Positions 1 through 64,000 of a stretch of 64,000 bases of DNA are shown here, one piece after another. The position numbers and the translations under genes are program-made. The DNA comes from Sphingomonas sp. LHG3406-1 (lineage in GTDB: Bacteria; Pseudomonadota; Alphaproteobacteria; Sphingomonadales; Sphingomonadaceae). The stretch's first letter is position 1. Each line of letters begins with the position of its first letter. The stretch spans positions 2,574,001-2,638,000 of the forward strand of contig NZ_CP069128.1 in assembly GCF_029637485.1 (NCBI RefSeq), given 5' to 3'. The notes beneath the pieces are model-generated. The model searched no databases. It saw nothing but the letters and a program-made list of their open reading frames with translations, and was not told the DNA's origin.

Positions 1-1299
1 TATGAGTTCAATCGCGCGGGTTTCCGCGGCACGAACGTTCAGAACGGCTTCGGCAGCTGGCTGACCCCGACCTACGACAGCATTCGCGACAATCTCGAAG
101 AGCTGCGCCAGTTCGTGATCAATCGCTGCCCGAGCATCCTTCCGACCGATCCGGGCAACGGCTGCCAGAACTTCACGCTCGGGACGGTCGCTGCCAATCC
201 GCGCTCCATCTACAATGCGGACGAGAAGACGCTGGCCGGCTACGTGCAGGCCCATTACGCCATCGGTGACAGCATCGACGGCGTTATCGGCCTGCGCGCG
301 GTCCGCACGGAGAGCAACGTCGCTGGCACAAGCAACGTCGCTGGCGTGTTCCGCCCGGTCGACGTCGGCAACAAATACACCGACTGGCTGCCAAACGCCT
401 CGCTGCGCTGGAGGGCGATGGACGGGCTGCAGCTCCGCCTGTCGGCGACCCAGACCCGCACCAAGCCGACCTTCGCCGACCTCAACCCGTCGTCCGACGT
501 CGGTGCGCCTTCCGGTCAGTGCAACGCGCAGGGGCAGTCGACCACGGCCGATCCGTTCGCCTGCATCCGCACTGGCGGCGGCGGCAATCCGTTCCTGGAG
601 CCCTTCACCTCGAACAACTACGACGCCAGCCTCGAATATTATTTCGGGCGGACCGGCCTGATCGCCGGCGCGGTGTTCCGGCGTGACCTCAAGGGCTTTT
701 TCCAGAACCAGACCATCCGCTACATCGATCCGAACCTCGGTGCCCTGTCGGTGACTGCGCCGGTCAACACCAATTCGGGTCGCATCGACGGCGCGGAAGT
801 CCAGTTCTCGAGCTTCTTCGACTTCGGCTTCCTTCCGGCCTTCCTGCGCAACTTCGGCGCTCAGGCGAACCTCACCTACCTCGACACCGAGGTGACAGAT
901 CCGAACCCGATCATCGGCGACCGCCAGATCACCGGCGTCTCCAAGTGGACCTACAACCTCGTCGGAATGTACGAGGGCGGCGGGTTCGCGGCGCGCGTCA
1001 GCTACAACAAGCGGGGCCGTTTCCTCGGCTTCATCGACGTGCGCGACGGTGCCAATCCGAACAGCTTCTTCGGCGACTATTACTATCAGTATGGCAAGCC
1101 GGCCGGTCGCCTCGACCTGTCGACCAGCTACACGTTCAACGACAAGGTCTCGATCTTCGCCGATTGGACCAACATCCTCGGCAACGCCTACAAGGAGTAT
1201 CTCAGCTCGGCCCGCAATGGCGCGGCCCGGTCGGACTACATCCGGTTCCAGCGCTTCGAGGAGACCACCTTCAGCTTCGGCGTCCGCGCCCGGCTGTAA
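1..1299 (+). CDS. TonB-dependent receptor, C-terminal part (5' end outside window)
   Basis: Outer-membrane beta-barrel that imports a ligand using TonB-ExbB-ExbD energy; with the glycan genes that follow, an oligosaccharide is the likeliest ligand (inference). The frame is open from base 1, so signal peptide, TonB box and plug lie outside. The visible 432 residues show barrel strands such as DASLEYYFG, RLDLSTSYTFND and FADWTNILGNAYKEY, typical of large sphingomonad receptors. The last strand is FSFGVRARL, ending in Leu rather than the usual aromatic residue. A hairpin terminator follows at once. Confidence 0.9.
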   Translation, partial: YEFNRAGFRGTNVQNGFGSWLTPTYDSIRDNLEELRQFVINRCPSILPTDPGNGCQNFTLGTVAANPRSIYNADEKTLAGYVQAHYAIGDSIDGVIGLRAVRTESNVAGTSNVAGVFRPVDVGNKYTDWLPNASLRWRAMDGLQLRLSATQTRTKPTFADLNPSSDVGAPSGQCNAQGQSTTADPFACIRTGGGGNPFLEPFTSNNYDASLEYYFGRTGLIAGAVFRRDLKGFFQNQTIRYIDPNLGALSVTAPVNTNSGRIDGAEVQFSSFFDFGFLPAFLRNFGAQANLTYLDTEVTDPNPIIGDRQITGVSKWTYNLVGMYEGGGFAARVSYNKRGRFLGFIDVRDGANPNSFFGDYYYQYGKPAGRLDLSTSYTFNDKVSIFADWTNILGNAYKEYLSSARNGAARSDYIRFQRFEETTFSFGVRARL

Positions 1300-1323
1300 A
1301 GCTTCCGGGCTGACCGAGCGGAA

Positions 1324-1360
1324 GGGGCTCGCCGCACTGCGCGGCGGGCCCCTTTCCTTT
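1324..1360 (+). terminator. Rho-independent terminator after the receptor gene
   Basis: A 12-bp stem (1324-1335 with 1341-1352, one G-T pair), 5-nt loop, then TTTCCTTT. It lies 24 bases after the receptor stop codon and before the end of the opposing GH43 gene. Confidence 0.75.
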
Positions 1361-1365
1361 GGCGC

Positions 1366-2397
1366 CTAGCCCCGCTCGGCCATACCCTTCTCGACCCGCA
1401 GGCTCGGCGCGATGGCGGGGGCGCCATTCTCCCAGCCGAACGGCGCGACGTAGAGGAAGCGCTTGTTGTCGGACTTGCGGCAGCCGCGGGTGGTGGCCCA
1501 GCCGTGGAAGCTGATGAAGGTGCCGCCATTGGCGCGGAAGATCGACTGGTGGCCCGGGCCGGACAGGCAGCCAGCCTTGCCGGGGTCCGAGTAGCTGTAC
1601 AGGATCGGCTTCGGCCCGGCGTCCCTGCATGGCCCGAGCGGTCCCTCGCAGCGCGCCCAGTTCATCGCATAGGGGCTGAGGCGCTGGTCGGGGTTCCAGC
1701 CGTAATAGCCGCCCGAATAGATCATGGCATAGCCTTCGGGGACGCGGATCATGGTCGGCGCCTCGATCACCTTCTGCTCCCATTCGTCCTCGTCGGTGAG
1801 GCCGATGTCCTTGGGCGCGCCGGCGAGCTTCATCCCGTCGGGCGTGAGCTCCGCGCCCCACAGGCGGCTGCGCTTGCCGATGCGGTTCCCGTCGGCCTTC
1901 CAGTAGAGGTACAGCTTGCCACCTGCGTCGCGGAAGGGATTGGCGTCAATCGAGCCGCCGAGGTCGAACTGGCAGACCATCGGTTCGGCGCTGTTGTCGA
2001 CGAAGGGGCCGCGCGGACTCTGGCTGACCGCGACGCCGACGCACTGCTTGTCCTCCTTGCGGTGATTGGCGGTGTAGTAGAGCAGGTAATTGGCGCCGAC
2101 CTTCATCACCTCGGGCGCCCAGGTGAAGCCTTGTTTCACCCATGGGGCGAGGGTCGGCATGGCATCGGCGCGCTTGCCGGACGAATCCTTCACCGGCGTC
2201 CAGTTCACCAGGTCGCTGCTGACCGCCATCGGCACGTTCTGACCGTCGTTGGTGGCATAGGCGATGAAGCTGCCATTGCCTTCCGGCATGACGAAGGCGT
2301 CGGGGAAATTTTCGCGCAGCACCGGTTCGAACACCGGTTCCGCGGCCGACGCGGCAGAGGAAACGAGCAACAGACCCAGCAGAATGGAACCCTTCAC
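1366..2397 (-). CDS. GH43-type glycoside hydrolase, secreted
   Basis: Probable periplasmic or surface glycosidase of the five-bladed beta-propeller GH43 family (arabinosidase, xylosidase or galactosidase type). Residues 1-18 are a signal peptide ending SAASA. The family triad is visible: Asp33 in NFPDAF (base), Asp151 in GSIDANPF and Glu212 in VIEAPTM (acid). At 343 residues it is a single catalytic domain without a binding module. It lies 32 bases downstream of another GH43-like gene on the same strand, probably one transcript. Exact substrate cannot be read from sequence. Confidence 0.88.
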   Translation of the reverse strand: MKGSILLGLLLVSSAASAAEPVFEPVLRENFPDAFVMPEGNGSFIAYATNDGQNVPMAVSSDLVNWTPVKDSSGKRADAMPTLAPWVKQGFTWAPEVMKVGANYLLYYTANHRKEDKQCVGVAVSQSPRGPFVDNSAEPMVCQFDLGGSIDANPFRDAGGKLYLYWKADGNRIGKRSRLWGAELTPDGMKLAGAPKDIGLTDEDEWEQKVIEAPTMIRVPEGYAMIYSGGYYGWNPDQRLSPYAMNWARCEGPLGPCRDAGPKPILYSYSDPGKAGCLSGPGHQSIFRANGGTFISFHGWATTRGCRKSDNKRFLYVAPFGWENGAPAIAPSLRVEKGMAERG

Positions 2398-2429
2398 CGC
2401 CGCAAACTCCCTTTCATCCCGGCCCGGGA

Positions 2430-3764
2430 TCAGGGAACGAGGCGTACCTCGTCGCCGCTGAACGCAAGCCCGATCGTCATCAAAGCACGGAAGACGTTAT
2501 AGCCACCGGTGCCCGGATGATAGGCATGGAAGAAGAGGCGCGGTTCTCCGCCGGTGCCGACCGATACCGAGGCATGGCCCGGCGCGGACCAGTCGGGGTG
2601 GGAGCGGAGCAGCGGCTCGGCGCACTTGCGATAGGGGCCGGTAATGCGGTCGGCGACCGCATAGCCGATGCCGTAGCTGGGCGAGGTGAAGTCGTTGCCC
2701 GCGTAGAAGAGGAAGTAGCGGCCCTCCTGGCGGGTCAGATAGGGCCCTTCGATGAGATGGCCTTCCCAGTCGAGGTCGTTGGCCAGCACCAGGTGCCGTT
2801 CGCCGACCAGGCCACGGCCGTCGGCGGAGAGCTGCTGGGCGTAGATGGGGGTCGCCATATTCTCGACCACGTGGCCGGCGACCCCGCTCTCCTCGAGTGC
2901 GGTCTTGACCTTGCGCCAATTGGCGAGCGCCGCGCGGATCAGCGGCTGCATGAGGAAAAAGCGCTCCATCGGGCGGCGCGTGTTGGCGAAGGGCTGGACG
3001 GCGGCGCAGAAGGCGGCGGTGCGACGGTCCTGCTCGCTGTCGAACAGCACGGGGATCAGCTGCGGATTTTCGCGCAGCAGCCCGGCAAGCGGGCGCGGCC
3101 AGTGGCTGTTGCTGTCCTTCTTCCACAGCAGCCAGGGCGTCCCGTCCGCATCGACATGGACGTGGCTGTCGATCACGGTACCGGTCAGCAGGGGCGCGCC
3201 ATTGTCGGTCCACGGGCCGCCCGGATGCGCCGAGCGCGCAAGGCCGATGGAAAGGGTGCGGTCCGCGGCGCGCGCGGTGTAGCTCAGCCAATATTCGCCG
3301 CCGACGCAGGCGATCTCGGGCGCCCAGAAGTCGCCGACCTTCTGTCCGGCGGCAGTCCAGCCGGGCGTCTGGCCTTCCTCGAAGACGAAGCCCTTCGGCT
3401 CCCAAATTTCAAGGTCGGGCGAATGGAGGATGGGAAAGGCGTCCGGCGCGTCGTTGGAGGTCGCGACCAGCCACCAGCCGTCGTCGGCCTTCATCACCGC
3501 CGGATCGCCATAGCCCGACAGGATCCGGGGAGAAAGGTTGCCGGTGATGAGCGGCTTCCATGGCGGCGCGGGATAGTCCTCGATCGGGTCGGTCTGGTGC
3601 GGCCGGCGGGTACCGAAGTCGCGGTGCAGCTCGTCGTACAGGGCCTCGAAGGCATCGGGCTCGGGCCCCTCGACGCGATAGGAGCGAACTCCGCTCCCGT
3701 CGCTTGGTGCTACGCTGAGGTGAAAGCCTTCGCCTTCTTCCTGCGCTTCGACCACGAAGGTCAT
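2430..3764 (-). CDS. GH43-like beta-propeller protein with N-terminal extension
   Basis: Second GH43-like protein, about 444 residues, without a signal peptide and so probably cytoplasmic. A 70-90 residue N-terminal region precedes the propeller. Triad-like positions are Asp in SGYGDPAV, Asp in GTVIDSHVHVD and Glu in HLIEGPYLT. An insertion of about 80 residues (around QDRRTAAFCAAVQPF to VVENMATP) separates the second and third positions, which is unusual for the family. Start chosen at MTFVVEAQ because AGAGG lies 8 bases before it; ATGs at 3782 and 3818 are in frame but less well placed. It is divergent from the next GH43 gene. Confidence 0.8.
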   Translation of the reverse strand: MTFVVEAQEEGEGFHLSVAPSDGSGVRSYRVEGPEPDAFEALYDELHRDFGTRRPHQTDPIEDYPAPPWKPLITGNLSPRILSGYGDPAVMKADDGWWLVATSNDAPDAFPILHSPDLEIWEPKGFVFEEGQTPGWTAAGQKVGDFWAPEIACVGGEYWLSYTARAADRTLSIGLARSAHPGGPWTDNGAPLLTGTVIDSHVHVDADGTPWLLWKKDSNSHWPRPLAGLLRENPQLIPVLFDSEQDRRTAAFCAAVQPFANTRRPMERFFLMQPLIRAALANWRKVKTALEESGVAGHVVENMATPIYAQQLSADGRGLVGERHLVLANDLDWEGHLIEGPYLTRQEGRYFLFYAGNDFTSPSYGIGYAVADRITGPYRKCAEPLLRSHPDWSAPGHASVSVGTGGEPRLFFHAYHPGTGGYNVFRALMTIGLAFSGDEVRLVP

Positions 3765-3868
3765 GAGAGGTGCCTCTGCCATGGCGGGGGAAGTTAGGGC
3801 CCTGGTCCGGGCAGACAAGGCAGAAGGGGCGCTTTCTTCCGTCGGCGCGCGGCACTAGGCGCTGCCGC

Positions 3869-4909
3869 ATGCGTATTCATGGCCTTGCCGCGCTGTTCCT
3901 TGCGCTGTCCGCCTGCGCCACCCTGCCGCAGGGGCGGAGCTACCAGAATCCGGTAATCGACCAGGACTTCCCCGACCCGGCGGTGATCCGCGACTTAGAC
4001 GGGGCCTTCTACGTCTATGCGACGCAGGGAGGCGATCCGATCCGCAACATCCAGGTGGCGCGGTCGGAGGACCTCGTGTCCTGGTCCGCCGTCGGCGACG
4101 CGCTTCCGGTCAAGCCCTCCTGGGCGAGCCGGACGCAGGATTTCTGGGCCCCCGACGTCTATCGGCGCGGCGACACCTACTATCTTTATTATTCGGCCAA
4201 GCCGGACGCCGCGCTGGCCGACGACAAGCGTGGGCTGTGCCTTGCCGTGGCAAGCGCGAAGAGCCCGCAAGGGCCGTTCACCGACAAGGGCGCGCCGCTG
4301 CTGTGCGGAGAGGGGTTCGTCAACATCGATCCCTACGCCTTCGACGATCCGGCGACGGGCAGGACCTTCCTCTACTGGGGATCGGGCTTCGGGCCGATCA
4401 AGGTCCAGGAGCTTGGGCAAGACCGGATGAGCTTTGCGGCGGGCTCCAGGCCGATCGACCTGGTGCCGGTGATCAGGACCGAGGACACGGCCGAGTATCG
4501 CCGGCTGGTCGAAGGCGCCTGGGTGATCCTCCGCGACGGCTGGTATTATCTCTTCTTCTCGGGCGACAATTGCTGCGGGCCCAAGGCGCATTACGCCACC
4601 ATGGTCGCGCGCAGCCGGTCGGCGACCGGCCCGTTCGAGGTGCGCGAGCGGCCGCTCTACCTGGTGCTGGAAGCGAACGAGCGCTGGGTCGCGCCGGGGC
4701 ACAACAGCGTGGTCAGGGACGACGCCGGCACCGACTGGATCCTCTACCATGGAGTCGACGTGCGGCGCCCGCGGTCGAAGGCGACCGACGACGTCAACAC
4801 GCGGCGGGTGATGCTGATGGACCGGCTGGAATGGAAGGACGGCTGGCCGGAGATCGCGGGCAAGAGCCCGACCAGCGGCGTGCAGCGGGGGCCGGTCGTC
4901 CGCAGGTGA
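3869..4909 (+). CDS. GH43-type glycoside hydrolase lipoprotein
   Basis: Membrane-anchored GH43 enzyme, 346 residues. The N-terminus MRIHGLAALFLALSACATL is a lipoprotein signal with lipobox LSAC. Triad: Asp in QDFPDPAVIRD, Asp in FVNIDPYAFDD, Glu in RLVEGAWVI. Anchored outside the cytoplasm, it would work on oligosaccharides passed by the TonB-dependent receptor. It faces the galactose dehydrogenase cluster; a small palindromic repeat lies between the two stops. Confidence 0.88.
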   Translation: MRIHGLAALFLALSACATLPQGRSYQNPVIDQDFPDPAVIRDLDGAFYVYATQGGDPIRNIQVARSEDLVSWSAVGDALPVKPSWASRTQDFWAPDVYRRGDTYYLYYSAKPDAALADDKRGLCLAVASAKSPQGPFTDKGAPLLCGEGFVNIDPYAFDDPATGRTFLYWGSGFGPIKVQELGQDRMSFAAGSRPIDLVPVIRTEDTAEYRRLVEGAWVILRDGWYYLFFSGDNCCGPKAHYATMVARSRSATGPFEVRERPLYLVLEANERWVAPGHNSVVRDDAGTDWILYHGVDVRRPRSKATDDVNTRRVMLMDRLEWKDGWPEIAGKSPTSGVQRGPVVRR

Positions 4910-4912
4910 GTT

Positions 4913-4936
4913 CCCCTCCCGCAGGCGGGAAGGGAG
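4913..4936. repeat. Palindromic repeat, CCCTCCCGC type
   Basis: CCCCTCCCGC, AG, then GCGGGAAGGG. The same palindrome recurs near 38684, 38771 and 45707. Here it lies between two convergent genes and may act as a two-way terminator. Confidence 0.6.
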
Positions 4937-4940
4937 AAGT

Positions 4941-5870
4941 TCAGACCGTCACCGCCTCCACCATCTCGCGCCGGCCGACGAGCAGGCAGTCCGCCACCAG
5001 CCGCAGCGGTTCGGCGTCGACCAGGCTGGCGCGGCGGTCGATGAGGTCGGCGAAGGTGGCATAGAGGTCGGGATACTCGCCCACCTGCTCGCCCGGTACT
5101 TCCTCGCCGTCGAGGAACAGCCGGGCGCCGCCGTCGGTGAGCTTGAGCCGCGCGCCATCGCCCGTCTCGATCAGGATCGTCCACTCCTCGCCGTCAGTCT
5201 TGCGCCAGTCGAGGCTGGCGGTGAGCGGGCCGTCTCCTGCGGGGCTGGTGAAGCCGATCTCGGCCGCGATCGGCGTATGGGCATTGTCCGGCACGAACAG
5301 GGTCGCCTCGCGCACGAACAGCGGCGCAGGCAGGATGGCGGTGGCGACCGAGAAGGCATTGATGCCCGGATCGAACACGCCGAAGCCGCCCGGTTCGAAC
5401 ACCCATTGCTGGCCTGGGTGCCACTTGTGGACGTCCTCGTGCCAGGTGATCGTCATCGTGGCGATGCGGGCGCCGGCGAGCAGCTTCTTCGCCGCGGCGA
5501 CCCCGGCATTGTGCTGCGCGTGCCAGCTGGTGAAGAGGGTTGTGCCCTTCGCATCCGCCAGCCGGCGAAGCTCCTCCACCTCGCCGAGCGTCGCGCAGGG
5601 CGGCTTTTCCAGCAGCAGGTGGAGGCCCGCGTCGATGCAGGTGCGGGCGATGTCGAAGCGCGGCCCCGGCGGGGTGGTGATCGCCGCGGCCTCGAGGTCC
5701 GTCACGCCGGCGAGCAGCGCCTCGGTGTCGGTGAAGTTGGGCTGCGGCCCCTTGCCCTGGCGGCTGACGCTGCCCGCCAGTTCGAAGCGCGGATTGCCGG
5801 CGATGGCGGGGACATGCTGGTCCTCGGCGATCTTGCCATAGCCGATGATGGCGGTCCGGATCGGCCTCAC
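4941..5870 (-). CDS. gal: D-galactose (L-arabinose) 1-dehydrogenase, Gfo/Idh/MocA family
   Basis: Oxidises D-galactose, and in relatives L-arabinose, to the 1,4-lactone with NAD(P)+; first step of the De Ley-Doudoroff pathway. The 309-residue protein has a Rossmann start IIGYGKIAEDQHVPAI, the family EKPPCATLGE segment with the catalytic Lys, and HEDVHKWHPGQQWVF and GVFDPGINA, both hallmarks of Pseudomonas galactose dehydrogenase. The start is GTG at 5870, whose GTGA overlaps the dgoA stop, so the two are translationally coupled. It is third in the run dgoK-dgoA-gal. Confidence 0.88.
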   Translation of the reverse strand: MRPIRTAIIGYGKIAEDQHVPAIAGNPRFELAGSVSRQGKGPQPNFTDTEALLAGVTDLEAAAITTPPGPRFDIARTCIDAGLHLLLEKPPCATLGEVEELRRLADAKGTTLFTSWHAQHNAGVAAAKKLLAGARIATMTITWHEDVHKWHPGQQWVFEPGGFGVFDPGINAFSVATAILPAPLFVREATLFVPDNAHTPIAAEIGFTSPAGDGPLTASLDWRKTDGEEWTILIETGDGARLKLTDGGARLFLDGEEVPGEQVGEYPDLYATFADLIDRRASLVDAEPLRLVADCLLVGRREMVEAVTV

Positions 5871-6496
5871 TTGGCCAGGCCCGCGACATAGGCCTTGGCG
5901 CGCTCGTGCACCTCGTCGGCGGCGCGGCCGGGGGCATAGAGGCCGGAGCCGAGGCCGAAGCCGTTGGCGCCCGCTTCCAGCCAGGGGCGCATGTTGTCGG
6001 GCTGGATTCCACCGACGGCGAGGATGGGTACGTCTTTCGGAAGCACCGCGCGCTGCGCCTTCAACACCGCCGGAGTAGCGCCCTCGGCCGGGAACAGCTT
6101 CAGCGCCTGCGCGCCGGCGTTGAGCGCGACGAAGGCCTCGCTCGGCGTGAAATAGCCAGGGGCGGCGACCATGCCGGCACCGACCGCCGCGCCGATCACC
6201 TGCGCGTCGGTGTTGGGCGCGACGACCAGCCGCCCGCCCGCATCCTTGACCCGGGCGACGCTCAGCGCGTCGAGCACCGTGCCGGCGCCGACCAGCGCCC
6301 GTCCGTCGAGCGCGGCCGCGAGCCGGTTGATGCTTTCGAACGGGTGCGGGCTGTTCAGCGGCACCTCGATGATGCGAATGCCGGCGGTGACCATCGCCTC
6401 GCCGACCGCGACCACCTCGTCCGGGGTGACGCCGCGGATGATCGCCACCAGTGGGCAATCGGCGAGGTAGCGGGTGAAATCTTCTTCGGCGCTCAT
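5867..6496 (-). CDS. dgoA: 2-dehydro-3-deoxy-6-phosphogalactonate aldolase
   Basis: Cleaves KDPGal to pyruvate and glyceraldehyde 3-phosphate, last step of the galactose pathway. 209 residues, class I aldolase of the KDPG/KDPGal family. IIEVPLNSPHPFESI (the PLNSP form is DgoA-like, not Eda-like), VGAGTVL, APGYFTPSEA and LKLFPAE (Schiff-base Lys) are visible. The start MSAEEDF lies one base after the dgoK stop. A longer start at 6520 would overlap dgoK and has no support. Confidence 0.92.
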   Translation of the reverse strand: MSAEEDFTRYLADCPLVAIIRGVTPDEVVAVGEAMVTAGIRIIEVPLNSPHPFESINRLAAALDGRALVGAGTVLDALSVARVKDAGGRLVVAPNTDAQVIGAAVGAGMVAAPGYFTPSEAFVALNAGAQALKLFPAEGATPAVLKAQRAVLPKDVPILAVGGIQPDNMRPWLEAGANGFGLGSGLYAPGRAADEVHERAKAYVAGLAK

Positions 6497-6497
6497 C

Positions 6498-7415
6498 TTA
6501 CAGTCGCTCCACGATGGCATTGGTCCCGGCGAGGAAAGCCGCTTCCCCGTCCACTTCGCGATTGTCGCGGCCGAGCTGGGTGAGGGCGGTGGCGTAAAGG
6601 CGGGTGAGGGCGCCGCGGCCCATGACCACCACCTCGCCGCCGGGCATGCCCTTGGTCCCGGTGCGCAGGTCGGCCCCGATCAGCAGCCCGCTGACGAAGC
6701 TCGATACCTCGTCCTCCGCCAGGCTCCCGAGCAGCACCCGGGCGCGGACAGTGAACAGGTCGGCGGTCAGCGCCCGACCCTCGAGCCCGCGCGCTACGCC
6801 CTCGGCAAAGGCCTCGCCCGGATGCGCCTCGCGGTCGAGCCAGGCCTTGATCAGGCTTTGCGCCTTCAGGATGGAGAACATCTCGCCCGTCATGACGGTG
6901 CGGAAGCGGGTCAGCCGCCCGCCCTCCATCAGCGCCCACTTGTTGTGGGTGCCCGGGTGGCAGATGAGCGCGTCGGCGTCGCACAGGCCGGCATGGACGG
7001 CGCCGAAGAATTGCGTCTCTTCGCCGCGGATGACATCGCCGCGCTGGCCGTCGACAAAGGAGGCGCCGGGCACGATCCACGCCCGCTCGCCCGGCACTTC
7101 GACGAGAGAGCGACTTAGCGTCTCGAGGTCGAGCGGGCAGGGGAGGTAAGGGGCCGGCACCCAGCCGCCGCGCGCACCGACCATGCCGGCCATGAGCAGC
7201 GGCAGGTCGCCCAGCCGCTCGCGGATTGCCGCCACCTCGTCCGGGAAGCCGCCCGGGGGCACGCTGGTGAAACCGAGGTCGTCGGCGAACTCCTCCGCCA
7301 CGCGCCCGCCCTCGACCCGCCAGGCGCGCCGGTTGGTCGTGCCCCAGTCGACCGCGATGTATCCTTGTCTCCACATCCCCACGCTCATGCCAAGAAAAGC
7401 GACGAAGCGCGACAT
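6498..7415 (-). CDS. dgoK: 2-dehydro-3-deoxygalactonokinase
   Basis: Phosphorylates 2-keto-3-deoxygalactonate with ATP. DgoK family: YIAVDWGTTNRRAW at the N-terminus (phosphate motif), MAGMVGARGGW, CHPGTHNKWA and the C-terminal GRGALTRLYATAL. Starts at 7415 (AGGA just upstream), 7388 and 7376 are possible; the family usually begins close to the YIAVDWG segment, which favours 7376, so the first 13 residues are doubtful. First gene of the minus-strand run dgoK-dgoA-gal, divergent from the lactonase gene across a very short gap. Confidence 0.9.
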   Translation of the reverse strand: MSRFVAFLGMSVGMWRQGYIAVDWGTTNRRAWRVEGGRVAEEFADDLGFTSVPPGGFPDEVAAIRERLGDLPLLMAGMVGARGGWVPAPYLPCPLDLETLSRSLVEVPGERAWIVPGASFVDGQRGDVIRGEETQFFGAVHAGLCDADALICHPGTHNKWALMEGGRLTRFRTVMTGEMFSILKAQSLIKAWLDREAHPGEAFAEGVARGLEGRALTADLFTVRARVLLGSLAEDEVSSFVSGLLIGADLRTGTKGMPGGEVVVMGRGALTRLYATALTQLGRDNREVDGEAAFLAGTNAIVERL

Positions 7416-7458
7416 GGGTCCTAGGCTTGTGCGTCCAAGGCGTTATTTTGCCGCCGCC

Positions 7459-8322
7459 ATGGACGTCACCTGCCTTGCCGATGTCGGCGCCCAGCTCGGG
7501 GAGGGGCCGAGCTGGAGCGCGCAAACGCAGCGCCTGACCTTTGTCGACATCAAGGGGCGGCGCGCCTTTCGGTGGAGCGAGGATGCCGGGCTGAAGGAAT
7601 ATGCGACCCCGTTCCGGATCGGCAGCCTGATCGCGCGCGAATCAGGCGGCTACATCGCCGGGACCGAGCATGGCATCGCCGAGGTCGACGATGCGCTCGA
7701 GCGGTTCGAGCTGCTGTTCGATCCCGAGGAGGACCGCGAGGACAATCGCTTCAACGATGCCAAGGTCGACCGGGCGGGGCGGCTCTTTGCCGGCACCATG
7801 CACGATCCCGAGGAGCAGGCGAGCGGCGCCTTCTACCGCATCGACAAGACCATGGTCTGCACTCGCGTCGACGACGGCTTCCGGGTCACCAACGGGCCGG
7901 CCTTCAGCCCCGACGGCCGGACCATGTACACCAACGACAGCGCGCTGCAGGTCACCTATCGTTACGACCTTGCCCCCGACGGGACCCCGCTCAACCGGCT
8001 GGAGTTTGCCAGGTTCGAGGAGGGAGAAGGATATCCCGATGGAATGACGGTCGACGCCGAGGGCTGCCTGTGGATCGCTTTCTGGGACGGCTGGTGCCTG
8101 CGTCGCCTGTCACCCCGGGGCGAGCGGCTTTCCGAGCTGCGCGTACCGGTGCAGCGCCCGACCAGCTGCGTGTTCGGCGGGCGGGGGCTGGACCGGCTCT
8201 TCATCACTTCGGCCCGGATCGGACTGTCGGACGAGGAACTCGCCACGCAACCAAATGCCGGCGGGCTGCTTGTCACATCGCCCGGAGTCATCGGGATCGC
8301 CGACCGGCCGTTCGCCGGCTGA
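7459..8322 (+). CDS. SMP-30/gluconolactonase family sugar lactonase
   Basis: Hydrolyses the galactono- or arabinonolactone made by the dehydrogenase. 287-residue calcium-type beta-propeller: GEGPSW near the N-terminus, NDAKVDRAGRLFAGTM in the middle, NGPAFSPDG and YPDGMTVDAEGCLWIAFWDG with the metal-binding Asn/Asp residues. The start MDVTCLADVG fits family length. Together with gal, dgoD, dgoK and dgoA it completes the pathway in one place. Confidence 0.88.
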   Translation: MDVTCLADVGAQLGEGPSWSAQTQRLTFVDIKGRRAFRWSEDAGLKEYATPFRIGSLIARESGGYIAGTEHGIAEVDDALERFELLFDPEEDREDNRFNDAKVDRAGRLFAGTMHDPEEQASGAFYRIDKTMVCTRVDDGFRVTNGPAFSPDGRTMYTNDSALQVTYRYDLAPDGTPLNRLEFARFEEGEGYPDGMTVDAEGCLWIAFWDGWCLRRLSPRGERLSELRVPVQRPTSCVFGGRGLDRLFITSARIGLSDEELATQPNAGGLLVTSPGVIGIADRPFAG

Positions 8323-8379
8323 CCGCTCCGTCCTTTCGACCAGAAGAGCTGCCCACAGGAGGCAACAATCGCCAATTTC

Positions 8380-9672
8380 ATGTTCGCCACTGGGATCGAG
8401 AACAGCATCCCGACCATCAACGGCGGCCGTACGCGCGTCGACCAGATGGAAGCGTCAGACCATTATCGGCGCTGGCGGGAGGACTTCGATTGCGTCGAGG
8501 AGATCGGGATCCAGTATCTCCGCTTCGGGCCGCCGCTGCACACGACCTTCCTTGGTCCCGGCAAATATGACTGGGAGTTCGCCGACCTCACGCTGAACGA
8601 CCTCAAGCGGCGCGAGATCACGCCGATCGTCGATCTCTGCCATTTCGGCGTGCCGGACTGGATCGGCAACTTCCAGAACCCGGATTTCGCGCACCATTTC
8701 GCCGGCTATGCGGCCGACTTTGCCGAGCGTTACCCGTGGGTGCAGCTCTACACGCCGGTGAACGAGATGTTCATCTGCGCCGCGTTCAGCGCCAAATATG
8801 GCTGGTGGAACGAGCAGCTGAAGACCGACGTCGGCTTCGTCACGGCGATCAAGCACATCGTGAAGGCAAATGTGCTGGCGATGACCGAGATCCTGAAGCG
8901 ACGTCCGGACGCCATCTTCATCCAGTCGGAATCGTCCGAATATTTCCACGCCGATTCACCAGCGGCGATCGGCCCGGCCGAAGTGCTCAACAGCCGCCGC
9001 TTCCTGACGCTCGACCTCAACTACGGGCGGCGGGTCGACAGCGAGATGTACGAATATCTGCTCGATAACGGGATGACGCGGGAGGAATATCATTTCTTCC
9101 TCGGCAACCGGCTGAAGCAGCATTGTATCCTCGGCAACGATTATTACCGCACCAACGAGCATCGCGTGCATGCCGACGGCCGAACGGAGGCGTCTGGCGA
9201 GGTGTTCGGCTATTCGGAGATCACCCGGCAATATCACGCCCGCTACGGCCTTCCGATCATGCACACCGAGACCAACATGCGCGAGGGTCCGACCGGCCAG
9301 GAAGCGGTGCAATGGCTGTGGAAGGAGTGGGCCAACGTGCTCCGCCTGCGCAACGTGGGTATCCCCACCGTCGGCTTCACCTGGTACAGCCTGACCGACC
9401 AGGTCGATTGGGACACCGCCCTTCGCGAGCAGAACGGCAACGTCAATCCGCTCGGCCTCTACGACCTCGACCGCAACATCCGCAACGTCGGCCGCGCCTA
9501 CAAGCAGTTGATCAAGGACTGGCGCGACGTGCTTCCGGCCTCGTCGGTCTGCCTCGCGGTGCCGGTCAAGCCGATCGGCCAGGACAGCTGGCCGCCGCCG
9601 CCGGAGAAGATATTCGCCGAGAACAAGGGGCTCGCGCTCGGCCACACTCAGCACAGCACGGCATTGGCATGA
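8380..9672 (+). CDS. GH1-like family 1 glycoside hydrolase
   Basis: Probable beta-glycosidase-type TIM barrel, at least 430 residues, no signal peptide, so acting on imported sugars. TPVNEMF would hold the acid/base Glu and MHTETNM the nucleophile Glu; FTWYSLTDQVDW matches the aglycone-side loop of the family. The motifs differ from classic GH1 (TFNEP, ITENG), so activity is unproven. ATG at 8380 is the first standard start, but a perfect AGGAGG (8357-8362) sits 17 bases before it and only 5 bases before an in-frame ATC at 8368 that would add IANF. Its stop overlaps dgoD as ATGA, so the two are coupled. Confidence 0.82.
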   Translation: MFATGIENSIPTINGGRTRVDQMEASDHYRRWREDFDCVEEIGIQYLRFGPPLHTTFLGPGKYDWEFADLTLNDLKRREITPIVDLCHFGVPDWIGNFQNPDFAHHFAGYAADFAERYPWVQLYTPVNEMFICAAFSAKYGWWNEQLKTDVGFVTAIKHIVKANVLAMTEILKRRPDAIFIQSESSEYFHADSPAAIGPAEVLNSRRFLTLDLNYGRRVDSEMYEYLLDNGMTREEYHFFLGNRLKQHCILGNDYYRTNEHRVHADGRTEASGEVFGYSEITRQYHARYGLPIMHTETNMREGPTGQEAVQWLWKEWANVLRLRNVGIPTVGFTWYSLTDQVDWDTALREQNGNVNPLGLYDLDRNIRNVGRAYKQLIKDWRDVLPASSVCLAVPVKPIGQDSWPPPPEKIFAENKGLALGHTQHSTALA

Positions 9673-10826
9673 GCGGCGTTCCTGAACTGAAGATCGGCGG
9701 CATCGAGACCTTCCTCGTGCCTCCGCGCTGGCTGTTCGTGCGGGTCGAGACGGTGGACGGGGCCTGCGGCTGGGGCGAGGCGAGCCTCGAGGGCCATGCC
9801 GAGGCGGTGGACGGCGCTTTCGCGGCCATTCGCGACCGCTTCGTCGGTCATGACGCGCGGCGGATCGAGGACATCTGGCAGATCGCCTATCGCGGCGGCT
9901 TCTACCGCGGTGGCCCGGTCCTGATGAGCGCGCTGTCGGGCTTCGACCAGGCGCTGTGGGACCTCAAGGGCAGGGCGCTGGGCGTGCCCGCCTGGGAGCT
10001 GATGGGCGGCCGCGTGCGCGACAGGATCCGGGCCTATGCCTGGATCGGTGGCGACCGGCCGAACGAGATCGCCGACGCCGCCCGGGTCCGCAAGGAGCAG
10101 GGCTTCTCGGCGGTCAAGATGAACGCCACCGGCGAGCTCGACTGGATCGGCACGCCGCGGCTGTTCGACGAGGTGGTCGAGCGGGTGAGGGCGGCGCAGG
10201 CGCTCGGCATGGACGTCGGCCTCGACTTCCACGGGCGGGTCCACCGCCCGATGGCCAAGCAGCTGGCGAAGGTGCTGGAGCCGCTCGGCCTGCTGTTCAT
10301 CGAGGAGCCGTTGCTGAGCGAGAATCCGGAAGGCCTCGCCGACATCGCGGCGCTGGTCTCGACCCCCATCGCGCTTGGCGAGCGGCTCTATTCCCGCTGG
10401 GACTTCAAGCCCTTCTTCGAGCGTGGCGCGGTGGACATCATCCAGCCCGACCTCAGCCATGCGGGCGGGATCAGCGAGTGCCGCCGGATCGCCGCCATGG
10501 CCGAGACCTATGACGTCGCGGTCGCGCCGCATTGTCCGCTCGGGCCGCTGGCGCTCGCCGCCTGCCTCCAGCTCGCCGCCAACGCGCCCAACGTCGCCAT
10601 CCAGGAGATGAGCCTCGGCATCCACTACAATGTCGGTCACGACCTTCTGGAGTTCATCACCGATCCTGAGGTGCTGACCCCGGTCGACGGCTATCTGCCC
10701 ATCCCGCACGGGCCGGGGCTTGGAGTGGAGATCGACGAGGCGAAGGTGCGCGAGGTGGCCAAGGCCGGCCATGCGTGGCGCAACCCGATCTGGCGCCAGC
10801 ACGACGGCAGCTTCGCGGAGTGGTGA
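9669..10826 (+). CDS. dgoD: D-galactonate dehydratase, enolase superfamily
   Basis: Dehydrates D-galactonate to 2-keto-3-deoxygalactonate. 385 residues. Metal ligands and catalytic residues of the DgoD group can be seen: GLDFHGRVH (Asp and His), FIEEPLL (Glu), ALGERLYSRWDF (Glu) and VAPHCPLGPLALAA (His). The ATG overlaps the stop of the GH1-like gene. The product feeds DgoK and DgoA, encoded on the opposite strand 2-4 kb away. Confidence 0.92.
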   Translation: MSGVPELKIGGIETFLVPPRWLFVRVETVDGACGWGEASLEGHAEAVDGAFAAIRDRFVGHDARRIEDIWQIAYRGGFYRGGPVLMSALSGFDQALWDLKGRALGVPAWELMGGRVRDRIRAYAWIGGDRPNEIADAARVRKEQGFSAVKMNATGELDWIGTPRLFDEVVERVRAAQALGMDVGLDFHGRVHRPMAKQLAKVLEPLGLLFIEEPLLSENPEGLADIAALVSTPIALGERLYSRWDFKPFFERGAVDIIQPDLSHAGGISECRRIAAMAETYDVAVAPHCPLGPLALAACLQLAANAPNVAIQEMSLGIHYNVGHDLLEFITDPEVLTPVDGYLPIPHGPGLGVEIDEAKVREVAKAGHAWRNPIWRQHDGSFAEW

Positions 10827-10831
10827 GGTGA

Positions 10832-10907
10832 GCGTCGCCCCGGCGAAGGCCGGGGCCTGGGGCGGCTGAGCGCAACGCCCGAGGTCCCGGCCTTTGCCGG
10901 GACGACG
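10832..10907. repeat. Double REP-like palindrome, GTCCCGGCnnnnGCCGGGAC type
   Basis: Two hairpin units, CCCCGGCgaagGCCGGGG and GTCCCGGCctttGCCGGGAC, about 30 bases apart, between the convergent dgoD and the next gene. Related copies are at 24822-24897 and 49634-49661. Confidence 0.75.
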
Positions 10908-10909
10908 GA

Positions 10910-11221
10910 TCAGGCCGCGCGCTTCTTCTTCGGTGCGCGTTCGAAGGGCACGTCGTCGAGCTTGGCCGCCAGCGCGGCAATCTCTTCGCCCGCGGCCTTG
11001 GCGGCCGAGCTGTACTTGGCGTCCAGCTCCTGCTCCTCGCGGCTCAGTTCGCGCCAGTAGCTGATCGACAGCCGGCGGCCGAACACGTCGTCGCCGCGCA
11101 TCTTCAGCTCGGGCTCCGCTGTTTCGGGAAGGCTGTCGCGGATCGCCGTCAGCGTGGTGATCAGCCGCTCGAGCGACGTATAGTCGCTGACCTCGATGTA
11201 ATCCTTGACCCGTGTACGCAT
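10910..11221 (-). CDS. Conserved small protein of unknown function
   Basis: 103 residues, charged and mostly helical by eye, beginning MRTRVKDYIEVSDYTSLERL and ending in a basic tail APKKKRAA. No signal peptide, membrane segment or metal motif. I do not recognise the family. It is a single gene on the minus strand between dgoD and the epimerase gene. Confidence 0.65.
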   Translation of the reverse strand: MRTRVKDYIEVSDYTSLERLITTLTAIRDSLPETAEPELKMRGDDVFGRRLSISYWRELSREEQELDAKYSSAAKAAGEEIAALAAKLDDVPFERAPKKKRAA

Positions 11222-11345
11222 CTTGCATCCCTCCCCGGACTCGGGAGCCGTATTTCTGCCTGCCGCTCTCGCATCGCAAGCCGGTTCGTCCCGTTTATCC
11301 CCAGATGAGTTGCGAGAGACTGAACATCAGGCCAAGAACGGGTTC

Positions 11346-12236
11346 ATGTTGCACCCCGACCAGACCCAGGTGACGCTTCGCGCAGGCGAGCTCGAACTAG
11401 AGCTAAGTCCTTCTATTGGCGGAGCAATCCGAAACTTTCGATGGCTTGGCGGGGACTCGCCCGTGGCGCTCATGCGCGAAAGCCACAGCGATGCGGAAAG
11501 CGTATTGGCGATGGCGAGCTTCCCGCTGGTGCCGTTCGTCAACCGCATTCGCGGCGGCCGCTTCACCTTCCGCGGGCGCGAGGTGGTGCTCGAGCCCAAC
11601 CTGCCCGGCGACATCTCCCCTCTTCACGGCCAGGGCTGGCTCGGTCCGTGGACGGTCGAGTCCTGCGGCAACCAGGATGCCGAGCTTCGCTTCGTTCATC
11701 GTCCCGGCGAATGGCCATGGGCCTATTCGGCGCTCCAGATCTTCGCGTTGGACGAGGACGGCTTGTCGATCCGCCTGCAGTGCCGCAACGACAGCGATGA
11801 GCCCATGCCCTGCGGCCTTGGCCAGCACCCCTATTTTCCCTGCACCGCCGCCACCCGCCTCGACACCGACGTCCGGACGGCGTTCGAGATCGACGAGCAT
11901 GTGCTTCCCACCGGCGAGGTGCCGGCGAGGGGCCGTTACGACCTCAGCAACCGTGCCGTCTGCGGGCAAGGGCTCGATCATGGCTTCGGCGGCTGGGGCG
12001 GGCAGGCGCTGCTGACCGATCCAGCCTGGCCGGCGCCGCTCCGCCTTTCCAGTCCGAATGCCTCCTTCTTCCAGCTCTACTCGCCGGAAAGCGGCGGAAT
12101 CTTCGTCGCCGAGCCGGTCACCCACGCCAATGCGGCACTGAACGAACCGGAGGAAAGCTGGGCCAAGCTGGGCCTGCGTGTGCTGGAGCCGGGCGAGGAC
12201 ATGCGGGTCGACATGCGGCTCGAACTGGTCCGCTGA
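11346..12236 (+). CDS. Aldose 1-epimerase family protein
   Basis: Interconverts alpha and beta sugar anomers, here probably galactose or arabinose ahead of the 1-dehydrogenase. 296 residues of galactose-mutarotase fold: PLVPFVNRIRGGRF, SPLHGQGWL (catalytic His region), GLGQHPYFP and a C-terminal FVAEPVTHANAALN. The start MLHPDQTQVTL is the only ATG close to the fold; longer in-frame extensions look non-coding. It ends directly at the GTG of the ZIP gene. Confidence 0.85.
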   Translation: MLHPDQTQVTLRAGELELELSPSIGGAIRNFRWLGGDSPVALMRESHSDAESVLAMASFPLVPFVNRIRGGRFTFRGREVVLEPNLPGDISPLHGQGWLGPWTVESCGNQDAELRFVHRPGEWPWAYSALQIFALDEDGLSIRLQCRNDSDEPMPCGLGQHPYFPCTAATRLDTDVRTAFEIDEHVLPTGEVPARGRYDLSNRAVCGQGLDHGFGGWGGQALLTDPAWPAPLRLSSPNASFFQLYSPESGGIFVAEPVTHANAALNEPEESWAKLGLRVLEPGEDMRVDMRLELVR

Positions 12237-13022
12237 GTGGCGGCGGACCTGGTCCTCGCCGGCACGCTCGCGAGCTTCCTCGCCGGCCAGGCGACCACGC
12301 TCGGCGCGCTGCCGGTCTTCTTCCTCAAGGGTATCAGCCAGCGCACGCAGAACGCCTTTCTCGGCTTCGCGGCCGGGATCATGCTGGCGGCGAGCTTCTT
12401 CTCGCTCATCATCCCCGGCCTCGAGGCGGCAGGGGACCTGCATGGCGGCGACAAGACGATCGCCGCCTTCATCGTGTCAGGTGCGGTCCTGCTTGGCGCT
12501 GCCACCCTCCACCTCCTCAACCGGGTCGCGCCGCACGAGCATTTCATCTCCGGGCCGATGAGCGGGGCGGAGCGGAGCAAGCTCAGCCGCATCTGGCTGT
12601 TCGTCATCGCCATTTCCCTCCACAACTTTCCTGAGGGGCTTGCGGTCGGGGTGAGCTTCGGGAGCCCGGACCAGACGGCGGGTTATGCGACCGCCTTCGG
12701 CATCGGCCTCCAGAACGTGCCCGAGGGACTGGCGGTGGCGCTCAGCCTGGCCGCGGTCGGCTATGGGCGGCTGTTCAGCTTTTCCATCGCGCTGTTGACC
12801 GGGCTGGTCGAGCCGATCGGCGGCTTCCTCGGTGTCGGCGCGATCAGCCTGTCGAGCGAGCTCCTTCCGTGGGGCCTAGGTTTTGCTGGCGGAGCAATGA
12901 TCTGGGTGGTGTCGAGCGAGATCATCCCCGAAACCCACCGCGACCGGCAGGAAGGGATCGCCACCTTCGCCCTGATGATCGGGCTTGCAGTGATGATGTC
13001 GCTGGACTGGATCTTCGGCTAG
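12237..13022 (+). CDS. ZIP family divalent metal transporter
   Basis: Inner-membrane transporter, probably Zn2+ or Fe2+ uptake. 261 residues, about eight hydrophobic segments. The two signature metal sites are clear: SLHNFPEGLAVG in TM4 and LQNVPEGLAVAL in TM5; the loop after TM3 has APHEH. The GTG start directly follows the epimerase TGA, so they are probably co-transcribed although functionally unrelated. Confidence 0.88.
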   Translation: MAADLVLAGTLASFLAGQATTLGALPVFFLKGISQRTQNAFLGFAAGIMLAASFFSLIIPGLEAAGDLHGGDKTIAAFIVSGAVLLGAATLHLLNRVAPHEHFISGPMSGAERSKLSRIWLFVIAISLHNFPEGLAVGVSFGSPDQTAGYATAFGIGLQNVPEGLAVALSLAAVGYGRLFSFSIALLTGLVEPIGGFLGVGAISLSSELLPWGLGFAGGAMIWVVSSEIIPETHRDRQEGIATFALMIGLAVMMSLDWIFG

Positions 13023-13056
13023 GGAGCGCCAGGCGGGGAGCGGCGTTCTTCCGGAC

Positions 13057-13815
13057 ATGCAACGAACCACGCTGAGCAGGAAGGACCGGGCAGGGGCGAT
13101 CGCCCTGGTGCTGCTGGTCCATGCCGGCGTGATTGCGGCTCTGTTCGCGCTGAGCCCGGACGTGTCTGTGCCGAAGGTGATGGAGGGGCCGCTCGAGATG
13201 TTCGACGTCTCGCTGCCCCCGCCGCCGCCACCTCCACCGCCGCCGCCGACCGTGGTCGAGAGCAAGGCCGCGCCCAGGGAGGAGGGCGCCGCCGCGCCGC
13301 CGGCAAGGAAGGCCGAAGCGTCGCCGGTCCAGCGCCCCGACCCCGTCGTCGAGCTTCCTCCGCCGCCGCCGACGGTCACCGCCGCGCCTACTCCCGGCAC
13401 CGGCGCTGCGCCCAGCGCTGGCGCCGCGCCGGTCGACGGGCCCGGCAGCGGCGCTGGCGGGCAGGGAAGCGGCACCGGCTCGGGCGGCTCGGGCTCCGGA
13501 CCGGGCGGCGGCGGTGATGGCGGCGAGGGCCGCGGCCCGTCGGTGATCGCGGGGACGACGCTGACCGGGCGGAGTTATCCGCGCGAGGTGCTGCGCGCCT
13601 GGCCGAGGGGGAGCCGGGTGTTCGTCGCCGTCCGCGTCCAGCTCGACGGGCGGGCGACCGACTGCAAGGTCAACCGGTCGAGCGGCAATGCGATCGTCGA
13701 CCAGTGGACCTGCCGGCTGGTCGAGGAACGGGTGCGGTTCCGGCCGGCGGTGGACGGCAACGGGCGGCCGGTCGTGCGCTGGTACGGCTACATCCAGGCG
13801 CCGGTGAACTTCTAG
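13057..13815 (+). CDS. TonB-family energy transducer protein
   Basis: Periplasm-spanning protein, 252 residues. One N-terminal TM segment (AIALVLLVHAGVIAALFAL), a rigid linker with eleven consecutive prolines then Pro/Ala/Gly-rich sequence, and a C-terminal TonB-like domain (SYPREVLRAW, VQLDGRATDCKVNRSSG, CRLVEERVRFRPA). It would energise a TonB-dependent receptor. Its stop TAG lies in the CTAG shared with the convergent gene. No exbB or exbD is nearby. Confidence 0.8.
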   Translation: MQRTTLSRKDRAGAIALVLLVHAGVIAALFALSPDVSVPKVMEGPLEMFDVSLPPPPPPPPPPPTVVESKAAPREEGAAAPPARKAEASPVQRPDPVVELPPPPPTVTAAPTPGTGAAPSAGAAPVDGPGSGAGGQGSGTGSGGSGSGPGGGGDGGEGRGPSVIAGTTLTGRSYPREVLRAWPRGSRVFVAVRVQLDGRATDCKVNRSSGNAIVDQWTCRLVEERVRFRPAVDGNGRPVVRWYGYIQAPVNF

Positions 13816-14606
13816 TCGCGCACCTCCACCGGATCGACCCAGCGGTCGGCGCCGGGACGCGGAAGCCATTCCTCCTCGCCGCGAGCCCAGGCTTCGACGG
13901 GACGGCCGGCGGTATCGCGCGCCGGGGCCCAGCGGAGGCGGCGGAGGGCGGCGCGGCAGGTGGCGGCGTCGAGCGCGGGAAGGCCGCTGGAACGCGCGAT
14001 GCGGCAGTCGAGGGCGCGGCCGTCGCGGCCGATCAGCAGCCGGAAGCCGACGACATGCGGGCGGCGGAGGTCGAGGCCGGGAGGCGCGTCGCCTTCGCGG
14101 ATGCGGCCGCTGACATATTGTGGCCCTTCCGCCACGCCGCCGCCGCCACCGCCGCCGGTGCCGGTGCCGAAGCGGCCGGCGCCGAGCCCTTCGCCCTCAC
14201 CGCCGCGCCCGGTGCCGGGGCCGTCGACCGGCGCCGCGCCGGGGGCGGCCGCGCTGCCGCTGCCGGGAAGGGGTGCGGCGGCGATGGGCGGGGGGATGGG
14301 AAGCTTCACCGCGGGCGGCGGGGCGACGACCGGGGTGGGGGTGTTCCTGAGGGCCGGCGGGGCGGCGGCGCCTTCGGGGTCTTTGGCCCGCTCGGTCGGC
14401 TTTGGCGCCGCTTCAGGGATCATCGGCGTGGCCGGCGGTTCGGGCTCCGGAGGCACGTCGATCAAGGTCAGCGGCTCCGCCAGTTCGGCCGGCGTCGGCG
14501 TGACCCCGAGGCCCGTCAGCAGGGCATAGCCGAGCGCCGCATGGATGGCCGCGACCAGCCCGGCGGAACGGGCTCGGTCGGCCCTCGAGGCGAGCGGACG
14601 GCGCAT
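13812..14606 (-). CDS. TonB-family protein, second copy, convergent
   Basis: 264 residues with the same layout as its neighbour: N-terminal TM (SAGLVAAIHAALGYALLTGL), Pro-rich linker, Gly-rich segment with seven glycines, and a C-terminal TonB-like domain (LLIGRDGRALDCRIARSSGLPALD, CRAALRRLRWAPA) that is shorter and less canonical. Start MRRPLASRAD chosen at the base of the TM segment. Both linkers share a GAAPVDGPG segment, suggesting an old inverted duplication. Confidence 0.75.
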   Translation of the reverse strand: MRRPLASRADRARSAGLVAAIHAALGYALLTGLGVTPTPAELAEPLTLIDVPPEPEPPATPMIPEAAPKPTERAKDPEGAAAPPALRNTPTPVVAPPPAVKLPIPPPIAAAPLPGSGSAAAPGAAPVDGPGTGRGGEGEGLGAGRFGTGTGGGGGGGVAEGPQYVSGRIREGDAPPGLDLRRPHVVGFRLLIGRDGRALDCRIARSSGLPALDAATCRAALRRLRWAPARDTAGRPVEAWARGEEEWLPRPGADRWVDPVEVRD

Positions 14607-14616
14607 GACCTCCGAA

Positions 14617-15843
14617 CTAGGCCGACAAGGCTGAACCTCCACTTGCGCGGGGCGCGCCCTGGCCGGTCAGCTCGATGATCCGGTCGCCCGCCTGGAGGGT
14701 GCAGGCGCCCGGATCCTCGAAGCTGATGCTGTCCTGCCCGCGCAGGATGCGAAGGCCGATGCCGGTGCGGATGTCGCCGAGCGGCTGGCCGACCTCGTCC
14801 GCCGCCACCGTCCGCTCGCGCAGCTGGACCCGGCCGCGGGCGGATGCGAGGTCGGCGAGATAGTCGGCGACGCCCGAGCCCTGCGCCGAGCCGGCCATCA
14901 GCAGCCCGGCGAAGCTGACCGGGTTGATGACCGTGCTCGCCCCCGCCGCGCGCGCCGGAAGCTCGTTGTCGCTGGCGCGGACCGACACGGTGATCGGCAG
15001 GTCGGGCGCGAGGTGGCGGGCGGTCAGGCAGACGAGGATCGAGGTGTCGTCCCGCCCGGCGGTGACCAGCAGGGCGCGGGCGCGCTCGACATGCACGGCC
15101 TGCAAGGTGGCGTCGCGGGTGGCATCGCCCTGCAGCACCATGCAGCCGAGGGCATGGGCCTGGGCGAGCGCTTCCTCGTCGCAGTCGATCACCACCAGCT
15201 CGGTCGGGTCGCAGCCGCGGGCAACCAGCTCCGCCACCGCTTCCGAGCCGCTGCTGCCGAAGCCGGCGACGATGATGTGGTCGTTCAGACCCTTCTGCAG
15301 TCGGCGCATCAGATATTTGTCCCACAGGCGTTTGATGAAGAAGGAATAGGCCGTGCCGGCAAGGAGCAGCAGGAAGAAGACCCGGATCGGCGTCACCACC
15401 AGGGCATCGAACAGTCGCGCCCGCTCGGTGATGGGCACGATGTCGCCATAGCCGGTCGTCGTCGCGCTGATCATCGTGAAATAGATGATGTCGGCGAAGC
15501 TGATCTGGCCGTCGTGCATGTCCTTGAGGCTGTCGCGCTCGAGCCAGTGGAAGCCGATGATCAGCGCCAGCAGCGCGGCCATAACGGCGAGCCGGATGGC
15601 GAGCTGGGTCGCGGTGCGGAAACGCGAGCGCCGCCGCAGCTGCAAATGGCTTTCCGCCCACGGCACCGCCCGGTTGGTCAGCACCCGGGGCGAGGGGAGC
15701 AGGGGGCGGTCGTGGCGGGAGGATCGGGCGGGCACGGGGGCGAAACGAGCGTGGGGGTGGGGTGGGTTCCTTTCATTCGGTTTCGCCTTCCTCGCCGTGG
15801 GCAGCGGAAGAAGGCAGGGAGGCAAAAAGTCATGTGGACTCAT
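14617..15843 (-). CDS. Potassium channel with TrkA-N (RCK) domain
   Basis: Inner-membrane K+ channel, up to 408 residues. Two TM segments flank the selectivity filter TTTGYGDIVP. An RCK domain follows with a Rossmann start DHIIVAGFGSSGSEA, VVIDCDEEAL and LQGDATRD, then a TrkA-C-like end (ISFEDPGACTLQAGDRIIEL). The first 60 residues are basic, Pro-rich and without structure; the true start may lie further in. Alone on its transcript. Confidence 0.85.
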   Translation of the reverse strand: MSPHDFLPPCLLPLPTARKAKPNERNPPHPHARFAPVPARSSRHDRPLLPSPRVLTNRAVPWAESHLQLRRRSRFRTATQLAIRLAVMAALLALIIGFHWLERDSLKDMHDGQISFADIIYFTMISATTTGYGDIVPITERARLFDALVVTPIRVFFLLLLAGTAYSFFIKRLWDKYLMRRLQKGLNDHIIVAGFGSSGSEAVAELVARGCDPTELVVIDCDEEALAQAHALGCMVLQGDATRDATLQAVHVERARALLVTAGRDDTSILVCLTARHLAPDLPITVSVRASDNELPARAAGASTVINPVSFAGLLMAGSAQGSGVADYLADLASARGRVQLRERTVAADEVGQPLGDIRTGIGLRILRGQDSISFEDPGACTLQAGDRIIELTGQGAPRASGGSALSA

Positions 15844-15858
15844 GGGCGGGACCCAATC

Positions 15859-15882
15859 GGAACAGTCCCGGGGGACTGTTCC
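15859..15882. repeat. Perfect inverted repeat GGAACAGTCC-n4-GGACTGTTCC
   Basis: 10-bp arms with a CGGG centre, flanked further out by GGGCGG and CCGCCC. It lies between the broken HTH gene and the channel gene. No T-run on either side, so an operator or repeat is as likely as a terminator. Confidence 0.55.
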
Positions 15883-15891
15883 GCCCGCCCA

Positions 15892-16862
15892 TCAGGTCCG
15901 GGGTGACATTTGGGGGGTGGGGGTGCTTCCACTCGGGCCTTGCCCTGCCGCCGCTGTCTTCCAGCTGGGGGGCAGGAGGAGGCTGGCGTCGTCGTCGTGG
16001 CCGTGGGCGGCGATGGTGGCGAAGAAGCGGGCCTGTTCGGCGACCTGGGGAGCGAGCTGGCGGTCGACCCATTGGTCGAGTGCGGCGGATTCGGCGGCGG
16101 TGCAGTAGCGCTTGTAATAAGGGCTTCCGGGCCAGCGGTTCTCGGGCTCGAGGTCGGTCACGTCGAGCGGATCGACGAGAAAGTCGTCGGGGCTCGCCTC
16201 CTCGTCCTCGGGATCATAGCCGTCGAGGGTCGGCTGGTCCTCGGGCGCACGCTCGGCGGGCGGCGGGAAGTTGGTCTGCCAGCCGGTCGGCGTGCGGCGG
16301 ATGCTGGGGTGCGGCCGATCCAGCGTCGGCTCGGAAAGGCATGTCGTCCACTTCGTCCAGTTCCGCGGAAATGGCCTCGCGGATGCCCGCCGCATTCTCT
16401 TCCATGGCGGCGCGGTGGGCGGCGGCGCGCTCCTCGGCGAGGGCGCGGAGGCGCGCGGCCCTGTCCTGCGCGGCGCGCTCGGCGGCCTTGCGGTCGAGGC
16501 GCTTCAGCAAGGCAAGGCCGAGGCGGGCGTCGGTGAAGCGCTTTTCGCCGACCATCTCTCCGTCGCGATAGTAGCGTTCGACCGAGCCCCGGAAGGCGAC
16601 GGTGAGCAGTTCGTCGGCGAGCCTGGGCAGCGCGCCGTCGATCAGCGCATCTTCCCACGCCTGCGCGAACAGGGGATTGCGGCGGCGCGCCTCGTAGAGG
16701 CCGGACTTGGCCATGCCGACATGGGCACAGGCGGCCTCGACGCAGCCGGTCTGGGCGAGGGCATCAACGAAGGCGGCCATGCGGGGCGCGGTCCAGCCGT
16801 CGTGTCGGGCGGCGCCCTCGCGGGGTGTCGGTGGGTTGTTCGGGGTTGGAAGGACTAGTCAT
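15892..16862 (-). pseudogene. Sphingomonad HTH-domain protein gene with two apparent frameshifts
   Basis: Reading the minus strand, MTSPSNPEQPTDTP starts at 16862 in one frame; REGAARHDGWTAPRMAAF and VDALAQTGCVEAACAHVGM continue in another after a CCCC run near 16827; near 16345 the frame changes again and continues EPTLDRPHPSIRRTP, GWQTNFPPP and CTAAESAALDQWVD to a stop at 15892. Joined, the pieces match a common sphingomonad family (GWT..R.AFLDALAE.GCV, an N-terminal HTH, then an Arg/Ala coiled region). Function unknown. Either a decayed gene or a sequencing error. Confidence 0.6.
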
Positions 16863-16954
16863 GGGTCGGTCACGGTTCATTCGGCAGGAACGGTGTAACC
16901 TATTTGGCAGGGTGTAGGACAGAGTGGTGATAGCTTGCCGGACCGCAATGCAAG

Positions 16955-17023
16955 AACCTCCCCGTTGCGCAGCAATGGGGAGGGGGACCGCTCAGCCGCG
17001 AGGCTGAGTGGTGGAGGGGCCAG
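16955..17023. repeat. Left inverted repeat flanking the DUF559 gene
   Basis: About 69 bases with nested hairpins: CCTCCCC to GGGGAGG, then CTCAGCC-gcga-GGCTGAG. It matches the reverse complement of 17371-17441 almost throughout; only the inner stem differs, and both arms of that stem differ together. It also holds the last codons and stop of the DUF559 gene. Confidence 0.8.
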
Positions 17024-17366
17024 TCACCCGCTCGCATCGACGAAGCAGGGCGTCGGCGACGGCTTCCGGGTCCGCGAGGACTTCGGCGGCTGGAATGCGG
17101 AGGACCTGCAGCCCGACGGAGTGGAGGTAGGCGGTTCGGCGTTCGTCCGTGCCTTGCGAATGATTGTGAGAGGCGCCGTCGATCTCGATCACCATCTTGG
17201 CCACCGCGCAGTAGAAGTCGGCGACATAGGGACCGATCGGATGCTGGCGGCGGAAGCGGAGGTCACGGCGGACTTGGCGGAGCAGGCGCCAGAGAAGTTG
17301 CTCGGGCAGGCTGAGTTGGCGGCGATAGCGCCGGGCGGCGGACATGGCGTTGGCAGTTGCGCGCAT
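16992..17366 (-). CDS. DUF559 family (Vsr-like endonuclease fold) protein
   Basis: 124 residues. The DUF559 core is clear: RRQLSLPEQLLWRLLR, DLRFRRQHPIGPYVADFYC, then MVIEIDGASHNH (Asp of the nuclease fold) and DERRTAYLHSVGLQVLRIP. The family belongs to the restriction-endonuclease-like superfamily; its cellular role is not established. The start MRATANAM is preceded by GGAGGGG inside the right repeat, and the C-terminal GPSTTQPRG is encoded by the left repeat, so the gene fits exactly between the two. Confidence 0.82.
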   Translation of the reverse strand: MRATANAMSAARRYRRQLSLPEQLLWRLLRQVRRDLRFRRQHPIGPYVADFYCAVAKMVIEIDGASHNHSQGTDERRTAYLHSVGLQVLRIPAAEVLADPEAVADALLRRCERVTGPSTTQPRG

Positions 17367-17370
17367 GGTG

Positions 17371-17441
17371 CTGGGCCCCTCCACCACTCCGCTGCGCGGA
17401 GCGGTCCCCCTCCCCATTGCTGCGCAACGGGGAGGTTCCGG
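17371..17441. repeat. Right inverted repeat flanking the DUF559 gene
   Basis: Partner of 16955-17023 in opposite orientation, with inner stem CTCCGC/GCGGAG in place of CTCAGCC/GGCTGAG. It supplies the ribosome binding site of the DUF559 gene. A partial third copy is at 18022-18066. Confidence 0.8.
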
Positions 17442-17474
17442 ATCGGCACGGCCGTACTCTGCCGACAGGTGCTG

Positions 17475-17532
17475 ACGTCCGCAAGATTAGGAAAGCGGGA
17501 TGTCTGCTATGGGTGGAAAGCGGACGTCCGTT
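17475..17532. repeat. GTCCGC/TTTCCACCC interspersed repeat (copy a)
   Basis: Holds ATGGGTGGAAAGCGGACGTC, the complement of the motif seen at 35449, 35851 and 36101. It abuts the stop of the CdiI-like gene. Confidence 0.65.
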
Positions 17533-17961
17533 TCAGTGCAGCGGGCCATCGCTCAAACCCAAGCTTTCTAAGAACCACTCCTTATCGGCATAGGGTTCCA
17601 AAAGAGCCCTTTCATAGAGTGCCTTCAGCTCATCTCGGTATGCTGCGCGGAGGTTCCATATGCTCTCGTCCGCTCGCAAAAGTGCCGAGAGAACATCACC
17701 TGGGTAATCCCCGCACATCAGAAGCGGATCCGCTCGTAGCCGTGGCCAAACCAAGTCGAGGATGAAGGGGTTTCCATCTTCTTGGCCGATAATCAGTCCG
17801 ATCTCGGTGTCACTCAGCTGTGAAAGAGGCTTCCGCCAAGCGATCCAGTACTCTGCGACCAGCGGCGAGGGGGCATCTTGGGGATCCCCGAGGCTTACAC
17901 CGAAGAGATCTTCGAGGGACTTGGAGAAGTCGGTCTGCACTTCCGGCATAAGAGATATCAA
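17533..17961 (-). CDS. CdiI-like contact-dependent inhibition immunity protein (orphan)
   Basis: 142 residues. KPLSQLSDTEIGLIIGQ, LRADPLLMCGDYPGDVLSALL and the following Trp resemble the CdiI_2 immunity family, which neutralises CdiA toxin tips. No cdiA, cdiB or other toxin gene is near. Codon use and GC are visibly lower than in the neighbours, suggesting transfer. It is bounded by two copies of the GTCCGC repeat. M1 at 17961 and M5 at 17949 are both possible starts. Family assignment is from memory of the motif and is moderate. Confidence 0.6.
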   Translation of the reverse strand: MISLMPEVQTDFSKSLEDLFGVSLGDPQDAPSPLVAEYWIAWRKPLSQLSDTEIGLIIGQEDGNPFILDLVWPRLRADPLLMCGDYPGDVLSALLRADESIWNLRAAYRDELKALYERALLEPYADKEWFLESLGLSDGPLH

Positions 17962-17974
17962 ACGTCATTTCGCC

Positions 17975-18005
17975 AATGTCCGCAATGGGTCGTTAGCGGA
18001 CATTC
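17975..18005. repeat. GTCCGC interspersed repeat (copy b), palindromic
   Basis: AATGTCCGC, 13 bases, GCGGACATT: a perfect 9-bp stem. It starts 14 bases upstream of the CdiI-like start codon, in the same orientation as copy a. Confidence 0.65.
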
Positions 18006-18021
18006 TCTTCGCCGCCGGCAT

Positions 18022-18066
18022 GGCCCCTCCACCACCCTCCCCGTTGCTTCGCAGCGGGGGGCTTGG
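18022..18066. repeat. Partial copy of the DUF559-flanking repeat
   Basis: GGCCCCTCCACCACCCTCCCC followed by GTTGCTTCGCAGCGGGG; same vocabulary as 17371-17441. It ends at the parE stop codon. Confidence 0.6.
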
Positions 18067-18067
18067 G

Positions 18068-20125
<2,058 letters not shown>

Positions 20126-20229
20126 TCACAAATGACGTGTATAGGTGACTCACCGGTCGCCGAAGGACTTTGCGACGTGGCCGGCTGAGAGACTGCACGT
20201 GCTCCCTCGCTGTTGGAAGGAGCGTTGAT

Positions 20230-20406
20230 TTGTCCGACCTGAACCGCATTGACGAACATAGTGACGAGCGCGCCTATTTCGCCGCTCGCGCCGAGGCCGA
20301 GCGCCGCCGCGCCGCCGACGCCACCGATCCTCGCGCGAGAGCGGCGCACCAGTGGCTGGCCAGCGAATATGCCGAACGCGCAAAGACCGGCGCGGCGAAC
20401 GACTGA
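20230..20406 (+). CDS. Small conserved protein, TTG start
   Basis: 58 residues: SDLNRIDEHSDERAYFAARA, then AEAERRRAADATDPRARAAH and QWLASEYAERAKTGAAND. Helical and charged, no signal or membrane segment. TTG at 20230 is 7 bases after GGAAGGAG, the best start in the region. Similar short proteins are common in sphingomonads; function unknown. Confidence 0.6.
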   Translation: MSDLNRIDEHSDERAYFAARAEAERRRAADATDPRARAAHQWLASEYAERAKTGAAND

Positions 20407-20605
20407 CCCTGGGAAGGCTTGCGGGCCTTTCTTCCAGTTCATCACCGACCAGAGCGCCGTTCCCGACGTCAGAGCGTCGGGACGGGGCCGCCGTCGATCG
20501 TCCGTTCGTTCGGTGCCGTGGACGGCGGCCGCACGGTTGGACATGCGAGAAAGGTCATGGCCCGGGGACCCCGGGATGAGCCGGGCGTTCTGCTGACGCG
20601 GAGCG

Positions 20606-21322
20606 TCAGCGGACCCGCGGGCCGCCGTAGGGGAGCGGCGGCGGGGGGCGTCGGTCGCGGCGGGGGAGCTGGGCCTGGTAGGCGACCCCGCAATGCTGGA
20701 CGCAATAAGGATAGCCGGGATTGGCCTGCTGCCCGCAGAAGTGGAAGTCGGGCTCGCCAGGATGGCCGAGCGGCCACTTGCAGATGCGGTCGTTGAGATC
20801 GAGCAGGCTGGTCTTGTCGGCAATCTCGGGCGCGGGCTTGGCCGGCACCAGGCGGCGCGGCGGAGCGGGCGGGATCGGCGCCTGCTGCTCGCCCGGACCC
20901 TGGCGGATGAATCCGCCGGGACCGATCGAGCGATAGACGAGGGTCGGCTCGCCGGCCTTGCCGGGGACCGGAGTGGCGGAGACCTGGGGCGCGGCAGCCG
21001 GCGCGGCGGGGGCGCGGGGCGCTTCGTCCGGCATCGGCGCTGCGGTCTCCAGGATGGCGGCGATCGGCGCCTTGTCCTTGACCCTGGTCGGGGCCGGGCG
21101 CTCGGCCTTGGGCTCGGCCGAGGCGGCGGGGGCTGCCGAGGCGGCGCTCTTGTCCTCGCCGGCCTTGACCGGGGACGGGCGCGAATCGAGGCCGAGGCGA
21201 TGGGCCTTGCCGATCACCGCGTTGCGGCTGACGCCGCCCAGTTCCTCGGCAATGACGCTCGCCGTCTTGCCTTCGGCCCACATTGCCTTGAGGCGATCGA
21301 TCCGCTCGTCAGTCCAGCTCAT
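20606..21322 (-). CDS. gcrA: GcrA family cell cycle regulator
   Basis: Sigma70-linked activator that in Caulobacter works with CcrM methylation to drive S-phase genes. 238 residues. The N-terminus MSWTDERIDRLKAMWAEGKT and GVSRNAVIGKAHRLGL is the GcrA DNA-binding domain; an Ala/Pro-rich linker follows; the C-terminus has ICKWPLGHPGEPDFHFCG and YPYCVQHC, the family's Cys-rich end. Start at 21322 chosen for AAGAG 6 bases upstream. A CTGACGC-GCGTCAG hairpin overlaps the stop. Confidence 0.93.
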   Translation of the reverse strand: MSWTDERIDRLKAMWAEGKTASVIAEELGGVSRNAVIGKAHRLGLDSRPSPVKAGEDKSAASAAPAASAEPKAERPAPTRVKDKAPIAAILETAAPMPDEAPRAPAAPAAAPQVSATPVPGKAGEPTLVYRSIGPGGFIRQGPGEQQAPIPPAPPRRLVPAKPAPEIADKTSLLDLNDRICKWPLGHPGEPDFHFCGQQANPGYPYCVQHCGVAYQAQLPRRDRRPPPPLPYGGPRVR

Positions 21323-21390
21323 GCTCATCTCTTGATATGTTCGTCGGCGGCGGTTGCCGCTCGGTCGGGAAGCCGATAGTCGCTTGTCGC

Positions 21391-22227
21391 GTGAACGACC
21401 AGCCCTCCCCCGCATCCGCCTGGACCCGCACCGCACCGGGCGAGCCGCGTCTCCAGGGCGTCAACTGGGGAGGTCTCCGAACCCTCTATGTCAAAGAGGT
21501 GCGGCGCTTTTTCAAGGTCCAGACCCAGACCATCTGGGCGCCTGCGGTCACGACCCTGCTGTTCCTGGTCATTTTCTCGGTCGCGCTGGGCGGCGTCAGG
21601 CGCGAAGTGATGGGGGTTCCCTTCGCAAGCTTCATCGCGCCGGGGCTGATCGTCATGGCGATGATCCAGAACGCCTTTGCCAATTCGAGCTTCTCGCTGC
21701 TGGTCGGCAAGATCCAGGGGACGATCGTCGATTATCTGATGCCGCCGCTGTCGACCGGCGAGCTGATCGCCGGGCTGGTCGGGGCCGCGGTGACGCGCGC
21801 CTTCCTGGTCGGCGGGGCGGTGTGGCTGGCGATGGCGCTGTGGCCGGGGGTGGACGTCGGCATGCGGCACCCGCTGGCGGCGCTATGGTTCGGGCTGATG
21901 GGCGCGCTGCTGCTGTCCTTCCTGGGGCTGATCACCTCCATCTGGGCGGAGAAGTTCGACCATGCGGCGGCGGTCACCAATTTCGTCGTCGCGCCGCTGT
22001 CGCTGCTGTCGGGCACCTTCTATTCGGTCGAGCAGCTGTCGCCCCTGTTCCGGGGCATCAGCCACGCCAATCCCTTCTTCTACGTCATCTCGGGCTTCCG
22101 CTACGGCTTCCTGCGCGAGGCCGATTCGCCGATCCTGTTCGGCGCCCTGCTGCTGCTGGCGATCAACGTCGCCATGTTCGCCCTGTGCTATGGGCTGCTG
22201 AAGAGTGGCTGGAAGATCAAGAACTGA
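21391..22227 (+). CDS. ABC-2 type transporter permease
   Basis: Inner-membrane permease of an ABC exporter, 278 residues, about six TM segments. It shows the ABC-2 signature region LSGTFYSVEQLSPLFRGIS, HANPFFYVISGFRYGF and a KEVRRFFKV N-terminal interfacial helix. GTG at 21391 is the likely start; no ATG lies near the fold. The ATPase partner normally next to such permeases is absent; the upstream neighbour is gcrA, divergent. Confidence 0.85.
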   Translation: MNDQPSPASAWTRTAPGEPRLQGVNWGGLRTLYVKEVRRFFKVQTQTIWAPAVTTLLFLVIFSVALGGVRREVMGVPFASFIAPGLIVMAMIQNAFANSSFSLLVGKIQGTIVDYLMPPLSTGELIAGLVGAAVTRAFLVGGAVWLAMALWPGVDVGMRHPLAALWFGLMGALLLSFLGLITSIWAEKFDHAAAVTNFVVAPLSLLSGTFYSVEQLSPLFRGISHANPFFYVISGFRYGFLREADSPILFGALLLLAINVAMFALCYGLLKSGWKIKN

Positions 22228-22350
22228 GCTGTTTCAAAGGCTTAACGAGTTCAACTTGGTGAACCATAGATAACCGGCATGTTCAGGCTGTCGTTTGGCA
22301 GGCTCGTCTAGACCCTCCTCATCAAGCCTCGATGAGGGAGTAGGTAAGCC

Positions 22351-22827
22351 ATGAAGAAGTTTCTGATCGCCGCCGCCGGCCTTTCGGCCTTCGTCGCCGC
22401 CGCGCCTGCCGCCGCGCAATATTATGATGCGCCGCGCTACGGCTACAACGGCTACAACCAGCAGGGCCTGGTCCGCGCCTATGTGATCCGTGCCGACCGG
22501 CTGATCTCGCAGGTTGAGCGAGCCGACAGCCGTAATTGGATCAGCGAGCGCGAGGCCCGCCGCCTGCGTGCCGCCGCCCGTGAACTGCATGGCCGCACCC
22601 GCGGTTATGTGCGCAACGGCCTCAACAACCGCGAGCGCTACGACCTCGACCAGCGTCACGCCCGGATCGAGCAGGCGCTCCGTTATGCGGCCAACACCCG
22701 CGGCAACGGCCAGTATCGCGACCGCGATCGTGACGGCCGGTGGGACCGCCGCGACCAGTGGATCGATCGTGACCGCGATGGCCGCGACGACCGCCGCGAG
22801 GACGATCGGGGCCGCTATCCCGGTTGA
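22351..22827 (+). CDS. Secreted Arg/Asp-rich protein of unknown function
   Basis: 158 residues. Signal peptide MKKFLIAAAGLSAFVAAAPAAA, then a Tyr-rich stretch, a helical region (RADRLISQVERADSRNWISE) and an Arg/Asp-rich tail (RDRDRDGRWDRRDQW). Likely periplasmic. Preceded by AGGGAGTAGG and by a small hairpin CCTCATC/GATGAGG at about 22316-22336. Similar proteins occur in sphingomonads without known role. Confidence 0.75.
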   Translation: MKKFLIAAAGLSAFVAAAPAAAQYYDAPRYGYNGYNQQGLVRAYVIRADRLISQVERADSRNWISEREARRLRAAARELHGRTRGYVRNGLNNRERYDLDQRHARIEQALRYAANTRGNGQYRDRDRDGRWDRRDQWIDRDRDGRDDRREDDRGRYPG

Positions 22828-22905
22828 TCCGGTTGGCAGGCCAACCGGTGGCCCGGGCTAAGGATGGCAGCGGGGGTTAACCCCGCGCCCATCCGGGCCT
22901 ATAGA

Positions 22906-22938
22906 GGGCGCGGCTCCACCCCGGGGCCGCGCCCTTTT
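22906..22938 (+). terminator. Rho-independent terminator before argD
   Basis: GGGCGCGG (22906-22913) pairs with CCGCGCCC (22927-22934), followed by TTTT. It ends the transcript of the upstream secreted-protein gene 27 bases before argD, so argD expression probably depends on read-through or on a promoter close to or within this stretch. Confidence 0.7.
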
Positions 22939-22964
22939 CATATTCGCACGTCAGGAGCCCCTTC

Positions 22965-24155
22965 ATGGCCATCACGCCGCTCATGCCCGTCTATCCGCGC
23001 TGCGACGTGCGGCCGGTCCGAGGCGAGGGCGTCTACCTGATCGGCGAGAACGGCGAGCGCTATCTCGATTTCGCCAGCGGAATCGCGGTCAACCTGCTTG
23101 GCCACAGCCACCCGCACCTGATCGGCGCAATCCAGAAGCAGACCGAGACGCTGATGCACGTCTCCAACCTCTACGGCTCACCCCAGGGCGAGGCGCTGGC
23201 CAGGCGCCTGACCGAACTGACCTTCGCCGACACCGTCTTCTTCACCAATTCGGGCGCCGAGGCGGTCGAATGTGCGATCAAGACCGCGCGCCGCTACCAT
23301 CATGCGGCCGGCAATCCGCACAAGAACAAGCTGATCACCTTCTCCAACGCCTTCCACGGGCGGACGATGGCGACCATTTCGGCGACCGACCAGGCCAAGC
23401 TGCGCGACGGTTTCGCGCCGCTGCTGGAAGGCTTCGAGGTGGTCGCGTTCGACGATCTCGACGCCGCGCTGGCGGCGATCGACGAGAATACGGCGGGCTT
23501 CCTGGTCGAGCCGGTACAGGGCGAGGGCGGCATCCGCCCGGCATCCCCGGAATTCCTGCAGGGTCTGCGCAAGGCGTGCGACGAGCATGACCTGATGCTG
23601 GTGCTGGACGAGGTGCAATGCGGCGTCGCGCGCACCGGCACCCTCTATGCCTATGAGCAATATGGCATCGTTCCGGACATCGTCGCGACCGCCAAGGGCA
23701 TCGGCGGCGGCTTTCCGCTCGGCGCCTGCCTTGCCACCGAGAAAGCGGCGAGCGGCATGGTCATCGGCACCCACGGTTCCACCTATGGCGGCAATCCGCT
23801 GGCGATGGCGGCCGGCATGGCGGTACTCGACGTGGTCGCGACTCCGGAGTTCCTCGCCCATGTCCGCGAGACCGGGCAGCGGCTTCGTTCGGCGCTTGAG
23901 CAGATGATCCCCAACCACGATCATCTGTTCGAGAGCGTGCGGGGCCTCGGCCTGATGCTCGGCGTCAAGATGAAGACCGACAGCCGCGCCTTCGTCGGCT
24001 ATCTGCGCAGCCGCGGCATCCTGACGGTGGCGGCGGGCGACAATGTCGTTCGCGTGCTTCCGCCGCTGATCATCGAGGACGCCGACATCCGCGCCTTCGT
24101 CGACGGGCTGAGCGCGGCGGCGGCGGACTATGAGGCGCCGGCGCAGGCGGCCTGA
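22965..24155 (+). CDS. argD: Acetylornithine aminotransferase
   Basis: PLP enzyme of arginine synthesis (also succinyldiaminopimelate in many bacteria). 396 residues, class-III aminotransferase: FTNSGAEAVECAIKTAR, FHGRTMATISAT, FLVEPVQGEGGI, LVLDEVQCGVARTG, and VATAKGIGGGFPLGA with the PLP Lys. Good RBS (AGGAG). In many alphaproteobacteria argF follows and then hslO; here a cold-shock gene and a small ORF stand in that place. Confidence 0.95.
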   Translation: MAITPLMPVYPRCDVRPVRGEGVYLIGENGERYLDFASGIAVNLLGHSHPHLIGAIQKQTETLMHVSNLYGSPQGEALARRLTELTFADTVFFTNSGAEAVECAIKTARRYHHAAGNPHKNKLITFSNAFHGRTMATISATDQAKLRDGFAPLLEGFEVVAFDDLDAALAAIDENTAGFLVEPVQGEGGIRPASPEFLQGLRKACDEHDLMLVLDEVQCGVARTGTLYAYEQYGIVPDIVATAKGIGGGFPLGACLATEKAASGMVIGTHGSTYGGNPLAMAAGMAVLDVVATPEFLAHVRETGQRLRSALEQMIPNHDHLFESVRGLGLMLGVKMKTDSRAFVGYLRSRGILTVAAGDNVVRVLPPLIIEDADIRAFVDGLSAAAADYEAPAQAA

Positions 24156-24189
24156 GCCGCGCGTGACGGAGGGGACATGGCCCGCTGCC

Positions 24190-24219
24190 TTGCAATCTGC
24201 TGCGGGCAGCCCATATTAT
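24190..24219 (+). promoter_or_regulatory. Candidate sigma70 promoter of the cold-shock gene
   Basis: TTGCAA (24190-24195), 18 bases, TATTAT (24214-24219). This predicts a leader of about 115 nt before the ATG at 24341; long structured leaders are usual for cspA-type genes. Confidence 0.55.
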
Positions 24220-24340
24220 GTCGGCTATCAGTCGCAAGTTTTGACGGTCTACGGCGCTTTGCGGCTCCTTACTCCCTCTCTCCTCGCTGCTTCTAGCGTC
24301 GCGTCCGGCGTTCGGGCGCGTCACGAGAAGGACACCAATC

Positions 24341-24547
24341 ATGATCACCGGAACCGTGAAATTCTTCAACGCCGACAAGGGCTATGGCTTCATCTCGCCG
24401 GACGATGGGTCGGGCGATGCCTTTGTCCACATCACGGCCGTCGAAGCGGCCGGCATGCAGACGCTCGATCGCGAGCAGCGCGTCAACTATGAGCTCCAGA
24501 GCGGCCGTGACGGCCGTGCCAGCGCGGTGAACCTCACCGCCGCTTAA
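24341..24547 (+). CDS. cspA: Cold-shock domain protein
   Basis: 68-residue OB-fold RNA chaperone. GTVKFFNADKGYGFISPDDG holds RNP1 and DAFVHIT holds RNP2. Cytoplasmic, binds single-stranded RNA/DNA. RBS GAGAAGGA. It has its own candidate promoter and terminator, so it is an independent unit between argD and hslO. Confidence 0.95.
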   Translation: MITGTVKFFNADKGYGFISPDDGSGDAFVHITAVEAAGMQTLDREQRVNYELQSGRDGRASAVNLTAA

Positions 24548-24558
24548 GGCTCCCAGCG

Positions 24559-24596
24559 AGGCCCGCCGGCAGCCGCCGCGCGGGCCTTCTTCTTCC
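24559..24596 (+). terminator. Terminator after cspA
   Basis: AGGCCCGC (24559-24566) pairs with GCGGGCCT (24580-24587), followed by TCTTCTTCCT. Confidence 0.7.
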
Positions 24597-24619
24597 TCAA
24601 GCTGGAAAGGTCCGCCCCC

Positions 24620-24811
24620 ATGTCCACCCTCGAATTCTACGCCGAGCGCGCCGCCGAATGCCGTCGCAATGCCGACGCATCGACCCTCGACAATGTGCGC
24701 CAGCGCAACCTCGACGCCGCTTCCGCCTGGGAAGCCATGGCCGATCGGCTGGTCCGCACCAACGCGCACCGCGAAGCCAATGAAGTGGCCCGGGCCGCCC
24801 GCGAGGCCTGA
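24620..24811 (+). CDS. Small conserved protein of unknown function
   Basis: 63 residues, MSTLEFYAERAAECRRNADA to ANEVARAAREA; wholly helical and charged. RBS GGAAAGG about 10 bases upstream of ATG. Similar 60-residue proteins with YAERAAECR..A motifs are common in sphingomonads; no function known. Confidence 0.7.
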   Translation: MSTLEFYAERAAECRRNADASTLDNVRQRNLDAASAWEAMADRLVRTNAHREANEVARAAREA

Positions 24812-24821
24812 GGCAGATCAG

Positions 24822-24897
24822 GTCGTCCCGGCCATGGCCGGGACCTCCTTTCTCCGCGACGACGCTTCGCCCGAGGCCCCGGCCCTTGCCGGGACAA
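24822..24897. repeat. Double REP-like palindrome
   Basis: GTCCCGGCcatgGCCGGGAC and CCCCGGCccttGCCGGGAC separated by about 35 bases; same family as 10832-10907. It fills the gap before hslO. Confidence 0.75.
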
Positions 24898-24940
24898 GGG
24901 CCGCTCTTGGCAGTCGCCGCCGGCTTCCTATCTTTCCTGC

Positions 24941-25837
24941 ATGACTCCCGACATCTCGAACCTCGACGCCGCGCTTGGCGTTACCGTGCCCGCGCGGCAC
25001 GCCCGGGGCCGGGCCGCCCGGCTCGGGCCTTCGATCGACCAGATCCTGTCCGCCCACGCCTATCCGGCGCCGATCGAGAAGCTGCTCGCCGAAGCGCTGG
25101 TGCTGACCGCGCTGCTCGGCTCGTTGCTCAAGGATCCGCAGGGGCAGCTGACGCTTCAGGCGCAGACCCAGGGCGGAATCATCGACCTGCTCGTCTGCGA
25201 CTACAAGGGCGGCGAGCTGCGCGGCTATGTGCGGCACGACCCGGTGAAGCTGGCCGACGCCGCGCATGCGCCGAGCCTCGCGACCCTGTTCGGCGAAGGT
25301 TATCTGGCGATCACCTTCGACCAGCCGGCGACGGACGAGCGCTACCAGGGCATCGTGCCGCTGGAGGGCGAGAGCCTGGCGGCCGCGGCGCAGAGCTATT
25401 TCGCCCAGTCCGAGCAGATCCCGTCGATCGTCCGCCTGGCGGCCGAGAAGCAGCCCGACGGCCGCTGGATCGCGGGCGGAATCCTGTTCCAGCACCTGCC
25501 CGAGGGCGAGGAAGGGCGCGAGCGGCTGCACACGCGGCTCGACCATCCCGACTGGGACCATGTGGCGGCGATGGCCGGCTCGGTCCGGGCCGAAGAACTG
25601 CTCGACGACAGCCTTGCCCTGGACGCCCTGATGTGGCGCCTGTTCCACGAGGAGGGCGAGGTGCGCGTGCTGGTCGGTGCGCCATTGAGCCGCGGCTGCC
25701 GCTGCGATCCCGATTACGTCCGTTCGGTCATTGCCCGCTTCCCCGAAGAGGAACGCGAGGCGATGAAGGACGAAGAGGGCGTGATCCGGGTCGATTGCGA
25801 GTTCTGTTCGACCAGCTTCCCGCTGCGCTTCGATTGA
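24941..25837 (+). CDS. hslO: Redox-regulated chaperone Hsp33
   Basis: Cytoplasmic holdase switched on by oxidation. 298 residues. The C-terminal redox switch is intact: SRGCRCDPDYV (CxC) and CEFCST (CxxC), the four Zn-binding cysteines. The N-terminal domain shows LLKDPQGQLTLQAQTQGG and VCDYKGGELRGYV. No other oxidative-stress gene is adjacent. Confidence 0.95.
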   Translation: MTPDISNLDAALGVTVPARHARGRAARLGPSIDQILSAHAYPAPIEKLLAEALVLTALLGSLLKDPQGQLTLQAQTQGGIIDLLVCDYKGGELRGYVRHDPVKLADAAHAPSLATLFGEGYLAITFDQPATDERYQGIVPLEGESLAAAAQSYFAQSEQIPSIVRLAAEKQPDGRWIAGGILFQHLPEGEEGRERLHTRLDHPDWDHVAAMAGSVRAEELLDDSLALDALMWRLFHEEGEVRVLVGAPLSRGCRCDPDYVRSVIARFPEEEREAMKDEEGVIRVDCEFCSTSFPLRFD

Positions 25838-25862
25838 TCGCGCTCATGCTAGGATGAGGGGG

Positions 25863-26270
25863 ATGCGCCGATTCGGCTTCCTCTTTGCCGGGCTTGCCGG
25901 CATGACCCTGACCGCCGCCGCGCCGGTGCGGGGACCGGCCGCGCTTGCCGGCGTGCAGCCCGGGCTGTGGGAGACGAGCCGGTCGGCGACCGGCCAGGGT
26001 GCCCACCGGGTCTGCCTCAGGGACATGGTGCTGCTGGCGACCTATGCCCATGCCGGCGACCGCTGCGCACGCACCATGCTGGTCGACCGGCCCGGATTCT
26101 TCGTCATGCAGCTCGATTGCGGGGCCGGCGACTTCGGCCGCTCGCGCCTCAGCGTGACGACGCCGCGCTCGCTCAAGATCGAGAGCCAGGGCTTCCACCG
26201 GGGCGAGCCCTACGACCTCACAATCTATGCGCGCCGGGTCGGGGAATGTCCGTCGCGGCGAAGACGTTAA
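25863..26270 (+). CDS. Periplasmic protein, DUF3617-like
   Basis: 135 residues. Signal peptide RRFGFLFAGLAGMTLTAAA, then LAGVQPGLWETSRSATG, the start typical of DUF3617 proteins, with cysteines near HRVCLRD, DRCARTM and QLDCGAG. Function unknown. Start at 25863 preferred (GATGAGGGGG before it) over 25854. Confidence 0.65.
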   Translation: MRRFGFLFAGLAGMTLTAAAPVRGPAALAGVQPGLWETSRSATGQGAHRVCLRDMVLLATYAHAGDRCARTMLVDRPGFFVMQLDCGAGDFGRSRLSVTTPRSLKIESQGFHRGEPYDLTIYARRVGECPSRRRR

Positions 26271-26389
26271 GGCCTCGTTTAACCATCTTGCGCTACGAAG
26301 CTGAAGTGCCAGCTGCACGGCGGGCACGCTTTCCTCCCTGGGGGCCTTGCGCCCCAACCTGGGCCGCCTTCCAGGCGGCCCTTCTTTTT
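26271..26389 (+). ncRNA. Candidate trans-acting sRNA with anti-Shine-Dalgarno segment
   Basis: 119 bases without an ORF, ending in a textbook terminator: GGGCCGCCT-tcc-AGGCGGCCC (26361-26381) then TTCTTTTT. Before it is a hairpin GGGGC-cttgc-GCCCC and an unpaired TTTCCTCCCT complementary to ribosome binding sites. Such CCUCC-bearing sRNAs are known in alphaproteobacteria. No convincing promoter was found, so it may instead be processed from the upstream mRNA. Boundaries are approximate at the 5' end. Confidence 0.45.
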
Positions 26390-26420
26390 GTGCGCAAGCC
26401 GTTCTAGAGGCCCCCGCGCC

Positions 26421-27104
26421 ATGACCGATCCCCGCTCCACCGCTGTTGTCCTCCTGTCGGGCGGGCTCGACTCGATGGTCTGCGCCGCGCTGGCGCGGGA
26501 GCGGGGCTTCGAGGTGGTTGCGCTCAGCGTGGATTATGGCCAGCGCCACCGGGTCGAGCTGGAGGCGGCGCGGACCATCGCCGGGGCGCTCGCCGACCGG
26601 CATGTCGTGGTGCCGCTCGACCTGCGCGCCTTCGGTGGATCGGCGCTGACGGCCGACGTCGCCGTTCCCAAGGACGGCGTGGGGGAGGGCATTCCCGTCA
26701 CCTACGTGCCGGCGCGCAACACCATCTTCCTCAGCCTGGCGCTCGGCCTTGCGGAGGCGAGCGGGGCGCGGGACCTGTTCGTCGGGGTCAATGCGCTCGA
26801 TTATTCGGGCTATCCCGACTGCCGGCCGGACTTCATCGCGGCGTTCGAGCGGCTCGCCAATCTCGCCACGCGGGCGGGGGTCGAGGGCGCGGGCTTCACC
26901 ATCCATGCGCCGCTCCAGCACATGACCAAGGCCGACATCGCCCGCGAGGCGGCGCGGCTCGGGCTCGATCCGGCGATCAGCCACAGCTGCTACGATCCAG
27001 GGCCCGATGGCGGGGCCTGCGGCGAGTGCGATGCCTGCCGGCTGCGGGCCAAGGGGTTCGCCGAGGCGGGGCTGCCGGACAGGACGAGATATTCGCCGTG
27101 CTGA
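26421..27104 (+). CDS. queC: 7-cyano-7-deazaguanine synthase
   Basis: ATP-dependent step giving preQ0 for queuosine. 227 residues. PP-loop [39 protein letters not shown] and C-terminal Zn cysteines ([18 protein letters not shown]). First of queC-x-queE; the next gene overlaps its end. Confidence 0.94.
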
Positions 27105-27472
27105 GCCCGAAGCTGGAAGTCGTGATCACGCCGAACAGGATCGCGGTGCGGAACGTGGGTTCCGGTGCGACCGCGACCGCCGATGCGCCCTTTTCCTGCA
27201 GCCACCTGCTGGCCGACGACATCGACATCCTCGAGCATGCCGCGCAGGGCGCGATGAAGCAGGTGGTGGGTGGCGGCTTCCTGCCGAGCTATCCGATCGT
27301 CGAAGTCTCCACGGGCGGTCGTCCGCTGCATCAGGTCGAGCGAAAGGTGATCCGGGATGCGCTTGCCAATGCGGGCGCGAGCAAGGTGCATTTCGCACCT
27401 TCCGTGACCGACGTCGACGAGCAGGCCGACGCGCGCGCCGCCTACATTGCCGCGGCGAAGCGCCGGAGATGA
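27098..27472 (+). CDS. Unknown protein encoded between queC and queE
   Basis: About 124 residues from a GTG at 27098 that overlaps the queC stop (AGGACGAG upstream). [40 protein letters not shown] and [20 protein letters not shown] suggest a compact alpha/beta protein. It lacks the paired His and Cys motif of QueD, so it is not that enzyme. Its stop overlaps the queE ATG (ATGA), so all three are coupled. The family is not one I can name with confidence. Confidence 0.7.
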
Positions 27473-28095
27473 CCTACGCCGTCAAGGAATGTTTCCTGAC
27501 CCTCCAGGGGGAGGGCGTGCAGGCGGGGAGCCGTGCGGTGTTCCTGCGCTTCGCCGGCTGCAACCTGTGGAGCGGGCGGGAGCGGGACCGGGCGACGGCC
27601 CAGTGCCGCTTCTGCGACACGGACTTCGTCGGCACCGACGGGGTGAATGGCGGCAAGTTCGCCTCGGCCGAAGCGCTGGCGGCGCAGGTCGAGCATGTGT
27701 GGGCGGGCGGCGCCGAGGCGCGGCTGGTGGTGGTGACCGGCGGCGAGCCGATGCTTCAGCTTGATGGCGCGCTTCTCGATGCGCTGCACGCGCGCGGGTT
27801 CCGGGTGGCGGTCGAGAGCAACGGGACGATTGCCGCCGTGCCGGGGATCGACTGGCTGTGCGTCAGTCCCAAGGCCGGGACGGCGGTGGTGCAGCGCTCG
27901 GGCGATGAGCTGAAGCTGGTCTGGCCGCAGGAAGGCATCGATCCGGCGGCGCTGGAAGAATGGGACTTCCGCCACTTCCTGGTGCAGCCGATGGACGGGC
28001 CGGAAGGGTCGGTAGCGGCAGCAATCGCGCTGGCGATGGAGCGGCCGCGGTGGCGGCTCAGCCTTCAGGCGCACAAGGTGGTGGGGCTGGCCTAG
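27469..28095 (+). CDS. queE: 7-carboxy-7-deazaguanine synthase
   Basis: Radical-SAM enzyme that contracts carboxytetrahydropterin. 208 residues. Fe-S cysteines are spread as AGCNLW followed 14 residues later by QCRFCDTDF, the CX14CX2C form of one QueE group. VVVTGGEPMLQ and ESNGT follow. Its TAG stop shares CTAG with the convergent lipoprotein gene. queD and queF are not in the window. Confidence 0.93.
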   Translation: MTYAVKECFLTLQGEGVQAGSRAVFLRFAGCNLWSGRERDRATAQCRFCDTDFVGTDGVNGGKFASAEALAAQVEHVWAGGAEARLVVVTGGEPMLQLDGALLDALHARGFRVAVESNGTIAAVPGIDWLCVSPKAGTAVVQRSGDELKLVWPQEGIDPAALEEWDFRHFLVQPMDGPEGSVAAAIALAMERPRWRLSLQAHKVVGLA

Positions 28096-28430
28096 GCCTC
28101 GTTGCCGCCGGCGGCCGGGGCTTCGTCGGCGTCCGCCGCGCCGCCGGCGTTCCGGGCGGGTTCGGACCGGCCGCGGGGCCGCTCGGTGGCTGGGCGATCC
28201 TTCGCGGCTGCCTCGCCATCGTTGCCGAGCTCGTCCAGCGGGGCAGGAACGTCGGCGGCCATGTTGGCGTCGTCGGCGGTGGCCGCATCGATCGCCGTCA
28301 CGTCGCCGACCACCAGATTTTCCTGGGTGAGGGCAGCATCCGCGCCGCTGTCGTTGACGGTGGCGGGCTGCTGGTCGCCGCAGGCGGCGGCGAGCAGGGC
28401 GAGGCCGATGATCAGGGCGGGGCGCGACAT
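28092..28430 (-). CDS. Small lipoprotein, acidic
   Basis: 112 residues. MSRPALIIGLALLAAACGDQ has lipobox AAAC. The mature part is acidic and Ala/Asp-rich (AIDAATADDANMAADVPAP) and then Arg/Ala-rich. No domain recognised. It has the same DAN wording as the next lipoprotein and may be a distant paralogue. Confidence 0.65.
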   Translation of the reverse strand: MSRPALIIGLALLAAACGDQQPATVNDSGADAALTQENLVVGDVTAIDAATADDANMAADVPAPLDELGNDGEAAAKDRPATERPRGRSEPARNAGGAADADEAPAAGGNEA

Positions 28431-28461
28431 GCCTCGGCGCTAGCGGCTTTGAGGCCATGAG

Positions 28462-28492
28462 AAAAGGGGCCGCCGGCCAGGCCGACAGCCCC
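28462..28492 (-). terminator. Terminator of the DAN-repeat lipoprotein gene
   Basis: On the minus strand GGGGCTGTCGG, 5 bases, CCGGCGGCCCC, then TTTT (28465-28462). It lies 45 bases after the stop at 28537. Confidence 0.65.
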
Positions 28493-28536
28493 TTGTCCTT
28501 GTCACCACCGGTCCGACTGGACCGGCAACGCGCCAG

Positions 28537-28779
28537 TTAGGCGGCGTTGTTGGTGACCACCGCATTGGCGTCGACAGCATTGATGTCGGCGACCGGAGCG
28601 TTGGCGTCGACGGCATTGGCATCGAGGGTCATGTTGGCGTCCATGGCATTCATGTCGGCAATCGGCGCATTGGCGTCGACCACGACATTCTCTTCCACGA
28701 CGGTGTTGTTGGCAGCTTCGTTGCTGCTGCAGGCCGACACGGCCAGGGCCGCACCGGCGACCAGGATCAAAGCACGCAT
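28537..28779 (-). CDS. Small lipoprotein with DAN repeats
   Basis: 80 residues. MRALILVAGAALAVSACSSN is a lipoprotein signal with lipobox VSAC. The mature part is a low-complexity repeat, two units close to DANAPVADINAVDAN separated by DANMTLDANAV. Sphingomonads often carry such Asn/Ala/Asp-rich lipoproteins. Function unknown. Confidence 0.7.
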   Translation of the reverse strand: MRALILVAGAALAVSACSSNEAANNTVVEENVVVDANAPIADMNAMDANMTLDANAVDANAPVADINAVDANAVVTNNAA

Positions 28780-28881
28780 TTCAGGACTCCCTCAAAATAT
28801 AGCGATCTGGCGTGGTTGGCCCACGTCACAAATCCTGCGCTTTGTAGTGAGTCGTTTCGCCTCCGCCAAGAGGGGGCCGGG

Positions 28882-29526
28882 TCAGCCCAATTTCGCGAGG
28901 AAAGACGGGAACTTGGCTTCGAGCGCCAGGTCCAGTTCCGCCATCCGCTGCGCTCGCCCGAGCGCTTCGAGGCTGGTGACGCCGTGGGTAGCGATTCCGC
29001 AAGGCACGATTCCCCCGAAGTGCGACAGGTCCGGCGCGACGTTGATGGAGAAGCCGTGGAGCGTCACCCAGCGCTTCACCCGCACCCCGATCGCGCCGAC
29101 CTTGGCCTCGGCAGCCCCGTCGCCGGTCCAGATGCCGATCCGGCCGGGGGAGCGGTGTGCGGCGACGCCGAGGTCGGCGAGCGCGTCGATCACCCAGCCT
29201 TCGAGGGCATGGACGAAGCAGCGGATGTCCTTGCCGCGCCGGGCGAGGTCGAGGGTGAGATAGCCGACCCGCTGGCCGGGCCCGTGATAAGTGTAGCGCC
29301 CGCCGCGGCCGGCATCGAAGACGGGAAAGCCCATGGGGTTGAACAGCTCGGCCGGGTCGGCGCTGGTGCCGGCGGTGAACAGGGGCGGATGCTCGAGCAG
29401 CCAGACGCGCTCGGGAAGCGAGCCGTCCTGCACGGCGGCTGCGCGCGCCTCCATGTCGGCAAGCGCCTCCGCATAGGGCACCAGTCCCTCGGTGACCCGC
29501 CATTCGATGCCGTCGACGCTGCGCAT
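28882..29526 (-). CDS. lipB: Lipoyl(octanoyl) transferase
   Basis: Moves octanoyl groups from ACP to lipoyl domains. 214 residues. [40 protein letters not shown] (catalytic Lys) and FGGIVPCGI (catalytic Cys) are all present. The start MRSVDGIEW is preceded by AAGGGGA; longer in-frame openings upstream are not coding. Confidence 0.93.
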
Positions 29527-29607
29527 GGCTCCCCTTGGCGCCATCATTGGCAAAGGGGCAAGAGGGCGGCTAAGCGCCGGGAGCAGCAAGGAATGGGAAC
29601 GGCGCAC

Positions 29608-30426
29608 ATGAAATTGTCGATCGGCCGCGCATGGGACGAGACCAAGGCGGTTCTGGCGAGGGACGGATCGCTGATCGTGACCGTGGTGCTGGCCTTCATG
29701 CTGCTGCCGAACCTGGTCGTCGGACTTGCCATGCCGTCGGGGACGGAAAGTGGCTCGGGGGCGAGCCTCCTCGTCTTCCTGCTGTCGATCGCGCTGGCGC
29801 TGGCGGCGCAGATCTCGATCAGCCGGATTGCCATGGGGCCGGAACTGACGATGCGCGACGCGCTGGCGCTCGGCTTCCGGCGGATGCCGAGCCTTCTCCT
29901 TTCCTGGGTGCTGTGGCTGCTGCCGTTCGTCGTGGTCGCGGCGGTCCTGCTCGCCGCCAGCGGGATCGACCCGGCGGCGCTGAGCAATCCGCAGAGCGAG
30001 GCGCAATTGCCGCCGGGGATCAACATCGCGCTGATGGTGGTGACGGTGCTGCTGATCGTGGTGGCGGCGCACATGCAGTTCCTGGCGCCGGCGGCCGCCG
30101 CGACGCGGGAGGGGCCGGTGGGGCTGATCCGGCACAGCTGGCGCGCGACGCGCGGCCGGGCGCTCAAGATCTTCGGCCTGCTGCTGCTGATCGGCCTGTT
30201 CTTCATGATCCTGGTGGTCGGCGTCGGAAGCGCGCTCGGATCGGTGATCCTGCTGCTGCTCGGCAAGCCGACGGCGTGGAGCCTCAGCGCCTTCCTGATC
30301 GCCGCGGTGCAGGGCGCGCTGAGCGCGACCGTTTCGGCAGTCTCGGGCGTCCTCCTGACTCGGGTCTATGTCCAGGCGCGCGACGCGGGCGCGAATGCCT
30401 CGGTGCCGCACGCGGGCGGCGACTGA
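29608..30426 (+). CDS. Multi-pass inner-membrane protein of unknown function
   Basis: 272 residues, about six hydrophobic segments ([92 protein letters not shown], plus one more). No transporter signature. It resembles the membrane domain often described as glycerophosphodiester-phosphodiesterase-like. An alternative start at 29593 has a closer purine-rich RBS. Confidence 0.7.
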
Positions 30427-30442
30427 GCGGCGCTGCGGCCGC

Positions 30443-31288
30443 TCAGCTCCACTTGGCGAGCGGCGGCAGGCTCATCAGGATGGCGTCGACATTGCCGTTG
30501 GTCTTGAGGCCGAAGATCGTGCCGCGATCGTAGAGCAGGTTGAACTCGGCATAGCGGCCGCGGAATTCGAGCAGGCGGTCCATGTCGGCCTCGCTCCACT
30601 CCATCCCCATGCGCCGCCGGACGATCGGCGGGAAGGCGGCGAGAAAGGCTTCGCCGACCGCCCGGGTGAAGGCGAAGTTGGCGTCGAAATCGCCTTCCAG
30701 CCGGTCGTAGAAGATGCCGCCGACACCGCGCGCGACATTGCGGTGGGGAAGCCAGAAATACTCCTCGCACCATTTCGAATAGCGTTCGTAATAGTCGTCG
30801 CCGTGCGCGTCGCAGGCGGCCTTCAGCGCCGCGTGGAAGTCGGCGGTGTCCTGCGGATAGGGGGTCGCCGGATTGAGGTCCGCGCCGCCGCCGAACCAGC
30901 GGCGCGACGTGCACAGGAAGCGGGTGTTCATGTGCACGGCGGGGACGTGCGGATTGGCCATGTGGGCGACAAGGCTGATTCCGGTGGCGAAGAACCGGTT
31001 GCCGTTCTCCTCCGAGCCGGGGATCGATTTTGCGAACTCGGGCGTGAAGGTGCCGCCGACGGTCGAGACGTTGACCCCGACCTTCTCGAACACCTTGCCC
31101 TTCATCAGCCCGCGGACGCCGCCGCCGCCGGGCTCGCCCGACGGGTCCTGCCGGTCCCAGGGAAGATAGTCGAACGAGGCGTCGGAGCCGGCCTCGCGCT
31201 CGATCGCCTCGAACTCATTGCAGATGCGGGTGCGCAGGCCTTCGAACCAGGCGCGGGCGGTGAGTTGCTGGGCGTCGAGTGCTTCCAT
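30443..31288 (-). CDS. hemF: Oxygen-dependent coproporphyrinogen III oxidase
   Basis: Aerobic haem synthesis step. 281 codons to the start [47 protein letters not shown] and [11 protein letters not shown] are family landmarks. No RBS stands out; a TTG at 31318 is in frame. The haem product is needed by the cytochrome bc1 genes just beyond, but they are on the other strand. Confidence 0.94.
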
Positions 31289-31603
31289 GCGGCGGGAGGC
31301 TAGCGGGGCCGCCGCCAAGTGCCAACCGCATCACGGCTCCACGTCATCCCGGGCCTGACCCGGGATCCCGCTTCTTTCTTCGGCGCCCGGCCAGTAGCGG
31401 GACCCCGGATCAAGTCCGGGGTGACGATGTCAGTGACGCACAATGTTCATTTCGCACCCGCACCACCCTTTGGACCCTTGAGGAGCGATGAACGGGTCGC
31501 TATCAGCGCGGCTGTCGTCCGTGCCGTACTCCGTCACGGGCCCAAGTCATGCACCCGCCCGGCTCCCGCCGGGCGCAGTTCAAGCGAGAGCCAAGGACCC
31601 TTG
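31289..31603 (+). other. Intergenic region upstream of petA
   Basis: Contains the repeat at 31342-31426, then about 60 bases without clear elements. A 38-codon ORF (31488-31604, MNGSLSARLSS...) has AGGAG only 2 bases before ATG and ends TGATG on the petA start, so it could be a leader peptide. No sigma70 promoter stands out. Confidence 0.4.
31342..31426. repeat. Paired palindromic element, CGTCATCCCGGG...CCGGGGTGACG
   Basis: Two facing units, each an imperfect hairpin (CCCGGGcctgaCCCGGG and CCCCGGatcaagTCCGGGG), about 40 bases apart, whose outer ends are complementary. Same family at 34559, 35202, 54966 and 62874. Confidence 0.8.
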
Positions 31604-32191
31604 ATGGCCACCGTCGATCAAACCCAGCCGATGATGCCCGGCGAGCCCACTCCGGCCGAAGCCGGCGATCCGGGCGTCCGCCGCCGCGACTTCATCAACA
31701 TCGCGGCGGTGAGCTTCGCCGGGGTCGGCGCCGCGACCGCGGTCGCCCCGCTGCTGATGCAGGCCGCGCCGTCGGCCGACGTGCGCGCCCTGTCGTCGAT
31801 CGAGGTCGACGTGTCGAAGATCCAGCCGGGCCAGGGGATCAAGACCAGCTGGCGCAAGCAGCCGGTCTTCATCAAGCAGCTGACCCCGCAGGAGATCCAG
31901 GACGCCAACCAGGTGTCGCTCGGTGAGCTGCGCGATCCGCAGAGCCTCGCCGACCGGACCAAGCCGGGCAAGACCCAGTGGCTGATCACGCTCGGCGTCT
32001 GCACCCACCTCGGCTGCGTGCCGCTCGGCATCGGCGAGGGCGAGAGCAAGGGCGATTACGGCGGATATTTCTGCCCGTGCCACGGCTCGCACTACGACAC
32101 GGCCGCCCGCATCCGTAAGGGCCCGGCGCCGACCAACCTGGTCGTGCCGGACTATGAATTCACCTCGGACACCGTTGTCCGGATCGGTTGA
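31604..32191 (+). CDS. petA: Ubiquinol-cytochrome c reductase Rieske iron-sulfur subunit
   Basis: 2Fe-2S subunit of complex III. 195 residues. A Tat-type anchor [20 protein letters not shown] precedes the periplasmic domain; cluster ligands are in CTHLGC and CPCHGS. RBS AAGGA. First gene of petABC, 10 bases before petB. Confidence 0.96.
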
Positions 32192-32201
32192 GGACCATCC
32201 C

Positions 32202-33521
32202 ATGAGCTTTGCCTGGGCCAAGCCCTACGAACCCACCTCGCCGTTCATGAAGTGGATGGACGAGCGCCTGCCGCTCCCCCGCCTCGTCTACGGCGCCATC
32301 GGCGGCGGTTATCCCGTCCCGCGCAACCTCAACTACTTCTGGAACTTCGGAGTCCTCGCCGGCCTTGCCCTGATGATCCAGATCATCACCGGCATCGTGC
32401 TGGCGATGCACTATTACAGCTATGTCGGCGGCGCGTTCGACAGCGTCGAGCGCATCATGCGCGACGTCAACGCCGGCTGGGTGCTCCGCTACGTCCACCA
32501 GAATGGCGCGAGCTTCTTCTTCGCGGTGGTCTACATCCACATCTTCCGCGGTCTCTACTACGGCTCCTACAAGGCCCCGCGCGAGATGGTGTGGCTCTTG
32601 GGCCTTGTCATCTACCTGCTCATGATGGCGACCGCCTTCATGGGCTACGTCCTTCCCTGGGGGCAGATGAGCTACTGGGGCGCACAGGTGATCACCGGCT
32701 TCTTCTCGGCGATCCCGCTGGTCGGCGACCCGCTGCGCATCTTCATCCTCGGCGGCTATGCGCCCGACCAGGCCGCGCTGACCCGCTTCTTCTCGCTCCA
32801 CTATCTGCTGCCGTTCGTGATCGCGGGCGTCACCATCCTCAAGATCTGGGCGCTGCACATTCCGGGCTCGTCCAACCCGACCGGCGTCGACGTTAAGGAC
32901 GAGAAGGACACGCTGCCCTTTCACCCCTTCTACACGGCGAAGGACGGCTTCGGCATCGGCGTCGCGCTGATCATCTTCGCGCTGGTGGTGTTCTTCTTCC
33001 CCTACAGCCTCGGCCACCCCGACAACTACATCGAGGCCAACCCGCTGGTGACCCCGGCGCACATCGTGCCGGAATGGTATTTCTGGCCCTTCTACGCCAT
33101 CCTGCGCGCCTTCACCGTGGACTTCATCATCCCGGCGAAGCTGTGGGGCGTGCTGGCGATGTTCGCCTCGATCCTGCTGCTGTTCTTCCTGACCTGGCTG
33201 GACCGCTCGCCGATCCGTTCGACCAGCTACCGCCCGGTCTACCGCATCTTCTTCTGGGTGCTGGTGGCGGACATCCTCCTGCTCGGCCTGTGCGGCGTGA
33301 TGCCGGCGGAACAGCCGTGGATCGCGCTGAGCCAGGTCGCGGCGGCCTATTACTTCAGCCACTTCCTGATCATCCTGCCGCTCGTCTCGAAGTTCGAGAA
33401 GCCGCGGCCGCTCCCCAACAGCATCTCCGAGAGCGTGCTGCACGGCGAGTCGAAGGAAAGCCGGCCCTACGGCCTCGCGCCCTCCGGCACGACCACCACC
33501 GCGCCGCAGCCGGCCGAATAA
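32202..33521 (+). CDS. petB: Cytochrome b of complex III
   Basis: 439 residues, eight TM helices. The haem-binding His pairs lie in helices B and D (AMHYY and [16 protein letters not shown] and [11 protein letters not shown]). The quinol-site PEWYFW is present. The C-terminal tail is hydrophilic. The partner genes flank it directly. Confidence 0.97.
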
Positions 33522-33537
33522 GAAAGAGCACAGACCC

Positions 33538-34473
33538 ATGGTCCGCATCATCGGTTTCTTCGTCGGTCTGGGCTTCGTCGGCGTCCTGCTGATCAGCCTG
33601 ATCGTCAACGGCGTCGACTATTTCCGCAATCCGCCGGAGCACGCCGCTTATTATTACTTCCACAAGGACCCGCGGAAGGCGGAGCTGTCGACGGAGGGCA
33701 TGCTCGGCCGCTTCGACCGCGCGCAGCTCCAGCGCGGCTTCCAGGTCTTCAAGGAAAATTGCTCGGCCTGCCACAGCCTGAAGTATGTCAGCTTCTACCA
33801 GCTGGCCGACCTCGGCTATACCGAGGCCGAAGTGAAGGCGATCGCCAACCAGTGGGCGATCGAGGTGCCGACGGTGAATCCCGATACGGGTGAGGCGGCG
33901 ACCCGCAAGGCGCTCGTCTCCGACCGCTTCCCGTCGCCTTATGCGAACGAGACGGCGGCGCGCGCGGCCAACAACAATGCGCTTCCGCCCGACCTCAGCC
34001 TGATCACCGAGGCACGGCACGACGGGGCGAACTACGTCTATTCGCTGCTGACCGGCTATGCCGACGCCAACACCTACCGCAACGAGGAAGGCCGGCCGGT
34101 CCCCGAGGATGCGAAGCCGGGTCAGGGGCTGCACTTCAATCCCTATTTCGCCAACCTCAATATCGCCATGCCGGCGCCGCTCGTGTCGGACGGTCAGGTG
34201 ACCTATGCCGACGGCACCAAGTCGACCAAGGACCAGATGGCGAAGGACATCGCCGCCTTCCTCGTGTGGACGGCGGAGCCGACGCTGGAAAATCGCCACC
34301 GGACCGGCTGGGCGGTGCTGATCTTCTTGGCTATCGCCACGGTGCTTGCCTATCTGTCCTACCGGAACATCTGGGCGAATGCGAAGCGCCAGGTCTCGAT
34401 CCGCGGTCCGCTGGAGCCCGCCTTCCGCGAGCGGATGGACGAGCAGAAGGCCGAGCGGGGGATCGCCGGCTGA
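33538..34473 (+). CDS. petC: Cytochrome c1
   Basis: 311 residues. An N-terminal TM helix (IIGFFVGLGFVGVLLISLIV) acts as signal anchor, haem c is bound at CSACH, the axial Met is probably in NIAMPAPL, and a C-terminal TM helix (WAVLIFLAIATVLAYLSYRN) anchors it. A strong terminator follows. Confidence 0.96.
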   Translation: MVRIIGFFVGLGFVGVLLISLIVNGVDYFRNPPEHAAYYYFHKDPRKAELSTEGMLGRFDRAQLQRGFQVFKENCSACHSLKYVSFYQLADLGYTEAEVKAIANQWAIEVPTVNPDTGEAATRKALVSDRFPSPYANETAARAANNNALPPDLSLITEARHDGANYVYSLLTGYADANTYRNEEGRPVPEDAKPGQGLHFNPYFANLNIAMPAPLVSDGQVTYADGTKSTKDQMAKDIAAFLVWTAEPTLENRHRTGWAVLIFLAIATVLAYLSYRNIWANAKRQVSIRGPLEPAFRERMDEQKAERGIAG

Positions 34474-34519
34474 ACGCTCCTCCCCCTCTGGGGGGAGGTG
34501 GCATCCGAAGGCTGACGGA

Positions 34520-34560
34520 GGGGTTCGGAGCACAGCGCTCCGGACCCCTTCTTCTTTCCG
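34520..34560 (+). terminator. Terminator of the petABC operon
   Basis: GGGGTTCGGAGC (34520-34531) pairs with GCTCCGGACCCC (34537-34548), then TTCTTCTTTCC. A shorter hairpin CCTCCCC/GGGGAGG lies just before. Confidence 0.75.
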
Positions 34561-34650
34561 TCACCCCGGGCTTGACCCGGCGCCTGCCTTCCTTCTGATG
34601 TGCCGGGTCGTACAAAGGCAGGCGGATCCCGGGTCGAGCCCGGGATGACG
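34559..34650. repeat. Paired palindromic element, CGTCACCCCGGG...CCCGGGATGACG
   Basis: Same two-unit layout as 31342-31426. It fills the gap before apt. Confidence 0.8.
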
Positions 34651-34663
34651 TTCAAGGAACAGC

Positions 34664-35197
34664 ATGACCCCCGAACAGATCCGCGCGCTGGTGCGCACCA
34701 TTCCGGACCATCCCAAACCCGGAATCCTCTTTCGCGATGTCACGACCCTGCTGCTTCATGCCGAGGGCTTCGCGGCGGCGATCGACCATCTGGCGGCGAG
34801 CGTGCCGGGGCGGCCGGACCTGGTGGCGGGAATGGAAGCGCGCGGCTTCGTCGTCGCGACGGCGCTGGCGCTGAGGCTAGGCGCCGGCCTCCTCCTCGTC
34901 CGCAAGGACGGCAAGCTGCCGGGCGAGACCATCGCCGAGGATTATGCGCTGGAATATGGCACCGACCGGCTGACCATGCATGTCGACGCCTGCACGCCCG
35001 GAGCCACGGTGCTGCTCGCCGACGACCTCATCGCCACCGGTGGCACGGCGCTGGCGGCGGCGCGGCTGGTGCGCAGGGCGGGGGGCGAGATCGTGGGCGC
35101 GCGCTTCCTCATCGACCTGCCGGACCTCGGCGGGGCGGAGAAGCTCAAAGCCGACGGCATCGACACCCACAGCCTGCTGCCCTTCGAAGGACACTGA
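34664..35197 (+). CDS. apt: Adenine phosphoribosyltransferase
   Basis: Salvages adenine to AMP. 177 residues. DHPKPGILFRDVTTLL, GMEARGFVVATALALRLGAG and the PRPP motif VLLADDLIATGGTALAA. Single gene between two repeat elements. Confidence 0.95.
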   Translation: MTPEQIRALVRTIPDHPKPGILFRDVTTLLLHAEGFAAAIDHLAASVPGRPDLVAGMEARGFVVATALALRLGAGLLLVRKDGKLPGETIAEDYALEYGTDRLTMHVDACTPGATVLLADDLIATGGTALAAARLVRRAGGEIVGARFLIDLPDLGGAEKLKADGIDTHSLLPFEGH

Positions 35198-35201
35198 CTA
35201 C

Positions 35202-35285
35202 CGTCATCCCGGGCTCGCCTCGGGGTCGCGCTTCTTCCTTCTTGCACCCGAGATAGCGGGACCCCGGATCAAGTCCGGGGTGACG
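35202..35285. repeat. Paired palindromic element
   Basis: CGTCATCCCGGG to CCGGGGTGACG; the inner spacer CGCTTCTTCCTT resembles that at 31342-31426, so these two copies are close relatives. Confidence 0.8.
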
Positions 35286-35549
35286 AAGGAGACAGACCCA
35301 ATGCCCCCATCAACCCCAGCGAGTCCCCCGCCGCCGCGCTGCCTGCCGTATTGTCGAAGATGCACCAGCGCCCGCCCGCCCGCAGCCCTCGGTGCCGATG
35401 CGAAGGGCGGGAGAAGAAGCCATGAACGCCCGAACGCGCGGGCGGGCTTATGTCTGCTTTCGACCCATTGCGGACCTTCAGACTAAGCCGAGTTCGGGCA
35501 TAGCTCCGCCTCCGCGACAATCACCTCATCTGCACGGGCGAGTGTGCGG
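35286..35549. other. Intergenic region without a supported gene
   Basis: Holds a GCCCGCCCGC/GCGGGCGGGC stretch (about 35366-35447) and one GTCCGC repeat (35449-35480). The open frames here read through the repeats and do not look like proteins. Confidence 0.5.
35449..35480. repeat. GTCCGC/TTTCCACCC interspersed repeat (copy c)
   Basis: TATGTCTGCTTTCGACCC followed by ATTGCGGACCTTC. Same orientation as copies d and e. Confidence 0.65.
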
Positions 35550-35720
35550 TTAGTCGCGGCTGCGCTTGGGCTGCTTGGCCTTGGGCGTGCGCCGGTCCAT
35601 CCACCTATCCACAAACCCGAAGACGGCCACAAACAACGTGGTGTCTTCAGGTCCGTTGGCCTTGAGAATGTGGACGACGCCCGAGGTCAGCAGATCCAGC
35701 ACCCATGCAATTTCTTGCAA
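35550..35720 (-). CDS. Possible small gene, TTG start
   Basis: 56 residues: QEIAWVLDLLTSGVVHILKA, NGPEDTTLFVAVFGFVDRWM and a basic tail DRRTPKAKQPKRSRD. One hydrophobic stretch may be a membrane helix. GAGG lies 4 bases before TTG. A terminator sits just upstream, so any transcript would start anew. Lower GC than the surroundings; not recognised. Confidence 0.35.
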   Translation of the reverse strand: MQEIAWVLDLLTSGVVHILKANGPEDTTLFVAVFGFVDRWMDRRTPKAKQPKRSRD

Positions 35721-35737
35721 GGTGCCTCGGTCCTTTC

Positions 35738-35768
35738 GGGCAGCAAAAAAGCCGCCTCGGAAGGCGGC
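35738..35768 (-). terminator. Minus-strand terminator
   Basis: On the minus strand GCCGCCT, 4 bases, AGGCGGC, then TTTTTT (35750-35745). It would end a transcript of the 64-residue gene at 35903-36097. Confidence 0.7.
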
Positions 35769-35850
35769 CTTGTTCTCACGCACTGGTGAGGATTGCTTCT
35801 CTACCACTTAAGCCGCCGGAGAACAAGAGAAGAACAGGCTGCAAGAGGCG

Positions 35851-35882
35851 AACGTCTGCTTTCCACCCGTTCCCGACCGTCC
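35851..35882. repeat. GTCCGC/TTTCCACCC interspersed repeat (copy d)
   Basis: AACGTCTGCTTTCCACCC followed by GTTCCCGACCGTC. It lies 20 bases after the stop of the small membrane protein gene. Confidence 0.65.
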
Positions 35883-35902
35883 TTCCGCTAGGTTATCAGG
35901 CG

Positions 35903-36097
35903 CTACCGGGTAAGTATCGCCAGTGCGATAAGCGCGCCGAGAGTTACCATCAGCGCCAGCATACCAAGCGCCTCTGCTTTCCGATCGGACAAGTCTGGCC
36001 TGAAGCGTTTTACGAGTATGCCGCTCAGGACAGCGCCGAGATATCCGGCCAGGATGAGAGCTGCTTCCTTCATGAAACTGACAATAAGGGCAGACAT
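35903..36097 (-). CDS. Small membrane protein of unknown function
   Basis: 64 residues with two TM helices: AALILAGYLGAVLSGILV and ALGMLALMVTLGALIALAIL, joined by a charged loop KRFRPDLSDRKAE. The frame stays open upstream, but that part runs through a repeat and is unlikely to be coding. Bounded by two GTCCGC repeats. Not recognised. Confidence 0.5.
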   Translation of the reverse strand: MSALIVSFMKEAALILAGYLGAVLSGILVKRFRPDLSDRKAEALGMLALMVTLGALIALAILTR

Positions 36098-36100
36098 GCT

Positions 36101-36132
36101 AACGTCCGCTTTCCACCCAAAGCAGACATTCG
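36101..36132. repeat. GTCCGC/TTTCCACCC interspersed repeat (copy e)
   Basis: AACGTCCGCTTTCCACCC followed by AAAGCAGACATTCG. It ends three bases before the start codon of the small membrane protein gene. Confidence 0.65.
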
Positions 36133-36235
36133 CGCAACCGATTGCAAAGTAGGACTTCACCTGCTCAATTAACCGGACCGGTTCGCCAGCGCAGCTCTTT
36201 CTCTCGTTTACGCATCCGCTTGCCGACACAGCATA

Positions 36236-36252
36236 GGTCACACCGTGTGACC
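36236..36252. promoter_or_regulatory. Palindrome GGTCACACCGTGTGACC
   Basis: Perfect 8-bp arms around one base. Further GGTCA or GTGACC half-sites follow at about 36296-36321 (GTGTCACCGGTTGACC and TTGTGACC). It could be an operator for the small minus-strand gene; nothing identifies the regulator. Confidence 0.4.
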
Positions 36253-36378
36253 TTTGCTGCTGCTCATCTACGGAAGGCACATTTGTGGCGCCCCGTGTCA
36301 CCGGTTGACCTTTGTGACCCTTGGGGACCAAGCAACGCCGGACGTTCCCAGCCCTTCCCGCGCTCGGGAAGACAGGCG

Positions 36379-37479
36379 TCAGACGTTGAACTTGAAGTGG
36401 AGGACGTCGCCGTCCGCCACGACATATTCCTTGCCTTCCTGGCGGAGCTTGCCGGCGTCGCGGGCGCCGGCTTCGCCGCCGAGGGCGACATAGTCGTCGA
36501 AGGCGATTGTCTCGGCGCGGATGAAGCCGCGTTCGAAGTCTGAGTGGATGACGCCCGCCGCCTGCGGGGCCTTGGCGCCCTTCTCCACGGTCCAGGCGCG
36601 CGCTTCCTTGGGGCCGACGGTGAAGAAGGTGATGAGGTGGAGGAGGTCGTAGCCCGAGCGGATGACGCGGGCGAGGCCGGTTTCGGAGAGGCCCATCTCC
36701 TCGAGGAAGGCGAGCCGCTCGTCTATCTCCATCCCGACCAGTTCGGCCTCGATCGCGGCCGAGACGACGACGGCGTTGGCGCCTTCGGCCCTGGCCTTTT
36801 CGAAGACCTTGGCCGACAGGTCGTTGCCGTTGGCGGCATCCTCCTCGTTGACGTTGCAGACGTAGAGGATCGGCTTGGCGGTGATCAGCTGGGCCTGCGA
36901 GAAGACGCGGGCTTCCTCCTCGTCCTTCGGCTGGGTCAGGCGCGCCGGCTTGCCTTCGCGCAGCAGGTCGAGCGCCTGGCTGAGGACGCTAGCGGCGATC
37001 TTCGATTCCTTGTCGCCCTGCTGGCCCTTCTTGACGAGGTTGGGCACGCGCTTCTCGAGGCTTTCGAGGTCGGCGAGGAGGAGTTCGGTCTCGACCACTT
37101 CGGCGTCGGCCAGCGGATCGACCTTGTTCGAGACATGCTGGATGTCGTCATTCTCGAAGCAGCGGAGGACGTGGACGATGGCGTCCACCTCGCGGATGTT
37201 GCCGAGGAACTGGTTGCCGAGGCCCTCGCCCTTGGAGGCACCCTTCACCAGGCCGGCGATGTCGACGAAGCCCAGCTGCGTCGCGATGATCTTGGCCGAT
37301 TTGGCGATGGCGGCCAGCTGGTCGAGGCGTGGATCGGGAACGGCGACCTGGCCGACGTTCGGCTCGATGGTGCAGAAGGGATAATTGGCCGCCTGCGCCG
37401 CCTGCGTTTCGGTGAGCGCATTGAAGAGGGTCGATTTGCCGACGTTCGGCAAGCCGACGATGCCGCAGCGGAAGCCCAT
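36379..37479 (-). CDS. ychF: YchF family ATPase
   Basis: Obg-related P-loop protein that prefers ATP and binds ribosomes. 366 residues. GLPNVGKSTLFNAL, the G2/G3 region DIAGLVKGASKGEGLGN, coiled-coil middle and the C-terminal TGS domain (YDLLHLITFFTVGPKEARAW, HSDFERGFIRAETI). Together with pth this is a common neighbourhood (rplY-pth-ychF). Confidence 0.95.
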   Translation of the reverse strand: MGFRCGIVGLPNVGKSTLFNALTETQAAQAANYPFCTIEPNVGQVAVPDPRLDQLAAIAKSAKIIATQLGFVDIAGLVKGASKGEGLGNQFLGNIREVDAIVHVLRCFENDDIQHVSNKVDPLADAEVVETELLLADLESLEKRVPNLVKKGQQGDKESKIAASVLSQALDLLREGKPARLTQPKDEEEARVFSQAQLITAKPILYVCNVNEEDAANGNDLSAKVFEKARAEGANAVVVSAAIEAELVGMEIDERLAFLEEMGLSETGLARVIRSGYDLLHLITFFTVGPKEARAWTVEKGAKAPQAAGVIHSDFERGFIRAETIAFDDYVALGGEAGARDAGKLRQEGKEYVVADGDVLHFKFNV

Positions 37480-37521
37480 GGTTCGTCCTTGTTTTCTGGT
37501 TTGCCCGCCCTCTAGCAGGGA

Positions 37522-38103
37522 TCAGGCGAAATTGAAGCTGACGCTCAGCCGCTCGGCCTTGCCGGTGCCGGGGAGGACTTCGTGGCGCAGCCAGCTTTCC
37601 CACAGGAGGAGCTGGCCGGGGCGAGGCTGGACGGCGACAAAGGGCTGGAGCGGCTCGGGCGCGTCCAGGCGGCGGGTCGGGGCGGCCATCATCATTGGCA
37701 GGCGCGGGTCCTCGAAGCGGATGGCGCCGCTGCCCTGGGGCACTTCGACGTAGAGGGTGCCCGACAGGATCGAATGGGGGTGGATGTGCGCGCTGTGGTG
37801 CCCGCCGCCGCGAAGCAGGTTGACCCACAGGCTGTCGAGCTTGGGCTTCACGTCCCAGGCAAGCTCCCGGGCGAAGGTGGCGGCGTGGCGGGCGAGCAGC
37901 TTCGCCAGGTCGGCGAAGACGGGATCGCGGCGCGGCAGGTCGTTCAGCGAGGCGTAGCTGGTATAGCCCTTGTAGCCATGCTCCTTCGCCCAGCGGCGGC
38001 CGGCGCCGTCGTCCTCGGAAAGGGTGCGGATGGAATGGGCGAGTTCGTCGAGGTCGATGGCGAGGTCGGCCTCGTGGAGAGGGGTGGCGAAGAGCTGGCG
38101 CAT
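37522..38103 (-). CDS. Putative 2OG-Fe(II) oxygenase, TIGR02466-type
   Basis: 193 residues. Double-stranded beta-helix signs: LWVNLLRGGGHHSAHIHPHS with His ligands, GTLYVEVPQGSGAIRFEDPR, and LLLWESWLRHEVLPGTGKAE then RLSVSFNF with the C-terminal His and Arg. Substrate unknown. The start overlaps the pth stop (TGATG), so translation is coupled. It lies between pth and ychF, where many relatives lack a gene. Confidence 0.75.
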   Translation of the reverse strand: MRQLFATPLHEADLAIDLDELAHSIRTLSEDDGAGRRWAKEHGYKGYTSYASLNDLPRRDPVFADLAKLLARHAATFARELAWDVKPKLDSLWVNLLRGGGHHSAHIHPHSILSGTLYVEVPQGSGAIRFEDPRLPMMMAAPTRRLDAPEPLQPFVAVQPRPGQLLLWESWLRHEVLPGTGKAERLSVSFNFA

Positions 38104-38675
38104 CAGTCGTCCTGCAGGCGAAGCGCGACGTCGCTCATGAAGCGGGCGTCATCGCCGCTCGCGAGCCAGGGAGCCTCGGCGGCGATGGCGGCGAGCAGGT
38201 CGGAGAGGGCGTCCATCTCGCTCTTGGCGTAATTGCCGAGGACATGGGGCGTGACCTTGTCCTTGTGGCCGGGGTGGCCGATGCCGATGCGCACACGGCG
38301 GAAGTCGGGGCCGAGGGCGGCATTGATCGAGCGAAGGCCGTTGTGGCCCGCGAGGCCGCCGCCGATGCGCACCTTGACCTTCATCGGCGCGAGGTCGAGC
38401 TCGTCATGGAAGACGGTAAGGGCGGTCTCGTCGAGCTTGAAGAAGCGCAATGCCTGCTGAACCGCGTCGCCGCTGTCGTTCATGAAGGTCTGGGGCTTCT
38501 GGAGCAGGATCCTGGACGAGCCGATACGGCCTTCGGCGACCAGGCTCCGGAACTTCTTCTGCCACGGGCCGAAATGGTGGATCTCGGCGATGACGTCCAG
38601 CGCCATGAAGCCGACATTGTGCCGGTGGAGGGCATATTGGACGCCGGGATTACCGAGGCCGGTCCAGAGCTGCAT
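38103..38675 (-). CDS. pth: Peptidyl-tRNA hydrolase
   Basis: Releases tRNA from dropped-off peptidyl-tRNA. 190 residues. GLGNPGVQYALHRHNVGF has the catalytic His and Asn; FMNDSGDAVQ, FHDELDLAPMKVKVR and GGLAGHNGLRSI follow. Usual rplY-pth order, with a repeat between them. Confidence 0.95.
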   Translation of the reverse strand: MQLWTGLGNPGVQYALHRHNVGFMALDVIAEIHHFGPWQKKFRSLVAEGRIGSSRILLQKPQTFMNDSGDAVQQALRFFKLDETALTVFHDELDLAPMKVKVRIGGGLAGHNGLRSINAALGPDFRRVRIGIGHPGHKDKVTPHVLGNYAKSEMDALSDLLAAIAAEAPWLASGDDARFMSDVALRLQDD

Positions 38676-38683
38676 GCCCTTAC

Positions 38684-38795
38684 TCCCCTCCCGCTTGCGG
38701 GAAGGGCAGGGGGAGGGCGCGTCGTGCCAGTCCTGACATCACAGGCCCTCCCCTGCCGCAACGCGGCTTTCCCCTCCCGCAGGCGGGAGGGGAGG
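38684..38795. repeat. Two CCCCTCCCGC palindromes between rplY and pth
   Basis: 38684-38707 (CCCCTCCCGC..GCGGGAAGGG) and 38771-38792 (perfect 10-bp arms, AG loop). No T-run after either arm on the minus strand, so read-through from rplY into pth is possible. Confidence 0.65.
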
Positions 38796-38800
38796 TTCGC

Positions 38801-39424
38801 TTACTCGCCTTCGCCTTCGGCGGCTTCGGTGGCGGTGTCGCCTTCATCGCTCTTCAGCGCCGACGGAGCGACGATGGTGGCGATGGTGAAGTCGCGGTCG
38901 GTGATGGTCGGGGTCGCGCCCTTGGGCAGGGAGACGTTCGAGATGTGGATCGAATCGCCGACGTCGAGGCCCTTGAGGCTGATCGCGATGTCGTCGGGGA
39001 TTTCCGACGCGTCGCAGCTGAGGTCGATCTCGTGCTTGACGATGTTGAGCACCGCGCCGCGCTTGATGCCGGCGCTTTCCTCTTCATCGGTGAAGCGCAC
39101 GGGCACCGCGACGGTGACCTTGCTGTGCTCCGAGATGCGGAGGAAGTCGACGTGGACCGGGCGGCTGGTGACGGGGTGGAACTGCACGTCCTTGGGCAGG
39201 GTGCGCGTCGTCTGGCCACCGGCGTCGATCATCACGACCGAGTTCATGAAGTGACCGGTCGAGAGCATCTTGGCGAGGAGCTTTTCCTCGACGTGGATGC
39301 TCAGCGGCTCCTGGTTGGCGCCGTAGACAACGGCGGGGACCCGACCCTGATTGCGCAGTTCACGGGAGGCTCCCTTGCCAGCCCGGTCGCGCGTCTCGGC
39401 GGGCAGCGTCAGCTGTTCGCTCAT
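38801..39424 (-). CDS. rplY: 50S ribosomal protein L25/general stress protein Ctc
   Basis: Binds 5S rRNA. 207 residues, the long Ctc form. [20 protein letters not shown] and [14 protein letters not shown] are the L25 domain; the C-terminal TL5 domain has [19 protein letters not shown] and ends in an acidic tail. The start [10 protein letters not shown] is preceded by AAGGA. Confidence 0.94.
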
Positions 39425-39560
39425 GCGTGCATTCCTTTGAAAGAGTAAGTTACCGCTCCCCACGCCTCCAGGGATGACCATGCAGGAGCGGGCGGGCGCA
39501 TAGCGCGGGTGGGGCCGAATGGCAAATCGGCAGCACAGCCGAGTTGCCGGGGGCAAGCCC

Positions 39561-40412
39561 TTACTTCAGCGTCTGCCTGAACCGGAACAGCTCCTCGCGC
39601 TGGACCTCGCCAATCTGGCCGGGATCGAGCTCTTCCATCGAGAAGGGGCCGTAGCTGGTCCGGATCAGACGCGACACCTGAAGGCCGAGATGGGCAAGGA
39701 CGTTGCGGACTTCGCGGTTCTTGCCCTCCGTAAGGGCGAGCTCGATCCAGCAGTTGCGGCCGGTGCGGCGTTCCAGATTGGCATCGATCGAGCCGTAGCG
39801 GATGCCGTCGATCTCAATGCCTTCGGACAAGGTTTCGAGCTGCGCCTGGGTGACCTCGCCGAACGCCCTTGCACGATATCGGCGGACGATCGCGGTGGAG
39901 GGTAGCTCCAGCTTTCGCTTCAGTTCGCCATCGTTGGTGAGCAGCAGCAGCCCTTCGGTCATGAAGTCGAGCCGGCCGACGGGCATCACCCGCGGCAGGC
40001 CCGGCGGCATCCGGTCGTAGATGGTCGGCCGCCCCTTGGGGTCGAAGGCGGCGGTCAGGCAGCCGGCCGGCTTGTAGAAGCGCCACAGGCGCGCGGCTTC
40101 CGGGGCGGCCACCGGCTTGCCGTCGACCGTCACGCCCTTGAGATCCTCGAGCAAGGTGGCCGGGGTGGTCAGGACATTGCCATCGAGCGCGATGCGGCCA
40201 TCGGCGATCATCCGCTCGATGTCGCGGCGGGAGGCCACTCCGGCCCGCGCGAGCAGTTTGGCGATGCGTTGCGGCCCGGTTTCGCGTGGCACGGCTCTTG
40301 TTGCTGACGGGGCACGGCGATTCGGTTTATCGTTCGCCTGGGCCGGCCGATTCGGACCGCGCGGGGCCCTCGTTCGTTGCGGTGACAATCTCTTACCTTT
40401 CAAGGTGCGCAT
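39561..40412 (-). CDS. RsuA/RluB-family pseudouridine synthase
   Basis: Modifies rRNA. Up to 283 residues: basic unstructured N-terminus, S4 domain ([20 protein letters not shown]), catalytic [17 protein letters not shown] (Asp), and [41 protein letters not shown] at 40412 overlaps the divergent ATG at 40411 and has no RBS; a TTG at 40388 with AAAGG 7 bases before it is a credible alternative start. Confidence 0.88.
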
Positions 40413-40893
40413 GCTGTTCGGGACACGGGAACGCCACGTCAAGCGCATCCTTATCGTGGAGGACGAGCCGCTCGTCGCCTTCGACAATGAAATGATGGTC
40501 GAAGCCGCCGGTTACACGGTGGTGGCGACGGTCGATAGGGTCGGCGATGCGCTGGCGGTGCTTGCCCGCGAACAGGTGGCGGGAACGGAAGAAGATGGGG
40601 AAGAGGCGGAGGAGAGGGGTGTCGACCTCATCCTTACCGACCTCACACTCACCGGCCAGCGCAGCGGGCTCGACCTGGCGGTGGAAGCCAAGAAGCTCGG
40701 CGTGCCGGTGCTGTTCGCCACTGCCGAGCCGCCGGAGGGCGGGGAGGCGCTGGCGATGGGCGTGCTCCTCAAGCCCTATAACGAGCGGCGACTGAAGGCC
40801 GCGCTCAAGGCGATCGAGCAGCTGCTCGCCGGCAAGACGAAGGTGAAGGCGCCGGAAGGCGTCATCCTGTTCCCGGCGCCACTGGCGGCCTGA
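40411..40893 (+). CDS. Stand-alone response-regulator receiver protein
   Basis: 160 residues, one receiver domain. RILIVEDEPLVAFDNEMMVE (acidic pocket), LILTDLTLTGQ (phosphorylated Asp), FATAEPP and LLKPYNERRL (Lys). An acidic insertion (GTEEDGEEAEERG) sits before the Asp strand. No output domain, and no kinase is adjacent. It stops 3 bases from the convergent Rieske gene. Confidence 0.85.
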   Translation: MLFGTRERHVKRILIVEDEPLVAFDNEMMVEAAGYTVVATVDRVGDALAVLAREQVAGTEEDGEEAEERGVDLILTDLTLTGQRSGLDLAVEAKKLGVPVLFATAEPPEGGEALAMGVLLKPYNERRLKAALKAIEQLLAGKTKVKAPEGVILFPAPLAA

Positions 40894-40896
40894 GCC

Positions 40897-42042
40897 TCAG
40901 CCCTCCAGCGCGGCTTCGATCATGGCGTGGAAGTCGGCGAGGCCATGCTCAAGCGTGCCGAGGGTGACGTCGCCGATGAGGCCGCTGGCAAGCCCCTGGT
41001 GACAGAGGGCGGCGGCGCGGAAATCCTCGGCCGCGAAGGTTCCGCCGTCGAGCAGATCCCAGCTCTTCTGCCAGTGACGCTCCTCCTCCTCGCTTTGCGG
41101 CGGCGCGGGGATGAGCATGACGTCCTCGACCAGCGTGCGCCCCACGTCCTGCGGATAGCAGGTGAGAAGGTTCACATAATCCGGGCTGACGATCAGGATG
41201 GCGTTGGGGAAGAAATGGTAGGTGTAGGTGACCGCCTTGCGCAGCTGCCGCCAGTCGTCGCGGTTGACCTTTGCCAGATAGTCGGTGCGGCCCACCGCCG
41301 CGCGCTGGTGCGGGCCGATGCGGTCGGCGGCGGTGATGCCGTCGGCGAAGAAGGGCGCGATGGTCGCCGCATGGAGGCGCTGGACGTGATAGCTTTCGAG
41401 GAAGGCGTCGACGATCAGCTTCCAGTTGGCGGCAACGTCGTGGGTACGGCGGCGGTAGAGATGGAGGGAGGAGAGGCCGAACGCGTCCATGTCCGGCGCG
41501 AGGGCGTCAACCGCTGAGAAGTCGGCGTCTGCCGAGCGCGCGTACCACAGCAGGCCGCCGCTCTCCCGCACCGGAAAGCGGCGCAGTGCATGATCCTTCT
41601 TGTCGAGCCCGGGGAAGCAGTCGGGCCGGGGCAGGGCGGCAAGGCTGCCGTCGGGCGTGTAGGTCCAGGCATGATAGGGGCAGACGATGCGCGCGGCGGG
41701 CACCACGCCGTCCTGCTCGATCAGCCGGGTGCCGCGATGGCGGCAGACGTTGGCGAGGACATGGGCCCGCCCATTGCCGTCACGGCTGACGATCAGCGGC
41801 AGGCCATAGGCATCATGCGCCGTCGCCTGCCTGGGTGAGGGCAGCAGGGCAGAGGGCGCGAGGAGCAGGGGCAGGCGGCCGAACAGTCGCTCCTGTTCGA
41901 CGGTGAAGCGACCCTCGTCGGTGTAGAGGGAGGCGGGCAGGCGGGCCAGACCCGCCCCGAGCGCCTCCTCGCCGCCGGCAAGCCGTTCGGCAAGCGCCCG
42001 CTGGCCGGGCGTCGGACGGGTCGACAGCAGGGGAACGTCCAT
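40897..42042 (-). CDS. Rieske-type aromatic ring-hydroxylating oxygenase alpha subunit
   Basis: 381 residues. Rieske ligands in CRHRGTRLIEQDG and CPYHAWTYTPDG. The catalytic SRPBCC domain has NWKLIVDAFLESYHVQRLH with the mononuclear iron His residues. No ferredoxin or reductase gene lies nearby, so electron partners are elsewhere. Start MDVPLLSTRP is placed near the family N-terminus; a GTG at 42090 is in frame. Confidence 0.85.
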   Translation of the reverse strand: MDVPLLSTRPTPGQRALAERLAGGEEALGAGLARLPASLYTDEGRFTVEQERLFGRLPLLLAPSALLPSPRQATAHDAYGLPLIVSRDGNGRAHVLANVCRHRGTRLIEQDGVVPAARIVCPYHAWTYTPDGSLAALPRPDCFPGLDKKDHALRRFPVRESGGLLWYARSADADFSAVDALAPDMDAFGLSSLHLYRRRTHDVAANWKLIVDAFLESYHVQRLHAATIAPFFADGITAADRIGPHQRAAVGRTDYLAKVNRDDWRQLRKAVTYTYHFFPNAILIVSPDYVNLLTCYPQDVGRTLVEDVMLIPAPPQSEEEERHWQKSWDLLDGGTFAAEDFRAAALCHQGLASGLIGDVTLGTLEHGLADFHAMIEAALEG

Positions 42043-42149
42043 CCTCGCCAGACTGCGCTTCCCGAGTGACGAGCGCAAGCACTCACCCACTGTTCAGGCG
42101 CAGTGCTGCTGCTAGGGTCGCGCGGACAAGGTCTAGGCAAGGAACGGGA

Positions 42150-43547
42150 ATGAACGGTCTGCAGGTCGCAATCTTCGTGGGATTGCTGGTCTCCCTCGGC
42201 CTGCTTGCGACGCGGATCGAGTCTTTCCGCCCCTACCTGCGCAAGCGCCCGCTGGTCGCCTTCCTGCTCGGCATCAGCAGCGGCTTCCCGCTGACGCTTC
42301 TGCTCTCGACCATGACCTTCTGGCTGTCCAAGGTCGGCATCGACAAGGCGACGATCGGCTTCGCCGTCGGCCTTACGACCCCCTACACGCTGAAGTTCCT
42401 GTGGGCGCCGCTGGTCGACAAGCTGCCGCTGCCGGTGCTGACGCGAATCTTCGGCCAGCGACGCAGTTGGCTGTTCTTCATCCAGGCGCTGCTGCTTGTC
42501 GCCGTGTGGCAGCTGGGGTCGAGCAATCCGCAGGTGGGCGCCATGGGCACCTTCGCCTTCTGGGCGATCCTGGTCGCCTTCCTGTCGGCGACGCAGGACA
42601 TCGTGATCGACGCCTACCGCATCGAGATTCTCGACGATGACGAGATGGCGCACGGCACGGCCACCAACCAGTTCGGCTATCGCACCGGCAATCTGATCGC
42701 CGGCGCGGGCACCATCTTCATCGCGTCGAGCGAGGGGCTCGGTCTTGGCTGGGGCGCCGCCTATGCACTGACCGGACTGGCGATCATTCCGGCGATCGTC
42801 GGTGCGCTGTGGGTCGGGCCTGGCCGCTATGTCGACCGCTTCGCCGAAGCATCGGGCAAGAAGGCGGGGCAATGGCTGCGCGAGACAGTGTGGAACCCGT
42901 TCCGCGAGTTCCTCGGTCGCAACGGCGCCTTCCTGATCCTCGCCTTCGTCCTCCTCTACAAGGTGGGCGATGCGATGGGCCAGATCATGCTCTCGCCGAT
43001 GATCGTCGAGCTGGGTTTTGCGGACCTCGACTATGTGTCGGCCAACAAGGCCTGGGGCTTTGCCGCACTGATCGTCGGGTCGGCGATCGGCGCACCGTTC
43101 ATCCTCTGGCTCGGCATGGGCAGGGCCTTGCTCTACTCGGGCCTGCTGATGATGTTCTCGAACGTCATGTTCATGATGCTGGCGATGGTCGGCAACAATT
43201 ACTGGATGCTGGTGGCGGCGGTCGTGACGGAGAACCTGACCAGCGGAATCGGGCTGACGGTGTTCACCACCTACCTCTCCGGCCTGTCCAGCCTCGCCTA
43301 TACTGCGACCCAGTTCGCGCTGCTCTCGTCCTTCGCCGCGGTCGGGCGGACCTGGCTGTCGACGCCGGCCGGCATCGCGGCGGAGAATCTCGGCTGGGTC
43401 GGCTTCTGGGGCCTGACCATCGTCGCCGCCATCCCGGGCATGTTCCTGCTCTGGCTGCTGTGGAGCAAGGGCTATGTCGTGCAGTCGGTGCGGCAGCCGA
43501 GTACCGAGGATGACGGGCCGCCCGGCGGGGAGCGCGCAACCGCATGA
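42150..43547 (+). CDS. AmpG-like MFS transporter
   Basis: 465 residues, about 12 to 14 TM segments. YLRKRPLVAFLLGISSGFPL, FWLSKVGIDKATIGFAVGL, YTLKFLWAPLVDKLPLP and SATQDIVIDAYRIEIL are the AmpG wording, so it may carry muropeptides from cell-wall recycling. RBS AAGGAACGGGA. Coupled with the next gene (ATGA overlap). Confidence 0.88.
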   Translation: MNGLQVAIFVGLLVSLGLLATRIESFRPYLRKRPLVAFLLGISSGFPLTLLLSTMTFWLSKVGIDKATIGFAVGLTTPYTLKFLWAPLVDKLPLPVLTRIFGQRRSWLFFIQALLLVAVWQLGSSNPQVGAMGTFAFWAILVAFLSATQDIVIDAYRIEILDDDEMAHGTATNQFGYRTGNLIAGAGTIFIASSEGLGLGWGAAYALTGLAIIPAIVGALWVGPGRYVDRFAEASGKKAGQWLRETVWNPFREFLGRNGAFLILAFVLLYKVGDAMGQIMLSPMIVELGFADLDYVSANKAWGFAALIVGSAIGAPFILWLGMGRALLYSGLLMMFSNVMFMMLAMVGNNYWMLVAAVVTENLTSGIGLTVFTTYLSGLSSLAYTATQFALLSSFAAVGRTWLSTPAGIAAENLGWVGFWGLTIVAAIPGMFLLWLLWSKGYVVQSVRQPSTEDDGPPGGERATA

Positions 43548-44284
43548 TCATGTTCGTCGCCATCCTCGCCATTCAGATTGCGATGATCGTCGACGTGATC
43601 CGCAATCGCCGGAACAACTTGTGGATCATGGCGCTCCTGTTCCTGCCGCTGGCGAGCACCATCGCCTATCTCATCATCGAGGTGCTCCCGCGCTTCCAGC
43701 ACAACCGGCACTTCCGCCAGGCGCGGGCGGAGGTCGGGCGGCGGCTTGATCCGGAGCGGGAGTTGCGATCGGCCCGGTCGGCGCTCGATCTGGCCGACAC
43801 CGTCGCCAACCGGAGCCGGGTGGCGGATGCGCTCAGTGACCTTGGCCGCCACGGCGAAGCCTTGCCGCTCTATCGCGCCGCTGCCGGTCCGCGGCCCGAC
43901 TTCCGGTCGGGCGAGCGGCTCGCCCGCTGTCTGTATCTCAACGACCAGGCGAGCGAGGCGCTGGAGACGGTCGACCGGCTGCCGGCTCCCAGCGTGCAGA
44001 GCGATCGGGATCGCGTGGCCCTGCTTCGGGCGCGCATACTCGAAGACCTTGGCCGGGACGACGAGGCGCTTCCGATCTATGCGGACGTCAGCCAGCGACT
44101 GCCCGGCGACGAGGCGCGTTGCCGTCATGCTGCGCTGCTGCTGAAGATGGGGCGCAAGCGCGACGCCCGCATGGTGCTGCAGGAAGTCGAGCAGCGGATG
44201 CGCCACCTCGACCGGCAGTCGCGGGCCGAAGAGGCCGGCATGTACGACTGGGCGATGGGCGAACTTGCAAGGCTCAGGGCCTAG
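43544..44284 (+). CDS. PLDc_N-type membrane segment plus tetratricopeptide-like protein
   Basis: 246 residues. Two N-terminal TM helices (MFVAILAIQIAMIVDVI, WIMALLFLPLASTIAYLIIE), the short cardiolipin-synthase-like PLDc_N module, then TPR-like helices (DALSDLGRHGEALPLYRAAA, RARILEDLGRDDEALPIYAD). No catalytic HKD motif, so not an enzyme of that family. Probably a scaffold; function unknown. Its stop shares CTAG with folC. Confidence 0.75.
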   Translation: MIMFVAILAIQIAMIVDVIRNRRNNLWIMALLFLPLASTIAYLIIEVLPRFQHNRHFRQARAEVGRRLDPERELRSARSALDLADTVANRSRVADALSDLGRHGEALPLYRAAAGPRPDFRSGERLARCLYLNDQASEALETVDRLPAPSVQSDRDRVALLRARILEDLGRDDEALPIYADVSQRLPGDEARCRHAALLLKMGRKRDARMVLQEVEQRMRHLDRQSRAEEAGMYDWAMGELARLRA

Positions 44285-45633
44285 TCCGGCACCTCGTCGT
44301 TGAGGGCCAGCACCTCGCCCGCGAGATAGAGGGAGCCGGCGATCAGGGTCAGTTCGCCAGCGCCCCGCTCGGCGATCATGCGGACGGCGGCGGCAGGGCC
44401 CGGGGCCGTCGCGCAATCGGCGATGCCGTGACGCGCGCCAAGCGCCGCGAGCGCCGCCGGAGCATGGTGATCGTGCCCGGGCACCGGAACGGCGACCAGA
44501 GCCCGCAGATGCGGGGCGAGGCGGGCGATGAAGCCGTCGGCATCCTTGTTCGCCAGCATGCCGAGGACGAGTGAACACGGCCGCCCCTGCAGCGCGTCCC
44601 TGGCCAGCCAGCCCGCAAGCGCCCGCGCCGCCGACTCATTGTGCCCGCCATCGAGCCAGAGTTCCGCGGACGGCGGCAACAGGTCGCGCAAGGGCCCGGA
44701 CCCGAGCTGCTGCATCCGCGCCGGCCAGCGGGCGAGCTTGCCCGCCATGTCCAGGCTCTCCGTCCTGACCGGCACCCGGTCCTGATGCCGCAGCATGGCG
44801 ATGGCGAGCAGATAATTGCGGTACTGATGCTTGCCGGCGAGGGCGGAGGGCGGCGAGAATCTCTCCTCTTGCCGGGTGTGGGGAGACAGCCTTCTGGACG
44901 TCTCGTCCCAATATTCGAGCCACTGCGGCAGGGCCCTCCCGCCCCATGCCCGGCCGTGCATGAGCAGATGGGCGCCCGCCGCCTCCGCCACTTTCTCGAT
45001 CGCGAGCGTGGCGGAGGGCTCGTAATCCATCGTCACCAGCGGGCGCCCCTTCTTGGCGATCCCGGCCTTTTCGCGAGCGATGTGCATGAGCTTGGGGCCG
45101 AGCCATTCCTGGTGGTCGAGCCCAAGCGCAGCAATGCCGGCGACGGCGGGATCGGGCACCACGTTGGTGGCGTCCAGCCGCCCGCCGAGCCCGACCTCGA
45201 TCACGCAGGCATCGGCCGGCGTGCGCGCGAAGGCGAGGAAGGCAGCGGCCGCCGTCACCTCGAAGAAGCTCGGCTCGATGCCCGCGGCGTGGTCGTTGAC
45301 CTCGCTCAAGAGGGCTTCGAGTTGATCGTCCCCGATCAGCCTGCCGGCGACCCGGATGCGCTCGTTGAAGCGGACGAGGTGGGGCGAGGTGAAGACGTGA
45401 ACCGTCCGGCCATCGGCCTCCAGCGCGGCGCGGAGGAAGGCACAGGTCGAGCCCTTGCCGTTGGTCCCGGCGACGTGGAAAACGGGTGGCAGGTGGAGGT
45501 GCGGGTCGCCGAGGCGGGACAAGAGGGCGGTGATCCGCTCGAGCCCAAGGCGGTCGCCGGACGGGGAGATGGCGGCGAGGCGGGCGAGTTGGGCGGCCAC
45601 GCCGGGATGGGTGGAGCGGGCGAAGTCGGCCAT
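44281..45633 (-). CDS. folC: Folylpolyglutamate/dihydrofolate synthase
   Basis: 450 residues, Mur-ligase-like. VAGTNGKGSTCAFL (P-loop), TSPHLVRFNERIRV, ACVIEVGLGGRLDATNV, LGLDHQEWLG and LDGGHNESAARAL. Adds glutamate to folates. Last gene of lapA-pyrF-accD-folC; accD-folC adjacency is usual in alphaproteobacteria. Confidence 0.95.
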   Translation of the reverse strand: MADFARSTHPGVAAQLARLAAISPSGDRLGLERITALLSRLGDPHLHLPPVFHVAGTNGKGSTCAFLRAALEADGRTVHVFTSPHLVRFNERIRVAGRLIGDDQLEALLSEVNDHAAGIEPSFFEVTAAAAFLAFARTPADACVIEVGLGGRLDATNVVPDPAVAGIAALGLDHQEWLGPKLMHIAREKAGIAKKGRPLVTMDYEPSATLAIEKVAEAAGAHLLMHGRAWGGRALPQWLEYWDETSRRLSPHTRQEERFSPPSALAGKHQYRNYLLAIAMLRHQDRVPVRTESLDMAGKLARWPARMQQLGSGPLRDLLPPSAELWLDGGHNESAARALAGWLARDALQGRPCSLVLGMLANKDADGFIARLAPHLRALVAVPVPGHDHHAPAALAALGARHGIADCATAPGPAAAVRMIAERGAGELTLIAGSLYLAGEVLALNDEVPD

Positions 45634-45706
45634 CTACCCATTCCTGCGTGCGCAAGGGGATGAGGAGGGCCTGTGCGGGTGAAGGCCCCACAGGCCCTCC
45701 CCCCGG

Positions 45707-45730
45707 CCCCCTCCCGCAAGCGGGAGGGGG
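45707..45730. repeat. CCCCCTCCCGC palindrome between accD and folC
   Basis: Perfect 11-bp arms with an AA loop. A second hairpin, AGGGCCTGTG/CACAGGCCCT, is just to the left (about 45666-45700). Confidence 0.65.
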
Positions 45731-45737
45731 AGGATGG

Positions 45738-46592
45738 TCACGCCGCCTCCCGCACCGGGGCGAGATAGTCGATCAGCTGGATCAGCCGCTCACGCAGGGC
45801 GGCGCGGGGGACGACCATGTCGATCATGCCATGCTCGAGCAGATATTCGGCGCGCTGGAAGCCTTCGGGGAGCTTTTCCCGAATGGTCTGCTCGATCACG
45901 CGCTGGCCGGCGAAGCCGATGAGGGCGCCCGGCTCGGCGAGCTGGACGTCGCCGAGCATGGCGTAGCTGGCGGTGACGCCGCCAGTGGTGGGGTCGGTCA
46001 GCACGACGATATAGGGGAGGCCCGCCTCGCGCAGCAGTTCGAGCGCGACGGTCGTGCGGGGCATCTGCATCAGGCTGAGGATGCCTTCCTGCATGCGGGC
46101 GCCGCCGGCCGCGGTGAAGACGATGTAGGGGGCATGCGCCGCGATCGCCGCCTCGACCCCGGCGACGAAGGCCGAGCCGACCGCCACGCCCATCGATCCG
46201 CCCATGAAGGCGAAATCCTGCACGCCGACCACCGCGGTCCGGCCGCCGATCGTCCCGCGCGCGTTGAGCAAGGCGTCCTTCTGCTCGGTCGTGGTGCGCG
46301 CCGCCTTGATGCGGTCGATGTAGCGCTTGGTGTCGCGAAACTTGAGCGGATCCTCGCGCACTTCGGGCGAGGACAGCAGTTCATAGGCGCCCTCGTCGAA
46401 GACCTGGGCGAAGCGGGTCTCCGCGCGAATGCGATTGTGGTGATCGCAGCGCGGGCAGACCTGGAGATTGTCTTCCCATTCCTTGGTGAAGACCATCGAT
46501 CCGCACTTCTTGCACTTGTGCCACAGCGTGTCGGTGGTCTGCCGCTTGGGCAGGAACGAGATGCTGTTGCGGACCCGGCTGAGCCAGCTCAT
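45738..46592 (-). CDS. accD: Acetyl-CoA carboxylase carboxyltransferase subunit beta
   Basis: 284 residues. N-terminal Zn ribbon ([16 protein letters not shown]), then the crotonase fold: [27 protein letters not shown] and [15 protein letters not shown]. Works with AccA. In many relatives trpFBA stands just upstream; here pyrF does. Confidence 0.96.
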
Positions 46593-46612
46593 GGCTGTTC
46601 CTTGTGAATGAA

Positions 46613-47317
46613 TCAGGCGGTGGCGGGTAGCGCCGGCGCGGCCTGGAGGGAAGCGGCGATGCGCCGAGCGGCCTCGGCCGGGTCGGCGGCGGCGGTGATC
46701 GGGCGGCCGATGACGAGGATGGAGGCGCCGCGCGAAAGGGCCTCGACGGGGGTGAGCACGCGCTTCTGGTCGCCGAGGTCATCGCCCGCGGGGCGGAGGC
46801 CGGGGACGACGAAGGTGCCCTCCGGCCAGCGCGCCGAGATATCCCCGACCTCCTCGCCCGAGCAGACGATGCCGTCGCAGCCTGCGCTTCGGGTGAGGTC
46901 GGCGAGGCGCTCGACCTGCTCGGCCGGGCTGCCGGCGATCCCGGCGTCGGCGAGGTCGGAGGAGTCGAGGCTGGTGAGGACGGTCACGGCGACGACCTTG
47001 CAGCCGGACGGGGCGGCGGCCTTGGCCGCCTTCAGCATGGCGCGGCCGCCGGCGGCGTGGACGGTCAGCACGGCGGGTGCGAGCGGCGCCAGCGCGGCGA
47101 CGGCCTTGCCGACCGTGTTGGGGATGTCGTGGAGCTTCAGGTCGAGGAAGATCGGCAGGCCACCTTGGGCAAGGAGGCGCACGCCGGCGGGGCCATTGGC
47201 GGCGAAGAATTCGAGGCCGAGCTTCAAGCCGCCGACATGAGGCGCGACCGCTTCGGCAAGGGCGCGCGCACGATCGAGGTCGGGCGTGTCGAGGGCGACG
47301 AAGATGGGGTTGGTCAT
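46613..47317 (-). CDS. pyrF: Orotidine 5'-phosphate decarboxylase
   Basis: Last step of UMP synthesis. 234 residues. [36 protein letters not shown] with the catalytic Asp-Lys-Asp set, [11 protein letters not shown] and LVIGRPIT. The ATG overlaps the stop of the LapA gene (ATGA). Confidence 0.95.
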
Positions 47318-47598
47318 TGTGCCGGCCCGATGGGCTCGGACGGTGCCGGAACTGCCGGTGCGGGGGCCGGCGGATTGGCGACCGACAGGCGGCGCTGGAG
47401 CGACCACAGGCGTGCGCGCAGCCACAGGAAGGGCGGCAGGAAACCGGCCAGGACGGCGATGCCGACCAGCAGCGGAAGCTTGATGTCCGCCTGCAGGCTG
47501 CCCCACAGGTTGATGGTCACGTCCGTCCAGTTGTTGCGGGCGATGATTGCCAGGAATACCGCAAGGACGACCCAGAAGAGCGTTCGCAGGAACTGCAT
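47314..47598 (-). CDS. LapA-domain membrane protein
   Basis: 94 residues. Two TM helices (TLFWVVLAVFLAIIARNNW; LPLLVGIAVLAGFLPPFLWL) separated by DVTINLWGSLQADIK; this is the small lipopolysaccharide assembly protein A-type domain. Ala/Pro-rich tail. First gene of the pyrF-accD-folC transcript. Confidence 0.85.
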   Translation of the reverse strand: MQFLRTLFWVVLAVFLAIIARNNWTDVTINLWGSLQADIKLPLLVGIAVLAGFLPPFLWLRARLWSLQRRLSVANPPAPAPAVPAPSEPIGPAQ

Positions 47599-47744
47599 GG
47601 AAGCTGTGTCTAGAAGCTGCGGCCCGCCATGGCCAGATGCGATGCGTTCGTCGCTGCAAGGCTTCGTCCTGCCGCAGCCGAGTCGCCGTCGTGGTTGAGC
47701 CCGGCGCTGCTCCGTTCCAAGCCGAAGCCGGGGAGGACAAGTCA

Positions 47745-49049
47745 CTGAAGAAGCGCGTCATCGCTGGCGCCGTTGCCGTCCTGTTGATGGGCGGGGCGCT
47801 GGCCAGCATCCGGGTCGTCGAGCCCGAGCAATCCTCGTCCGGTGACGGCCTCGCGGCGACCAGGGCCGCGAGCCTGCGCCTGGCCGAGATCCAGCCCGCC
47901 GCCCGCCAGCGCGTCGACTATGGCCGCCTCGATGCGCGGCTGCGGCGGATGGCGGCCGAACCGACGATGGTGGGGCTCGCGGTCGGGGTGGTCGAGAATG
48001 GCCGCATCACCTTCCTTCGCGGCTATGGCGAGACGGTGGCTGGATCGGGCGAGCCGGTGACGCCGCAAACCGTGTTCCGCTGGGCGTCGGTCAGCAAGGG
48101 CGTGGCGGGCACGATGGTCGCCAAGCTGGCGGAGCAGGGCAAGATCCGGCTCGGCGCGCCGGTCGCCCAATATGCGCCGGGACTGAAGCTTCCGGCCGGC
48201 AACGAATATCGCGCCAGTGTCGCCGACGTGCTGAGCCACCGGCTCGGCCTCTACCGCAATGCGCTCGACAACAAGCTGGAGGAGGGGCAGTCGCCACAGT
48301 TGCTCCGGGCCGAGCTGTCGACGCTAAACGCCATCTGCCCGCCCGACACCTGCTGGAGCTACCAGAATATCGCGTTCGACAGCGCCAGCGACATGGTGGC
48401 CCGGACCACCGGGACGCCCTACCAGCAGGCGGTGCAGGAGCAGCTGTTCGCGCCGCTCGGCATGACCAGCGCGTCGCTCACCCGCGAAGGACTGGTCACC
48501 TCGCCAAGCTGGGCGCGCCCGCACAGCGTCGGGCGGCGGCCGCTTGAAGTGCTGGAGCCTTATTATCGCGTGCCGGCGGCCGGCGGGGTCAACAGCAACG
48601 TCAAGGACCTGTCGCTGTGGATGATCGCGCAGCTTGGCGGAATGCCGAGCGTGCTGAGCCCGCGGCTGCTGGAGTCCATCCATGCGCCGCTGGTCAAGAC
48701 ACCGGGCGAGCGGCGGCGGCTGCGCAAGTTCCTCGAGCGGGTCGGCGACGCCTGGTACGGACTTGGCTGGCGATCCTATGATTATGCCGGGAACCGCATC
48801 GTCGGCCATCGCGGCGGGGTGAACGGCTATCGCTCGCTGATCCTGTTCGATCCCAAGCTGAAGAGCGGCGTGGTGGCGCTGTGGAACAGCAACACCAGCC
48901 AGCCCGGCGGTCTCGAGTTCGAGGTGATGGACATGCTCTACGGGCTGGAGTTCCGCGACTGGATGGAGCTCGACAAGAAGGGCGGCGTCGCGCCCGAGCC
49001 CGAGCCGGCCGATGATGTGGCGACCACCGGGAGCGGCGACCGTCGCTGA
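47745..49049 (+). CDS. Serine hydrolase, class C beta-lactamase/penicillin-binding fold
   Basis: About 434 residues. N-terminal KKRVIAGAVAVLLMGGALA is a signal or anchor. SVSKG (SxxK) holds the nucleophile, SYQN the YxN motif, and HRGGVNG the third motif. Periplasmic; could be a D-alanyl carboxypeptidase or esterase rather than a beta-lactamase. Start: CTG at 47745 has GGGGAGG 8 bases before and puts KKR at the N-terminus; the GTG at 47691 is the alternative. Confidence 0.85.
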   Translation: MKKRVIAGAVAVLLMGGALASIRVVEPEQSSSGDGLAATRAASLRLAEIQPAARQRVDYGRLDARLRRMAAEPTMVGLAVGVVENGRITFLRGYGETVAGSGEPVTPQTVFRWASVSKGVAGTMVAKLAEQGKIRLGAPVAQYAPGLKLPAGNEYRASVADVLSHRLGLYRNALDNKLEEGQSPQLLRAELSTLNAICPPDTCWSYQNIAFDSASDMVARTTGTPYQQAVQEQLFAPLGMTSASLTREGLVTSPSWARPHSVGRRPLEVLEPYYRVPAAGGVNSNVKDLSLWMIAQLGGMPSVLSPRLLESIHAPLVKTPGERRRLRKFLERVGDAWYGLGWRSYDYAGNRIVGHRGGVNGYRSLILFDPKLKSGVVALWNSNTSQPGGLEFEVMDMLYGLEFRDWMELDKKGGVAPEPEPADDVATTGSGDRR

Positions 49050-49053
49050 GCCG

Positions 49054-49078
49054 GGAACAAGGCGGCCGGCCTCCGGTT
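49054..49078 (+). promoter_or_regulatory. Candidate EcfG (general stress) promoter
   Basis: GGAAC (49054-49058), 17 bases, GTT (49076-49078); 30 bases before the hemerythrin ATG. It matches the alphaproteobacterial EcfG consensus in full. Confidence 0.6.
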
Positions 49079-49108
49079 GACCGGTTTCAAGCTTGCCGGA
49101 GAACAGCC

Positions 49109-49624
49109 ATGGCCGACGCCGCCCCCGATGCGATTACCCTGCTCAAGAACGACCATCGCGAGGTGGAAGGCCTGTTCAAGGAATATGAGAATGCCTCGGG
49201 CCCGGCCGCGAAGCAGAAGATCGCCGGACGGATCGCCGGTGCGCTGATCGTTCACACGCGCATCGAGAACGAGCATTTCTACCCGGCCTGCGAGGGCAAG
49301 GTCGACGAGGCGGACCTGAAGGAGGCCTATGTCGAGCATGACGCGGCCAACGTGCTGATCGCCGAGATCCTGGCCAGCACCAAGGGCGACGACTTTGCCG
49401 AGGCAAAGGTCAAGGTGCTGAAGGAAGAGATCGAGCATCATGTCGGCGAGGAAGAGCGCTGGCTGACCGGCATCTTCAGCCAGGCCAAAAGGCACGGGGT
49501 CGACATGGACGCGCTCGGGGAGACGCTGGCCAAGGCCAAGGCGCGCTACGAGGCGGAGATCGAGAAGGACGGGCCGGAGGTGCACCTGGCGGCCCTGAAG
49601 AAGACCAAGGTGGCGGCGGTCTAG
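49109..49624 (+). CDS. Hemerythrin HHE-domain protein
   Basis: 171 residues, four-helix di-iron fold. Ligands: LLKNDHREVEGLF, HTRIENEHFYPAC, YVEHDAANVLI and IEHHVGEEERWL. Cytoplasmic oxygen or NO sensor or iron protein; role not known. Single gene behind a candidate stress promoter; a palindromic terminator follows. Confidence 0.88.
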   Translation: MADAAPDAITLLKNDHREVEGLFKEYENASGPAAKQKIAGRIAGALIVHTRIENEHFYPACEGKVDEADLKEAYVEHDAANVLIAEILASTKGDDFAEAKVKVLKEEIEHHVGEEERWLTGIFSQAKRHGVDMDALGETLAKAKARYEAEIEKDGPEVHLAALKKTKVAAV

Positions 49625-49633
49625 AGAGGCGAT

Positions 49634-49661
49634 CGTCGTCCCGGCTAACGCCGGGACGACG
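49634..49661. terminator. Palindromic element between convergent genes
   Basis: CGTCGTCCCGGC-taac-GCCGGGACGACG, a perfect 12-bp stem. REP family as at 10832. Placed to end both the hemerythrin and glutaredoxin transcripts, though without T-runs. Confidence 0.6.
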
Positions 49662-49665
49662 TCGT

Positions 49666-49908
49666 TCAGGCGTGCGCCACCAGGAATTTCTCGAGGTCGC
49701 TGCAGCCGCCGATCTTGGTGCCATCGACAAAGATGAGCGGCGTGGTCGAGACTCCATGTTCGGCCTTGAAGGCCTCGGTCTCGTCGCGGCTGGTGAGCTG
49801 GCGCTCCTCCACCTCGAAGCCATGGTCCTTGAGAAGGTTGAGGGCGCGGCGGCCGAACGGGCATTCGTGGTCGGGCAGGACCATCCGGGTGATCTGGGCG
49901 GTGGGCAT
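49666..49908 (-). CDS. Glutaredoxin-like protein, CPFG site
   Basis: 80 residues. Thioredoxin fold: MVLPDHECPFGRRALNLLKD, with CPFG in place of CPYC (only one active Cys), VSTTPLIFVDG (cis-Pro) and KIGGCSDLEKFL. Start MPTAQITRM with AGGAGA 9 bases upstream. Could be a monothiol glutaredoxin acting on glutathionylated proteins. Confidence 0.85.
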   Translation of the reverse strand: MPTAQITRMVLPDHECPFGRRALNLLKDHGFEVEERQLTSRDETEAFKAEHGVSTTPLIFVDGTKIGGCSDLEKFLVAHA

Positions 49909-50005
49909 GGGTTGGGCTCTCCTGTGGCTGCCGCTCCAGCGCCCGGAACGCATCGGGGGTTCCCGGCAGTGGCGCTCGGCGCCGAACGCGCCTAAGGGAG
50001 CGGCC

Positions 50006-51661
50006 ATGCCCCATGATCATCTTCCCGCGGCCCTTCGCCGGGCGCTCGACGCGCGTGGCTACGACCAGCTGACCGAAGTCCAGGATTCGGTGTCGAAGCC
50101 CGAAGCCGCCGGCCGCGACCTGCTCGTCTCCGCCCGCACCGGCTCCGGCAAGACGGTTGCGTTCGGCCTCGCCATGGCCGGCGAGCTGCTTGGCGACGCC
50201 GAGCGCCTGCCCTTCTCTCTGCCGCCGCTCGCCCTCGTCATCGCCCCGACCCGCGAGCTGGCGCTGCAGGTCTCGGCCGAGCTCCAGTGGCTGTACGAGC
50301 CCGCCGGTGGCCGGGTGGTCACCTGCGTCGGCGGCATGGACCCGGTGCGCGAGCGCCGCAGCCTGGAGAATGGCGCGCATATCGTGGTCGGCACGCCGGG
50401 CCGCCTGCGCGACCATCTGGAGCGGGGCGCGCTCGACCTGTCGTCGCTTCGCGTGGTCGTGCTCGACGAGGCCGACGAGATGCTCGACATGGGTTTCCGC
50501 GAGGAGCTGGAGGAGATCCTCGACGGCGCCCCGCCCGAACGGCGGACGTTGCTCTTCTCGGCCACCCTGCCCAAACCGATCGTGGCGCTTGCCCGCCGCT
50601 ACCAGCGCGATGCGCTACGCATCAGCACGCTCGGCGAGAATGCCGGCCATGGCGACATCGCCTATCAGGCGGTGACCGTCCGCCCGACCGACGTCGAGCA
50701 TGCGGTGGTCAACCTGCTCCGCTTCCACGAGGCCGAGACGGCGATCCTGTTCTGCGCGACGCGCGAGGCGGTGCGGCGGCTCCACGGCACGCTCTCCGAA
50801 CGCGGATTTTCGGCGGTCGCGCTGTCCGGCGAGCATAGCCAGGCCGACCGCAACCGCGCGCTCCAGGCGCTTCGTGACGGGCGGGCGCGCGTGCTGGTCG
50901 CGACCGACGTTGCCGCGCGCGGCATCGATCTTCCGGGCGTGAGCCTCGTCATCCACGTCGAGCTTCCGCGCGACGCCGAGGCGCTCCAGCACCGGTCGGG
51001 CCGGACCGGGCGCGCGGGCCGCAAGGGCATCGCGCTGCTGATCGTCCCCGGGATGCGCCGCCGTCGGGTGGAGTCGATGCTTCGCCTTGCCCGAATCCCC
51101 GTGGAATGGAAGTCGGTGCCGAGCGCCGATGAGATCCGCGCCAGGGACCGCGCCCGATTGATGGAGAAGCTGCGCGAGCCGGTCGAGGCGGAGGAAGCCG
51201 ACCAGGCGTTCGCGGCGGAACTGCTGGAGGAGCTTGGCCCCGAGGGCGTCGCCGCGGCGCTGGTGCGGGCGCTCGCCTCCGACCTTCCGGCGCCGGAGGA
51301 TCTGCTCGACGGTCCATCCGAGGAGCGGCCGCAGCATGGCGGCTTCGATGGGGCCGGCTGGTTCCGCATCAATGCCGGGCGGCGCCAGGGAGGCGATCCC
51401 AAGTGGCTGCTGCCGCTGATCTGCCGCATCGGCCACGTGCCCCGGAGCGAGATCGGAGCGATCAAGGTCGCCGCGACCGACAGCTATTTCGAGGTGAGCC
51501 CGCGCGCCCTCCAGACCTTCGTCAAGGCGCTGCGCAAGAACTCGCCCGCCATGGCGCAGGACGGCATCCTGGTCGAGCCCAGCACCAGTCCCGACGAGCA
51601 TCATGCCGCCGGCGGCGGCCCACCGCGGCCGCGGCAGCCGAAGACCCTGCGGCGGCGGTAA
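50006..51661 (+). CDS. DEAD-box RNA helicase with DbpA-type RNA-binding tail
   Basis: 551 residues. Motifs in order: ARTGSGKT (I), APTREL (Ia), GTPGR, DEAD (II), SAT (III), ATDVAARGID (V) and HRSGRTGRAGR (VI). The C-terminal domain (FRINAGRRQGGDPKWLLPLI and RIGHVPRSEIGAIKV) is the DbpA RNA-binding fold. Probably 50S assembly or cold adaptation. RBS AAGGGAG. Confidence 0.92.
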   Translation: MPHDHLPAALRRALDARGYDQLTEVQDSVSKPEAAGRDLLVSARTGSGKTVAFGLAMAGELLGDAERLPFSLPPLALVIAPTRELALQVSAELQWLYEPAGGRVVTCVGGMDPVRERRSLENGAHIVVGTPGRLRDHLERGALDLSSLRVVVLDEADEMLDMGFREELEEILDGAPPERRTLLFSATLPKPIVALARRYQRDALRISTLGENAGHGDIAYQAVTVRPTDVEHAVVNLLRFHEAETAILFCATREAVRRLHGTLSERGFSAVALSGEHSQADRNRALQALRDGRARVLVATDVAARGIDLPGVSLVIHVELPRDAEALQHRSGRTGRAGRKGIALLIVPGMRRRRVESMLRLARIPVEWKSVPSADEIRARDRARLMEKLREPVEAEEADQAFAAELLEELGPEGVAAALVRALASDLPAPEDLLDGPSEERPQHGGFDGAGWFRINAGRRQGGDPKWLLPLICRIGHVPRSEIGAIKVAATDSYFEVSPRALQTFVKALRKNSPAMAQDGILVEPSTSPDEHHAAGGGPPRPRQPKTLRRR

Positions 51662-51664
51662 GCC

Positions 51665-53989
51665 TCAGCCCACAGAGACGAAGCTGTCGAGCACCCGCTT
51701 GCGGCCCGAATGCTCGAAGTCGATCTCGAGCTTGTTGCCTTCGATGACGGCGATGGTGCCGTAGCCGAACTTGCCGTGGAAGACGCGCTGGCCGACGGCG
51801 AGGTCGTCGCGGCCCTTGTTGCCGAGGCTGACGGCGGACGCGCGCGCCTCGACGATTCGCTGGGGCGCGGGAGTGAAGGTCTGGGCGGCGCGTCCCCAGC
51901 CCGGGCCGCGGGTGGCGAGCCGGTCGGGGCGCTGGGCGGCGACATGGGCGAAGGGGTCGCCGCGCTCGCTCCACTGCGCCCGCCACAGGCTTTCGCCGCC
52001 GGTCATGGTGGTCTCCTCGTCGACATGCTCCCTGGGCAGTTCGGCGACGAAGCGGCTGGGAATGGACGAGGTCCACTGGCCGTAGATGCGGCGGTTGGCG
52101 GCGTGGACGATGGTCGCCTTCTCGCGCGCCCGGGTGATGGCGACATAGGCGAGCCGGCGTTCCTCCTCGAGACTGGCGGTGCCGCCCTCGTCCAGTGCGC
52201 GCTGCGAGGGAAAGACCCCTTCTTCCCAGCCGGGAAGATAGACGATCGGAAATTCCAGCCCCTTGGCGGCATGGATGGTCATGATGGTGACCTTGTCGCC
52301 GGACTCGTCGGCGTCATTGTCCATGACCAAACTGACATGCTCGAGGAAGGCGGGGAGGCTTTCATATTCCTCCATCGCCCGGGTGAGTTCGGTGAGGTTC
52401 TCAAGCCGGCCCGACGCCTCGGCGGTGCGCTCGGCCTGGAGCATGGCGGTGTAGCCGCTCTCGTCGAGGAGCAGGCGGGCGAGCTCGGCATGGGGCGGCG
52501 GCTCGTGGGGGCTCTTCTGCTGGTCGGCGGCGGCAAGGTGCATCTGCCGCCAGCGGGCGAGGTCGCCGACGAAGCGGCCGAGGCTGCGCCGTGCCTGCGG
52601 GGTCAGCTCGTCCGAATCGAGCATCTGCGCGGCGGCGAGCAGGAGCGGCAGGCCGGCAGCGCGGGCGTAGCGATGGATGTTGGCGATCGCCTTGTCGCCG
52701 AGCCCGCGCTTGGGCGTGTTGACGATCCGCTCGAAGGCGAGGTCGTCCGACGGGCTCTGGACCAGGCGGAGATAGGCGAGGGCGTCGCGGATCTCGGTCC
52801 GCTCGTAGAAGCGGAAGCCGCCGACGATCTGATAGGGCAGGCCGATCGCGATGAAGCGTTCTTCGAACTCGCGGGTCTGGAACTGGGCGCGGACGAGGAT
52901 GGCGGCATCGGAAAGCTTGCCGCCGCGGGCCTGATGGGTTTCGAGCTCCTCGCCCACCCGGCGCGCTTCCTCGGGGCCGTCCCACACGCCGATGACGCGC
53001 ACCTTCTCGCCCGCGTCGCACTCCGTCCACAAGGTCTTGCCGAGGCGGCCCGAATTGTTGGCGATGAGGCCGGAGGCGGCGCCAAGGATGTGCGGGGTGG
53101 AGCGATAGTTCTGCTCGAGCCGGATCACCGCCGCGCCGGCAAAATCGCGCTCGAAGCGCAGGATGTTGGCGACCTCTGCCCCGCGCCAGGAGTAGATGGA
53201 CTGGTCGTCATCGCCCACGCAGCACAGGTTGCGCCGCGGCTCGGCGAGCAGCTTCAGCCACTCGTACTGGACGGCGTTGGTGTCCTGATATTCGTCGACC
53301 AGCAGATATTTGAAGCGGGCGCGGCAGCGCTCCAGCACGTCCTCGTGGGTGCGGAAGATGACCAGCATGTGGAGCAGCAGGTCGCCGAAGTCGCAGGCGT
53401 TCACGGCCCTGAGCCGCGCCTGATACTGGGCATAGAGCTCGGCCCCGCGGCCGTTGGCGAAGGCTTCCGCCTCGCCGGCGTCGAGCATCTGCGGGGTGAG
53501 CCCCTTGTTCTTCCAGCGGTCGATGCAGGAGGCGAGCTGGCGGGCGGGCCAGCGCTTCTCGTCGAGCTCGGCCGCGACGATCAGCTGCTTCAGCAGCCGG
53601 AGCTGGTCGTCGGTGTCGAGGATGGTGAAATTGCTCTGCAGGCCGGCGAGCTCGGCGTGGATGCGGAGCATCTTGGCGGCGATCGAGTGGAAGGTGCCGA
53701 GCCAGGGCATGCCCTCGATCGCGCCGCCACTGATCTTGCTGACCCGCTCGCGCATCTCGCGCGCTGCCTTGTTGGTGAAGGTCACCGCGAGGATCTCGCT
53801 CGGCCAGGCACGGCGCGTGGCGATGAGGTGGGCGAGTCGCGCGGTCAGGGCGGCGGTCTTGCCCGTTCCCGCGCCGGCCAGCACCAGCACCGGTCCTTCG
53901 GTCGTCAGCACGGCTTCGCGCTGGGGCGCGTTCAGGCCGGAGAGATAGGCCGGTTCGGGGGAAATGGCGGCGGATTCGGGCACTTGCAT
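51665..53989 (-). CDS. uvrD: UvrD/PcrA-type DNA helicase
   Basis: 3'-5' SF1 helicase for repair and replication restart. 774 residues. LNAPQREAVLTTEGPVLVL, AGAGTGKTAAL (I), AVTFTNKAAREM, YLLVDEYQDTN (II), DDDQSIYSWRGAE, EQNYRS, TIHAAKGLEF (V) and AYVAITRAREKA (VI). C-terminal Tudor-like segment VFHGKFGYGTIAVIEGNKL. Start MQVPESAAIS. Confidence 0.94.
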   Translation of the reverse strand: MQVPESAAISPEPAYLSGLNAPQREAVLTTEGPVLVLAGAGTGKTAALTARLAHLIATRRAWPSEILAVTFTNKAAREMRERVSKISGGAIEGMPWLGTFHSIAAKMLRIHAELAGLQSNFTILDTDDQLRLLKQLIVAAELDEKRWPARQLASCIDRWKNKGLTPQMLDAGEAEAFANGRGAELYAQYQARLRAVNACDFGDLLLHMLVIFRTHEDVLERCRARFKYLLVDEYQDTNAVQYEWLKLLAEPRRNLCCVGDDDQSIYSWRGAEVANILRFERDFAGAAVIRLEQNYRSTPHILGAASGLIANNSGRLGKTLWTECDAGEKVRVIGVWDGPEEARRVGEELETHQARGGKLSDAAILVRAQFQTREFEERFIAIGLPYQIVGGFRFYERTEIRDALAYLRLVQSPSDDLAFERIVNTPKRGLGDKAIANIHRYARAAGLPLLLAAAQMLDSDELTPQARRSLGRFVGDLARWRQMHLAAADQQKSPHEPPPHAELARLLLDESGYTAMLQAERTAEASGRLENLTELTRAMEEYESLPAFLEHVSLVMDNDADESGDKVTIMTIHAAKGLEFPIVYLPGWEEGVFPSQRALDEGGTASLEEERRLAYVAITRAREKATIVHAANRRIYGQWTSSIPSRFVAELPREHVDEETTMTGGESLWRAQWSERGDPFAHVAAQRPDRLATRGPGWGRAAQTFTPAPQRIVEARASAVSLGNKGRDDLAVGQRVFHGKFGYGTIAVIEGNKLEIDFEHSGRKRVLDSFVSVG

Positions 53990-54066
53990 TGCCCTAGGCC
54001 GGGGAGAACGGAACGGCAACACCGGGCGAAGGAACGGCTGCGCAACGATTGCACCCGATATCCCCG

Positions 54067-54075
54067 TTATCCACA
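54067..54075 (+). promoter_or_regulatory. Perfect DnaA box TTATCCACA
   Basis: Matches the TTATNCACA consensus. It lies between the divergent uvrD start and the RNA-like region, overlapping the candidate -35 box at 54070. Confidence 0.5.
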
Positions 54076-54098
54076 GGCATGATGCTGCCGATTATGCT
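54070..54098 (+). promoter_or_regulatory. Candidate sigma70 promoter of the large RNA
   Basis: TCCACA (4 of 6 to TTGACA), 17 bases, TATGCT. Predicted start near 54105. Confidence 0.45.
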
Positions 54099-54104
54099 TT
54101 GCGC

Positions 54105-54856
54105 GACTCACAAACGGAGTCATCTTGAACAGGTGATCGGGGGGCAACCGGCCCTCTCCCAGGAAGAGGCCCGCAAGGGCTGACGCGACGGGAAAGGGAA
54201 GGAACTTCCGATCTCCGCCGGCAAGGCGATGGAGTGGAATTCGTTTCGAGCTCCAGGGCTTCCCCAGGACGCCTTGGAAGGAAATGCGGAGGATCTCCGG
54301 AGCGAAGCCGGCAAGAGGCGCCGGAAGAGATGCTCGTCTCACCGCCGCAGGCCGGGCCGGCTCGCAAGAGCTGATCAGGGCAGCGCGAAAGACGAATGTC
54401 CCAAGAAGGGCCGCGAACGGACGGACGGTGGCGGATCGTGCCGAGCCTGGCTTGCCAGGGGCTGGTGCGGGAAGCGGGTCCAGGACCGGACCGAGGCTTG
54501 GAAGTCGCTCCCGCAAGGGAGTGGTCGGACAAGCGGAGGCGAGGACCATGACCGTCGGAGCGGAACGGCAGTGAGCGGAAGGCCTTCGGGTCGGAAGCGG
54601 ACAGCCGGGAGGCGCCGGCAGAGCCGGGTGGAGGCGACATGGGGCCGCAAGGTCGCTGGAGCCGAGATCCGGGGAAGAGCCCGGGAGACCGGGCAGCCGA
54701 TCGGGACCGACGCGACGCCTGAGCGGGCACGCGAGGATCGGGATGAAGGAGAGTTTCGCTTTTCGGAGCGGCATTCTCGGACGGAACGAACACCGGCAGA
54801 ACCTGTCTCGGCGCAGTGGGGCTCGGCAGCAATGCCGGGCCCCATTTCTCGTTTGG
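54105..54856 (+). ncRNA. Candidate large structured non-coding RNA, GGA-rich
   Basis: About 750 bases between uvrD and a thioesterase gene. Frames are open on both strands but none reads like a protein. By hand I count about 40 GGA triplets in 54160-54790, several times chance. Short stems with stable loops are frequent: GCCC-GCAA-GGGC (54169), GGAAG-gaa-CTTCC (54197), CGCC-GGCAA-GGCG (54216), GCTC-GCAA-GAGC (54360), CCTGG-CTTG-CCAGG (54446), CTCCC-GCAA-GGGAG (54508), GGCC-TTCG-GGTC (54581), GGCC-GCAA-GGTC (54643). It ends in a 12-bp terminator stem, also GCAA-capped. No RNase P, tmRNA or SRP core motif was found. Function unknown. Confidence 0.6.
54817..54854 (+). terminator. Terminator of the candidate large RNA
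   Basis: TGGGGCTCGGCA-GCAA-TGCCGGGCCCCA (54817-54844), 12 bp with one G-T pair, then TTTCTCGTTT. Works only in the plus direction. Confidence 0.7.
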
Positions 54857-54965
54857 GGCCTGATTGTCCCTTTGAACTCCTTTCGTCCGGCAGCCCGCCG
54901 GTGGCGCTTTCGTCGCTCGTCACCCGGGCGCTGACTGCCTAGCAGCGCTGCGGGAGGACCTCGCC

Positions 54966-55060
54966 CGTCACCCCGGACTTGATCCGAGGTCCATCTTCCT
55001 CTTCTTCATCGATCGCGTCGCGCCAGGCGGTGCGCAAGCCGGGTCAGGTCCGGGGTGGCG
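54966..55060. repeat. Paired palindromic element
   Basis: CGTCACCCCGGACTTGATCC to GGTCAGGTCCGGGGTGGCG; fourth member of the family at 31342. It lies directly before the thioesterase RBS. Confidence 0.75.
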
Positions 55061-55083
55061 AGAACAGGCGAGCGAGGGTCACG

Positions 55084-55497
55084 ATGAGCAGCGACGACGG
55101 GCTGAAGCTGGCGCTCGAGGCCGCCAACGCCATGTCGCCCTTCCACCGCGTGACCGGCTTTGCGGTCGAGGCGGCGGGGCAGGGTGAGGCTGCGCTCTCC
55201 TTCGATGCGAGACCCGAACTCCTCAACCATGCCGGCGCGCTGCATGCGGGCGTGCAGTGCGCGGCGCTGGACACGGCCGCCGGCTATGCCGCCGCGACCA
55301 TCGCCGGGCCGGTGGTCACGCTCCAGTTCAGCACTCAGTTCCTGAGCAGCGCCAGGGGCGAGCGGTTCGAGGCTTCGGCCACGGTAACCAGGGCCGGCAA
55401 GGCGCAGCTCTTCGTCGACGCCCGGCTGTTCGCCTTCCGCGACGGCGAGCGGCGGCTCGTCGCCAGCGCGTCCGCTGTGCTGACCAAGGCGGGATGA
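55084..55497 (+). CDS. PaaI-type hotdog thioesterase
   Basis: 137 residues. Hotdog fold: MSPFHRVTGFAVEAAGQGEA, ELLNHAGALHAGVQCAALDT (the NHAG..H active-site segment), VVTLQFSTQFLSSA, ARLFAFRDGERRLVASASAV. Cleaves an acyl-CoA; substrate unknown. RBS GAGGG. Confidence 0.85.
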   Translation: MSSDDGLKLALEAANAMSPFHRVTGFAVEAAGQGEAALSFDARPELLNHAGALHAGVQCAALDTAAGYAAATIAGPVVTLQFSTQFLSSARGERFEASATVTRAGKAQLFVDARLFAFRDGERRLVASASAVLTKAG

Positions 55498-55566
55498 GGC
55501 TGGCCGAAGGTCCGTAGGTGAGACCCTTGCCGGCCTTCGTCGGTTGAGGCGGCGAGGAGACTTGCC

Positions 55567-55923
55567 ATGGCCGACACCATCGATGCCGACGCCAAGAAGG
55601 AGATCGTCAGCGATTTCCGCGACGCGGTGAACATGACCCCTTCGCAACTGGAGAAGTGGCTCGCCACCGCCGAAAGCCGCGAGGTCGGCTGGAAAGGCGA
55701 GGACGGGCAGGGCTCGGGCGAGAGCGTCGGACACAAGTCGGGCCGGCGGATCATCGAGCTGCTGCACACCAAGGCCGACGATCTCGACGAGGACGATCTT
55801 GCCCACATGAAGAAGGTGGTCGGCTATGTGCACCGGCACCTGGCGCAGAAGCCGGCGCACCCCGACGGCTCGCGCTGGGCGGCGAGCCTCAAGAACTGGG
55901 GTCATGATCCGGCGAAGGATTGA
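55567..55923 (+). CDS. DUF3140 domain protein
   Basis: 118 residues, hydrophilic. FRDAVNMTPSQLEKWLATAE, SVGHKSGRRIIELLHTKADD and HMKKVVGYVHRHLAQKP form the DUF3140 core, often near plasmid- or DNA-related or stress genes; function unknown. RBS GAGGAGA. Confidence 0.85.
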   Translation: MADTIDADAKKEIVSDFRDAVNMTPSQLEKWLATAESREVGWKGEDGQGSGESVGHKSGRRIIELLHTKADDLDEDDLAHMKKVVGYVHRHLAQKPAHPDGSRWAASLKNWGHDPAKD

Positions 55924-55960
55924 GCACAAAAAGGGGCGTCGCACGGATTAGCGTCGCCGC

Positions 55961-56219
55961 ATGCTCGCCAGCCTGTCGCTTGCCATCGCCGCCCAGGATA
56001 GAACTGAGCGCGCTGTCGCGGACAGGGGCGAGTGGTCGGCTCGGTGGAAGGTGCCACCGCGACCGGTGCCGGATCGGGTCACGATCCTCTTCGCAGTCGG
56101 GCCCGAAGGGGAAGCCGCCGATCGTCGTCACGAGATTTGCGCCGGCGCGGACAAGCGAGTCGTCGGACTGCACGCAACCCATGCCTCCTCCGGCGGAGAT
56201 GGAAACGCGAGAGGGGTGA
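55961..56219 (+). other. Possible decayed gene in a 327-base gap
   Basis: A frame from 55961 (MLASLSLAIAAQDRTERAVA) begins like a secreted protein, but sensible wording later (GPKGKPPIVVTRF, DCTQPMPPPAEMET) lies in another frame ending at 56219. This may be a frameshifted remnant; it may also be nothing. Confidence 0.22.
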
Positions 56220-56250
56220 CGGGAACCGGGCGGAAGGTTAGCCTCCCGCC

Positions 56251-57141
56251 ATGTTGATCGCGTTCCTGCTCGCCGCCGCCCCGGCCGCCAGTCCCCCATC
56301 GCCCGAAGGCGCGCGGTCGAGGGCCAATCTCGCCTCCTACCTGAGCCATGACGACTATCCGGCCGATGCCATCCGCAACGAGGAGCAGGGCACGGTCGGC
56401 TTCGAACTGGACGTCTCGCCCGAGGGCCGGGTGACCGCCTGCCGGGTCACCAGTTCGAGCGGGTCGAAGTCCCTGGATGCCACGACCTGCCGGATCATGA
56501 CCGAGCGCCCGCGCTTCGTTCCCGCGCGGGACAGCAAGGGAAGGGCCGTTGCCGACGTGGCGAGTGCAAGCATCCGCTGGGTGCTGCCGGAGGATGACGG
56601 CAACTCGGCGCTGCGCGGGAGCGACGATATCTGGGAAACGACCACCGCCGGCGGCCAGCGTTCGTGCCGTCGCGAGCTTCGCTTCGAAGGCGGGGGGCTG
56701 ATCCACGTGCCTGTCTGCATGCCGATCGACAGGGATTTGGTTCGCGCCGCCGCGGAATATCTGAAGGCGCGACCGGGCGACCTGCTGACTGTTCGCCTGG
56801 AGAACCGCTGGGTGACCGATCCGCTCGATCCCCTGCCGCCCCACGATGAGAGCCGCGGCGAACTGCTGGTGCGCGGCGAGGGGGATTACCGACTTAATGA
56901 GGATCGGTCGGTCCGGGACTGTTCGGCGGGGCGCTTTTCCGCCCGCTTCGACTGGGAGCCTGCGCCCTGTTTCCAGACCAGCTTTGCCGATGCGGTGCCG
57001 CCGGGCACGACCAACGTGCGTCTGTCGGTGCAATGGGTGGTCAGCCGGGGACCGGACCGGCAGCGGCCGGCAATCCTGCCGTCAGCGGTCGGCCCGGACG
57101 GGTCGGTCACCGCCATCGCGCTCGATCCCCCGGCGAAGTAA
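56251..57141 (+). CDS. TonB C-terminal-domain periplasmic protein
   Basis: 296 residues. Short signal MLIAFLLAAAPAASPP. The first half has the TonB-like domain: YLSHDDYPADAIRNEEQGTV, FELDVSPEGRVTACRVTSSS, CRIMTERPRFVPARDSKGR. No TM anchor and no Pro-rich linker, so it is not a full energy transducer. The second half is unlike known domains, with Cys pairs (SCRRELRFEGG, VPVCMP, RDCSAGRF, APCFQTSF). Confidence 0.72.
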   Translation: MLIAFLLAAAPAASPPSPEGARSRANLASYLSHDDYPADAIRNEEQGTVGFELDVSPEGRVTACRVTSSSGSKSLDATTCRIMTERPRFVPARDSKGRAVADVASASIRWVLPEDDGNSALRGSDDIWETTTAGGQRSCRRELRFEGGGLIHVPVCMPIDRDLVRAAAEYLKARPGDLLTVRLENRWVTDPLDPLPPHDESRGELLVRGEGDYRLNEDRSVRDCSAGRFSARFDWEPAPCFQTSFADAVPPGTTNVRLSVQWVVSRGPDRQRPAILPSAVGPDGSVTAIALDPPAK

Positions 57142-57169
57142 CCGCGGACCCCCGGTCGGAGCCCGCGGT
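57141..57169. terminator. Hairpin between convergent genes
   Basis: ACCGCGG (57141-57147) with CCGCGGT (57163-57169); no T-run. Probably a two-way transcription end. Confidence 0.45.
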
Positions 57170-57175
57170 CCTCCG

Positions 57176-57625
<450 letters not shown>

Positions 57626-57629
57626 GGGC

Positions 57630-58085
57630 TTACGCTTCGAGGCCGTGCTTCAGGCTGCTGATCTGGTCATGGCCGTGGCGGACCGACTGATAGGCACGTT
57701 CGATGATCGTCCGGGCCTGGGGGTCGATGTCCGAGCCGAGCGCCGCCTCGAACTTCTCCTTCAGATAATCCTCGCCGCGCTCGACCTCGTTGATGATCGC
57801 CTTGTCGTCGCGGCCGGTCACCGCCGCCTTGAGATCGAGGAAACGCTGGTGGGTGGCGCCGAGGAAGCTGCCGTCATCCGGCGCATTGCCGCCGAGGCGG
57901 CGAATCTCGGAGCGAAGCTCCTCGACGATGCGGCTGCGCTCGTCGGCGTTGCGGCGAAAGATTTCCTGGAAGCGCGTGCCATCCGCATTCTGGGCGGCGT
58001 CGCGATAGCCGTTGACGCTGTCGATCAGCGTCGAGGTGAGGGTCTCGAGCGTGCCGACGCCGCTCTTGTTGTCCGAACCGATCAT
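57630..58085 (-). CDS. PA2169/DUF2383-type four-helix bundle protein
   Basis: 151 residues. TLETLTSTLIDSVNGYRDAA, FRRNADERSRIVEELRSEIR, FLDLKAAVTGRDDKAIINEV and ERGEDYLKEKFEAAL resemble the ferritin-like DUF2383 family, often part of stress regulons. Start MIGSDNKSG with GAGGAG upstream. Behind a candidate EcfG promoter; first gene of a two-gene unit. Confidence 0.85.
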   Translation of the reverse strand: MIGSDNKSGVGTLETLTSTLIDSVNGYRDAAQNADGTRFQEIFRRNADERSRIVEELRSEIRRLGGNAPDDGSFLGATHQRFLDLKAAVTGRDDKAIINEVERGEDYLKEKFEAALGSDIDPQARTIIERAYQSVRHGHDQISSLKHGLEA

Positions 58086-58133
58086 CGATGAACTCCTCGT
58101 CTGTGTAGGGGGGTGGGAAGGTGTTGAAGCAAT

Positions 58134-58158
58134 AACGCCCCGCCACCGCGCCGGTTCG
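58134..58158 (-). promoter_or_regulatory. Candidate EcfG promoter, one mismatch
   Basis: Minus strand CGAAC (58158-58154), 17 bases, GTT (58136-58134), 48 bases before the DUF2383 start. Confidence 0.45.
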
Positions 58159-58285
58159 AATCGGAAACGAATAAAGGCGCAGGATCGCGGCGAGGCGGTG
58201 CCGCAACCGGCGGACTTGTGCACTTGCATGCGGGAGAGTCGCCGCTAGGCAGAGGCTGCGTGCTCGCGCCTGGAGAGATCTCACG

Positions 58286-59605
58286 ATGACTGAACGGACC
58301 GCGCAGATGACGGCCGGACCCACCCCGGCTCCTGCCGGTGGGGGCGGCCGAAGCGCACTCATCCTGATGGCGGCGCTGGTCGTCGGCCTGGTGCTCGGAA
58401 TCCTCGTCGCCGGTTCGGGCGACGGAATCAAGGAACCGCTGGTCCAGACCGCCGGCCTGATCGGCGGGCTGTGGCTCGATGCGCTTCGAATGACCGTGAT
58501 CCCGCTGATCGTCGCCCTGCTGGTGGTCGGCGTGGTCGGCGGTGCCGATGCGGCCCGGGCCGGTGGGCTGGCCGCCAAGGCGGTCGCCTGGTTCGTCGGC
58601 TTCTACATCTTCTCGGCCATCTTCGGGGCGGTGATGACGCCTGCCATTCTGTCGGTATGGCCGCTCCCCGAAGTTGCGGCGCAGGCGCTGCAGGCGGGGC
58701 TCGCCGGCGTCGACCAGAGCGCCACGGCTGCCGCGGTCCCGACCGTCGCCGACTTCTTCAAGACGATCATCCCGCCCAATCCGATCGCGGCCGCGGCAAA
58801 CGACCAGATCCTGCCGCTGGTCTTCTTCACCGCGGTCTTCGCCTTTGCCCTCGCCCGGGTCGACCCTGCGCGTCGCGGCAGCGTGCTCGGCTTCTTCGAA
58901 GGCGTGGCCGACGCCATGCTGCGGGTGATCGGCTGGGTGCTGGCGCTGGCACCGATCGGCGTGCTGGCGCTGGCCTTCGCGGTCGGTGCGGGCGCTGGCG
59001 GCTCCGCACTGGGCGCGGTCGTCCATTATGTCGTGGTCATCTCGATCCTCGGGATCATCCTGACAGTTCTCGGCTTTGCGATCGCAATTGCCGTCGCGGG
59101 CTTTGCGCCTGGCCGCTTCTTCCGTGCCATCACCCCGCCTTCGGTCGTCGCCCTGTCGACGCGTTCGTCGCTCGCCTCCCTGCCGGCCATGCTGCAGGCC
59201 GCGGCCGACCTGCGCATCCGCCAGCGCGACGCCGACGTGGTGCTGCCGCTGGCGGTGGCGCTGTTCCGGGCGACCGGGCCGGCGATGAACATCGGCGTTG
59301 CCCTCTATGTCGCCCATTGGCTGGGCGTGGACATCAGCTGGACCGGCTACATCGCCGGCATCGCCGTCGCCGCCATGGCCTCGCTCGGCGCGGTCAGCCT
59401 GCCTGGCCAGATCAGCTTCGTCACCTCGATCGCGCCGATCAGCATCGCGCTGGGCGTGCCGATCGAGCCACTCGCCTTGTTGCTGGCGCTCGAGACGATT
59501 CCGGACACCTTCCGCACGCTCGGTAATGTGGTGCTCGACGTGGCGGTGACCGGGGCGGTGTCCGAGCACGAGCATGAGCATGACGTGTTGGCGGACGGCG
59601 GCTGA
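58286..59605 (+). CDS. Dicarboxylate/amino acid:cation symporter (DAACS family)
   Basis: 439 residues, about eight TM helices plus re-entrant loops. LRMTVIPLIVALLVVGVVGG, TIIPPNPIAAAANDQILPLV, ALSTRSSLASLPAMLQAAAD (hairpin serines) and FRATGPAMNIGVALYVAH. Takes up C4-dicarboxylates or amino acids with Na+ or H+. The C-terminus ends in His/Glu repeats (EHEHEHD). Confidence 0.9.
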   Translation: MTERTAQMTAGPTPAPAGGGGRSALILMAALVVGLVLGILVAGSGDGIKEPLVQTAGLIGGLWLDALRMTVIPLIVALLVVGVVGGADAARAGGLAAKAVAWFVGFYIFSAIFGAVMTPAILSVWPLPEVAAQALQAGLAGVDQSATAAAVPTVADFFKTIIPPNPIAAAANDQILPLVFFTAVFAFALARVDPARRGSVLGFFEGVADAMLRVIGWVLALAPIGVLALAFAVGAGAGGSALGAVVHYVVVISILGIILTVLGFAIAIAVAGFAPGRFFRAITPPSVVALSTRSSLASLPAMLQAAADLRIRQRDADVVLPLAVALFRATGPAMNIGVALYVAHWLGVDISWTGYIAGIAVAAMASLGAVSLPGQISFVTSIAPISIALGVPIEPLALLLALETIPDTFRTLGNVVLDVAVTGAVSEHEHEHDVLADGG

Positions 59606-59792
59606 CCGCCGTTCGTCGGTCGGCAGACGGCGGAAGGCGGACGGTCGAGCGGCAAGCGACAGTTCAGGGTTGCCCGCCCATCACAAGAGGGCGGCGCGGG
59701 CCGAACGACGAATTCGCCATTGGCAACGTCCTTCGAACGGATGGCAAACCCCCGCGCCGCAACCTTCCTTTGACCTGCGACCGGGGACGAGG
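59606..59792. other. Gap between convergent genes
   Basis: A CCGCCGT/ACGGCGG hairpin (about 59609-59636) follows the symporter stop. Nothing else identified. Confidence 0.4.
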
Positions 59793-60539
59793 TCAGCGGC
59801 CGGCGATGGCCCGGACGCTGTCGGCGTAGAGCCGGCCAACCGGCTGTTCGCTGCCGTCGCCGAGGCGGGCGATCCAGCGGCCGGAAGCGTTACGCTGGAA
59901 GCCGGTGATGAAGTCGCGCCGGACGATCGCCGAGCGATGGAGCCGGACGAAGACCGCCGGGTCGAGGCCTTCCTCGAGCGCCGCCATGCTGTGGTGGATC
60001 AGCCAGCTGCGCGTGCCGACGTGGAGCCGCATATAGTCCCGCTCGGCCGACACCCGGTCGATGTCGATCGAGCGGATCCGGACCAGGCCGGTCAGGTCGG
60101 ATGCCCAGAATTCGTCAAGATAGCGGCCGGCCGGCGGGGGCGGGGCAGTTCCGCTCGCCCGCAGGTCGAGGTGATCGCGGGCGCGCTGAAGGGCGCGCTC
60201 GAGCCGGGCCGGGTCGACCGGCTTGACGAGATAGTCGACGGCCTCGACCTCGAAGGCGGAGACGGCGAACTGGTCGAAGGCGGTGACGAACACGACCGCC
60301 GGTCGCCCTGCGCTGTGAGCGAGGGTGCGGGCGACATCGATCCCGTCCATCCCCGGCATCGCTATGTCCAGGAGAAGGAGATCGGGGCGCAGCGCCTCGG
60401 CCATGCGGCACGCCGCCTCGCCGTCGCTGGCGGTTCCGACGAGGTCGACACCGCCAATTCGGGCGAGCAGAAGCTGCAGCCGCTCGGTAGCGAGCGGCTC
60501 GTCGTCGACCACCAACGTCTTCAAGGGCGGATCATCCAT
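59793..60539 (-). CDS. LytTR-family response regulator
   Basis: 248 residues. Receiver: TLVVDDEPLATERL, LLLDIAMPGMDGIDVA (phosphorylated Asp), TAFDQFAVSAFEVEAVDYLV and KPV. DNA-binding LytTR domain: VSAERDYMRLHVGTRSWLIH, FVRLHRSAIVRRDFI. Its start overlaps the kinase stop by 8 bases, so the pair is coupled. Confidence 0.93.
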   Translation of the reverse strand: MDDPPLKTLVVDDEPLATERLQLLLARIGGVDLVGTASDGEAACRMAEALRPDLLLLDIAMPGMDGIDVARTLAHSAGRPAVVFVTAFDQFAVSAFEVEAVDYLVKPVDPARLERALQRARDHLDLRASGTAPPPPAGRYLDEFWASDLTGLVRIRSIDIDRVSAERDYMRLHVGTRSWLIHHSMAALEEGLDPAVFVRLHRSAIVRRDFITGFQRNASGRWIARLGDGSEQPVGRLYADSVRAIAGR

Positions 60540-61773
60540 CCTGGCTGGTCACCGGCAGAGTCAAAGCTACCTTGTAGCCGCCGTCCGGCAAAGGTCCATG
60601 CTCGACCCCGGCCGAGCGGCCGAAGCGGGCGCTGAGGCGCTGCGCTACATTGGCGAGGCCGACCTTGGTGCCGGGCTTGGGCCCGGACTGGCGCGCCGCC
60701 TTGAGCATGGTGCCGCCGAAATTGCTGACCTCGATCCGCAGCCGACCTGGCAACGGCTCCTCGGCGCAGATCCGGAGCGTCACCTTGTCGCGGGTGTTGC
60801 CGAGCCCGTACTTGATCGCATTTTCGACAATCGGCTGCAGCACCAGGGCCGGCAGCCGGGCAGTCGAGAGCCGGTCCGGCACGACGATCTCTACCTTGAG
60901 CCGGCGCGGAAAACGGACCTTCTCGATCTCAAGGTAGAGACGCTGGAGTTCGATCTCCTCGGCGAGGCTGACGTCCGCGGTGGGGTCGAGCGACAGGCTG
61001 GAGCGAAAGAAGGTCGAAAGCTTCAGGATCATCGATTCCGCCTCTTCCGGGCGGCCGCTCATGACCAGGCTCGACAGGCTGTTGAGCGTGTTGAACAGGA
61101 AGTGCGGATTGACCTGGTAGCGGAGCGCCCGAACCTGGGCGAGCTGGGCGGCGCTTTCGGCCGCCGCAGCGCGGCGCTGCATGTCCAGCGCCTGGGCCTG
61201 GCTCACCGCCGCGAGGTAGACGGCCGACCAGGCGGCGAAGAAGAACAGCCAGACCACCGCCGCATCCGCCGCGATCCGGAACTGGTCGTGCTGCTTGAGA
61301 TCCTGCATGCGCGGCATGGTGACGACCACCGGATCGGCGGCGGCCCGCTCGATGCGCACCTGGTCACCCTTCTGGACGACGACGAAGCCCTCGCGTGCCT
61401 GGAAGCGGAACTCCTCCTTGCTGGTCTTGAGCTGTCCCTCGCTGAGGACAAGGGTCGCGGCCAGCGTCGCCGAGGCAACGAGCGAGCCGATGCCGGCGAC
61501 CAGCGCCTTTCGTCGCATCGACGTTCCGGCCGCCAGCGTGGCGATGGCCACGTAGAGCAGGCCCGTCAGCCCAAGGCCGACCAGCAGGGTGAGTACCTTG
61601 TTGAGCAGGATGGTGAGCGGGTCGCTGCTCAGGAAGGCGCGAGCGATGACGGTGACACAATAAATCGCCCAGAAGCCGAGGATCGCCTGAAGCGCCAGGC
61701 GCCAGTCGGCGAAGCGCCTGCGCCCGCTCCGGTCGGACGGGTGCAACTGGTCGGCGGCAAGCGGCATGTTCAT
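60532..61773 (-). CDS. LytS-type sensor histidine kinase
   Basis: 413 residues. Four or so TM segments (ILGFWAIYCVTVIARAFL, VLTLLVGLGLTGLLYVAIAT, LVASATLAATLVL, VVWLFFFAAWSAVYLAAVSQ) with a periplasmic stretch between the last two. His_kinase domain: RYQVNPHFLFNTLNSLSSLV (phosphorylated His). ATPase: LVLQPIVENAIKYGLGN and VGLANVAQRL. Partner of the LytTR regulator. Confidence 0.92.
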   Translation of the reverse strand: MNMPLAADQLHPSDRSGRRRFADWRLALQAILGFWAIYCVTVIARAFLSSDPLTILLNKVLTLLVGLGLTGLLYVAIATLAAGTSMRRKALVAGIGSLVASATLAATLVLSEGQLKTSKEEFRFQAREGFVVVQKGDQVRIERAAADPVVVTMPRMQDLKQHDQFRIAADAAVVWLFFFAAWSAVYLAAVSQAQALDMQRRAAAAESAAQLAQVRALRYQVNPHFLFNTLNSLSSLVMSGRPEEAESMILKLSTFFRSSLSLDPTADVSLAEEIELQRLYLEIEKVRFPRRLKVEIVVPDRLSTARLPALVLQPIVENAIKYGLGNTRDKVTLRICAEEPLPGRLRIEVSNFGGTMLKAARQSGPKPGTKVGLANVAQRLSARFGRSAGVEHGPLPDGGYKVALTLPVTSQDG

Positions 61774-61855
61774 GGGCCGGAGACTGCCTTGTGCAGCCGG
61801 GACTCGCAAGCGCCGCCGGTCCGCTCGGCGAAGGGAAAGGTGCACTGGTCGAAGT

Positions 61856-61880
61856 GGAACGTGGCCGAGCGCCGACCGTT
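61856..61880 (+). promoter_or_regulatory. Candidate EcfG promoter
   Basis: GGAAC (61856-61860), 17 bases, GTT (61878-61880), 25 bases before the ATG at 61906. Full match to consensus. Confidence 0.6.
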
Positions 61881-61905
61881 CTCCCCGCGAAAGGAACTGC
61901 CCCGA

Positions 61906-62118
61906 ATGACCGACCGTCCCGATACGAGCACGCCGCCTCCGGTTCTTTCGAATGATCCGGACCGCGAGCTGGAGAAGAGGCTGCGCCACAATCCTTCGGA
62001 CGGTGACGCCAAGGTCGATGTCGGCAGCGACGAGTCGATGGACGCCTCCGACCCGCCTTCGTCTTCGCAGCCGGGTTGTGACGACGAGCCGGTGCCGTCT
62101 TCTGGCTTCCCGTCCTAG
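61906..62118 (+). CDS. Small acidic protein, probably stress-induced
   Basis: 70 residues: MTDRPDTSTPPPVLSN, DPDRELEKRLRHNPSDGDAK, VDVGSDESMDASDPPSSSQP. The DVGxDESMDASDPPS wording recurs in short alphaproteobacterial proteins of unknown function. AAGGA 11 bases before ATG. Transcribed from a candidate EcfG promoter, divergent from the kinase. Confidence 0.7.
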   Translation: MTDRPDTSTPPPVLSNDPDRELEKRLRHNPSDGDAKVDVGSDESMDASDPPSSSQPGCDDEPVPSSGFPS

Positions 62119-62318
62119 GGCAATGCCCTGGGTCAAGGTGAGATGATCATTGCGTTGCAGGATTGCGACAGCAGGCGGATTATTGAATCTTCACGAGAAA
62201 TTCCCGTGCAATCGCCTCCGGAACCAGTTTCAATATGAACCGGGGATGGGCCGATGGTTAAGCGATTTGCAACGCTTGATACGTCAATGTTCCTCCCGGA
62301 GTTAAAGGAGCTGGGAGC

Positions 62319-62870
62319 ATGACGACGCGTTCGACGCAGCCTGCCGGTGGAGCGTTGCTGCTGAGCGAGATGAAGGAGTTCGCGGGCTTTCCGAAGGCCA
62401 CGCAGCGCTACATCCGACGCAGCCTCGACATCGCGTTCGGTCGTCGCGATGCGCTTGAATGCTGGGCGCGCGACGAGGGCGAAGCCGCCTCGATCCGGGC
62501 GCAGGGCCGGCTCTACAAGCAGCTCGAAGCGCTCCGTCTTCAGGTTCCGGACGACAGTGGGCTCGACACGATCGACCCGTTCATGGGCCTGCTGATCACG
62601 TTGACCGCCTTCGATCTGGGCCAGGACCGGATCCCGAACTTCGCCGCCTACCGCTTCCTCTACGAGCGATTGCTCGGTGCGGGGGCGCGGGCCTGGCTGC
62701 CGGCGGCCTTCTGCGCCGCGTCGGCCCTCCCGCACCTGCATCCGGACCGTCGCCGGACCCTGCTGCAGTCGATCAGCGAAAGCGCGGCCACCGCGCCAGG
62801 CTGGTCGAACCGCGAGCCGGTGTTCTGGCCGGAGTGGGTCGAGAAGGTGGACGTCGCCGCGGCGGCCTGA
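62319..62870 (+). CDS. Unknown alpha-helical protein
   Basis: 183 residues. FPKATQRYIRRSLDIAFGRR, DALECWARDEGEAASIRAQG, LDTIDPFMGLLITLTAFDLG, FAAYRFLYERLLGAGARAWL. No signal or TM segment, no motif recognised. RBS AAGGAGCTGGGAG is strong. The 200-base region before it holds no other gene. Confidence 0.7.
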   Translation: MTTRSTQPAGGALLLSEMKEFAGFPKATQRYIRRSLDIAFGRRDALECWARDEGEAASIRAQGRLYKQLEALRLQVPDDSGLDTIDPFMGLLITLTAFDLGQDRIPNFAAYRFLYERLLGAGARAWLPAAFCAASALPHLHPDRRRTLLQSISESAATAPGWSNREPVFWPEWVEKVDVAAAA

Positions 62871-62873
62871 TCA

Positions 62874-62960
62874 TGTCACCCCGGGACTGACCCGGGGGTC
62901 AGCCCTTCGCAGCGCCAAGGTCGAACGCAGGTAAGCGGGACCCGGTCAGGGCCGGGATGA
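62874..62960. repeat. Paired palindromic element
   Basis: TGTCACCCCGGGACTGACCC to GACCCGGTCAGGGCCGGGAT; fifth copy of the family. It supplies the stop codon and the last residues of the HAD gene. Confidence 0.75.
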
Positions 62961-63446
62961 TGCTGACGCCCTCACGCTCGGATAGATCTCCGCAAGCCGC
63001 GCGATACTGTCGCGCGCGCTTCGATGGAGGATGTAGATCCCGCCCGCCTGCTCCCACGCCGCCATGTGCCGCTCGCTGTCGTCGACCAGCACGTCGGCGC
63101 CGGCCATGTGCCGGTGCTTGTCGCGGGCCATGCAGGTGATGATCGGAACGCCGGGGAAATGCTCGGCGGCCCAGCGCACCTTCTGCGGCGCGGCCCACTT
63201 GCCGATCGGCAGGCCGGTGAGGATCGTCGGCTCGAGGTGCCGCACCGCATCGAAAAGCTCGTCCGCATCCGCCATCTTCGGCAGCGTGGCGTAGAAGTCG
63301 CTGGCGCGCGCCAGCCGCTTCCAGAATTCGCCCTTGCCGTGCAGTGCCTCGAAGCTCCGGGCATCGCTTCCGAGGAGAGCCTGTACGCCAGCGTCGAGGT
63401 TGGCGAGGACGCCGTCGCAATCGAGGAAGAGCTTCGATTTGCTCAC
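62946..63446 (-). CDS. HAD-like 5'(3')-nucleotidase type phosphatase
   Basis: 166 residues from a GTG start. KLFLDCDGVLANLDAGV holds the DxDGV motif (nucleophile Asp and acid Asp); PTILTGLPIGKW (motif II), KVRWAAEHF and GADVLVDDSERHMAAWEQAG (motif IV). It resembles the 5' deoxynucleotidase (NT5C) group. GTGA overlaps the upstream gene's stop. Confidence 0.85.
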   Translation of the reverse strand: MSKSKLFLDCDGVLANLDAGVQALLGSDARSFEALHGKGEFWKRLARASDFYATLPKMADADELFDAVRHLEPTILTGLPIGKWAAPQKVRWAAEHFPGVPIITCMARDKHRHMAGADVLVDDSERHMAAWEQAGGIYILHRSARDSIARLAEIYPSVRASASSRP

Positions 63447-63799
63447 CGCAGGCGGGCGGGCTTGAGGGTGAGCGGCACGGGATGATCCCATTCCTTCCAG
63501 CCGCGCTCCCTCAGCACGTCGTTGCTCTCCCTGGCCGAGCGGCCGTCCCCGAGCGACCAGGTGATGTGGTAGATGGAGCCGTCGGGTCGGTCGACGCTGC
63601 CGTCGATGCTGACCACCAAAGCCTCCACGCCCTGGTCGTCGTCGGTCGAGCCGAGCACGGCGGCGCGCACGTCCTGCGGCGGCTCGCTGAGGCGGACATC
63701 GAGGGTGACGTGGTGCGCGACGACCCGGGCGTAGCGGGGAGGGTGGTCGCGAAGCAGCGCCTCGCGTTCATCGGGGTCGAGGGTCCAGCCGTTGGTCAT
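63443..63799 (-). CDS. Compact 2H-phosphoesterase-like protein
   Basis: 118 residues. Two HxTx motifs, AHHVTLDVRL and IYHITWSLGDG, spaced about 47 residues apart, are the signature of 2H phosphoesterases (cyclic phosphate or 2',5' bond cleavage). The protein is shorter than the usual 160-200 residues, so this is an inference. Coupled to the HAD gene by a 4-base overlap; 10 bases after the Mur-ligase stop. Confidence 0.6.
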   Translation of the reverse strand: MTNGWTLDPDEREALLRDHPPRYARVVAHHVTLDVRLSEPPQDVRAAVLGSTDDDQGVEALVVSIDGSVDRPDGSIYHITWSLGDGRSARESNDVLRERGWKEWDHPVPLTLKPARLR

Positions 63800-63809
63800 C
63801 GCCCCTCAA

Positions 63810-64000
63810 TCAGCCGCGGTTGCCGAGGTTCCGGAGAAGATCGGCGGCGAACTCGCTGAGCGTGTCGTCCCGCGCACCGAGGATGGCGATGGTGTCGCCC
63901 GGCCCAGCCTCGGCGAGCAGGCGAGCGCCGATCGCGGTCCGTTCGGGCACATGCTCCGCCTTGCCGCCGCCGCGGACGATCGCGTCGGCCAGCCAGTCCG
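63810..64000 (-). CDS. Mur-ligase family protein, C-terminal end (rest outside window)
   Basis: 63 visible residues: DWLADAIVRGGGKAEHVPER, TAIGARLLAEAGPGDTIAIL, GARDDTLSEFAADLLRNL. GDTIAILGARDDTLSEF is the closing segment of UDP-N-acetylmuramate ligase-like enzymes (MurC/Mpl group). Identity depends on the part outside. Confidence 0.65.
   Translation of the reverse strand, partial: DWLADAIVRGGGKAEHVPERTAIGARLLAEAGPGDTIAILGARDDTLSEFAADLLRNLGNRG

Follow-up and report, generated by a model that had tools for sequence, protein, structure and literature searches.

A large structured RNA gene of sphingomonads with a promoter that may be linked to replication or the cell cycle

We analysed a window of 64,000 nucleotides from Sphingomonas sp. 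LHG3406-1. It contains a candidate RNA gene with a body of about 720 nt, accompanied by a DnaA-box pair, a predicted promoter and a terminator (Table 1). Lying on the plus strand between uvrD and a thioesterase gene, it looks like an independent transcription unit.

Table 1. Features at and around the RNA gene, in window coordinates
Feature	Position	Strand	Evidence or remark
GcrA cell-cycle regulator gene, candidate activator, about 33 kb from the RNA gene	20657..21322	-	PF07750
uvrD, divergent neighbour, outside the RNA gene	51665..54022	-	Pfam
Conserved box pair GATATCCCCG-TTATCCACAG; TTATCCACA (presumed DnaA box) at 54067-54075	54057..54076	+	kept in relatives' promoters
Predicted -35 hexamer TTTGCG	54098..54103	+	position kept in relatives
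GACTC, a GANTC (CcrM) site between the promoter hexamers	54105..54109	+	GANTC here in most promoters compared (see text)
Second GANTC	54117..54121	+	
Predicted -10 hexamer CATCTT, N17 after TTTGCG	54121..54126	+	relatives have CATATT, CATAAC, CATTGT etc. in this position
Large structured RNA (predicted transcript, approximate ends)	54133..about 54853	+	folding z, alifold, covariation against tree-preserving nulls
5' domain; helix GTGATCGG/CCGATC, 54133-54140 with 54208-54215	54133..54215	+	94% canonical cells in 66 homologs, 0 double-change pairs
Motif GGCGCCGGAAGAG; GCGCC 54318-54322 pairs with GGCGC 54810-54814	54317..54329	+	100% canonical in 66
Covarying hairpin, stem 54329-54335 with 54394-54400	54329..54400	+	double changes in 5 of 7 pairs
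Motif CCCAAGAAGGGCCGC; GGGCCGC 54408-54414 pairs with GCGACGCCT 54712-54720	54400..54414	+	100% canonical in 66
Variable arm between the strands of the central helix	54415..54711	+	inter-motif distance 48 to 320 nt where both motifs found
3' domain GCGACGCCTGAGC ... CTCGGCGCAG	54712..54814	+	covariance model R2
Intrinsic terminator, 14-bp stem, GCAA loop, then T-rich tail	54815..54846	+	double changes in 6 of 14 pairs
Thioesterase gene, downstream	54979..55497	+	Pfam

Long open frames are present in the GC-rich RNA sequence, and the thioesterase gene lies downstream on the same strand, so that the locus might be a misread coding region or else a 5' leader or attenuator of that gene. However, the frames are not kept: among seven close relatives the open frames shift, gap lengths are mostly not divisible by 3, and the codon phase of substitutions is inconsistent. 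On these grounds we reject a protein-coding reading, and the impression of the first-pass annotation that no frame reads like a protein holds. The thioesterase was matched at one of 41 loci tested, our own, the downstream flanks of those loci being short. As for uvrD, it adjoins the RNA locus in 25/25 loci of the genus and 0/16 loci of other genera, and it is the neighbour in 53 of the 66 full-length homologs described below. Given uvrD within the genus, argG in a second branch (below) and the absence of uvrD elsewhere, the neighbourhood speaks against regulation of a neighbouring gene, and we reject both a thioesterase leader and a fixed partnership with uvrD because the neighbours differ across genera. 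A leader or a misread coding region is, in our estimate, barely credible. We also reject a mobile element, since a plasmid and phage search at the sensitivity of blastn, queried with the RNA of one relative, gave no matches.

Rfam 15 holds models for RNase P, tmRNA, SRP, OLE, GOLLD and ROOL RNAs. A comparison with its covariance models, which the first-pass annotation had proposed for the plus strand, gave no match at gathering score anywhere in the window, and we therefore reject membership in a known Rfam 15 family. Among the matches in the RNA region up to E 5 there was none of the OLE, GOLLD or ROOL kind, and the best, a weak likeness to BjrC68 (RF02353) over the 3' end, scored 22 bits. 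As BjrC68 needs 39 bits for gathering, we reject this identity as well; in 12 relatives it gave no match at E up to 0.5. RNase P RNA, whose core motifs had been looked for and found absent at first reading, lies elsewhere in this genome (C1:569661-570038, 281 bits), which rejects that identity. At a different locus, L056:2521-2684 (minus), we observed a sub-threshold match to the Caulobacter sRNA CC2171 (51 bits vs. a gathering score of 75), which includes a stretch that seems complementary to the 3' end of 16S rRNA. A literature search, covering mainly freely accessible journals, found no description of the RNA. In the parts seen, PMC8632094 covers one sphingomonad, for another motif, and the passages of PMC6970203 on Zymomonas sRNAs do not mention argG or uvrD. 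The family is new to Rfam 15 and apparently undescribed, and it occurs in many sphingomonads.

Within the genus, the RNA is widely conserved. DNA similarity was found in 21 of the 24 other genus genomes and, outside the family but within the order, in 0/16 genomes. R2, a covariance model built on the 3' part, matched 66 of 71 genus genomes, including all 53 of good quality, with one strong match per genome; the score was at least 65 bits in 61 of the 71, while five matches were weak (possibly the terminator alone) and five genomes gave none. Named carriers are Sphingomonas cremea (Sphingomonadaceae) and Sphingomonas quercus. R2 also matched 27 out-of-family genomes at E 0.001 or better, with scores up to 38.4 bits. 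Because an R2 match scoring under about 45 bits can reflect no more than a GC-rich terminator, the R2 tally of 175/249 does not serve as a count of the RNA. A second model, R1, found the core in 12 of 249 family genomes and 5 of 96 genera.

Folding of the own sequence is strand-specific, with z of -4.5 on the plus strand and -0.5 on the minus strand (20 shuffles each). For comparative analysis we used 66 distinct full-length homologs with a mean pairwise identity of 0.61. Three sequences without a recognisable 3' motif (L020, L021, L027) are outside this set, as are diverged bodies that missed the motif rule (L044, L045, L059 and others). Alignments were made with MAFFT, which is not structure-aware, and structures were derived from them; the nulls, 20 alignments evolved along the homologs' own tree with matching substitutions and site rates, were folded identically. 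RNAalifold gave -161.2 for the homologs vs. -101.5±6.4 for these tree-preserving nulls, and pairs with double changes at ≥80% canonical pairing numbered 24 vs. 0-4. Covariation was significant in 9 of the 83 proposed pairs. This result comes from our own test against the nulls and not from R-scape, which the first-pass annotation had suggested. Under a stricter test of all pairs, only 3 of 168,490 pass, all canonical, and the top 90 hold more pairs of those helices, mixed with many non-canonical pairs.

From these alignments the RNA appears to be built as a multi-helix core closed beside the terminator, with a length-variable arm inside the GGGCCGC/GCGACGCCT helix. The best covarying pair of the hairpin next to the GGCGCCGGAAGAG motif is A-U in 24 homologs, U-A in 18, C-G in 14 and G-C in 6. 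In the GGGCCGC/GCGACGCCT helix, the last pair is C-G in 60, U-G in 4, G-C in one (L040) and A-U in one (L124), and the remaining six pairs are invariant. The GCGCC/GGCGC helix varies within the set by one-sided G-C to G-U changes only; L021, from outside it, has GGCACC with GGTGCC, a compensatory change. The terminator lies on the plus strand and is capped by GCAA, as first described, but its stem has 14 bp and not 12. Genus-wide matches and covariation together support the earlier suggestion of a long structured non-coding RNA conserved among relatives, and the locus almost certainly encodes a real structured RNA.

The abundance of GGA invites a functional reading. About 40 GGA triplets had been claimed, and we counted 41 in 54133-54856, above the 30.7±3.5 of dinucleotide shuffles (2/500 reach 41); a count that high occurs in 1 of 700 overlapping 724-nt block and strand counts across the window. 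The density is 5.7 per 100 nt vs. 2.4 in the RNase P RNA of the same genome. Folds of 25 of the 66 RNAs leave the A of GGA unpaired in 60% of cases, vs. 35% overall. Hairpins with a stem of 4 bp or more and a GNRA, UUCG or CUUG loop number 10 (1.1±1.0 under a first-order Markov null, 0/500), which bears out the first count of at least eight such stems. Across the 66 RNAs, CUUCGG occurs 156 times vs. 18 expected, and CGGAAG 203 times vs. 34 expected, or about three per RNA. CGGAAG may serve the RNA as a recurring motif for recognition or in joints.

The GGA excess and the exposure of its A would suit a trans-acting regulatory RNA, a sponge whose GGA joints titrate ribosomes or an RNA-binding protein other than CsrA. 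CsrB/RsmZ-type RNAs have many GGA motifs and many short hairpins, and the sphingomonad RNA resembles them in both respects; it differs in its long-range core, in the lack of an Rfam match and in that CsrA was not found. The search for CsrA (PF02599) gave 0 matches in the own genome, and the same search was positive in 3 of 14 control genomes. This makes a CsrA sponge unlikely, and we set that reading aside; GGA alone does not point to CsrA. A sponge for some other partner has further points against it: the own RNA lacks AGGAGG and has GGAGG four times, and a near-invariant long-range core is not something that a sponge needs. We consider it quite unlikely. That GGA marks ribosome mimicry or protein binding, as had been proposed, is unproven.

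The structured RNA at uvrD appears to be one branch of a larger family. Many family genomes have a match to the terminator of the uvrD-linked RNA only, and these loci led us to a GGA-rich conserved stretch downstream of argG (identified by Pfam), 445-584 nt as cut. We chose 44 such loci by the terminator alone, and it resembles that of the uvrD-linked branch. argG is present in 44/44, DnaA-type boxes in 42 and an inverted box pair in 37; a GANTC lies just downstream of the last box in 40, and GGA is in excess in 43. The 41 sequences used for folding, for which box and GANTC were required, gave an alifold value of -180.8 vs. -85.6±5.2 in 20 tree-preserving nulls, with 37 double-change pairs vs. 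0-6 and significant covariation in 15 of 117 pairs. Compensatory changes beyond phylogenetic expectation, the mark of a structured non-coding RNA, were thus found in both branches, with 20 nulls for each. Rfam gave no match up to E 0.5 in ten argG-branch and related loci, and among the terminator-only loci to which model R1 was applied, not one yielded the core. No alignment is obtained between the bodies of the two branches, so a common descent would rest on their shared ends. In other genera, the same kind of ends flank still other bodies. Genus g36 has tandem promoter-RNA-terminator units with clearly different bodies (L044, L059).

For the family at large, we classified a locus by box, GANTC, GGA excess and terminator together. 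Of the 127 family genomes examined, 84 passed this classifier, from 40 genera (labels assigned by hand); of the controls, 0/300 pieces of the own genome and 0/26 out-of-family terminator matches did. With the addition of 9 argG-branch genomes that the classifier missed and of G117, which is counted via the 66-sequence set, such a locus is present in at least 94 of the 249 genomes sampled from the family, a lower bound because 122 of the 249 are outside the examined set. After all tests, 33 of the 127 were negative. The best explanation of these results is a stand-alone non-coding RNA gene that would represent one branch of a family spread through Sphingomonadaceae.

Upstream of the RNA, the boxes rank among the best-conserved parts of the locus across genera, and TTATCCACA, which we take to be a DnaA box, matches once in the window, with 0.06 expected. 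We collected 85 promoters by resemblance to the box element; an exact TTATCCACA at a fixed upstream place, as in a DnaA-regulated promoter, is present in 74, a count that is partly built in by this selection, which is not so for GANTC. At no more than one mismatch, the promoter pattern is found in 104 of 249 family genomes and its reversed control in 11, some of the matches being other sites; an over-strict pattern yielded 6 loci in a scan of the collection. In sister family f5, GTTATCCCCGTTATCCACAG lies upstream of hemE amid further boxes (L246, L249; hemE of L249 identified by Pfam) and a two-mismatch form occurs in L245, i.e., a 20-mer nearly identical to the box pair of the RNA promoter. 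Its place near hemE among boxes supports TTATCCACA as a DnaA box. The chromosomal origin of f5 is probably marked by these hemE-upstream boxes.

In the own genome, TATCCACAG occurs 9 times vs. 8 for the reversed control and is not over-represented, and the RNA locus has one strict-consensus DnaA box in 400 bp rather than a cluster, so DnaA binding is an assumption. Nor does the locus look like an origin, which would combine a box cluster with hemE nearby: hemE had no match in the window, in 20 sampled stretches or in 9 further loci of the genome. GC skew over 20 sampled stretches of 20 kb gave no position for the origin. Conservation of the boxes could also mean that the DNA is the working part, binding or titrating DnaA close to a promoter, and the RNA a by-product. 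A single strict box at the own locus argues against this, as does the RNA fold, which is under strong selection in either branch, and we regard this reading as very improbable.

The promoter itself lies lower than first thought. The letters of the proposed TCCACA-N17-TATGCT promoter are present, but TCCACA belongs to the conserved DnaA box, and relatives do not keep TATGCT. Read side by side, the relatives' aligned promoters place the conserved hexamers 28 nt further downstream (TTTGCG, CATCTT) and suggest a transcription start near 54133 (GTGATCGGG) instead of the element start at 54105; the stem drawn at 54105-54121 consists of two GANTC sites that precede this predicted start. A generic promoter scan detected neither the TCCACA-TATGCT nor the TTTGCG-CATCTT promoter.

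A GANTC lies between the hexamers in 73 of the 85 promoters (59/68 with the core, 14/17 others) vs. 4.1% of 22-nt background windows, which take in coding DNA. The true background is somewhat above 4.1%, since GANTC is over-represented in intergenic regions, as cited in a passage of PMC7987155. All 73 spacer sites read GA[AC]TC[AG], the reverse complement of YGAKTC. According to passages of the same paper, YGAKTCK is a hypothesised GcrA motif of Caulobacter, with no such preference in Brevundimonas. A GANTC near the start, its YGAKTC form and a GcrA gene in the genome are all present, as in a GcrA/CcrM-regulated promoter. Among the 68 core promoters, 10 lack an exact TTATCCACA and 9 lack GANTC; in 7 of these 9 the first hexamer is of the TTG type, e.g., TTGAAA or TTGGAA (L006, L009, L018, L020, L035, L217, L232). 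In these few, related sequences, a better promoter may have replaced the activator, a possible switch to constitutive expression.

As if an activator were not needed, the TTG-type promoters fit a housekeeping structural or ribozyme-like RNA, made constitutively, for which DnaA-like boxes and GANTC would have no cell-cycle meaning. Its presence in all 53 good-quality genus genomes, in a few by weak matches only, fits such an RNA as well. Plain promoter use, however, does not explain why boxes and GANTC recur before unrelated-looking bodies at different loci, and we think a constitutive housekeeping role somewhat unlikely. On the promoter sequences, we lean slightly towards expression linked to replication or the cell cycle. 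The same slight preference applies to the structured RNA gene and a regulated promoter taken jointly.

How might such a gene work? RNA polymerase would start near 54133 from a weak promoter, GcrA would aid it at the GANTC between the hexamers, which can be methylated, and DnaA on the boxes further upstream would gate transcription. Taken together, a weak promoter, help from GcrA and gating by DnaA would make production of the RNA dependent on replication or the cell cycle. In the last and least certain step, the RNA would act in trans as a ribonucleoprotein scaffold and not as a short base-pairing sRNA, with the near-invariant multi-helix core and the CGGAAG-type purine joints as its binding surfaces. 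This scaffold role is a conjecture that we hold with little confidence. Our most far-reaching proposal is equally tentative: a giant RNA of sphingomonads, 300-720 nt long, that may be gated by replication via DnaA and CcrM methylation around each replication round, with ends, architecture and purine joints under selection, much of the fold rebuilt between genera and loci that vary (uvrD, argG and others).

Several known systems offer comparisons. The sphingomonad RNA is like OLE, GOLLD and ROOL as described in their abstracts, i.e., large, elaborately structured, with its own gene and without an established enzyme activity. These RNAs belong to other bacterial groups, in contrast, and the sphingomonad RNA matches none of them in Rfam at gathering score or up to E 5; the same abstracts do not mention DnaA or GANTC promoter marks. 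Another alphaproteobacterial RNA, EcpR1 of Sinorhizobium, is about 100 nt long. As described in part of PMC4414408, it acts on the cell cycle, a point of likeness, but it is a trans-sRNA and far smaller than the sphingomonad RNA. CcnA of Caulobacter is likewise an alphaproteobacterial ncRNA tied to replication and cell-cycle regulators; compared by description in passages of PMC8959179, it is found at the origin of replication, with CtrA as its presumed activator, whereas the sphingomonad RNA has DnaA and GANTC marks.

The RNA described here adds to the large structured RNAs whose function is unsettled. To our knowledge, only a small number of large, structured RNAs encoded by genes of their own have been described in bacteria, and work on them has opened up biology not known before. 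The sphingomonad RNA occurs widely in a family that matters in the environment and includes culturable members, and its promoter predicts expression coupled to replication or the cell cycle by way of DnaA and GANTC methylation. The RNA would give the study of the sphingomonad cell cycle a concrete molecule to work with. If the proposal is true, a replication-gated giant RNA would be a class of cell-cycle effector made of RNA.
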